A stretch of 35,654 nt of DNA, taken from positions 1-35,654 of the forward strand of contig JAQWQB010000028.1 of the NCBI GenBank assembly GCA_029245065.1. Direction: 5' to 3'. Origin of the DNA: Flavobacteriales bacterium. Lineage in GTDB: Bacteria; Bacteroidota; Bacteroidia; Flavobacteriales_D; Sanyastnellaceae. How positions within the stretch are numbered: position 1 is the stretch's first letter; each line of letters begins with the position of its first letter. A program made the position numbers and the translations under genes. Below are positions 1-35,654 of this stretch, one piece after another. The notes under the pieces were generated by a model. The model ran no database searches and had not been told where the DNA came from. It worked only from the letters and a program-made list of their open reading frames with translations.

Positions 1-2
1 TC

Positions 3-1193
3 GAAAACTACGCGATCATCGAAAACAACGGGTTCATTTACAACGAAGGGACCATCTTCAACAACGGGCCCATCTACCAGTGCGGCGCATGGATTGGAGG
101 CGGGCCAATATTCAACCCCTACACAACCGACAACTGCCCTGTGTTAGGTTGCACAGATACTACCGCTTGTAACTACGATGACACTGCAACAATGGACGAT
201 GGTTCTTGCATCTTGCCCGACGGTTGCACCGATGCTACTGCCTGTAACTATGACGCCACTGCTACTTGCGACGACGGCTCGTGTGAGTTCACTTCATGCG
301 TAGGATGTACCGATGCCAGCGCTTGTAACTACGATGACACTGCAACAATGGACGATGGTTCATGTGTACTCCCTGACGGATGTACGGATGCTACAGCTTG
401 TAACTTCGATCCAGCTGCTGGATGTGATGATGGGTCTTGTACTTACCCTCAATACTTCATTCCTGTTGACTTTTCTACTTCTTTTAACGAACCGATGATA
501 TTGGTTTGTGCTGGAAACGAACCTGCGAACTACGTATTAGCTGATCAAGGTTGTGCACAAGCACAAGTAGATAATGATCCGTTCTGCCTCGATATCGATT
601 GGGACGCGATTTGTGTGAACGTATATAACTGCTGTGCTGGAGCTGCTCCAGGATGTACTGACGAATTCGCATGTAACTTCGATCCAAACGCGTGCCCTGA
701 CTTTAGTCTTTGTGTGTATCCAGGTTGCACTGACCCTGCTGCTTGTAACTTTGATGCAAGTGCAGGATGCGACGATGGTTCATGTGTACTCCCTGACGGA
801 TGTACGGATGCTACAGCTTGTAACTTCGATCCAGCTGCTGGATGTGATGATGGGTCTTGTACTTACCCTGGATGTAATGATGCTGCAGCTTGTAACTTCG
901 ATCCAAATGCTGGATGTGATGATGGGTCTTGTACTTATGAAGTGGATGCATTGGGTATCTGCGATGGAGATTGTCTCAGTGATTACAACGGCAACGGTAT
1001 CTGTGATGATGATGATATCGTGGGATGTACTTACCCAGGTGCTGATAATTATGACTTGAACGCTACCATGGATAATGGTTCTTGCATATTCACACTCGGA
1101 AGTGATTGCCCAGAAGACTTGAACAATGATGGTCTTGTAAATGCTACTGACCTTCTCCAGTTCTTAGGTTCTTTCGGATCTATGTGTGAGTAA
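3..1193 (+). CDS. Secreted Cys-rich repeat protein with dockerin-like C-terminus (5' partial)
   Basis: The frame is open from the first bases of the window, so the N-terminus lies outside; a GTG at 141 is internal. The visible 396 residues start with a short N-G-rich stretch (ENNG, NEG, NNG spaced like beta-helix rungs). Nine copies of a roughly 21-residue unit follow, with pattern GCTDxxACN(Y/F)D then DDGSC. Two inserts break the series. One, around nt 450-650, has a W-D-x-x-C and C-C motif of a kind seen in flavobacterial secreted proteins. The last 25 residues hold one dockerin type I-like Ca-binding loop (DLNNDGLVNATDLL) and end in FGSMCE. The unit resembles repeats in surface proteins of marine Bacteroidota. 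An extracellular, calcium-binding, disulfide-rich role is inferred; no enzymatic domain is visible. A strong terminator follows 28 nt later. Confidence 0.85.
   Translation, partial: ENYAIIENNGFIYNEGTIFNNGPIYQCGAWIGGGPIFNPYTTDNCPVLGCTDTTACNYDDTATMDDGSCILPDGCTDATACNYDATATCDDGSCEFTSCVGCTDASACNYDDTATMDDGSCVLPDGCTDATACNFDPAAGCDDGSCTYPQYFIPVDFSTSFNEPMILVCAGNEPANYVLADQGCAQAQVDNDPFCLDIDWDAICVNVYNCCAGAAPGCTDEFACNFDPNACPDFSLCVYPGCTDPAACNFDASAGCDDGSCVLPDGCTDATACNFDPAAGCDDGSCTYPGCNDAAACNFDPNAGCDDGSCTYEVDALGICDGDCLSDYNGNGICDDDDIVGCTYPGADNYDLNATMDNGSCIFTLGSDCPEDLNNDGLVNATDLLQFLGSFGSMCE
165..205 (+). repeat. 41-bp direct repeat, copy 1
   Basis: Identical to 321-361; both encode the ACNYDDTATMDDGS part of a Cys-rich unit. 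Offset is 156 bp, in frame. Confidence 0.9.
321..361 (+). repeat. 41-bp direct repeat, copy 2
   Basis: Second copy of 165-205. It overlaps the start of the 99-bp repeat at 351. Confidence 0.9.
351..449 (+). repeat. Exact 99-bp direct repeat, copy 1
   Basis: Bases 351-449 are identical to 771-869, 420 bp away and in the same reading frame. The flanking bases differ (g at 350, c at 770). The repeat encodes parts of two adjacent Cys-rich units. Confidence 0.95.
771..869 (+). repeat. Exact 99-bp direct repeat, copy 2
   Basis: Second copy of the 351-449 sequence. Its last 24 or so bases recur once more near 911-937, in the following unit. Confidence 0.95.
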
Positions 1194-1221
1194 CATCAAC
1201 ATGACAGACAAAATCAAAAGG

Positions 1222-1249
1222 CCTTCCGTGGATACGGAAGGTCTTTTTT
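1222..1249 (+). terminator. Rho-independent terminator of the Cys-rich repeat gene
   Basis: Perfect 8-bp stem CCTTCCGT / ACGGAAGG (1222-1229 and 1234-1241) with loop GGAT, followed by TCTTTTTT. It lies 28 nt after the stop codon. Confidence 0.9.
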
Positions 1250-1285
1250 GTTTTCTATTTGCCAAGTCTCAAACTAGTTTGTTCT

Positions 1286-1293
1286 TACCTTTA
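1286..1293 (+). promoter_or_regulatory. -7 box of the radical SAM gene
   Basis: TACCTTTA resembles the Bacteroidota TAnnTTTG box and ends 4 nt before the ATG at 1298. A TTTG at 1258-1261 is a weakly spaced -33 candidate (24 nt). Confidence 0.5.
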
Positions 1294-1297
1294 CTTA

Positions 1298-2323
1298 ATG
1301 AGTTGGCGATCAAGAGATATACTACAACAAATCAAGGCGCTGTCTTTATTCAAATGCTTCAATGCGCTGAAACTCGTTATTAGCTATCACTTATCGCGTT
1401 GGCTCAAAAAGCCAATTCATTGGGGCCTGCCATTCAGCATTTCTGTGGAGCCTACCACGGCTTGCAACTTAGGTTGCCCTGAATGCCCTTCCGGACTGAA
1501 ACAATTCTCCCGAGCAACCGGAAAACTCGAACCTTCGACCCTCAAAAAACTGATTAACGAAACCGGAAAATCGTTAGGAAACATCATCTTCTACTTTCAA
1601 GGAGAGCCCTACCTGCACCCTGAATTCACCGAGCTGGTAAAAGTGGCAAGTGATGCTGGAATCTACACCACAACAAGTACGAATGCTCACTTTTTAACCG
1701 AGAATGCCGCAAAGAAAACGATCGAAAGCGGTCTGTCAAGGCTCATCATCAGTATTGACGGTACCACCCAAGAAGTGTATGAAAATTACCGCGTACATGG
1801 GAAGTTGGAAAAAGTGATTGAGGGGACGAAAAACATCTTGGAAATGAAGCAAAAGCTGGGCAGCAAAACACCTCACGTGATCTTTCAGTTCCTTGTTGTT
1901 AAACCAAACGAACATCAAATTGATGCAGTTCACCAACTGGCCGAAGAGCTTGGGGTGAATGAGGTCCGACTGAAAACAGCACAAGTCTACTCCTACGAAA
2001 ATGGAAATGAGCTAATCCCGCTGAATGAAAAATACAGTAGGTATACTCAAATGGACAATGGGAAATGGCGGCTGAAGAACAAATTATTGAATCAATGCTG
2101 GAGAATGTGGCAGGGATGTGTGATCACATGGGATGGAAATGTGGTTCCTTGTTGCTTCGACAAAGATGCGACTCACACACTTGGAAGCACTGCTGAAAAA
2201 GATTTTCGGGAAATTTGGAAAGACCAAGCGTATCAAAATTTTCGTGGAGCAGTACTGCAATCAAGGTCTGAAATTGACATTTGCAAAAACTGCACAGAGG
2301 GCACCAAAGTGTGGGCTTCTTGA
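1298..2323 (+). CDS. Radical SAM/SPASM domain protein
   Basis: 341 residues from the ATG at 1298. A TTG at 1259 in the same frame would overlap the promoter region and is less likely. The radical SAM cluster motif CxxxCxxC is at C56, C60 and C63 (ACNLGCPEC). It is followed by a GEPYLHP-type segment and an ISIDG strand of the SAM barrel. The C-terminal part carries a SPASM-like Cys set (QCWRMWQGC, VVPCCFDKD, CKNCTEG), which would bind an auxiliary Fe-S cluster. Such proteins modify peptides or small molecules by radical chemistry. No precursor peptide gene is visible beside it, so the substrate is unknown. It may be co-transcribed with the membrane protein at 2357, although that gene has its own -7 box. 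Confidence 0.9.
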   Translation: MSWRSRDILQQIKALSLFKCFNALKLVISYHLSRWLKKPIHWGLPFSISVEPTTACNLGCPECPSGLKQFSRATGKLEPSTLKKLINETGKSLGNIIFYFQGEPYLHPEFTELVKVASDAGIYTTTSTNAHFLTENAAKKTIESGLSRLIISIDGTTQEVYENYRVHGKLEKVIEGTKNILEMKQKLGSKTPHVIFQFLVVKPNEHQIDAVHQLAEELGVNEVRLKTAQVYSYENGNELIPLNEKYSRYTQMDNGKWRLKNKLLNQCWRMWQGCVITWDGNVVPCCFDKDATHTLGSTAEKDFREIWKDQAYQNFRGAVLQSRSEIDICKNCTEGTKVWAS

Positions 2324-2334
2324 ACATGAATAGT

Positions 2335-2342
2335 TAACTTTG
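2335..2342 (+). promoter_or_regulatory. -7 box upstream of flippase-like gene
   Basis: TAACTTTG matches TAnnTTTG fully, 14 nt before the GTG at 2357. No clear -33 TTTG is seen. Confidence 0.45.
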
Positions 2343-2356
2343 AGTGAAACCCAATT

Positions 2357-3574
2357 GTGAACGACACTTCGACCGATATAAGCAAACAACTGAGCTGGAG
2401 AAAAATTCTGGTCCCTGTGCTTATTGGTGTCATTGCAGCGGGCGGTCTCCTTTGGTGGAACTTGCAAAAAGTTACTTTCATAAAGGCCACCAACGAAACA
2501 GAAATTACCTTCCAATGGGTTGGCTCTGATGAAGGCGAGCTTCCAGACACAAGTAATGCCGAGGAATTTCGTTTAGCAGAAAATGGCGAATGGGCCAAAA
2601 CAACGCCCACCGAATTACTTGCTTCTTACCAATGGAGTGCAGGAGCCATCTGGGCAATTTTAGCGGCTTTACTCATGGTTGCGCTGCGTGACTTAGGCTA
2701 CATGTACCGTATCAGAATACTCACCGACAAAGCCTTTAGTTGGCGAAAAAGCTTCGACATCATCATGCTTTGGGAGTTTGCAAGCGCCCTCACCCCCAGT
2801 GTGGTGGGAGGTTCAGGCGTGGCCATTTTTGTTCTGAATAGGGAGGGACTGAATTTAGGGCGAAGTACCGCCACAATATTTGTTACCGCTTTACTGGATG
2901 AACTCTTTTACATCATTTGTGTGCCGCTAGTCATATTCTTCATTGGTACCAGTAACCTTTTCCCCAAAGAAGCACTTTTTGAGGTGGTTTCGCCCGGAAC
3001 ACTTAAGACCCTTTTTTACGTCGGCTACGGGTTTATCTTGCTGTTGACGACCACTATTTTACTTGGCATTTTCTTCTTCCCGCAAGGGACCAAACGTTTT
3101 CTCGTAGGTGTTTTTTCATGGCGACTTCTTCGAAGATGGAAAGGCCGTGTCGAAAAACTGGGGGATGAAATCATTCTTTCTTCAGACTTTTTCAGAGGTA
3201 AATCATTGGTGTTTTGGCTTAAATCATTCGGTGCAACCATCGTTAGTTGGACAGCCCGTTTTTTAACCTTGAACTTTATTCTTCTTGCGTTTGTTAGCGG
3301 TTTCGATCACATTGAAGTTGTTGGAAGGCAACTGGTAATGTGGGTTATCTTACTTATCAGTGTTACACCTGGCTCAAGTGGAATTGCCGAACTTTTAATG
3401 CCGGCCTTCTTCACCTATTTACCTTGGGAAGACCCGCTATTGGCGCCTGTTTTGTTGGTAATAGTTGCCATTCTTTGGAGGCTTCTTACTTATTTCCCTT
3501 ACCTCTTTGTGGGCGCTGCTGTGCTGCCTTCTTGGTTAAGACGAACAAGGAAAAGAGTTCGAACGGTAAACTAG
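2357..3574 (+). CDS. Flippase-like integral membrane protein (LPG_synthase_TM / YbhN family)
   Basis: 405 residues from a GTG start; no better ATG exists upstream. One N-terminal membrane helix (about 17-36) is followed by a polar extracytoplasmic segment and then about seven hydrophobic helices. The core carries features of the lysylphosphatidylglycerol-synthase transmembrane family: RDLGYMYR before the third helix, W-E-F-A-S-A-L-T-P-S-V-V-G-G-S-G, a polar TALLDE helix, and VTPGSSGIAE near the C-terminus. It lacks the soluble aminoacyl-transferase domain of MprF, so lipid aminoacylation is unlikely. Members are usually annotated as flippase-like; the substrate cannot be read from sequence. 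The N-terminal polar insert (about residues 38-85) is unusual for the family. Confidence 0.8.
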   Translation: MNDTSTDISKQLSWRKILVPVLIGVIAAGGLLWWNLQKVTFIKATNETEITFQWVGSDEGELPDTSNAEEFRLAENGEWAKTTPTELLASYQWSAGAIWAILAALLMVALRDLGYMYRIRILTDKAFSWRKSFDIIMLWEFASALTPSVVGGSGVAIFVLNREGLNLGRSTATIFVTALLDELFYIICVPLVIFFIGTSNLFPKEALFEVVSPGTLKTLFYVGYGFILLLTTTILLGIFFFPQGTKRFLVGVFSWRLLRRWKGRVEKLGDEIILSSDFFRGKSLVFWLKSFGATIVSWTARFLTLNFILLAFVSGFDHIEVVGRQLVMWVILLISVTPGSSGIAELLMPAFFTYLPWEDPLLAPVLLVIVAILWRLLTYFPYLFVGAAVLPSWLRRTRKRVRTVN

Positions 3575-3593
3575 TTTAGGCAAACAGATTTGG

Positions 3594-3600
3594 TATCTTG
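3594..3600 (+). promoter_or_regulatory. -7-like box of the PLP enzyme/kmo pair
   Basis: TATCTTG is one T short of TAnnTTTG. It lies 33 nt before the ATG at 3634, with TTTAG at 3575-3579 as a possible -33. Confidence 0.4.
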
Positions 3601-3633
3601 CAGCACCCCTGGTATGACTAGGTGAAGAAGCAT

Positions 3634-4788
3634 ATGAAAACCAACAAGTTGAAGTTCGGTACAAAAGCAGTTCACGCAGGAATAGAACCTGATACAGCTA
3701 CTGGATCAATTATGACTCCCATCTATCAGACATCTACGTATGTTCAAGACGGAATCGGAGATCATAAAGGTTATGCGTACTCGCGTACCCACAACCCCAC
3801 ACGTACACCCCTTCAAAACGCATTGGCTTCTTTGGAAAATGGAAAGCACGGATTGACTTTTGGTAGCGGTCTAGCCGCAATTGACGCCGTCCTTAAAACA
3901 CTGCATCCGGGAGACGAAGTTATTGCCGTCAATGACCTGTACGGAGGAACTTACAGGATATTTAAAACGGTTTTTGAAAAGTTCGGCATTAAGTTCCTTT
4001 TTGCCGACATGAGAACAATGGATCAACTGGATTCATTGATCAGTGATAAGACCAAATTAATTTGGGTCGAAACACCTACCAATCCAACACTTCAAGTAGT
4101 AGATATTGCGGAGGTAGCGAAAAGAACAACAGGGACAGACATCCTTCTTGGGGTAGACAACACCTTCGCCACACCTTGTTTGCAAAACCCACTCGATCTT
4201 GGTGCTGATATTGTCATGCACTCGGTGACGAAATACCTTGGTGGGCACTCAGATGTGGTAATGGGCGCGTTGGTAGTAAAAGACGATGACCTAGCGAAGG
4301 AGCTCTATGCTCTTCAAAATAGTTGTGGAGCTATCAACGGTCCTTTTGACCACTTCTTAGTGCTCAGAGGCTTGAAAACACTGCATTTGCGCATGCGCCA
4401 ACACTGTGCAAACGGAAAAGCAATTGTGGCATTCCTTTCGAACCATCCTAAGGTTGAACACATCAATTACCCCGGACTTCCTTCTCACCCAAATCACGAA
4501 GTGGCCAAACGTCAAATGCGTGATTTCGGAGGGATGATATCATTTACTTTGAAAGGGAATAAACTTGAAGACGCCCAAGCTGTTGTCAAGAGGGTAAATG
4601 TGTTCACATTGGCGGAATCATTAGGTGGAGTAGAATCGCTTATTGGACATCCGGCGACCATGACACACGCATCCATTCCAAAAGAAGAAAGAGAAAAGTC
4701 AGGTGTTGTAGATTCCCTCATTCGTTTGAGTGTAGGTGTTGAAGACGCTGAAGACCTCATCAACGATTTAGAACAAGCATTGGCATGA
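3634..4788 (+). CDS. PLP-dependent Cys/Met metabolism enzyme (cystathionine gamma-synthase/lyase family)
   Basis: 384 residues from ATG 3634; an in-frame GTG at 3622 would add four residues. Family marks are FGTKAVHAG near the N-terminus, [35 protein letters not shown], and the PLP lysine in [11 protein letters not shown] (K200). The length fits MetB/MetC/cystathionine gamma-lyase/methionine gamma-lyase. These enzymes form or cleave cystathionine, or release methanethiol from methionine, in the cytoplasm. The members cannot be told apart safely from these motifs, so no symbol is given. Its stop codon overlaps the kmo start by 4 bp (ATGA at 4785), so the two are almost certainly co-translated. 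Confidence 0.92.
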
Positions 4789-6128
4789 ACCAAGATCATC
4801 GAATAGCAATTGCCGGAGGCGGTTTAGTAGGTAGTCTATGGGCCGTATACATGGCTCAAAAGGGATACCAAGTTTCCATTTACGAACGAAGAAATGACCC
4901 GAGAAGGGCTGATTTCGTTGGTGGTAGATCTATCAACCTGGCGTTATCTGACCGCGGTTGGAAAGCACTTCAAGGCGCCGGACTAGGAGAACGTATTGAG
5001 GAACTTGCTATTCCGATGTACCGCAGAGTAATGCATGGAAAAGACAGCTCCATTACGTACCAGGCTTATGGCAAAGATGGTCAGGCTATCTATTCTGTTC
5101 CACGAGGCGAATTGAACAAAATTTTACTCGAAAAAGCGGATGAATACGACAATGTAGGTGTACACTTTAATTATAAAGTACGTGCCATAGACATGAAAGA
5201 GAATGTGCTCGAGTTGGAGAACCAAGAGAACGGTGAACAAGTAGCTCGAAAATACCAGCAGATTTTCGGCACTGACGGGGCTTTTTCTGCTGTGCGATCA
5301 AAGCTGGCGCGAAGAGATCGGTTTAATTTCTCTCAGCAATACTTGACCCACGGCTACAAAGAACTTGAGATTCCGGCCAATCCAGATGGCACGCATCAGT
5401 TGGAAAAAAATGCGTTGCACATTTGGCCGCGCGGTGAATTTATGATGATTGCGTTGCCCAACCAAGACGGGAGTTTCACTTGTACCCTATTCTTCCCTTT
5501 TGAAGGAGAAACCTCTTTTGACAGCCTTTCAGATTCAGACAAAATTGAAGCCTTCTTCAACGAAGAATTCCCAGACGCGGTTCCGTTGATGCCGACACTC
5601 ATGCAGGATTACCACGAGAATCCGACGTCTTCATTGGTGATGATTTCTTGTTCGCCTTGGCATTTTGAAGATAAAGTATGCCTGATGGGTGATGCTTCTC
5701 ATGCCATTGTCCCGTTCTACGGACAAGGAATGAATAGCGGATTTGAAGACTGCACGGTGCTTAATGACCTATACAACGACCACCACGGAAACTGGAGTGA
5801 TACGTTCAAAGCATTTTCAGCGAAAAGGTATCCCGAGGCGGAGGCCATCCGCGAATTAGCATTGCGGAACTACATTGAGATGCGAGATAAAACGGCTGAC
5901 CCCATGTTCTTGTTGCAAAAGAAAATTGAAAAGAAGTTCAGCGCTGCACACCCAGACAAATGGATTCCGCTCTATTCCCAAGTGACCTTCTCGCACATCC
6001 CGTATGACGAAGCGTTGCAAAACGGAGAGCGCCAAGATACCATTATGAAAGAGGTCATGAACAGGCCAGATATTCATGATGTTTGGGACAGTGAGGAAGT
6101 AGAACAAGCAATTTTAGCGCGTCTTTAA
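4785..6128 (+). CDS. kmo: Kynurenine 3-monooxygenase
   Basis: 447 residues. FAD-dependent aromatic hydroxylase that turns L-kynurenine into 3-hydroxykynurenine with NADPH and O2. The N-terminal dinucleotide fold has GGGLVG at residues 11-16 and the FAD ribose contact YER at 33-35. The KMO signature GGRSINLALSDRG lies at 46-58. The second FAD motif starts at G302-D303 and continues HAIVPFYGQGMNSGFEDC, close to the KMO consensus. The length suits bacterial KMO without a long C-terminal membrane anchor. It begins within the last codons of the PLP gene (4-bp overlap). Kynureninase and 3-hydroxyanthranilate dioxygenase are not in the window, so whether it feeds NAD synthesis or tryptophan breakdown is not shown here. 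Confidence 0.95.
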   Translation: MNQDHRIAIAGGGLVGSLWAVYMAQKGYQVSIYERRNDPRRADFVGGRSINLALSDRGWKALQGAGLGERIEELAIPMYRRVMHGKDSSITYQAYGKDGQAIYSVPRGELNKILLEKADEYDNVGVHFNYKVRAIDMKENVLELENQENGEQVARKYQQIFGTDGAFSAVRSKLARRDRFNFSQQYLTHGYKELEIPANPDGTHQLEKNALHIWPRGEFMMIALPNQDGSFTCTLFFPFEGETSFDSLSDSDKIEAFFNEEFPDAVPLMPTLMQDYHENPTSSLVMISCSPWHFEDKVCLMGDASHAIVPFYGQGMNSGFEDCTVLNDLYNDHHGNWSDTFKAFSAKRYPEAEAIRELALRNYIEMRDKTADPMFLLQKKIEKKFSAAHPDKWIPLYSQVTFSHIPYDEALQNGERQDTIMKEVMNRPDIHDVWDSEEVEQAILARL

Positions 6129-6201
6129 CGCATCTTTTCCCTTTCACACCTCGTAGTCAATAAGATACCAGTGATTGTGCGAAATGACACAATTCCTACG
6201 T

Positions 6202-6209
6202 TACCTTAG
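6202..6209 (+). promoter_or_regulatory. -7-like box of the 6213 gene
   Basis: TACCTTAG ends 3 nt before the ATG at 6213, the tight spacing seen at several other genes here. Confidence 0.45.
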
Positions 6210-6212
6210 TAT

Positions 6213-7061
6213 ATGCGTTATTTAGTTCTTTTCTTGACCCTCTTACTGTCTTCTTCAGTTGCCATTGCTCAAAGCGGAAGGCAACACCGTGCGCTCTACA
6301 AACTAGGCGCCCAATACAACGGGAATGGTTGGCACTTCGGTCCTGGGGTTACGTATATGTTTCCCAGTCAGTTCTCCAAGGAGGAATCGCTTTTCGTCCC
6401 TACCGACCTCGGCACAGACAGCATTTACTACGGTACTTTCGATGCTCGTGGGAAGCTGGGGGCCTATTTAGAAGTTGGAGGACAGCACTTCATTTCGCAG
6501 CCACGGCTTATTCATTACTTCGATTACGGTGTTCACTTTAAGCTATTCAGGGGGAAAGAAACCTTCAATGGGCGAATGATGGCAGACTCATCTATGCTTG
6601 CCGTTTCAAACCAAGGTACATTTAGCCAGGGGTTCGCCGGCGGTTACTTCAACCTGAATCATATTCACCAGCTTTCAGACCGCACCTTCCTTCAATTTTC
6701 GTTGGGAGTGAACGTAGATTACAAGGTGATCAATCGCTTTGAGTTAGACGGCATAGCCGGAAGTGTTCCGCAATTAAATGCAGACAATCTTCAAGGACAA
6801 CTGCACGCCAAAGTAGGATTTGGATTTAGGCCAGAATCTGGTGTTATGATCATACCGGCCATTGAAACTCCTTTGTTAAATGTGGTTCCTTTCGAGGACG
6901 GAAAGTCGACCCTACCCTACTTCAACAGCCGCTTTCGCCCTATCATTATCAGCGTCCGCTTCCTGTTTTTCAGTGAATCGAAATCAGAAGGTTGCGTAGG
7001 CAAGGGAACCGAAAAAAGGGGAACTGAGCTCTGGGGTAAGGAAATGAGAAAGAAGCGTTAA
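6213..7061 (+). CDS. Secreted or outer-membrane protein of unknown function
   Basis: 282 residues. Residues 1-19 form a signal peptide (MRYLVLFLTLLLSSSVAIA, cleavage before QSGRQ). The mature part is rich in alternating aromatic and polar residues with GxxF/GxxY turns (for example GWHFGPGVTYMF, AKVGFGFRP) and ends with a strand (IIISVRFLFF) before a basic tail. This pattern suits a small outer-membrane beta-barrel of the kind common in Bacteroidota, but I do not recognise a named family. The last 25 residues are Lys/Glu-rich and look like an add-on after the final barrel strand. The stop codon overlaps the convergent epimerase gene by 4 bp. Confidence 0.75.
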   Translation: MRYLVLFLTLLLSSSVAIAQSGRQHRALYKLGAQYNGNGWHFGPGVTYMFPSQFSKEESLFVPTDLGTDSIYYGTFDARGKLGAYLEVGGQHFISQPRLIHYFDYGVHFKLFRGKETFNGRMMADSSMLAVSNQGTFSQGFAGGYFNLNHIHQLSDRTFLQFSLGVNVDYKVINRFELDGIAGSVPQLNADNLQGQLHAKVGFGFRPESGVMIIPAIETPLLNVVPFEDGKSTLPYFNSRFRPIIISVRFLFFSESKSEGCVGKGTEKRGTELWGKEMRKKR

Positions 7062-7462
7062 ACAGGCTTATCAGCGCACAGTTCTACCAACACACGATTG
7101 GATGATTTTGGATGCATGAAGGCAATTAATTTGCCATCAGCTCCTTCTTTGGGCTTGTCATGAATCATGGAATAGCCGAGTTCAGTCAATCGCTCAATTT
7201 CCGCTTGAATATCGTCAACGGCAAAAGCAATGTGATGAATTCCTTCGCCCTTCTTCTCAATGAATTTAGCAATCGGACTTTCATCTCCGGTGGCTTGCAG
7301 CAATTCGATTTTACTTTCGCCCACTGAAAAGAAAGAAGTAATTACTTTTTCGCTTTCCACTTCCTCACGTTTGTAAGGAGCTTCGCCCAATAAGTCGGTA
7401 AAGATTTGTTCGGATGCAGCCAAGTCTTTGACAGCTATCCCTAGGTGTTCTATTTTATTCAC
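7058..7462 (-). CDS. mce: Methylmalonyl-CoA epimerase
   Basis: 134 residues, GTG start at 7462. Glyoxalase-fold enzyme that interconverts (2R)- and (2S)-methylmalonyl-CoA between propionyl-CoA carboxylase and the B12-dependent mutase. Visible are the two beta-alpha repeats: KIEHLGIAVKDL with metal ligand His, SKIELLQATGDESPIAKF, GEGIHHIAFAVDDI with the second His, and SNRVLVELC with the C-terminal Glu. Size matches the family (about 130-140). A TAATTTCG box (7467-7474) lies 4 nt before the GTG, which supports this start. No mutase gene is nearby, but a cobalamin adenosyltransferase at 25220 fits the same pathway. Confidence 0.92.
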   Translation of the reverse strand: MNKIEHLGIAVKDLAASEQIFTDLLGEAPYKREEVESEKVITSFFSVGESKIELLQATGDESPIAKFIEKKGEGIHHIAFAVDDIQAEIERLTELGYSMIHDKPKEGADGKLIAFMHPKSSNRVLVELCADKPV

Positions 7463-7466
7463 ACCA

Positions 7467-7474
7467 CGAAATTA
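7467..7474 (-). promoter_or_regulatory. -7-like box of mce
   Basis: TAATTTCG on the minus strand, 4 nt before the GTG start. One base differs from TAnnTTTG. Confidence 0.4.
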
Positions 7475-7481
7475 CGAAAGA

Positions 7482-8264
7482 CTAGCGTTTCTTAATCTGC
7501 TGACCAAACTGTCCTCCAAAATTAATGTAGTAATTACCCGGAGTCCACTTAGAACAGTCAATTTCAGCTGCTCTTCCTTTGGCTACAACAATGCCATACT
7601 CATCGAAAACCTCAAAATCTGTTTTCTCAGAGAACGCTATTTTTTCGTAAATCTTAGGAGAAGTAATGTACACTTCAGTGCGTTTTACATCGACCACAAA
7701 CTTTTCAGAGTAGTGCATCCCAGATGAATCATCTTGACGAATGCGGAAGGTATTCTCTCCTTTGAGTGTGCACACTTCAGCAGTATACTCGTTGGTGTTT
7801 TTCCCTCCAAGACCTTGAACGGCGCCAATTTCAACCCATTTATTCCACTTGAATTGTTCAATGGTGTAAGGAAGATCGCTTGTCTCATTGGTAGTGGTCC
7901 ACGTCAACGTATTGTTATCTGCAAGAGCAATATCTTCCATAACATACGTGCTGGTAGCAGCAATTACATGAAGATTGATCACATCTGGTTCACAGTCTTC
8001 TTTGGTTCGAATAATTACTTCAACCGGTGAGCCAATGCTCATTTTATACAACTCTAGGTCAATGGCGAAAGCACTTGAATTGACTTCATCAGAGGTCACT
8101 TCACCGTTCACTTTCACTTCGAAAACGCAAAAGCCAACGCCGTCTCCAGCAAATGGATTTTTAACGTACAGGTCTTTGCCTTGGTAAACACCATTGTAAA
8201 CATACACGCCTGCTTGAGAAGCGAAAGACGCAAGAACGAAAAGTGTGAGTAGAATAAGTCGCAT
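7482..8264 (-). CDS. Secreted protein with type IX secretion-like C-terminal domain
   Basis: 260 residues. Residues 1-18 form a signal peptide (MRLILLTLFVLASFASQA). The middle has two beta-rich segments that look like immunoglobulin/fibronectin-type folds, including a SDLPYTIEQFKWNKWVEIG stretch of the kind seen in fibronectin-like repeats. The last 70 or so residues resemble a type A T9SS sorting domain: FEVFDEYGIVVAKGRA, then IDCSKWTPGNYYINFGG, then a basic end QQIKKR. In that family the C-terminal domain directs export across the outer membrane and is then removed. The match is by eye and imperfect. No catalytic domain is visible. Confidence 0.75.
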   Translation of the reverse strand: MRLILLTLFVLASFASQAGVYVYNGVYQGKDLYVKNPFAGDGVGFCVFEVKVNGEVTSDEVNSSAFAIDLELYKMSIGSPVEVIIRTKEDCEPDVINLHVIAATSTYVMEDIALADNNTLTWTTTNETSDLPYTIEQFKWNKWVEIGAVQGLGGKNTNEYTAEVCTLKGENTFRIRQDDSSGMHYSEKFVVDVKRTEVYITSPKIYEKIAFSEKTDFEVFDEYGIVVAKGRAAEIDCSKWTPGNYYINFGGQFGQQIKKR

Positions 8265-8281
8265 AGGATAGTGGGTATGGT

Positions 8282-8289
8282 CAAATGTA
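8282..8289 (-). promoter_or_regulatory. -7 box and adjacent palindrome of the 8264 gene
   Basis: TACATTTG on the minus strand, 17 nt before the ATG. Immediately upstream lies the 13-bp palindrome AGTCTT-A-AAGACT (8289-8301), a possible operator. Confidence 0.4.
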
Positions 8290-8326
8290 GTCTTAAAGAC
8301 TTAGAATTTAGTCGTTTAGTTAATAG

Positions 8327-8851
8327 TTATTGCACTTTCGAAAGTGAATTAATGGTTTCGCTCACCAATCTTGCCTCGTATTTTGAATAAACGAGGTTGT
8401 CATCAGTAACAGCAATGAACTTTCGCCCATCAATGTCAAACGAACGCATCACATGAAAACTATACGTCTCTCCGGTTGGTAACGCTGACTCATACAAGAA
8501 TCCATCGTCGCCTTCTTCGTAAAACGTGTAACTAAATACTTCATCATTTCTAAGATCATCGCGCAGTTGAGCTAGCGGAGTCGGATCTTCCATAATGTGG
8601 AACGTGTACCCGCCGTCTACGTTGACAGTGAGTTCTCCTGAGCTCGAATTGAAATCAACCACAGCTGTTCCTTTGTCTGCAAGATCAGCAGGCATAACAG
8701 CCTGAATTGGATAACCAAATTCAACAAATTCAATGCGGTTCTGTGACTCCAAAAGAGCTGAGTCCGATTGCTGCTCTGGCTCCATGGCTGTTGGGCTACA
8801 CGCGGTTAACACGAATATCCCGACAAAAAAGAATAGCGAGGAAACTTTCAT
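8327..8851 (-). CDS. Putative lipoprotein of unknown function
   Basis: 174 residues. The N-terminus is a lipoprotein signal peptide with lipobox LTAC (Cys18), so the mature protein should be lipid-anchored. The residue after the Cys is Ser. The mature region begins with an acidic Glu/Gln/Ser linker and continues as mixed alpha/beta sequence with several acidic segments; it has no motif I recognise. It lies 62 nt downstream of the T9SS-like gene's start and on the same strand, so it would be transcribed before it; co-transcription is possible. No clear -7 box is seen before its ATG. Confidence 0.7.
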   Translation of the reverse strand: MKVSSLFFFVGIFVLTACSPTAMEPEQQSDSALLESQNRIEFVEFGYPIQAVMPADLADKGTAVVDFNSSSGELTVNVDGGYTFHIMEDPTPLAQLRDDLRNDEVFSYTFYEEGDDGFLYESALPTGETYSFHVMRSFDIDGRKFIAVTDDNLVYSKYEARLVSETINSLSKVQ

Positions 8852-8909
8852 AAATCTACTTTTATATCCTTACCCTTACGGCAAAACAGGCTTTGGGGTT
8901 ACCAATTAC

Positions 8910-8917
8910 TATCTTTG
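8910..8917 (+). promoter_or_regulatory. -7 box of the SDR gene
   Basis: TATCTTTG, a full TAnnTTTG match, ends 4 nt before the ATG at 8922. Confidence 0.55.
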
Positions 8918-8921
8918 ACAC

Positions 8922-9707
8922 ATGAATTTAGACTTGAAGAATAAAACGGCCGTAGTTTGTGGCAGCACGCAAGGAATTGGGTTTGCAACAGCTAAGGAAC
9001 TCGCGCACATGGGAGCCAGGTTGGTTCTTGTGGCTCGAAATGAAGATAAGCTGAAAGAAGCGGTAGCTGAATTAACTACCATCAACAACGCTTCACATAC
9101 ATACTTGGTAGCTGATTTCCAGCACCCAGAAACATTGGATCAAGCATTGAATGGTTTCACGAAAGATGATTCGGCTCACATTTTGGTCAATAATACAGGA
9201 GGCCCTCCCGGAGGTCAGGCCATTGATGCGGAATTGGAAGAATTCAGAATTGCCTTTAACCAACATTTAATTTGCAACCACCTGTTGGCGAAGCACCTTG
9301 TTCCCGGTATGAAGAATGGTGGATATGGTCGCATTATCAATGTTATTTCAACGTCGGTTAAGCAGCCTTTGAATAACCTAGGGGTATCCAACACCATCAG
9401 AGGAGCCGTAGCGAATTGGTCAAAAACATTGGCGAATGAATTGGGACAGTTTGGTATAACAGTCAACAATGTTCTCCCAGGTGCAACTGATACCGCGAGA
9501 CTCTCAGGTATTATTGCTAAGAAAGCGGAGCGTACTGGTAACTCGCTTGAAGATGTGAAACAAGGAATGGCAAATCAAGTACCATTGAAGCGAGTGGCAC
9601 AACCAGAAGAAGTGGCAAACGCAATTGCCTTTTTAGCTTCTCCTGCGGGTGCTTACATCTCTGGTGTGAACCTTCCTGTTGACGGAGGACGAACCGGTTG
9701 CCTCTAA
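8922..9707 (+). CDS. Short-chain dehydrogenase/reductase with degenerate active site
   Basis: 261 residues. Rossmann start GSTQGIGFA (14-22) replaces the usual TGxxxGIG. NNTGGPPGG follows the fourth strand, as in FabG-like proteins, and PVDGGRTG closes the fold. The classical YxxxK pair is absent: the region reads NNLGVSNTIRGAVANWSK, aligning as SxxxR. The Ser of the triad (VISTSV) is kept. This fits the FabG-like SDR subgroup that lacks the canonical tetrad (the BKR_like group). The substrate is unknown and standard ketoreductase chemistry is doubtful. It is monocistronic by spacing, with a weak AGTGTA/TACACT hairpin at 9717-9733 behind it. Confidence 0.88.
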   Translation: MNLDLKNKTAVVCGSTQGIGFATAKELAHMGARLVLVARNEDKLKEAVAELTTINNASHTYLVADFQHPETLDQALNGFTKDDSAHILVNNTGGPPGGQAIDAELEEFRIAFNQHLICNHLLAKHLVPGMKNGGYGRIINVISTSVKQPLNNLGVSNTIRGAVANWSKTLANELGQFGITVNNVLPGATDTARLSGIIAKKAERTGNSLEDVKQGMANQVPLKRVAQPEEVANAIAFLASPAGAYISGVNLPVDGGRTGCL

Positions 9708-9811
9708 ATTGGACTAAGTGTATCTTTTACACTATAGTAATATTTCGTAAACCCTTGATACGCGGGGCTTTCAAAGATGCTCAGAAATGAGTTCGGTCTT
9801 GAAAAATCGAC

Positions 9812-11200
<1,389 letters not shown>

Positions 11201-11219
11201 ACAACAACCCAACATACTT

Positions 11220-11250
11220 AAAAGCCTCTCCTTTCCGGAGGGGCTTTTTT
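11220..11250 (+). terminator. Rho-independent terminator of gdhA
   Basis: 12-bp stem (11220-11231 with 11237-11248, one G-T wobble) with loop TTTCC, ending in a run of six T. Confidence 0.92.
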
Positions 11251-11295
11251 ATGCTCAAAAAGTTGAATCTTCTTGATATTCAGCACCCTTTCTCG

Positions 11296-11303
11296 TAACT
11301 TCA
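11296..11303 (+). promoter_or_regulatory. Promoter of the 11319 gene
   Basis: TAACTTCA (-7-like) is preceded after 20 nt by CTTG ending at 11275 (-33-like). It lies 15 nt before the ATG. Confidence 0.4.
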
Positions 11304-11318
11304 AAGCAAACCTTACTC

Positions 11319-12188
11319 ATGAAAACAACATTAACTCTCTCGTTCCTACTGATGTTTCTTTCTGGCTCAGCTCAATGGATATTTTGGACAGAAGAATTCG
11401 GAACCGGCTGTCAGCAAGGCCAACTCGCTACTGCATATGATGGAGTCAACGGCACTTGGACAGTAACGGAAACGGGGTTCAATGAAGTTAGTGGCAATGT
11501 TTGGTACATCTCTGCCATGGAGAACAACACCGGAATTGGCAATTGCGGCGAAACATGCGGCATGAACCAGACCCTTCATATTGGAAACAAAGACATACTC
11601 GGAATTGCTGCCGACCAAGGAGCCGCCTATTACGAAGGTCTCGCCGGGTTCTGCGGCCTTTTACCCTGTGGCAGCACTGATATACGCATAGAATCTCCAG
11701 CTATTGACTGCACTTCCAGAACAGATATCAACGTCGTTTTCACCTACCTCGAAGGCGGAAATGATATAGACAACGCCACCTTTTGGTACTATGATGGCTC
11801 TTCGTGGACAGAGCTTCTTGACATGGACAAAACCTTTTCGCCGACGTGCTCTCCTCAAGGGCTTTGGGTAGAAACGGGCCTTTTTCTGCCTACATCTGCT
11901 AACAACAATCCTGATGTTCGAATCGGGATCAGGTGGATCAATAACGACGACGGTGTTGCAACAGACCCAAGCATTGCCATAGATAACATCACCATCTATG
12001 GTTCCGACCCTGTTCTTTGTGTTGGAGACTTCAACAACGACGGCCTAATCAACTCTACTGATTTGCTCGTCTTCTTAGGAGATTACGGCTGCCTTTCTGA
12101 TTGCGAAGCCGATCTAAATGGAGATGGGGTGAACGACGCCATCGATCTTTTGATCTTCTTAGCAGCCTTCGGAAGCAGTTGTTTCTAA
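11319..12188 (+). CDS. Secreted protein with two dockerin-like C-terminal repeats
   Basis: 289 residues. Signal peptide about 1-18 (MKTTLTLSFLLMFLSGSA). Residues about 20-230 form a beta-rich, Cys-containing domain. Its central part (IRIESPAIDCTSRTD through ATFWYYDGSSW to IAIDNITIYG) looks like a jelly-roll/MAM-like adhesion or carbohydrate-binding fold. Two dockerin type I-like Ca-binding units follow (about 237-259 and 265-287), each D-x-N-x-D-G then a (T/I)DLL-F helix. The protein ends FGSSCF. The same unit ends the Cys-rich gene at 1193 (FGSMCE). No cohesin is visible in the window. The protein is probably exported and calcium-binding; no enzymatic motif is seen. Confidence 0.8.
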   Translation: MKTTLTLSFLLMFLSGSAQWIFWTEEFGTGCQQGQLATAYDGVNGTWTVTETGFNEVSGNVWYISAMENNTGIGNCGETCGMNQTLHIGNKDILGIAADQGAAYYEGLAGFCGLLPCGSTDIRIESPAIDCTSRTDINVVFTYLEGGNDIDNATFWYYDGSSWTELLDMDKTFSPTCSPQGLWVETGLFLPTSANNNPDVRIGIRWINNDDGVATDPSIAIDNITIYGSDPVLCVGDFNNDGLINSTDLLVFLGDYGCLSDCEADLNGDGVNDAIDLLIFLAAFGSSCF

Positions 12189-12216
12189 ATTTCTCCATTC
12201 ACTTCTATTCTATTAG

Positions 12217-12224
12217 TACCTTTG
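12217..12224 (+). promoter_or_regulatory. -7 box of the cytochrome/hflX group
   Basis: TACCTTTG, full match, ends 4 nt before the ATG at 12229. Confidence 0.55.
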
Positions 12225-12228
12225 TCCC

Positions 12229-12675
12229 ATGGAAACAGGATTAATTCACTTACACTCATCACTTCGTTGGATTGTACTTATTCTAATGGTGGTGGCTATT
12301 GTTAAAGGTTTCAGCGGACGAAATAAAAACGTTTCGTTTGATGGAACACGAAAGATTGCGCTCTTCGCTATGATCAGCCTTCACATTCAACTACTCATTG
12401 GACTTGCACTCTACTTTATGCGTGGATGGGCTGGTAAATGGGGCACTGAAGGCATGATGGCAGACAAAATCATGCGTTTTTTCACCATGGAGCACATGCT
12501 CATGATGATCATTGCCATTGCACTTGCAACCATTGGTTATTCAGGGGCGAAGAAAATGAGCGATAGCATGAAACAACACAAACGCATTTTTGTGTTTTAC
12601 CTGATTTCACTAATCATCATTTTGGCAAGTATTCCTTGGCCATTCAGAGGCTTGGGAGTAGACAATTGGATTTAA
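12229..12675 (+). CDS. Small four-helix membrane protein, cytochrome b-like
   Basis: 148 residues with four predicted membrane helices (about 12-28, 43-64, 85-104, 119-137). Histidines near helix ends or inside helices (H7, H9, H52, H89) are placed as haem ligands would be, and HLHSSLRW is a strongly patterned start. Similar Bacteroidota proteins are commonly labelled cytochrome B, though I cannot confirm haem binding. The stop codon shares one base with the start of the cytochrome c lipoprotein gene (TAATG at 12673), so the two products may form an electron-transfer pair in the inner membrane and periplasm. Confidence 0.7.
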   Translation: METGLIHLHSSLRWIVLILMVVAIVKGFSGRNKNVSFDGTRKIALFAMISLHIQLLIGLALYFMRGWAGKWGTEGMMADKIMRFFTMEHMLMMIIAIALATIGYSGAKKMSDSMKQHKRIFVFYLISLIIILASIPWPFRGLGVDNWI

Positions 12676-12998
12676 TGAAACACCTTTTATTCGGCCTAGT
12701 TGTTTTGTTCCTTGCATCTTGCGGGAACAACGAACAACCTCCAAGACTTTCCGCTGACGGCGCTATATCGCAAGCAGAGGTAAAGCGTATTTACCAAATG
12801 AAATGTTCCATTTGTCACGGAACAGATGGCAAACTCATGATTGGTGGTGCACCAGATTTATCCATCAGTACCATTGGGCTTGAAGAACGAATTGCCCTTA
12901 TCACTTACGGGAAAGAGACCATGCCTCCTCAAAAAGACATTCTCTCTGCCGCCGAAATCAAAGCTGTAGCAGCTTACGTAGAAAACTTCCGCAACTAG
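12675..12998 (+). CDS. Cytochrome c-type lipoprotein
   Basis: 107 residues from the ATG at 12675; an in-frame upstream ATG at 12636 lies inside the previous gene and would spoil the signal peptide. Lipobox LASC gives an acylated Cys16. One haem-binding CSICH motif (C44, C47, H48) is followed by TMPPQ, whose M83 is a likely sixth ligand, and by the class I terminal helix (AEIKAVAAYVENF). It is a periplasm-facing, membrane-anchored mono-haem electron carrier. It overlaps the b-type-like gene by one base and hflX starts directly after its stop. Confidence 0.9.
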   Translation: MKHLLFGLVVLFLASCGNNEQPPRLSADGAISQAEVKRIYQMKCSICHGTDGKLMIGGAPDLSISTIGLEERIALITYGKETMPPQKDILSAAEIKAVAAYVENFRN

Positions 12999-14207
12999 AT
13001 GGCGAAACTTATTGATACCAAAAAAGAGCAGGAAACGTGTGTTTTGGTCGGTATTATTACACAACAACAGAACCGAGAGGTACTGGAGGAATACCTAGAC
13101 GAGCTCGAGTTTCTTGCCACTACGGCAGACGCCCATTGCAGCGGACGATTTACTCAATCGTTACCACATCCAGATCGAAGAACGTTCGTAGGAAGCGGGA
13201 AAATTGAGGAGATCAGGCAGTTTGTTGCTTCGAACAACGTGGACATGGTCATCTTCGACGATGAGCTGTCTCCTACTCAACTTCGAAATATTGAAGCGAT
13301 TATCAAAGAGGTTAAGATCCTGGATCGTTCCAACCTCATCTTGGATATTTTCGCCAAAAATGCCCGAACTGCACACGCAAAAACGCAGGTCGAATTAGCG
13401 CAGTACCAGTACCTATTACCTCGTTTGACGAACATGTGGACTCACCTTCAAAAACAGAAAGGTGGAATTGGAATGAAAGGGCCTGGAGAAAAAGAAATTG
13501 AAACGGATAGACGTATTATTCGCGACAAAATTTCTGCCTTAAAGAAGGACTTGAAAGCCATTGATAAGCAAAAGAGCACACAGCGAGGAAACAGAGGTGC
13601 CATGGTGAGAGTGGCTGTTGTTGGGTATACCAACGTAGGCAAATCAACACTCATGAATGCCTTGGCTAAAAGCGAGGTGCTCGCAGAAAACAAGTTGTTT
13701 GCGACCCTTGACACCACGGTGCGAAAAGTGGTTCTATTCAACCTACCATTCCTGCTTTCAGATACCGTAGGATTCATTCGAAAATTACCTCACCAGTTAA
13801 TCGAGTCGTTCAAATCTACCCTTGATGAAACCCGGGAGTCAGATATCTTGGTGCACGTTGTTGACATTTCTCATCCGAATTTCGAAGACCACATGAAAGT
13901 GGTAAACGACACACTTGGAGACATTGGCTCTGATGAGAAACACTCTATTTTGGTGTTCAATAAAATTGATGCCATCCAATATCCGGAAGAGACAGATGAC
14001 TTCATACCAGAAGAAGAACTTGAGTTTCAAGCACCAAAAAACTTGGACGAATTGAAAGAAACTTGGATGGGTAAGATGGAAGGAAAGGATGTGGTTTTCA
14101 TTTCTGCATTGAAAAAAGATAACCTTGACCAATTCAAGCAGGTACTTTACGACCGTGTGAAAAAGATTCACATTGAAAGGTATCCTTACAACAACTTCCT
14201 CTATTAA
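12999..14207 (+). CDS. hflX: GTPase HflX
   Basis: 402 residues. Ribosome-associated GTPase that splits or rescues stalled 70S ribosomes under stress. The N-terminal HflX domain has FVGSGKIEEI and DDELSPTQLRNIE (about 63-99). The linker motif GGIGMKGPGEKEIETDRR follows at about 155-172. The G domain shows GYTNVGKS (209-216), DTVG (255-258) and NKID (near 320). The ATG follows the cytochrome c stop codon with no gap, so it depends on upstream transcription or coupling. Length fits Bacteroidota HflX. Confidence 0.95.
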   Translation: MAKLIDTKKEQETCVLVGIITQQQNREVLEEYLDELEFLATTADAHCSGRFTQSLPHPDRRTFVGSGKIEEIRQFVASNNVDMVIFDDELSPTQLRNIEAIIKEVKILDRSNLILDIFAKNARTAHAKTQVELAQYQYLLPRLTNMWTHLQKQKGGIGMKGPGEKEIETDRRIIRDKISALKKDLKAIDKQKSTQRGNRGAMVRVAVVGYTNVGKSTLMNALAKSEVLAENKLFATLDTTVRKVVLFNLPFLLSDTVGFIRKLPHQLIESFKSTLDETRESDILVHVVDISHPNFEDHMKVVNDTLGDIGSDEKHSILVFNKIDAIQYPEETDDFIPEEELEFQAPKNLDELKETWMGKMEGKDVVFISALKKDNLDQFKQVLYDRVKKIHIERYPYNNFLY

Positions 14208-14233
14208 TCTGCTAAAGCGTTGAAATAGCGCAG

Positions 14234-14241
14234 TATATTTG
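14234..14241 (+). promoter_or_regulatory. -7 box of rbfA
   Basis: TATATTTG, full match, ends 4 nt before the ATG at 14246. Confidence 0.55.
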
Positions 14242-14245
14242 CATC

Positions 14246-14584
14246 ATGTCAGGAATTCGCCAAGAAAAAATTGCCAGTCTTCTCAAACGAGAATTAGCCA
14301 TCGTGTTTCAACGTGAAACGAATACGTGGTTCAATGGAAGATTCATCACCATTACCCAAGTGCGCATGAGTCCAGACCTCACATTAGCGAAGGTTTACTT
14401 GAGCATCATGGCGTCAAAGGATAAAACGGCAGATTTGGAAATGATCAGGTCCAACACCTGGCAAATCAAGAAACGCCTTGCTTCTACCGCAGGTAAGCAC
14501 TTGCGAAAAATGCCAGATTTGAACTTTTACATCGACGATTCGTTAGACCACTACGAAGCAATTGATCGGTTGTTGAAAGACTAA
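14246..14584 (+). CDS. rbfA: 30S ribosome-binding factor RbfA
   Basis: 112 residues, the normal size. Cold-shock and maturation factor that binds the 30S subunit near 16S rRNA helix 1. The start RQEKIASLLKRELAIVFQRE, the middle strand (ITITQVRMSPDLTLAKVYLSI) and the end (LRKMPDLNFYIDDSLDHYEAIDRLL) are all RbfA-like. The K-homology fold lacks the GxxG loop, as is normal in RbfA. It is followed after one nt by a methyltransferase gene. Confidence 0.95.
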   Translation: MSGIRQEKIASLLKRELAIVFQRETNTWFNGRFITITQVRMSPDLTLAKVYLSIMASKDKTADLEMIRSNTWQIKKRLASTAGKHLRKMPDLNFYIDDSLDHYEAIDRLLKD

Positions 14585-14585
14585 G

Positions 14586-15371
14586 ATGCACACGGAAGAG
14601 ATTCGAAAATCACTTAATCAAGCTTGTGGCTACTCACCATTCGTGAGGAAAGCACTGTTCCAACTCATGGATTGGCTAACGCTAAAAACGTGGCACGTTC
14701 GAAGAGAGTTGCGAAAGTGGATGCGCTCTTCGCCAGAAAAAGCACACGTGCTTGATCTTGGAACTGGATTCGGCCACAATGCGTATTGGATCAGTTGTCA
14801 AAAAGAGTTGTTTTCTGTGTTGGCGATTGATGAAAAGCAAGAACGCATCGTTAAAGGGAATGCATTTGTTCGGGAGACCCACCGCAAAAACCTGCTTTTT
14901 CGCACAAAAAAACTTTGTGAATTCAAGGAAGCGGATGCTTTTGACCTCATTATTTGCACAGATACCTTAGAGTTTATCAAGGAAGATTGTTCTACCATTG
15001 AGCACATGCACGAATCATTGAGAGATGAAGGGTTGATGATTACCACAGCCGCCAGGCAATACGGTTCTCCTTCGGAAGACAAGAAAGAGTTCAACCGCAT
15101 GGGGTATAAAATGGAAGAACTAAAACGCCGATTCAAAGAGGCTGGTTTTACCAAAGTAAAAGGGCACTATACCGGCGGAAAAGCGGGTAAACTATCTCAC
15201 TCGCTCGGAATTGGTTTACCGATGAAAGCGCTTCGTTTCTCTAGGCTCTTTTTGTTGCTCGCACCCATCTATTTTCTCTTCGCCATCCCCTTGGTGATCA
15301 TCTTAAATTGGCTAGACAGTCATACGGCACACCTAAATGGTGAAGGACTTCTTATTCTCGCTTACAAATAG
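14586..15371 (+). CDS. SAM-dependent methyltransferase with hydrophobic C-terminal segment
   Basis: 261 residues. Class I methyltransferase motif I is VLDLGTGFGHNAYW (about 56-69), with an acidic end of strand 2 (AIDEK) and motif LIICTDTLEFI for strand 4. The methyl acceptor is unknown. About residues 218-243 form a membrane helix (LFLLLAPIYFLFAIPLVIILNW), unusual for soluble methyltransferases and suggesting an inner-membrane or lipid-linked substrate. It starts one nt after rbfA and is followed by a permease gene whose -7-like box lies between them. Confidence 0.85.
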   Translation: MHTEEIRKSLNQACGYSPFVRKALFQLMDWLTLKTWHVRRELRKWMRSSPEKAHVLDLGTGFGHNAYWISCQKELFSVLAIDEKQERIVKGNAFVRETHRKNLLFRTKKLCEFKEADAFDLIICTDTLEFIKEDCSTIEHMHESLRDEGLMITTAARQYGSPSEDKKEFNRMGYKMEELKRRFKEAGFTKVKGHYTGGKAGKLSHSLGIGLPMKALRFSRLFLLLAPIYFLFAIPLVIILNWLDSHTAHLNGEGLLILAYK

Positions 15372-15393
15372 ACTGTGGTCTTTTAGAGAACCG

Positions 15394-15401
15394 TATCTTA
15401 G
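15394..15401 (+). promoter_or_regulatory. -7-like box of the LolC/E-like gene
   Basis: TATCTTAG ends 6 nt before the GTG at 15408. Confidence 0.4.
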
Positions 15402-15407
15402 CACGCA

Positions 15408-16619
15408 GTGAACGTGCCGTTTTACATATCAAAACGTTATCTCTTTTCGAAGAAGTCCCGAAACATCATCAATGTGATCTCGGGTATCTCGATGTTTGTT
15501 GTAGCCTGTGTTACAGCAGCCATGATTACCATTCTTTCCGCTTTCAACGGCATTGAAAGCTTGGTAGCAGATTTATTTAGCACGTTCGACCCTGAAATCA
15601 CCATTGCTCCTGCGGAGGGCAAAGTGTTCCCTTACACTGATAGTCTGCAAGTAGTGATCTCAGAGTTCCCTGAGGTGACCAATATTTCTGCATCCATTGA
15701 AGACGATGTGATTGTTCGGTTCGACGGTCAACCCACCGTGGCTACATTGAAAGGTGTTGATTCCCTTTTTCAAGAAGTAACCGACGTTCAAACGGTTATG
15801 CGAGAAGGCAATTTCGACTTGTTTCGGGACGAATTCCCATGCGCTATACCTGGGTTAGGCGTTCAAAATGAATTGGGAATCCCCATCCACCCAACCGACT
15901 TTTCACTCATCACCATCAGTGCTCCGATTCGTGGAAAAAAACTGAGTCGATACAAAGACAAAGCGCTGAACACCCTCCCTATTTTGGTCAGTGGAGTCTT
16001 CAGTGTAAACGCTGAAATGGATGTCAAGTATATCATGGCGCCCATTGAATACGCGCAAGAACTATTCAATTACGACAACGAAGTCAGTCATCTGAACCTT
16101 GGACTTCTTCCTGAAACGGACTCGGAAGACCTCAAAGAAGTACTGTCTGAAAAACTCGGCCCAGGCTTCATTGTGGAAACCAGCTATGATAAAAACGCGC
16201 TAGTTCATCAGACGAATAAATCCGAAAAATGGGCCACCTTTCTTATCCTGACGTTCATCATGGTCATTGCAGGATTCAACATCATGGCGTCCTTGACGAT
16301 GCTTATTCTTGAAAAACGAAAAGACATATTCATCCTTCAAAGTATGGGCTTAACAGCCGTTCAAGTGCGTAGAATATTCAGCAATCAAGGCATCCTCATC
16401 AACTTTGTTGGAGCTACGTTAGGACTTGTTTTTGGATTGGGGATTTGCTGGGCTCAACAGACCTTCGGCCTGCTTGAACTGCAAGGATCTATTGTTCCTT
16501 ATTACCCCATTGAAGTGCGTTTTCTAGACGTACTAGGAACCATGGCCACCGTAATGGTGATCGGTTCATTGTTCTCTATTCTAATGGTTCGTTACTTGGT
16601 TAAGCGTTTCGCGCACTAA
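15408..16619 (+). CDS. ABC transporter permease, FtsX/LolC-E family
   Basis: 403 residues, GTG start. Layout is that of lipoprotein-releasing permeases: cytoplasmic FYISKRYLFSKKSRNIIN, first membrane helix at about 25-45 (ISMFVVACVTAAMITILSAF), a large periplasmic MacB-like domain, then three helices (about 275-300, 325-348, 375-397). The segment LILEKRKDIFILQSMGLTAVQVRRIF before the third helix is the coupling segment typical of the family. It probably works with an ATPase encoded elsewhere, either to extract outer-membrane lipoproteins or in envelope maintenance. The last 20 bp overlap the convergent dusB gene. Confidence 0.9.
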   Translation: MNVPFYISKRYLFSKKSRNIINVISGISMFVVACVTAAMITILSAFNGIESLVADLFSTFDPEITIAPAEGKVFPYTDSLQVVISEFPEVTNISASIEDDVIVRFDGQPTVATLKGVDSLFQEVTDVQTVMREGNFDLFRDEFPCAIPGLGVQNELGIPIHPTDFSLITISAPIRGKKLSRYKDKALNTLPILVSGVFSVNAEMDVKYIMAPIEYAQELFNYDNEVSHLNLGLLPETDSEDLKEVLSEKLGPGFIVETSYDKNALVHQTNKSEKWATFLILTFIMVIAGFNIMASLTMLILEKRKDIFILQSMGLTAVQVRRIFSNQGILINFVGATLGLVFGLGICWAQQTFGLLELQGSIVPYYPIEVRFLDVLGTMATVMVIGSLFSILMVRYLVKRFAH

Positions 16620-17604
16620 ATTCAAACCCGGCGAATAACGTTCGAATTTCTTCCAATTTCGCCCTAATCTCATCAGGAGATTCTAAGGTCACCAGCGCCA
16701 AACGATGTTCTTTGAAATGAGGAATTCCTTTGAAGTAATTGGTGTAATGACGTCTCATTTCTACAATCCCGAGACGATCTCCTTTCCACTTGACCGACAT
16801 TTCAAAATGGCTCATTGCCGCATCTACCCGATCTGAAATGGTAGGAGGCGCTAAATGCGTCCCCGTTTTGAAGAAGTGCTTGATTTCATTGAACACCCAC
16901 GGATACCCGATGGAAGCTCTTCCGATCATGATTCCATCCACACCAAATCGATTTTTGTACTCCAAAGCCTTCTCAGGTGAAGTAACATCTCCATTCCCAA
17001 ATACAGGAATGCGCATTCTCGGGTTTTCTTTGACTTCAGCGATCAAGCTCCAATCTGCTTCCCCTTTGTACATCTGCTTTCTGGTTCGACCGTGAATCGA
17101 AATAGCCTCAATTCCAATGTCTTGAAGACGTTCAGCAACGTCCACAATGAACTTGGTATCATCATCCCACCCCAATCTTGTTTTCACCGTTACGGGCAAC
17201 GAAGTACTATTGACAATTTCCTTGGTCAATCTGACCATTTTTGGAATATCCTGAAGTATTCCAGCACCTGCTCCTCTTCCTGCTACCTTTTTTACTGGGC
17301 AACCGTAATTGATGTCGATGATGTCTGGCTTGGCCGCTGCCGTAATTTCCGTAGCGCGTTTCATGGACTCTATTTCGTTGCCGAAAATTTGAATCCCTAC
17401 TGGGCGCTCATATTCGAAGATATCTAGCTTCTGAACACTCTTTGCAGCATCTCGAATTAGTCCTTCAGAGGAGATAAATTCGGTATACATAACATCTGCT
17501 CCGTGCTGTTTACAAAGGGCACGAAAGGGCGGGTCGCTCACGTCCTCCATAGGAGCGAGTAACAACGGAAAATCTCCTAACTCGATGTTTCGTATTTTTA
17601 CCAT
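16600..17604 (-). CDS. dusB: tRNA-dihydrouridine synthase
   Basis: 334 residues. FMN enzyme that reduces uridines in the tRNA D-loop using NADPH. Family marks are LAPMEDVSDPPFRALCK at the N-terminus, DINYGCPVKKVAGRGAGAGIL with the catalytic Cys, VTVKTRLGWD, ISIHGRTRKQMYKGEADW, and NGDVTSPE with the phosphate-binding strand GIMIGRASIGYPW. Length and motifs fit DusB. It sits behind a TAAATTTG box at 17630-17637. It is convergent with the LolC/E-like permease (20-bp overlap) and divergent from the CPBP protease. Confidence 0.94.
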   Translation of the reverse strand: MVKIRNIELGDFPLLLAPMEDVSDPPFRALCKQHGADVMYTEFISSEGLIRDAAKSVQKLDIFEYERPVGIQIFGNEIESMKRATEITAAAKPDIIDINYGCPVKKVAGRGAGAGILQDIPKMVRLTKEIVNSTSLPVTVKTRLGWDDDTKFIVDVAERLQDIGIEAISIHGRTRKQMYKGEADWSLIAEVKENPRMRIPVFGNGDVTSPEKALEYKNRFGVDGIMIGRASIGYPWVFNEIKHFFKTGTHLAPPTISDRVDAAMSHFEMSVKWKGDRLGIVEMRRHYTNYFKGIPHFKEHRLALVTLESPDEIRAKLEEIRTLFAGFEFSARNA

Positions 17605-17629
17605 CTGAAAAGTTTGACCAAATTCGGTG

Positions 17630-17637
17630 CAAATTTA
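17630..17637 (-). promoter_or_regulatory. -7 box of dusB
   Basis: TAAATTTG on the minus strand, full match, 25 nt before the ATG at 17604. Confidence 0.5.
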
Positions 17638-17653
17638 CGAAAAGTAACGCCCA

Positions 17654-18649
17654 ATGATGAAAGCCGTGTTCCAAACCATGCATCCGCTCATGCGCGCATT
17701 GATGTATTTCTGCATGTTAACGGTTTGTGCTTCGATTGGATTGGGCATCGGAATCGCCATTTCTTCTTCCGCAACGGGCATCGATTTAGAAACCTTGGCA
17801 GACACTTCATCCCTTATGACCATTGACGGTGGGACAGCTGCTTTGAAGATTATGAACTCAGCGAATCAGCTGATTGGTTTTCTAGGGTCAGCCCTGCTTT
17901 TCTCCCTCTTTTTCGGCAAGGTTTCGGTAGACGGTTTCTGGACGAAGAAGTGGTCTAAAATGATTGGTTTTCTGCCATTGTTGATCTTCTTTGCGCTCCC
18001 TCTTTTGCTGGTTTCCTTTGAGTTCAATTCAATGCTCATTCCCGAAGGAGGTTACCTTGAAGGTCTTTTCAAACCATCTGAAGAGTTGGCAGGAGAAATG
18101 ACCGAAATCATGTTGACCATGAACACGCCACTTGACTTGGTCATTATGTTAATTGTGGTAGCTGTTTTACCGGGTATTTGCGAAGAATTTGCATTCCGAG
18201 GCGTCCTGCAATCGCAATTGGCGAAAGGTTTTAAAAATGTTCATTTAGGCATTTGGGTCTCTGCATTTATCTTCAGCGCCATCCATTTTCAATTTTACGG
18301 ATTCATTCCGCGCATGTTATTAGGTGCTTTCTTTGGCTACCTGGTGATTCATACTGGAAGTATTTGGACCGCTGTAGTGGCGCACACCTTGAACAATGGA
18401 TACGCTGTAGTAAGCGCTTACATGGCCGGACAAATGCCCGACATGAGTACCGATGATCTGGACAATGCCAGCTTGAATCCGTATTTCGTGCTGATGTCTG
18501 CCGTGATTTTCTCACTACTATTTTGGGTCATTCTTCAAAAAAGCACGTGGTCGAACATCAAAGAAACCTACCTGAGATACCTGAAGTTACCGGTTGTATT
18601 GGAAGAGTTAGAAAAAGCGGGGGATCAGTCAGTTGCTGATAAAAAGTGA
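17654..18649 (+). CDS. CPBP family intramembrane metalloprotease
   Basis: 331 residues with about seven or eight membrane helices. The abi/CAAX-protease motifs are present: EEFAFRG (E177, E178, R182) and the second-motif His in FSAIHFQFYGF (H211), with a later helix TGSIWTAVVAHTLNNG carrying the third polar motif. Relatives of Rce1 are intramembrane glutamic or metallo-proteases; in bacteria they include bacteriocin-immunity proteins and many of unknown role. The ATG is doubled (17654 and 17657). The final 25 bp overlap ispD on the other strand. Substrate unknown. Confidence 0.9.
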   Translation: MMKAVFQTMHPLMRALMYFCMLTVCASIGLGIGIAISSSATGIDLETLADTSSLMTIDGGTAALKIMNSANQLIGFLGSALLFSLFFGKVSVDGFWTKKWSKMIGFLPLLIFFALPLLLVSFEFNSMLIPEGGYLEGLFKPSEELAGEMTEIMLTMNTPLDLVIMLIVVAVLPGICEEFAFRGVLQSQLAKGFKNVHLGIWVSAFIFSAIHFQFYGFIPRMLLGAFFGYLVIHTGSIWTAVVAHTLNNGYAVVSAYMAGQMPDMSTDDLDNASLNPYFVLMSAVIFSLLFWVILQKSTWSNIKETYLRYLKLPVVLEELEKAGDQSVADKK

Positions 18650-19296
18650 CGAAGTAACACCAAATCCTGCGGATTAGTTGCCTTGACGTTTTCAGGATTT
18701 CCTTGCACCAATTCAATGGAATTACCAGCATATTCCACCACGCTCGCATCATCTGTGAATTCGTTCCGAAATCCGTTTTCGTATCCCCTACGTAGGATTG
18801 ATGCTTGAAAGCACTGTGGTGTTTGCACGCTTCGAAAATGCTGACGGTCTACTGATTCGTTCCCTGAACTACTCACTTTACGAAGGCTATTGACCATAGC
18901 TAAGACAGGAATGGCGGCTCCATGCTCGGCAGCGGCTTCATAACATCGTGCAATGGTCTCTACGCTTACACAAGGTCGAACTGCATCATGAACACCAACT
19001 ATACTCACATTGGCCGACACACGATTGAGTCCGTTCAAAACGGAATGGAAACGTTCTTTCCCACCTTCGACCACCACGTGCTTCGGTAAGTCAAATTTGG
19101 TCACTTGCTCTTGCCAGTAATCTGCCCACTCTTTCGGAAGCGTAACCACTATTTCCATGGCAGGGTCAAACACGTAGAACTGACGAATGGTATGCCCTAA
19201 AATGGGCAGGCCATTGACTTCAAGAAACTGTTTAGGGATGGTAGTCCCCATTCGTTTCCCGCTTCCTCCAGCTACTATGACTACGGCGTTTTGCAT
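18625..19296 (-). CDS. ispD: 2-C-methyl-D-erythritol 4-phosphate cytidylyltransferase
   Basis: 223 residues from ATG 19296; an in-frame TTG five codons upstream lies in the terminator T-run and is rejected. The enzyme couples MEP with CTP in the MEP isoprenoid pathway. CTP-binding loop VAGGSGKRMGTTIPKQFLEVNG is at the N-terminus. GVHDAVRPCVS follows, and VKATNPQDL is the late conserved segment. It starts only 12 nt after the T-tract of the upstream superoxide dismutase terminator and has a TATTTTTA box 4 nt before the ATG, so it may be transcribed separately. Confidence 0.95.
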   Translation of the reverse strand: MQNAVVIVAGGSGKRMGTTIPKQFLEVNGLPILGHTIRQFYVFDPAMEIVVTLPKEWADYWQEQVTKFDLPKHVVVEGGKERFHSVLNGLNRVSANVSIVGVHDAVRPCVSVETIARCYEAAAEHGAAIPVLAMVNSLRKVSSSGNESVDRQHFRSVQTPQCFQASILRRGYENGFRNEFTDDASVVEYAGNSIELVQGNPENVKATNPQDLVLLRHFLSATD

Positions 19297-19300
19297 GGTG

Positions 19301-19331
19301 TAAAAATACAAAAGCCTCCTTTATCACTAAA
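19301..19331 (-). promoter_or_regulatory. Likely ispD promoter inside the sod terminator
   Basis: On the minus strand a TTTA (19328-19331) is followed after exactly 19 nt by TATTTTTA (19301-19308), which ends 4 nt before the ispD ATG. Spacing matches the Bacteroidota -33/-7 arrangement, though both boxes lack the final G. Confidence 0.4.
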
Positions 19332-19340
19332 GGAGGCTTT
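19303..19340 (-). terminator. Rho-independent terminator of the superoxide dismutase gene
   Basis: Perfect 13-bp stem (19311-19323 with 19328-19340) and loop of four, followed on the minus strand by TTTTGTATTTTT. It begins 19 nt after the dismutase stop codon. Confidence 0.9.
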
Positions 19341-19358
19341 GTCAAAAATCTTATTGGC

Positions 19359-19961
19359 TTACTTAGCCGCGCTGAAACGACGGTTTACTTCGTCCCAATT
19401 AATTACGTTGAAGAAAGCTCCGATGTAATCAGGTCTGCGGTTTTGGTAGTTCAAGTAGTATGCGTGTTCCCAAACGTCTAGTCCAAGGATTGGTGTTCCA
19501 CCACATCCTACACCTGGCATCAATGGGTTGTCTTGGTTGGCGCTAGAGCACACTTCCAATTTTCCATCTTTTACACAAAGCCAAGCCCAACCTGATCCAA
19601 AGCGTGTTCCAGCAGCGCTAGAGAACTTCTCTTTGAATGCATCATAAGAACCGAAAGCGGCATCAATAGCAGCAGCTACGTCTCCTGTTGGAGCACCTCC
19701 GCCATTTGGAGCCATTACAGACCAGAACAATGAGTGGTTGTAGAATCCACCACCGTTGTTTCTTACTGCGGCGTTGTCACCAACATTCGCACAGATGTCT
19801 TCAATAGACGTAGAAGCCATAGGCGTGCCTTCGATTGCAGCGTTTAGCTTGTTCGTGTATCCTTGGTGGTGCTTACTATGGTGAATCTCCATTGTACGCG
19901 CGTCAATATGTGGTTCAAGAGCGTCGTAAGCGTATGGAAGTTGAGGTAATTCAAAAGCCAT
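19359..19961 (-). CDS. Superoxide dismutase, Fe/Mn family
   Basis: 200 residues, normal length. Cytoplasmic enzyme that turns superoxide into O2 and H2O2. The four metal ligands are seen: H27 ([13 protein letters not shown]), H76 (NHSLFW), D162 and H166 ([18 protein letters not shown]). GSGWAWL is also typical. Whether it uses Fe, Mn or either (cambialistic) cannot be settled from these motifs. A good promoter lies upstream (TTG, 18 nt, TACCTTTG) and a strong terminator behind. Confidence 0.95.
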
Positions 19962-19996
19962 GATATTCTATTTTAAGGGTTATTCAAATTCGTATT

Positions 19997-20025
19997 CAAA
20001 GGTATCAATTCTAGCGTCTCAACAA
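19997..20025 (-). promoter_or_regulatory. Promoter of the superoxide dismutase gene
   Basis: Minus strand: CTTG at 20023-20026, then 18 nt, then TACCTTTG at 19997-20004. Both boxes are good. The -7 box lies 35 nt before the ATG at 19961. Confidence 0.6.
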
Positions 20026-20029
20026 GTAA

Positions 20030-21706
20030 TTATTGCGCTACTTCCGCAGTTAACTCACCTTCAACAATTACATAATCATCATAATTGGTGACCACGTTCA
20101 TTGCACGAGCAAACACATTGTCATCTTCTAAAATCACGCGGTAGTAGCTCTCATCGTCAAAAAGGTTCTTCGCCATGTGCGCCATCACCCTGATTTTGAT
20201 CACTTCTTCACTTTCATCAATTCCACGCTGATCTCTTCGCACTCCTTCCTCTTCTGCATGCGTGTAAAGTTGCTCAAGCATTGCGTTTGTTACCGTGTAA
20301 TTGGTAATGAAGTCGTTCACATTTTCGTACGATGCAAATTCTTCTCTATGACTATCGGTGTAATCAAACCCAAATTGTCTGAGTACTCCATTGTAACTAA
20401 TGTCTGACAAATAATAAGAAGCTCCTACCGTGTCAATTGGGACGAAGACATCTGGCATGATTCCGCCACCTCCGTAAACAATTCTACCCGCAGGCGTTGT
20501 GTACATTAGTGTATCCACAACAGCAATGCTATCTGAACTCAAGAGTTCTCCTGACTCGTAGCGTTCGTTGTAGTCATTGTCATAATCTACTCCTTCGCCA
20601 TAAGGCTTCTGGATGCTTCTTCCTGTAGGCGTGTAATAGCGCGCTACGGTCAATCGAAGTGCTGATAAATCTGGAAGGCCAATTTCTTCTTGAACCAGTC
20701 CTTTCCCGAAGGAACGACGTCCAACGGTGATCGATCGGTCTTGATCCTGAAGTGCACCCGCAAGGATTTCACTTGCTGAGGCAGAGCCTTGGTTAATAAG
20801 CACCACCACCTTCATATCGTGGTACTTCCCTTTCCTTCTTGAGTAATAGTTTTGTCTCGGCTGAGACTTCCCTTCGGTGTACACAATCAATTGGTCATTG
20901 TCCAAAAACTCCTCAATCATTGGAATAGCGGTATGCAAGTATCCTCCTCCGTTTCCACGAAGGTCGAAGATCAGGCGTTTCGCCCCATCTCTGGAAAGCT
21001 CTTCCATTGCTAACATGAATTCTTCGTACGAGTTCTTGGCGAACCTAGTCAGCTTCAAGTAACCAACATCTTCTCCTACCATTAATGAAGCTACCACACT
21101 GAAAATTGGAATGCGATCTCTTTTGATAGCGTACTCTTTTACTTCGTCGGCTCCGCGGCGTTGCACACCTAACCGTACTTCAGTTCCTTTTTCGCCCTTC
21201 AGCAACTTCATTACTTTATCATTGGTCAGGCCAACACCTGCAATGTCTTCATCATCCACTGAAACGATGCGGTCTCCTGGACGAATCCCTGCGCGTTCAG
21301 AAGGCCCTCCTTCGATAGGAGACACAACCATTAAGGTGTCTTTTTGAATCATGAACTCCACACCAATCCCTTCAAAATTCCCTTCAAGAGGCTCTTGCAC
21401 ACTGGCAAGTTCTTCTGCTGAGATGTAATAAGAATGGGGGTCTAGTTCTTCCAAAACGGAATTGATGGCCTTGTCGATCAGCTGCTTCTTCTGAATACTG
21501 TCTACATACATCTCATCAATCTTATTAATCACATTTACCAATTTATTGGGATTGTCATCTATGCTTGAAGAATGCGTAAACACCGTCTCATTGCCGAAAT
21601 TAGTTCCTATGTAAATCCCAAGGATGAGTACAATGGCAAAAAAGAGCGGTTGATAAGGATTGCCACCTTTTTTCTCCTGTGTTATTTTATCTATTCGTTC
21701 TGTCAT
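20030..21706 (-). CDS. C-terminal processing serine protease (S41 family, PDZ)
   Basis: 558 residues from ATG 21706; a TTG two codons upstream is possible. One N-terminal membrane anchor (about 20-36) places the rest in the periplasm. PDZ domain at about 105-185 (GIGVEFM, GGPSERAGIRPGDRI). Protease core: LIFDLRGNGGGYL (about 245-257), catalytic S310 in NQGSASASE and K335 in RRSFGKG, 25 residues apart as in Tsp/CtpA. The C-terminal 150 residues are an extension found in Bacteroidota members. It cleaves C-termini of exported proteins. The gene follows the dCMP deaminase stop by 2 nt, so it is co-transcribed. Confidence 0.93.
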   Translation of the reverse strand: MTERIDKITQEKKGGNPYQPLFFAIVLILGIYIGTNFGNETVFTHSSSIDDNPNKLVNVINKIDEMYVDSIQKKQLIDKAINSVLEELDPHSYYISAEELASVQEPLEGNFEGIGVEFMIQKDTLMVVSPIEGGPSERAGIRPGDRIVSVDDEDIAGVGLTNDKVMKLLKGEKGTEVRLGVQRRGADEVKEYAIKRDRIPIFSVVASLMVGEDVGYLKLTRFAKNSYEEFMLAMEELSRDGAKRLIFDLRGNGGGYLHTAIPMIEEFLDNDQLIVYTEGKSQPRQNYYSRRKGKYHDMKVVVLINQGSASASEILAGALQDQDRSITVGRRSFGKGLVQEEIGLPDLSALRLTVARYYTPTGRSIQKPYGEGVDYDNDYNERYESGELLSSDSIAVVDTLMYTTPAGRIVYGGGGIMPDVFVPIDTVGASYYLSDISYNGVLRQFGFDYTDSHREEFASYENVNDFITNYTVTNAMLEQLYTHAEEEGVRRDQRGIDESEEVIKIRVMAHMAKNLFDDESYYRVILEDDNVFARAMNVVTNYDDYVIVEGELTAEVAQ

Positions 21707-21708
21707 TA

Positions 21709-22158
21709 TCAATCATTGGGCATGTGAACAACTTCAATTCCTGCTTGGCTCAGAAACTCTAAGCCGCTGATGTCTTTGTAAGCTGTCATATAAACTACAC
21801 GTTTGATTCCTGCCTGCAAAATTAGCTTTGAGCATTCTTTGCACGGAGAGAGTGTAATGTACAAAGTAGATCCTTCTGAGCTGTTATTGGAACGTGCAAC
21901 TTTTGTTATCGCGTTCGCTTCAGCATGGAGCACGTACCACTGGGTATCGCCTTGTTCATCTTCGCATGAATTTGGAAAACCAGAAGGTGTGCCATTGTAA
22001 CCATCAGAAATGATCATCCCTTGTTTTACAATCAAAGCGCCAACTTGTTTACGAGAGCAGTGTGAGAGCTTTGCCCATTCAGTTGCCATCTTTAAATAAG
22101 CCTGGTCATACCTCCGCTGTTTCTTCGGATTGTGATAAGTAATTTCGTCTTTCTCCAT
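21709..22158 (-). CDS. Deoxycytidylate (dCMP) deaminase family protein
   Basis: 149 residues from ATG 22158. A longer frame to 22251 is rejected because a TAAATTTG box lies between (22168-22175), the extra 31 residues do not look like the family, and MEKDEI is a normal start. Zinc site: HAE (H78, E80) and PCKEC (C106, C109). CSRKQVGALIV and GYNGTPSG are typical of the ComEB/dCMP deaminase group. It makes dUMP for thymidylate synthesis. It is followed at once by the S41 protease gene and diverges from the cyclase gene. Confidence 0.9.
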   Translation of the reverse strand: MEKDEITYHNPKKQRRYDQAYLKMATEWAKLSHCSRKQVGALIVKQGMIISDGYNGTPSGFPNSCEDEQGDTQWYVLHAEANAITKVARSNNSSEGSTLYITLSPCKECSKLILQAGIKRVVYMTAYKDISGLEFLSQAGIEVVHMPND

Positions 22159-22167
22159 ATCGCATGG

Positions 22168-22175
22168 CAAATTTA
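22168..22175 (-). promoter_or_regulatory. -7 box of the dCMP deaminase gene
   Basis: TAAATTTG on the minus strand, full match, 9 nt before the chosen ATG at 22158. It decides the start. Confidence 0.55.
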
Positions 22176-22233
22176 GCTGAATCCATTCGGAAGAGAGACA
22201 GAAGCCATGTATTTTGGCAAAAGTTTGTAGTCT

Positions 22234-25212
22234 ATGCATCGATTCACACACATACTCCCGGGAATTTGCTTGGTTCTTTTCGCAACGCTCTTCGATTCAG
22301 CGCATGCCCAATCGTTTGACTTCTTGTGTTTAGGACAAGGTGACGGTTTGCCGGCAGATGGGGTCTTCGACTTGATCGAAGAAGAAAATGGCGCTTTGCT
22401 TATTGCTACGGAAGGCGGTGGTTTAGCGCGCTACAATGGCGAGCAACTAACCCACTGGGATCATACTAGTGTGCTCGGAGCTGACACCATTCGCTGCCTC
22501 ACAAGAGGAGCTGAAGGTGTTACCTGGATTGGAACAGATGGGCATGGGCTGTTCCACTTTCACAATGACACCTTCACAGCCGTTGCACCCCAGCTAGCGA
22601 ACGCCGAAATACGCTCATTGGCAGAAGACGCAACTGGTAGACTTTGGATTGCGACCATGCATGAAGGATTGTTTTCACTTGACCAAGATTCATTGACCAA
22701 ACATGAATTTCCTGCGGATACCTTCCGAGCGTTGCTGGTTTCTTCTGATAGTTCGCTTTACGTGGGAAGTGACGAAGGGCTTTTTAAGCAACATGGCGAA
22801 GAATTCGAACTGCTTGAAGCAAGTTTCACCGAAGCACTCTCTTCGAAAATATTGACGCTATTTGAAGACAATCAAGGTAGAATTTGGGCCGGAACACAGC
22901 AAGGCGCCGTAGGCCTCAAGGGCGACTCAGCATCCGTCATTCCGCCGGAGATTGCTCGAAAAAGAATTAAAACCATCAGCCAAGATCAGCAGGGAAACCT
23001 ATGGTTTGGTACACGAAGTGGTGCGTATGAATGGGATGAAGCAAAAGAGCTTTTTACCAGGTACACCAGTAGCAACGGGCTGTCGAACGACCGAATTCGA
23101 AAGTTGTATGCGGATCGGTCAGGGACATTGTGGTTCGGAACCTATTTCGGCGGGGTTTGTCAACTACAAGATCAATTGAACGCACGGTACTCTCGAGACC
23201 ACGGTTTTCCAGAATCAGCTATCACTTCGATGGCTATCACTCCTGATAGTTCATTGTGGTTTGGAACGTATGAAGGCGACGTATTTTCCCTTTCTTTTCA
23301 AGGTGAATTGAGACAAGTCCATGCATCCAATGACGAAGATGTGAATGCCATTGTTGCTGCCGGAGATTCGCTGCTCGTATTTACATCAGGCCAAGGCCTA
23401 TCGCTCATCGTAGATCCATCAGCAAAGGAGCTTCAGCCGCAGTTGGGGATGGAATACCGGTACATTGCCACGGATCACATCATTTTCCGTGAGACCCCGT
23501 ATTTGTTGAGTTCTAATGTACTTTTTCAAATCAATCAAGAATTATCAAGTGACGATTTCGCTTGCGAAACATTAACCGACTTTGAAATTGTAGACAGTAC
23601 GCTATACGTAGGCAGTTCCTGTGGTCTATTCACGCTTTCCATTGACAATAAGGGCAAATGGATATTGCCTACCAACAGGATGGATTTTAAGCCCGTAAAA
23701 GGATCGGAATTGCTGGAAATAGCTAGTATCAAAGCAGATGATGCTGGTAACATTTGGATAGGCAGTTCTAAAAATGGACTGTATAGGTACGATGGTAGCG
23801 TTCGAAAATATGCCAATCGCAACTTGGCTGACCCAAGAATTATTGACATTGACATTGATAACGATCAGAATATTTGGGTCGCCACTCGGAGCGGGGTTTC
23901 TTTTCTAGAATTGGACCCTTCGCAGGAAATTGTGTTAAACTCTACTCACTTCGGCGTTGCAGAAGGCATTGATTCGCAAATCAATCACATTAAGTGCGGC
24001 GTTGACCATCAAATTTGGTTGGGTTCCTCGAACGGATTGATTTCTTTGAATCCCGATGGCGCTTTTCATAACAATGCATCGCCTGCCCTCAGTTTAGATG
24101 GACTTCGCCTGAACTACAACCCCATCGACTGGGAGGCTTTAGGGTACCAAGTATCTTCCCTACCCACCAATCCCGTTTTCGAACATAATCAGAACCACTT
24201 GACATTTGACTTCCACGCTATTGATCTCTCTGGCCCACGAAGTGTTATTTATCAGTGTCTTCTAGAAGGGTTCGATATTGAGTGGGTTGACTTAAACAAC
24301 GTCACCACACATACTTATCCTCAATTACCACCCGGTGAGTACAGGTTTTCAGTTCGGTCTCGAAACTCCTCTGGAATTTGGAATACCACCCCAATGAGTT
24401 ATGCTTTCAGCATTAGTCGGCCTATCTATCAGGAGCCCTGGTTCCTTACGACATGTGCACTGGCTCTTATACTTCTGGTTTATTCTTTCTTTCAATACCG
24501 ATTGAGCAGGCTGAAAAAGGCGAAAGTTGTGCTGGAACAAAAAGTTCAAGAACGCACGGTAGAATTAAACGAAGAGAAAGAAAAAAGCGAACGTTTATTG
24601 CTAAATATATTGCCCAAAGAAACCGCTGATGAACTGAAGGAGAAAGGGTACGCTGACACCAGAAACTATGACAATGCTTCCGTGTTATTCTCAGATTTCA
24701 AAGGGTTCACCAACCTGACTGAACAGATGAATTCAGACGATTTGGTACGGATGCTCGACAGCGCGTTTAAGGCGTTTGACCGAAACTGTGATCGATTTGG
24801 GGTGGAGAAAATAAAAACGATTGGTGATGCGTACATGTGCGCCACTGGGATTCCGAATGAAGACCACGATCACGCTACTAAGATGGTTAGTTTTGCACGC
24901 GAAATGATTGCGGTTATGAATGAGCTCAACAAAGACAACTTGGCAAATGGCCTTCCGGCGTGGGATATTCGAATAGGTATCCACAGTGGACCGCTCATTG
25001 CGGGAGTTGTAGGAGAGAAAAAGTTCGCCTACGATATTTGGGGTGACACGGTCAATCTTGCCTCTCGAATGGAGAGTAGCGGAGAAGCAGGACGAATTAA
25101 TTTGAGTGAGAGTACTTATGAACTTATCAAGCAGGCTCATAAGTGCACACCGCGTGGAAAAATCCAAGCAAAGAACAAAGGGGAGCTAGAAATGTATTTC
25201 CTAGAAGAATAA
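22234..25212 (+). CDS. Propeller/Y_Y_Y sensor fused to class III adenylyl cyclase
   Basis: 992 residues. Signal peptide about 1-25. Residues about 30-640 are two-component-regulator propeller repeats (LWFGT, IWAGTQQG, LWIATMHEGL, IWIGSSKNGLYRYDG and more), probably a pair of seven-bladed beta-propellers. A Y_Y_Y domain follows (about 655-727, LPPGEYRFSVRSRNSSGIW), then a membrane helix (about 736-755) and a coiled coil (to about 790). An LLLNILPKETADELKEKG linker leads into the cyclase domain. Metal ligands are D821 (FSDFKGFT) and D865 (IGDAYM). K861 and D934 occupy the adenine-selecting positions; N941 and R945 are the transition-state pair. All key residues are present, so an active ATP-using cyclase is predicted. 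In Bacteroidota this sensor usually ends in a histidine kinase and regulator. The ligand is unknown. A cobalamin adenosyltransferase gene follows by 7 nt. Confidence 0.92.
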   Translation: MHRFTHILPGICLVLFATLFDSAHAQSFDFLCLGQGDGLPADGVFDLIEEENGALLIATEGGGLARYNGEQLTHWDHTSVLGADTIRCLTRGAEGVTWIGTDGHGLFHFHNDTFTAVAPQLANAEIRSLAEDATGRLWIATMHEGLFSLDQDSLTKHEFPADTFRALLVSSDSSLYVGSDEGLFKQHGEEFELLEASFTEALSSKILTLFEDNQGRIWAGTQQGAVGLKGDSASVIPPEIARKRIKTISQDQQGNLWFGTRSGAYEWDEAKELFTRYTSSNGLSNDRIRKLYADRSGTLWFGTYFGGVCQLQDQLNARYSRDHGFPESAITSMAITPDSSLWFGTYEGDVFSLSFQGELRQVHASNDEDVNAIVAAGDSLLVFTSGQGLSLIVDPSAKELQPQLGMEYRYIATDHIIFRETPYLLSSNVLFQINQELSSDDFACETLTDFEIVDSTLYVGSSCGLFTLSIDNKGKWILPTNRMDFKPVKGSELLEIASIKADDAGNIWIGSSKNGLYRYDGSVRKYANRNLADPRIIDIDIDNDQNIWVATRSGVSFLELDPSQEIVLNSTHFGVAEGIDSQINHIKCGVDHQIWLGSSNGLISLNPDGAFHNNASPALSLDGLRLNYNPIDWEALGYQVSSLPTNPVFEHNQNHLTFDFHAIDLSGPRSVIYQCLLEGFDIEWVDLNNVTTHTYPQLPPGEYRFSVRSRNSSGIWNTTPMSYAFSISRPIYQEPWFLTTCALALILLVYSFFQYRLSRLKKAKVVLEQKVQERTVELNEEKEKSERLLLNILPKETADELKEKGYADTRNYDNASVLFSDFKGFTNLTEQMNSDDLVRMLDSAFKAFDRNCDRFGVEKIKTIGDAYMCATGIPNEDHDHATKMVSFAREMIAVMNELNKDNLANGLPAWDIRIGIHSGPLIAGVVGEKKFAYDIWGDTVNLASRMESSGEAGRINLSESTYELIKQAHKCTPRGKIQAKNKGELEMYFLEE

Positions 25213-25219
25213 GATAACT

Positions 25220-25768
25220 ATGAAGGTATACACCAAAACAGGCGATAGCGGTCAAACGGGTATTTTGGGTGGCACAAGGCTTCAAAAAGACCACATACGG
25301 ATTGAGGCTTACGGCACCGTTGATGAATTGAACGCCCACATCGGCCTGCTTCGGGACTCTCCTGGAGCAACCGATTATAACGATACGCTCGTAATGATTC
25401 AAGAAGATCTTTTCACCCTTGGAAGTCATCTTGCAAGTGATCCCGAAAAGAATAAAATGGAATTGCCTGAGCTCGACGAATCACGCATCACTGATTTGGA
25501 GAAAATGATGGATGAGATGGATGGGCTATTACCTGCCATGAAGAACTTTGTGCTCCCAGGCGGCCATGTAGCTGTTAGCCAGAGCCATGTAGTGCGCTGT
25601 ATATGCCGAAGAGCGGAACGGGCAACCATTCGCCTACAATCTTCGTCGTACGTTAAAGGACACCATATTAAGTACTTAAACAGACTTTCTGACTTTTTCT
25701 TTGTGTTGTCTAGAAAGCTAGCCCAGGATTTAGGGGCAATTGAGACACCATGGAAGCCAAGAGGGTGA
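25220..25768 (+). CDS. Cob(I)alamin adenosyltransferase, PduO type
   Basis: 182 residues. Makes adenosylcobalamin from ATP and reduced cobalamin. The N-terminal ATP loop TKTGDSGQTGILGGTRLQKDHIRIEAYGTVDELNA is diagnostic (KTGDxGxT, GG.R..K, GT.DELN). VRCICRRAERATIRL and LNRLSDFFFVLSRKLA give the two helix motifs with Arg and the NRLSD base. It supplies coenzyme for B12 enzymes such as methylmalonyl-CoA mutase, in line with mce at 7058. It lies 7 nt behind the cyclase gene and is probably in its transcript. Confidence 0.94.
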   Translation: MKVYTKTGDSGQTGILGGTRLQKDHIRIEAYGTVDELNAHIGLLRDSPGATDYNDTLVMIQEDLFTLGSHLASDPEKNKMELPELDESRITDLEKMMDEMDGLLPAMKNFVLPGGHVAVSQSHVVRCICRRAERATIRLQSSSYVKGHHIKYLNRLSDFFFVLSRKLAQDLGAIETPWKPRG

Positions 25769-25826
25769 TTTTATTCGCTTGATTTATAGTGTTTTACGTA
25801 ATTTAAGCCAGTCTTATTGCATTTTT

Positions 25827-25857
25827 CTTGACTGGTATAACAAAAAATCTATTTTTG
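25827..25857 (+). promoter_or_regulatory. Promoter of the DUF2795 gene
   Basis: CTTG (25827-25830), 19 nt, TATTTTTG (25850-25857): the best -33/-7 pair in the window. Two inverted repeats flank it: CCAGTC/GACTGG (25808-25813, 25830-25835) over the -33 box and GTACTG/CAGTAC (25859-25864, 25870-25875) at the expected start point. Confidence 0.65.
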
Positions 25858-25895
25858 CGTACTGAAAAACAGTACCCTTTTTAAAAATTGATAGT

Positions 25896-26117
25896 ATGTA
25901 TTGGACGTTGGAATTAGCCTCTTACTTAGAGGACGCACCATGGCCAGCCAGTAAAGATGAATTGATCGACTTTGCAATGAGAACTGGAGCACCTTTAGAG
26001 GTGGTTGAGAACTTGCAGCAGATCGAAGACGAAGGCGAAATCTATGAAACCATAGAGGAAATATGGCCAGACTATCCCACTAAAGAAGATTTCTTCTTTA
26101 ATGAAGATGAGTATTAA
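25896..26117 (+). CDS. DUF2795 domain small protein
   Basis: 73 residues, acidic. The sequence LASYLEDAPWPASKDELIDFAMRTGAPLEVVENL and the ending EIWPDYPTKEDFFFNEDEY match the DUF2795 family that is near-universal in Bacteroidota. The N-terminal part is a helical domain with APWPA and K-D-E-L-I-D; the C-terminus is an acidic tail. No biochemical role is established that I know of. The gene is monocistronic, with a strong promoter carrying two inverted repeats and a strong terminator, so it is likely well expressed and regulated. Confidence 0.88.
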   Translation: MYWTLELASYLEDAPWPASKDELIDFAMRTGAPLEVVENLQQIEDEGEIYETIEEIWPDYPTKEDFFFNEDEY

Positions 26118-26135
26118 ACCTATTAAACAAGATAG

Positions 26136-26165
26136 AAAGAGTTGCGAAAGCAGCTCTTTTTTTTT
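26136..26165 (+). terminator. Rho-independent terminator of the DUF2795 gene
   Basis: 10-bp stem (26136-26145 with 26150-26159, one G-T pair), GAAA tetraloop, nine T. Confidence 0.92.
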
Positions 26166-26362
26166 GCCCAAACGTGTTTAAAATAGAAATGGGAACTGCG
26201 TTCAGTTCCCATTTCACTTAACATTAAACTAAAACTACCATTACAATATACAAGTACATTGTAACTATGAAAATTTGCCTTCTTTGCGGAGACGGGTGTC
26301 TCCACAGTAGTCATAGCAAATATAGTGAGAATCACCGTTGTCTAAGGTCTATTTAGGGTTTT
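26166..26362 (-). other. Hairpin-rich intergenic region with a promoter-like box
   Basis: No convincing gene. On the minus strand TATATTTG (26317-26324) sits 2 nt before an ATG at 26314. The frame runs to 26123 but passes through both the 26186 hairpin and the 26136 terminator (a Lys run), so it is not called a gene. A GGAGAC/GTCTCC hairpin (26288-26303) and a TACAAT/ATTGTA repeat (near 26240-26265) add structure. A small RNA or a leader relic is possible. Confidence 0.3.
26186..26215. repeat. Perfect inverted repeat, possible lysC terminator
   Basis: 12-bp perfect stem GAAATGGGAACT / AGTTCCCATTTC (26186-26197, 26204-26215) with loop GCGTTC. On the minus strand it is followed by TATTTTAAAC, so it could terminate transcription coming from lysC. 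Confidence 0.6.
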
Positions 26363-27628
26363 TTAGATGAGCGGTCTTAAAACGATTCGGAGGGTTTGAC
26401 GGCTTTTTTGTTCTACCAAAACTTCTTTTTCACCAGTCAATTGTTTCACTGTAGCTTCATCATAATGACGTATGGTCAGTAGCTCAACTTCTTCGTTGTA
26501 ACGAATCGCATACTTCGATTTCATGAGCTCAATAAACTCACCAATTCGTTCCATTTCTTGGTCTACACACACCGAAAAACTGATCGCGGAATTTTGCATA
26601 AGGTTCACGCTAATACCGGTTGAAGTGAGCGCTTCAAAAATGTCCCTCAAATTAGATTCTACGATAAAAGAGAAATCTCTTGGTGAAATAGAAATCAAGA
26701 TCTGCTTCGGCTTGAAAATGTACATCGGCACATAATTCGAGCTAGCCACTTCTTTTTGAATAACGGTGCCAGGAAGCGCTTTGTCTACGAATGACTTCAC
26801 GTACAATGGAATGTCCTTATTTTGGAGTGGCTTAATCGTTTTCGGGTGAATGACAGAAGCTCCATAATAGCTCAATTCAATGGCTTCTCTGAACGTCAAT
26901 TCCGCAATGCGAACAGTGTTGTTGAACCACCTTGGGTCAGCATTGAGCATGCCTGGAACGTCTTTCCAGATTGTAAGTGACGAAGCGTTCATTAGGTGAG
27001 CGAAAATAGCCGCACTGTAATCAGAACCTTCTCTTCCCAAGGTTGTGGTATTCCCTACTTTACTTTGAGCTATGAACCCTTGAGTCAAAACAAAGTTCTG
27101 CTCACCCTTGATGAAATGGGCTTTTAGAATATCTGTCCCTAATTTACTTCGCTCCCAATCCAACGTCGCATTGCGATGTGCCGAATCGGTTTTCAATACG
27201 TGCCTTGCATCAAACCATTCAATGATGACTCCTTGTTGTTCCAGTCCGGCATGCACTAAGCGTGTACCTACCAACTCTCCGAAACTGACAACCTGATCAT
27301 ACGCCAGCGCGCTATTCCCTCCTGCTGGGTTGGCCAACAAAGCCCTTAACTCATCTAGCATCATGGTCACTCCAACAAGGGCATCATCTGTTAATTCCAG
27401 CACCTTGGCTATTTCGAGATGAAATGACGCAAACTGCTCCATCAACTCCTCGGTATCTTCTCCATTCATCCATGTTCTCCAGATGGATTCCAGGTGATTG
27501 GTCATTTTACCCATTGCAGACTGAACAATAATAACATGTTCCTCTGGGCAAGAAATAAGAATTTCAGCGACATTCTTTACGGCTTCCGCATCTTTGACCG
27601 ACGCGCCTCCAAATTTATATACGATCAT
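26363..27628 (-). CDS. lysC: Aspartate kinase
   Basis: 421 residues. First enzyme of the Lys/Thr/Met/diaminopimelate pathway, phosphorylating aspartate. N-terminal kinase signature VYKFGGASVKDAEAV. TTLGREGSDYSAAIFA (about 205) and WKDVPGMLNADPR bind substrate and ATP. The C-terminal 130 residues hold the ACT-type regulatory region (ISISPRDFSFIVESNLRDIFEAL, SISFSVCVD), the usual site of feedback control. It is monofunctional, with no homoserine dehydrogenase fused. It starts 7 nt after the GNAT gene stop on the same strand, so they form an operon. Confidence 0.94.
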   Translation of the reverse strand: MIVYKFGGASVKDAEAVKNVAEILISCPEEHVIIVQSAMGKMTNHLESIWRTWMNGEDTEELMEQFASFHLEIAKVLELTDDALVGVTMMLDELRALLANPAGGNSALAYDQVVSFGELVGTRLVHAGLEQQGVIIEWFDARHVLKTDSAHRNATLDWERSKLGTDILKAHFIKGEQNFVLTQGFIAQSKVGNTTTLGREGSDYSAAIFAHLMNASSLTIWKDVPGMLNADPRWFNNTVRIAELTFREAIELSYYGASVIHPKTIKPLQNKDIPLYVKSFVDKALPGTVIQKEVASSNYVPMYIFKPKQILISISPRDFSFIVESNLRDIFEALTSTGISVNLMQNSAISFSVCVDQEMERIGEFIELMKSKYAIRYNEEVELLTIRHYDEATVKQLTGEKEVLVEQKSRQTLRIVLRPLI

Positions 27629-27635
27629 AATTTCC

Positions 27636-28115
27636 TTACGTCAATGCAGCAAATTGCTCTTGTGTAAATTTACAGTTGTACCATTCTTTATCAATAACAG
27701 CCCCCATCTTTTCGTAGAAAGAAATGGCTTTTTCATTCCAGTCTAGCACTTGCCATTCCAAACGTGCACTGTGTTCTTGGTGCGCAATTTTAGTAAGCGC
27801 CAACAGCAGCTCAGTGCCATAACCGTTTCCGCGGTATGTTTCTTTAACAATTAGGTCTTCTAGGTAAAGCGTTGGTCCTTTCCATGTGCTATAACGCGGA
27901 TAGTACAACGCAATTCCTACGGTTTCAGCACCTACTTCAGCCACAAGTAGTTTGAATAATGGCTGTGAACCAAACCCATCCTTTAAAAGCTGCTCTTCCG
28001 TCAGAACCACTTGATCTTCTGCTTTTTCGAACTTCGCAAGCTCCTTGATCATCTTTAAAAGACCCGGTACATCTTCAGCCTTCCCGGCACGAATAGAACA
28101 TTTCAACTGTGTCAT
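27636..28115 (-). CDS. GNAT N-acetyltransferase, diamine/thialysine acetyltransferase-like
   Basis: 159 residues. GNAT fold: start [25 protein letters not shown]; acetyl-CoA loop [20 protein letters not shown] (Q/RxxGxG/A type); end [21 protein letters not shown]. The LYLEDLIV...GNGYG and WQVLDWN...FYEKMGA pattern is that of the spermidine/spermine or thialysine acetyltransferase subgroup. The acceptor is therefore probably a polyamine or lysine-like amine, which is inference. It heads an operon with lysC and has a TAGCTTTG box 5 nt before the ATG. Confidence 0.88.
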
Positions 28116-28120
28116 GCGAA

Positions 28121-28128
28121 CAAAGCTA
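28121..28128 (-). promoter_or_regulatory. -7 box of the GNAT-lysC operon
   Basis: TAGCTTTG on the minus strand, full match, 5 nt before the ATG at 28115. Confidence 0.55.
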
Positions 28129-28162
28129 GCAAAGAAGTATGCAGATTGAAGTAGCTAGGCAG

Positions 28163-28169
28163 TAACTTG
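28163..28169 (+). promoter_or_regulatory. -7-like box of cvpA
   Basis: TAACTTG, one T short of the consensus, 5 nt before the ATG at 28175. It forms a divergent pair with the 28121 box. Confidence 0.45.
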
Positions 28170-28174
28170 CCAAT

Positions 28175-28735
28175 ATGAACATGTTCGATATTATTTGTTT
28201 GATAGTTTTGGGATTCGCCGGATGGAAGGGTTTCCAAAAAGGGTTCATCATTGAAATCTTTGGAATACTTGCCTTGTTTGCTGGTATTTATGGCGGAATT
28301 CATTTCTCTGACGGTGTTGCAAACTGGTTGCGAAAAAGCATCGACATCAAGGAAGAATGGCTCCCAGCGGCATCTTTCACAATCACTTTTATCGGAGTAT
28401 TGGTAGGTATTCACTTCTTAGCGAAAGCGGTAACGAAGCTGTTGAATATTGCTCAGTTGAGCATCTTCAATAAAATAGCTGGAGCGCTTTTTGGATTGCT
28501 CAAAGCAGCCATGATTTTGAGCATTGTTCTTATGCTGATTCATCCGTTGAACGAACAGGTGAACTTTCTATCGGACGAAGTAAAAGAAGAGTCGCTCTTG
28601 TATCAACCTATTCACGATTTCTCTTCTACCATTGTGCCTGCAGTGAAAGACAGCGACTTTTACCACTACTTGCAGAAAGAAGGCTGGGTCCCGAGGGAAC
28701 TTCCATTTAACCTAGATGAAGTTATTTCGAATTAG
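28175..28735 (+). CDS. cvpA: CvpA family membrane protein
   Basis: 186 residues with four membrane helices (about 4-20, 26-46, 65-85, 105-128). The start MFDIICLIVLGFAGWKGFQKGFIIEIFGILALFAGIYGG and the G-x-L-FGLLKAAM segment before the last helix match the CvpA/colicin V production family. It is an inner-membrane protein of unclear role. In relatives it is linked to envelope stress and biofilm; here no purF neighbour is seen. The C-terminal 60 residues are soluble. The stop codon overlaps the convergent hybrid kinase by 4 bp. Confidence 0.88.
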   Translation: MNMFDIICLIVLGFAGWKGFQKGFIIEIFGILALFAGIYGGIHFSDGVANWLRKSIDIKEEWLPAASFTITFIGVLVGIHFLAKAVTKLLNIAQLSIFNKIAGALFGLLKAAMILSIVLMLIHPLNEQVNFLSDEVKEESLLYQPIHDFSSTIVPAVKDSDFYHYLQKEGWVPRELPFNLDEVISN

Positions 28736-30588
28736 GATAGATGTCGTTCAACGACCAATTTGAGTGACGAAGGCGAATAGGGTTTCAACACAACTCCAGA
28801 CATCCCGGCGTCTTTGCACCGTTGATTCACTTCTCCCATTACAGATGCCGTCACGGCGATAATTGGAATATGTTGGTTGGCGCCTTCCGTTTCACGAATC
28901 TTCCGCGCAGCAGTATACCCATCCATAAGGGGCATTTGAATGTCCATCAAGATGAGATCATATTCTTCTTCTCCGGCACGCTCTACTACTTCTAATCCAT
29001 TTTCAGCGATGGTCACTTCTGCTCCCCAACTGGTAACGAATTTCTCTAATAGAAGTTGGTTTATTTTGTTGTCTTCAGCAGCCAAAATTCGCTTTTTGTG
29101 AAGCACGTTTTGTACAATATGTACTTCCTCAACAATTGGCTCTGGGTTCACTTCATCTGGTAATTCAAAAGTAATGGTGAACCCAAATTCACTCCCTTCA
29201 CCTGGCACACTTACCACTTCTAGGTCTGCCCCGTGCAGTTCAACAAGTTTCTTGGTAATGGCCAAGCCTAGCCCTGTTCCACCAAATTTTCTTGTTGTAC
29301 TAGAACTCGCTTGTGTAAACAGACTGAAGACCGATTTCAGTTTACTCTCTGGAATCCCAATCCCGCTGTCTTTTGCGCTAAAATGAATGGTTGCGAGTCC
29401 ATCATTCACTTCAATAACCTTTGTCTTCAAAAGTATTTCTCCGTGAAAGGTAAACTTAATGGAGTTTGAAATGAGGTTATTAAAAATCTGAGTCAAACGG
29501 TGCGCATCTCCTAAAACACTGGCCGGAGTGGCCTCATCCAGCTGAAAGTTTAGGCTTAGTCGCTTGGCATTTGCTTGAAAAATAAAAGTATCTCGGATCT
29601 GTAGCAGAAGCGAGTTAATGTCTACATGCGACGATTCCAATCGAACCCGTCCGGCATCCATTTTCGAAAAGTCGAGGATATCGTTGATCAGGCCGAGCAA
29701 GCCTTTTGCACTAAACAGAAGAGAATTAAGGTTTTCTACTTGCTCTTCTTTCGGGTCTTCTGCTTTTAATAAATGGGCTAGACCTATAACTGCATTGAGT
29801 GGCGTTCTGAGCTCGTGGCTCATGGTACTTAAAAACTGTTGTTTCGCTCTTGAACCTGCTTCAGCTCGTTGGGCCTCCATTTTCAATTGACGTTCGATTT
29901 CTTTGATACTTGAGATATCACGTATCACACCATCGAAACTCTTTGAACCATCTTCATGCGTAGTCAACACCGCACTAATCATTCCCCAGAAAATACTACC
30001 ATCTCGTCGCTTCAGAAGAAGCTCTCTGTTGGTGACCACTCCCTCTCCCACCAGTTCATCTCTGAATTCAATTCGCTGTTCTGGATTGGCATAAAAAGTC
30101 CCTGAATTTTTGGTTCTCATGGTTATCGCATCCTCAAAACCGAACATACGAACCATGGCATCATTCACGTAGAACAGCTCTCCCTCTTCACTTGTGCGGT
30201 AAAATCCTTCTTGCAAATTCTTGTTGATAGAAGAAAGGATATCTACTACTTCAGATTTCGCTGAATTGATTCCCATTCGTTCCCAGAGCAAGGTTGCTCC
30301 TGGTTCTCCCGAGGGCAATGTGCATGGCACCAAGGAAACCTTAAGTGGAATGTTCTCTTGATCAATGCGCACTATCCAATGGAGGGTTTGCAACTTTTGC
30401 TCATTTATCGAATCTTCAATCAGCGGACCGTAATTCTTTGTTTCGACGAAATGGAATATGGAATTAGGCACGGGTGAGTTCTCCCCCAACAATGAAGCAA
30501 AAGCCCCGCTATAGGCCACAATCTCCCCATTCGCTCGGATAGAGCAAATCGGTAAACCACTAGCTATGGAATCGTCTACCCTATGCAT
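28732..30588 (-). CDS. PAS-containing hybrid histidine kinase
   Basis: 618 residues, no membrane helix, so cytoplasmic. Two N-terminal PAS-like domains (about 8-105 and 118-232; the second ends DGVIRDISSIKEIE, a PAS-PAC end). HisKA has H258 in STMSHELRTPLNAV. The ATPase domain shows the N-box (about 368-378), DSGIGIP (407-413) and GGTGLGLA (436-443). A receiver domain (about 498-618) has the acidic start AAEDN, phospho-acceptor D549 (LMDIQMP) and K-P at the end (VLKPYSP). There is no HPt domain, so phosphate must pass to a separate HPt, for which the 33530 gene is a candidate. It starts one nt after the phosphohexomutase stop. Confidence 0.93.
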   Translation of the reverse strand: MHRVDDSIASGLPICSIRANGEIVAYSGAFASLLGENSPVPNSIFHFVETKNYGPLIEDSINEQKLQTLHWIVRIDQENIPLKVSLVPCTLPSGEPGATLLWERMGINSAKSEVVDILSSINKNLQEGFYRTSEEGELFYVNDAMVRMFGFEDAITMRTKNSGTFYANPEQRIEFRDELVGEGVVTNRELLLKRRDGSIFWGMISAVLTTHEDGSKSFDGVIRDISSIKEIERQLKMEAQRAEAGSRAKQQFLSTMSHELRTPLNAVIGLAHLLKAEDPKEEQVENLNSLLFSAKGLLGLINDILDFSKMDAGRVRLESSHVDINSLLLQIRDTFIFQANAKRLSLNFQLDEATPASVLGDAHRLTQIFNNLISNSIKFTFHGEILLKTKVIEVNDGLATIHFSAKDSGIGIPESKLKSVFSLFTQASSSTTRKFGGTGLGLAITKKLVELHGADLEVVSVPGEGSEFGFTITFELPDEVNPEPIVEEVHIVQNVLHKKRILAAEDNKINQLLLEKFVTSWGAEVTIAENGLEVVERAGEEEYDLILMDIQMPLMDGYTAARKIRETEGANQHIPIIAVTASVMGEVNQRCKDAGMSGVVLKPYSPSSLKLVVERHLS

Positions 30589-30589
30589 T

Positions 30590-32332
30590 TTATCCTGCTA
30601 ATAGTTCGCTTTTAAGCATTTCAATTTGCTTGTTCAAGTCGTTTATTCGTTCGTTGTAAGGTGCGCTCTTGTTGGTGTTTCTAACTGAAAAATAGAACTT
30701 AATCTTCGGCTCTGTTCCTGACGGTCTCGCCGTCACACGCGATCCATCTTCAAGCACATACTGGATTACATTGGAAGAGGGCAAATCAATGGACGAAACC
30801 TCGTTTGACCTGATGTCTCTCGATGTTCCATTCTGGAAATCAATCATGGTAGACACGTTCTCTCCTCCCAATGCAGTTGGCGGATTTTCTCGGAAGTTTT
30901 TCATCATCAAGGCAATCTCTTCTTTCCCGGCCATACCCTCTTTTTTAAGCGAAACAAGTGCTTCTCTGTAAACCGAAGTGGCTTCATGAACTTCTTCTAA
31001 CAAGGCCAATAGATTCATCCCTCTGGACTTTGCCCAAGCCGTCATTTCACAAATCATCATGCTTGCCGCTACACCATCTTTGTCTCGAACAAAGTCGCCA
31101 ATCATATAGCCATAACTTTCTTCGCCCCCAGTGATGAAGACTTCTTCTCCTTCTTTGCTTCGAATTAAGTCCGCAATCCACTTGAACCCTGTTAATGTGT
31201 CGTAGCATGGAAGGCCGAAATGCGAAGCTATCTCAGTAATAATTTCGGACGTCACCACCGTTTTTCCGATGAATCCGTTGGAAGGAACCACATTGAGTTC
31301 CTGCATTCTCGTTAATTGGTACCAAACAAGCAATGCTCCGGTATCATTGCCATTCAACAGAACATATTCTCCTGTCGTATTGCGCACTGCAATGCCTACT
31401 CTATCCGTATCTGGGTCTGTTCCAAGTACAATTTCTGCTTGGACTTTTTTCGCCAAATCAATTCCCGCTTGCAACGCTGCTCCCTCTTCTGGATTTGGCG
31501 ATGCTACGGTAGGGAAATTTCCATCTGGCGCTTCCTGTGATGCCACAAGATGAACATTGTTCAGACCAATCATCTTCAATGCCTTCGGCACCATTGTAAT
31601 TCCGGTACCATGCAACGAAGTGTATACAATTGGCATGTTGCTTTGTGCTTTTACGACTTCAGCGCTCAATGCTTTTGTGGCCAACACTTTCAAGTATGCT
31701 TCGTCTACTTCTTCACCAACCCTATTGAGCAGGTCATCATTCCCAACCGACTTGACTTGGTTGTACGAGGCAATTGCGCGGACTTCATTAATGATTCCAG
31801 CGTCGTGCGGACGAACAATTTGTCCGCCATCTTCCCAGTAAACTTTGTAGCCGTTGTAAGCTGGTGGGTTATGACTCGCCGTAACAACAATACCTCCTTG
31901 GCATTTCAAATGGCGCACAGCGAAACTCAGCAATGGTGTTGGTCTCAGCGCATCAAACAAGAACACTTTAATTCCGTTGGCAGTCAGAACATCTGCAGCA
32001 TTTCGAGCAAACTCAGGACTGTTATTGCGCGAATCGTATGCAATTGCAACAGCCGTTTCCTTCCCCTGAAATTGTTGATTTAGGTAATTCGCAAACCCTT
32101 GTGTAGCAAGCCCAACCGTGTATTTATTGAGTCTATTCGTCCCAACTCCCATGATTCCTCGTAGTCCTCCAGTACCGAATTCTAAATCGGTATAAAAAGA
32201 CTCGTTAAATTCGTCGGAATCATTCTCCATTAAGTTTTTCACTTGACGAATGGTTTCTTCGTCAAACGGAGGGCTCAACCATGCATTGGCGTGGCCCAGT
32301 ATATCTTGAGAGTAATTATCTTTCAGCTTCAT
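30590..32332 (-). CDS. Phosphoglucomutase/phosphomannomutase family protein
   Basis: 580 residues, the long form (about 560-600) found in Bacteroidota and Firmicutes. It moves phosphate between C1 and C6 of a hexose, supplying sugar 1-phosphate for polysaccharide and nucleotide-sugar synthesis. FGTGGLRGIMGVGTNRLN is the N-terminal substrate loop. The catalytic Ser lies in VTASHNPPAYNGYKVYW, GTDPDTDRVG is the metal loop, GGEESYGYM binds sugar, and VTARPSGTEPKIKFYF is the phosphate loop. Specificity for glucose or mannose is not decided. It overlaps rmlD by 4 bp upstream and is followed after one nt by the hybrid kinase. Confidence 0.94.
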   Translation of the reverse strand: MKLKDNYSQDILGHANAWLSPPFDEETIRQVKNLMENDSDEFNESFYTDLEFGTGGLRGIMGVGTNRLNKYTVGLATQGFANYLNQQFQGKETAVAIAYDSRNNSPEFARNAADVLTANGIKVFLFDALRPTPLLSFAVRHLKCQGGIVVTASHNPPAYNGYKVYWEDGGQIVRPHDAGIINEVRAIASYNQVKSVGNDDLLNRVGEEVDEAYLKVLATKALSAEVVKAQSNMPIVYTSLHGTGITMVPKALKMIGLNNVHLVASQEAPDGNFPTVASPNPEEGAALQAGIDLAKKVQAEIVLGTDPDTDRVGIAVRNTTGEYVLLNGNDTGALLVWYQLTRMQELNVVPSNGFIGKTVVTSEIITEIASHFGLPCYDTLTGFKWIADLIRSKEGEEVFITGGEESYGYMIGDFVRDKDGVAASMMICEMTAWAKSRGMNLLALLEEVHEATSVYREALVSLKKEGMAGKEEIALMMKNFRENPPTALGGENVSTMIDFQNGTSRDIRSNEVSSIDLPSSNVIQYVLEDGSRVTARPSGTEPKIKFYFSVRNTNKSAPYNERINDLNKQIEMLKSELLAG

Positions 32333-33186
32333 TTCAATTCAATTTTCATGCATTCATCCAATGAATGCTCCCAATCAATTTCAGTAACTCCGGCGGCTTC
32401 AAAAAACCGTTCAGCGTTTAACTTAGAGTAGGCAGGACGCTCAGCTTTCGTTGGAAAGACAGATGAATCAACCGCCGTCAATTTACAGGTTACTGGAAGC
32501 CTGTCCAAGATTCCTCTTGCAAAATCAAACCAGCTGACTTCTCCTTTTTCTGCATAATGGTAAAGCCCACTCATTTTTTTCACCCTTCCATTTTCAATTG
32601 CTTGAAGTAAGCGCAATGAAAGTTCTACAGCATTCGTAGGCGACGCAATTTGGTCATTTACCACTTTCACTTCATCTCCTTTTTGAAACAGCTTCACCAT
32701 TGTTTTGTAGAAGTTCTTACCAAAGGGAGAGTACAACCAACTAACACGAATAATGACAGCATCACTATTCACTTCCCCTATCTTCTCCTCGCCTTTTAAT
32801 TTCGATCTTCCGTAACTAGAAAGCGGATTTGTGAGGTCGTTTTCAGTTCGTGGAATAGGCTCTTTCCCATCAAAAACATAATCGGTTGAGAGCTGGATAT
32901 ATTTGCACCCTAAACGTTCACAAGCAAGCGCACCAAACGCTGCACCATCTGCGTTTACTGCCAAAGCAAGTTGTTCCTCATCTTCCGCTTTTTCAACATT
33001 GGTATATGCTGCTGCATTGATGACGACAGAAGGGTTGAATTTCTTCAAACACGCATTCCAAGCCTCGAAATCAGTGATGTCCAGTTCTTCTCTGTTGAGA
33101 TACTCCACGTCAATGTTACCACTTCGGTTACTTTCCCGTAGAGCTTGTGCAAACTGACTATTACCACCGGTAACTAAAACCTTCAT
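32329..33186 (-). CDS. rfbD: dTDP-4-dehydrorhamnose reductase family protein
   Basis: 285 residues. RmlD-like extended SDR: last step of dTDP-L-rhamnose synthesis, NAD(P)H-dependent. Motifs LSTDYVFDG, NPLSSYGRSKLKGEE (catalytic Y and K in YxxxK), VIRVSWLYSPFGKNF and LYHYAEKGEVSWFDFA support the family. The nucleotide loop is odd: TGGNSQFAQAL replaces the usual GxxGQLG, losing two glycines. No rmlA, rmlB or rmlC is in the window. It heads the rmlD-phosphohexomutase-hybrid kinase run and has a TACTTTCG box 17 nt before the ATG. Confidence 0.88.
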   Translation of the reverse strand: MKVLVTGGNSQFAQALRESNRSGNIDVEYLNREELDITDFEAWNACLKKFNPSVVINAAAYTNVEKAEDEEQLALAVNADGAAFGALACERLGCKYIQLSTDYVFDGKEPIPRTENDLTNPLSSYGRSKLKGEEKIGEVNSDAVIIRVSWLYSPFGKNFYKTMVKLFQKGDEVKVVNDQIASPTNAVELSLRLLQAIENGRVKKMSGLYHYAEKGEVSWFDFARGILDRLPVTCKLTAVDSSVFPTKAERPAYSKLNAERFFEAAGVTEIDWEHSLDECMKIELK

Positions 33187-33203
33187 CTCCTAAAAATAAA
33201 CAC

Positions 33204-33211
33204 CGAAAGTA
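33204..33211 (-). promoter_or_regulatory. -7-like box of the rmlD operon
   Basis: TACTTTCG on the minus strand, 17 nt before the ATG at 33186. The GTAGGATT repeats lie just upstream. Confidence 0.4.
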
Positions 33212-33233
33212 CATTAAAAACACGACCAAAAAA

Positions 33234-33290
33234 GTAGGATTTATTCACGCGTATATGTCAGTGAATTCCTACAAAATCCGTTGTAGGATT
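33234..33290. repeat. Alternative hairpins or operator boxes
   Basis: GTAGGATT occurs at 33234-33241 and 33283-33290, and TCCTAC at 33267-33272 is complementary to both. GTAGGA...ATTCAC (33234-33248, 3-nt bulge) can pair with GTGAATTCCTAC (33261-33272); TCCTACAA (33267-33274) can instead pair with TTGTAGGA (33281-33288). The two structures exclude each other. Confidence 0.5.
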
Positions 33291-33366
33291 ATCAGACTAC
33301 ATTCTTGTCAAGCCCACTTACACCCTTGTAATCCTTTGACTCACAACCAACTCTTTACTTCCGACG

Positions 33367-33374
33367 TAAATTTG
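33367..33374 (+). promoter_or_regulatory. -7 box for candidate RNA / HPt gene
   Basis: TAAATTTG, full match, 155 nt before the HPt ATG and about 80 nt before a terminator. No -33 TTTG at normal distance. Confidence 0.45.
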
Positions 33375-33379
33375 CGGTG

Positions 33380-33480
33380 TAGAGTAAATCTTTTCAGGCT
33401 CTTGCTTTGAAAAGAGGTATTCGTGAGGTTGAATAGTTTAAGTTAGGAAAAAGGGGTAGGGAAACCTGCCCCTTTTCTTA
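33380..33480 (+). ncRNA. Candidate small RNA or structured leader
   Basis: Between a TAAATTTG box and an intrinsic terminator. Hairpins: TCTTTTC/GAAAAGA (33389-33395, 33409-33415), TATTC/GAATA (33418-33422, 33431-33435), and the terminator. CTCTT (33399-33403) can alternatively pair with AAGAG (33412-33416). Size and position suit a roughly 100-nt RNA. A Flavobacteria 6S-like RNA is one guess, not shown. Confidence 0.4.
33449..33480 (+). terminator. Terminator or attenuator upstream of the HPt gene
   Basis: 12-bp stem (33449-33460 with 33465-33476, one T-G pair), GAAA tetraloop, then TTTTC and T-rich sequence. It ends 50 nt before the HPt start. Confidence 0.8.
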
Positions 33481-33529
33481 AATGTTTTGGATATTGGGAG
33501 CACCAAGTTCAACTTAAAGAATTGATTAA

Positions 33530-33874
33530 ATGACTGACCTGGAAGATTTCAATTTCGATAAAATCCATGCCCTCACAGGCCAGGATAAAGCAGCAGTTGA
33601 TCATTTTACGCAATTATTCATCACACATACTTTAGGTGAGGATTGGGTTGCACTGAATAGTGCTGCCGACGAAGAAAATGGTTCTGACCTAAAAGAACTG
33701 GCGCATAAAATGAAAGCCAGTTTAGACCTCTACAACATAAGAAGAGCGGGGGTATTGATTCGAGAGATCGAAAAAAAATCCGTTGAACCTTCGTCATGCA
33801 AAACAGAATTAGATGAATTGAATCTCCTTTTAGCTCGAATAGAGAAAAAAATGGGAGACTTGCTACAAGGCTGA
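33530..33874 (+). CDS. Histidine phosphotransfer (HPt) protein
   Basis: 114 residues, a stand-alone HPt four-helix protein. The phosphorylatable His is H59 in ELAHKMKASLDLYNI, fitting HxxKxS (H59, K62, S64). The start TDLEDFNFDKIHALTGQD and the end LLLARIEKKM are helical as expected. It shuttles phosphate between receiver domains of hybrid kinases and response regulators. The neighbouring kinase starts 34 nt behind it, and a receiver-bearing hybrid kinase lies at 28732, so both are natural partners. It is preceded by an attenuator-like hairpin. Confidence 0.88.
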   Translation: MTDLEDFNFDKIHALTGQDKAAVDHFTQLFITHTLGEDWVALNSAADEENGSDLKELAHKMKASLDLYNIRRAGVLIREIEKKSVEPSSCKTELDELNLLLARIEKKMGDLLQG

Positions 33875-33908
33875 CAGATGATCTTCAGTGACCCATGAAA
33901 TAAAACGG

Positions 33909-35654
33909 ATGGGACAACTGAAAGATTTATACCGACGAAAACGGATTAGGTATACGAAGATTATCAACTCGATTATGGTGGTTGGAGCTGTGCTCTATTT
34001 CACTATTAATTTTGCGTTGTGCTCGTCTACCTGGTTTCAATTGATTGGAATAGGCACCACGCTTCTAGGCGGTGCATACGTTGCTAGATACTTTCTACAC
34101 AAACAACAATTCCCTTTTGCATTTTACTTGATTGCATGCGTGATGATGAACATCCTGGGTGCGAAGATGCTTTATGAAACCGGGCTTTCATTTTGCTATG
34201 CGTTGTTTGCTACTCATGCGCTAATAACCATGAGGCAACTCCGAAAAACGGTACTTACCATTTCCGTTGGGATGGTATCATTTCTCATTTACATTCTGTC
34301 CCCGGTATCCATTGCTGAAGCCCTCATATTCTTTGCTCCCCCTTGGATGTTTTTCTGTTTGGTATTTCTAGGCATTCTTACCTCCAATGGAATGATTGCC
34401 TTCAAAATGAAAGAATTCCAATTGAAATCGGTTGATTTCAGGAGTAAATACGAAGACCTCAATCAGTTCGTGAAGTTCGTTCATGAATCGTCGCTTTTGC
34501 TCATCCGCGTGTCTAGTTCTGGAGAAATCATCTTGTTGAACGAAGTAGCCAAGAAAGCGCTTACAGATAGTTATTCGGGTGAAATTATTTATCCGCCAGG
34601 ATGTTCAGAATCAATCCTTGAAGCATTCAAATTAGACTTCCCACAAGAGTTAACGACCTATCACAAAGGGAAACATTATCATTTCAGGTTCGAACCACAG
34701 AAGGATGAAGAATACGTCAGTATTTATGGTCAGGATGTGACCGAAATGGAGCAAACCAGAGAAAAAGTTGAAGAGTTGAACAACGCCATTGACTTTTCCG
34801 CAGATGGAGTTGCAATCATTACGAAAGAAGGTACATTCACCTATGCAAATCGTTCGTTAGCTAATCTGTTGGGCTACTCTTCGAAAGAGGTTTTGACCAC
34901 AAAATCATGGTTTGATTTGTGGGATGAATCATGGGGTGAACAATTCAAAGACGATATTTTCAAGAACATGATCCTCACCAATTTCTGGAGGGGCGAAGCC
35001 ACTTGTTTGAAAGAAGATGGCGCTGATTTATCGGTTGCCTTGACCATTACGAGAATCCCGGGAGGCTCAATGATTTGTTACATCAAAGACAACAGCGAAT
35101 TGAAGTCTTCTAGAGACGCATTGATTTTTGCCAAAGAAGCGGCTGAAGAGGCCACCAGAGCAAAATCAAGTTTCTTGGCTACCATGAGTCATGAAATTAG
35201 AACACCAATGAACGGTGTCCTTGGAATGACAACCTTACTCGCAGGAACAGCATTGGACGAAGAACAAAGTGAGTTCGTAGAAACCATTCAACACAGTGGC
35301 GAAAACCTACTGCATATCATCAATGAAATCCTGGACTTCTCAAAAATAGAAGCAGGGAAAATGAACCTTTCAAATGAAGAGTTCAATGTTTCGAAATTGA
35401 TTAAAAACGTGCTCTCTCTGGCCAGCCACCGAGCTTCGACCCGAAATAACACCCTCCTTTCAAAAGTTGGGCACGCCGTATCTGGCAACGCAACGGGAGA
35501 CTATGCGCGTGTTACTCAAGTACTCAACAACTTGGTTTCAAATGCCATTAAATTCACGGAGGGCGGAACGGTCAAGATTGATGTTTCTACCCAGAAGAAC
35601 GAGCAGCAAGAAAACGAGATAGTTTTTACCATCTCCGATACTGGGATTGGTATT
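33909..35654 (+). CDS. Membrane PAS histidine kinase (3' partial)
   Basis: Open to the window end with 582 codons visible. ATG 33909 is chosen; an in-frame GTG at 33888, only 13 nt behind the HPt stop, is possible. Six membrane helices (about 20-170) are followed by a coiled linker (QLKSVDFRSKYEDLNQF). Two PAS-like domains lie at about 185-280 and 285-400 (ADGVAIITKEGTFTYANRSLANLLGYSSKEV). HisKA has H428 in ATMSHEIRTPMNG. The start of the ATPase domain holds N541 and N545 (NNLVSNAIKF) and SDTGIGI at the cut. The missing 3' part probably holds the G2 box and one or more receiver domains. Orientation and spacing link it to the HPt gene. Confidence 0.92.
   Translation, partial: MGQLKDLYRRKRIRYTKIINSIMVVGAVLYFTINFALCSSTWFQLIGIGTTLLGGAYVARYFLHKQQFPFAFYLIACVMMNILGAKMLYETGLSFCYALFATHALITMRQLRKTVLTISVGMVSFLIYILSPVSIAEALIFFAPPWMFFCLVFLGILTSNGMIAFKMKEFQLKSVDFRSKYEDLNQFVKFVHESSLLLIRVSSSGEIILLNEVAKKALTDSYSGEIIYPPGCSESILEAFKLDFPQELTTYHKGKHYHFRFEPQKDEEYVSIYGQDVTEMEQTREKVEELNNAIDFSADGVAIITKEGTFTYANRSLANLLGYSSKEVLTTKSWFDLWDESWGEQFKDDIFKNMILTNFWRGEATCLKEDGADLSVALTITRIPGGSMICYIKDNSELKSSRDALIFAKEAAEEATRAKSSFLATMSHEIRTPMNGVLGMTTLLAGTALDEEQSEFVETIQHSGENLLHIINEILDFSKIEAGKMNLSNEEFNVSKLIKNVLSLASHRASTRNNTLLSKVGHAVSGNATGDYARVTQVLNNLVSNAIKFTEGGTVKIDVSTQKNEQQENEIVFTISDTGIGI

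Follow-up and report, generated by a model that had tools for sequence, protein, structure and literature searches.

A beta-propeller/Y_Y_Y protein of a Flavobacteriales bacterium as a probable one-protein receptor adenylyl cyclase

Can the extracellular sensor of a hybrid two-component system be coupled, within a single polypeptide, to the synthesis of cAMP? The question is raised by a gene for a 992-residue protein in the window, i.e., the whole stretch of 35,654 nucleotides of contig JAQWQB010000028.1 analyzed here, which comes from a Flavobacteriales bacterium. The features of the locus are listed in Table 1. Pfam assigns Reg_prop (7.6e-39), Y_Y_Y (2.3e-10) and Guanylate_cyc (3.9e-57, residues 810-991) to this protein, the last with a score of 193.3 bits against a curated cut-off of 21.9, and the hydropathy profile reveals an N-terminal signal-like stretch and one more hydrophobic segment at about residues 731-757. 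HisKA, HATPase, receiver and HTH output domains are not detected in the protein by Pfam or NCBIfam. A sequence-only reading of this DNA had proposed propellers and a Y_Y_Y domain joined to a cyclase in place of a histidine kinase; this architecture holds, with domain matches far beyond chance. The protein resembles the HTCS proteins at the input only and does not belong among them.

Table 1. Features of the cyclase locus, with positions in the window.
Feature	Position	Strand	Basis or remark
Predicted propeller/Y_Y_Y receptor adenylyl cyclase	22234..25212	+	992 aa, ATG start
Predicted signal peptide, residues 1-25 (...AHA|Q)	22234..22308	+	Hydrophobic peak at residues 4-25; model helix 2-18
Two beta-propellers, residues 27-610	22312..24063	+	Reg_prop; strand pattern; alignment to 4a2l, 3v9f, 3va6
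Y_Y_Y domain, residues about 611-731	24064..24426	+	Pfam 666-719; model beta strands 618-727
Single transmembrane helix, residues about 732-757	24427..24504	+	Hydropathy; onset of continuous helix 735-792
Coiled coil and cyclase-transducer-like motif (LLLNILPKETADELKEKG), residues 758-809	24505..24660	+	Ortholog identity; helices 735-792, 795-804
Class III adenylyl cyclase catalytic domain (adenylyl type by residues)	24661..25206	+	PF00211, 198 bits; catalytic residues
Cob(I)alamin adenosyltransferase	25220..25768	+	Cob_adeno_trans 5e-57; 7 nt after the cyclase; probable same transcript
dCMP/cytidine deaminase-type gene, divergent	21709..22158	-	Likely start 22158, 75 bp to the cyclase ATG; conserved neighbor

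An AlphaFold2 model was built on a 29-sequence alignment, with a mean pLDDT of 82.7 and a pTM of 0.61, a value at which the mutual placement of the domains is unreliable. The strands of the propellers extend from approximately residue 30 to 605 and are followed by a beta sandwich (Y_Y_Y) up to approximately residue 727; an unbroken helix (735-792) then starts at the membrane and continues as the coiled coil, and a short helix (795-804) leads into the cyclase fold. The structure prediction suggested earlier as a check thus recovers the propellers, the Y_Y_Y domain and the cyclase fold alike. The top-ranked ectodomain matches in Foldseek and VIA-align are the hybrid sensors BT4663, BT4673 and BT3049, in agreement with the earlier description of the extracellular half as a hybrid two-component sensor chassis, and 678 residues are aligned with BT4663 (4a2l) at a Z of 37.1 and an rmsd of 5.4. 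The cyclase domain matches 5o5k and 4p2f (TMt 0.84-0.90), and the C-terminus also matches 5oyh, the ATP-converted domain of a rhodopsin-guanylyl cyclase. Between the two halves, the EKSERLLLNILPKETADELKEKG segment immediately N-terminal of the cyclase is strongly conserved, and the conserved helix 735-792/795-804 bears the motif LLLNILP. By resemblance, the EKSERLLLNILPKETADELKEKG segment is a putative cyclase transducer element (CTE), a concept described previously (PMC5995499).

We consider it probable, at roughly 0.8, that the protein is a single-pass, inner-membrane, ligand-gated receptor adenylyl cyclase in one polypeptide. This reading builds on what is observed: the order of the domains, the topology features, the residues for catalysis and ATP selection, the phylum-wide conservation and the fold match. 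From these we infer gating by a ligand, dimerization, the use of ATP over GTP and a downstream effector. The periplasmic propeller/Y_Y_Y part would bind a putative ligand, and the resulting movement would be passed through the transmembrane helix and the coiled coil to the transducer motif, which may bring the paired cyclase domains of a homodimer into alignment and thereby switch on the synthesis of cAMP from ATP. In six orthologs, the two propellers average 36% and 31% identity to those of the window protein and the Y_Y_Y domain 46%, against 62% in the coiled coil plus transducer and 67% in the cyclase; a receptor fits this pattern because the input diverges rapidly and the output stays constant. 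The low conservation of the ectodomain can also be read otherwise, namely that the cyclase is active without gating by a small ligand, and that the ectodomain serves for docking or for surface sensing, like the propeller protein PorZ of type IX secretion, so that through it the cyclase reports the state of the envelope or of a partner protein. The ligand of the ectodomain is itself only putative, and matches to PorZ are found both in NCBIfam (weak, 66 bits versus a cut-off of 260) and in Foldseek (5m11). However, the match to the hybrid sensor ectodomains, Y_Y_Y included, is far stronger, which makes the docking role rather unlikely.

The receptor cyclase gene occurs in 9 of the 114 genomes of the family, its own included, and its surroundings are the same in all nine carriers: genes for an S41 protease and the deaminase (divergent), the cyclase, the adenosyltransferase and a convergent aspartate kinase. 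In seven relatives, the cyclase and adenosyltransferase genes share 4 bp, and in G470 the overlap is 26 bp. Co-transcription is likely because of the 7-nt gap in the window and these overlaps, and the shared transcript proposed earlier is borne out to this extent, the two genes being adjacent in every carrier. The unbroken order (9/9 carriers, with overlaps in eight) would suit a functional link, with B12 metabolism under the control of the receptor or of the cAMP that it makes. We regard such control as unlikely, however: 58 of 60 relatives have the adenosyltransferase, most of them without a cyclase of the window type, and its gene is not a neighbor of the paralog group described below and the other propeller-cyclases examined. 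Moreover, in G027, G016 and G018 (loci L152, L155 and L158), approximately 76-122 bp separate the adenosyltransferase from the same deaminase, and no cyclase intervenes. The link need not be functional, since these cyclase-less relatives keep the adenosyltransferase beside the same neighbor, and, although conserved, it is probably positional. In the simplest reading, the divergent deaminase-adenosyltransferase pair is the older arrangement, and the cyclase either entered it or was lost from it. The loci L152, L155 and L158 represent natural "empty sites" of the cyclase. Elsewhere in the window (28732-30588, minus strand), a PAS-HisKA-HATPase-receiver hybrid kinase is encoded near phosphoglucomutase-type and RmlD-type genes.

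The catalytic residues bear directly on the product of the putative receptor. In an alignment of 29 proteins, the residue numbers given in the earlier note prove exact. None of the 29 aligned homologs has a substitution in the metal-binding Asp pair, D821 and D865, or in the adenine-selecting pair, K861 and D934; the transition-state residues N941 and R945 are both present in the window protein and are retained in 24/29 and 28/29 homologs, respectively. Among class III cyclases, the Lys/Asp pair is the ATP-selecting, adenylyl type. Judged by its sequence, the residue set is that of a complete adenylyl-type class III (IIIa-type) cyclase. Although guanylyl cyclases are near the window domain in sequence, the invariance of the ATP-selecting pair makes it very improbable that the enzyme yields cGMP or both nucleotides.

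The fusion is not restricted to this locus. The same genome encodes a second propeller-cyclase (G000:C12, L098:3116-6397, minus strand; open frame of 1119 aa), in which Pfam finds Reg_prop, Y_Y_Y and Guanylate_cyc, and which is 52% identical to the window protein over the Y_Y_Y-to-cyclase part. The group of this paralog (L098, L109, L110 and L117) lies next to two conserved proteins predicted to be secreted, which are without a Pfam match save for a weak EF-hand/dockerin-like end and are possibly the sensing partner or target of the paralog. Related fusions are present in other families of the order and across the phylum, with counts that are lower bounds because at most four candidates were scored per genome in the phylum survey. 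All 29 Bacteroidota proteins picked for the alignment contain Reg_prop, Y_Y_Y and Guanylate_cyc, and the occurrence in other Flavobacteriales that had been guessed from the sequence is therefore found, and is wider than supposed. With such a phylum-wide recurrence, the propeller-cyclase is not a one-off. The matches in a locus search of genome contigs with the single protein were mostly cyclases of Alphaproteobacteria and propeller proteins of different types, none of them close.

That the window fusion is an assembly chimera or a decaying pseudogene is scarcely conceivable: the window does come from a 143-contig draft, and one ortholog (G015) has an in-frame TAG, but the catalytic residues are retained and the same fusion occurs at the same locus, with intact frames, in independent genomes at 38-47% overall identity, which rules out a chimera. 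In the G015 ortholog (L105:2862-5852), the TAG separates a 716-aa propeller/Y_Y_Y frame from a 263-aa membrane-plus-cyclase frame; the split may reflect decay, a sequencing error or a split receptor.

In trees of the cyclase domain, the propeller-cyclases form three main clusters and one outlier among cyclases with other N-termini. The best tree requires 4 changes for the propeller group, within which the truncated propeller-cyclases L066 and L068 were counted, and constraining this group to be single gives a p-AU of 0.099. A single fusion and several fusions are indistinguishable, since the grouped tree is not rejected. Other class III cyclases with varied N-terminal parts are plentiful in Bacteroidota (L058-L063, L086-L097 and L181-L183), in frames of about 600-700 aa, receiver-like frames of 350-405 aa and frames of 1700 aa. 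The class III cyclases of the phylum far outnumber what was seen in a 2005 census, in which the four Bacteroidetes genomes known at the time were without any adenylate cyclase (PMC1183210). As that census found none, there is no established cAMP circuit for the receptor to plug into.

The absence of any cAMP-responsive protein from the genome had been named as an argument against the cyclase. The genome instead encodes four proteins with a predicted cNMP-binding (CNB) domain, one of which has a near-canonical pocket. Three of the four are CRP/FNR-like with pockets that, judged by eye, are degenerate. The fourth (L003:1396-2286, G000:C6; 296 aa) is a fusion of cNMP_binding to SLFN_AlbA_2 in Pfam, and its gene is flanked by DEAD-box-type helicase and flavoprotein genes. 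The FGEMAALTDFERLGTV stretch of this CNB-AlbA_2 protein aligns with the phosphate-binding cassettes found in cGMP- and cAMP-dependent kinases; the G-E and R of the pocket are invariant in 7/7 homologs, and the Arg is followed by Leu, where Ser/Thr is usual. The full-length protein is present in seven of the nine cyclase carriers and in none of the 105 other genomes of the family (Fisher 9e-10). This co-occurrence was rejected as strong evidence: in the adenosyltransferase tree, all nine carriers group together as a single clade (99/99), within which those seven that have CNB-AlbA_2 form a nested clade (96/88). Because the carriers are nested in this way, the co-occurrence amounts to one or two evolutionary events and serves only as a lead. 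The CNB-AlbA_2 protein is, tentatively, the best candidate in the same genome for an effector of the cyclase. It is a speculative and rather doubtful proposal that the clade runs an undescribed cAMP pathway, in which propeller cyclases would sense an external ligand and the target of cAMP would be this CNB/AlbA_2 (Schlafen-type) fusion, itself acting on nucleic acid, instead of a CRP regulator.

If the receptor reading is correct, propeller sensors, best known for glycan sensing via histidine kinases, would also drive a class III cyclase phylum-wide. The receptor cyclase would offer an entry to the role of cAMP in Bacteroidota, where we found no established circuit, and its modular form suggests that the ectodomain could be swapped with a characterized HTCS sensor of known ligand. 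The propeller receptor cyclase appears to be a real and apparently undescribed kind of receptor. A literature search that covered few subscription journals, and is thus weak evidence of absence, turned up no description of a class III cyclase with propellers and Y_Y_Y, and the combination of Reg_prop, Y_Y_Y and cyclase is presumably already listed in protein databases.

Several known systems share features with the protein. BT4663 (PDB 4a2l/4a2m), BT3049 and BT4673 of Bacteroides thetaiotaomicron share the order and fold of two propellers plus Y_Y_Y; BT4663 is a heparin-sensing hybrid kinase, and sensors of this type differ in their output from the window protein, where the output is a class III cyclase. 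Over the structural match, the cyclase domain is 39-40% identical to those of mycobacterial Cya (5o5k) and Rv1625c (4p2f), in which a helix likewise runs from the membrane to the cyclase. The membrane anchors of Cya and Rv1625c consist of six helices, whereas the window protein combines a single transmembrane helix with a large propeller ectodomain. The receptor guanylyl cyclases (GC-A; 9bcs and 9bcv) are similar in that they are single-pass, one-protein receptors with a coiled-coil linker and an alignable cyclase domain. However, GC-A has a different ectodomain, contains a pseudokinase domain and produces cGMP. In GdpX2 and GdpX3 of Xanthomonas oryzae, the output attached to Reg_prop and Y_Y_Y is a GGDEF domain (PMC6637768); a sensor module of this kind is thus placed on a nucleotide-messenger enzyme with no kinase, as in the window protein, but the enzyme and its messenger (c-di-GMP) are different. 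Sensor swapping is common in cyclases, with 746 Pfam architectures by 2016 (PMC4886424).
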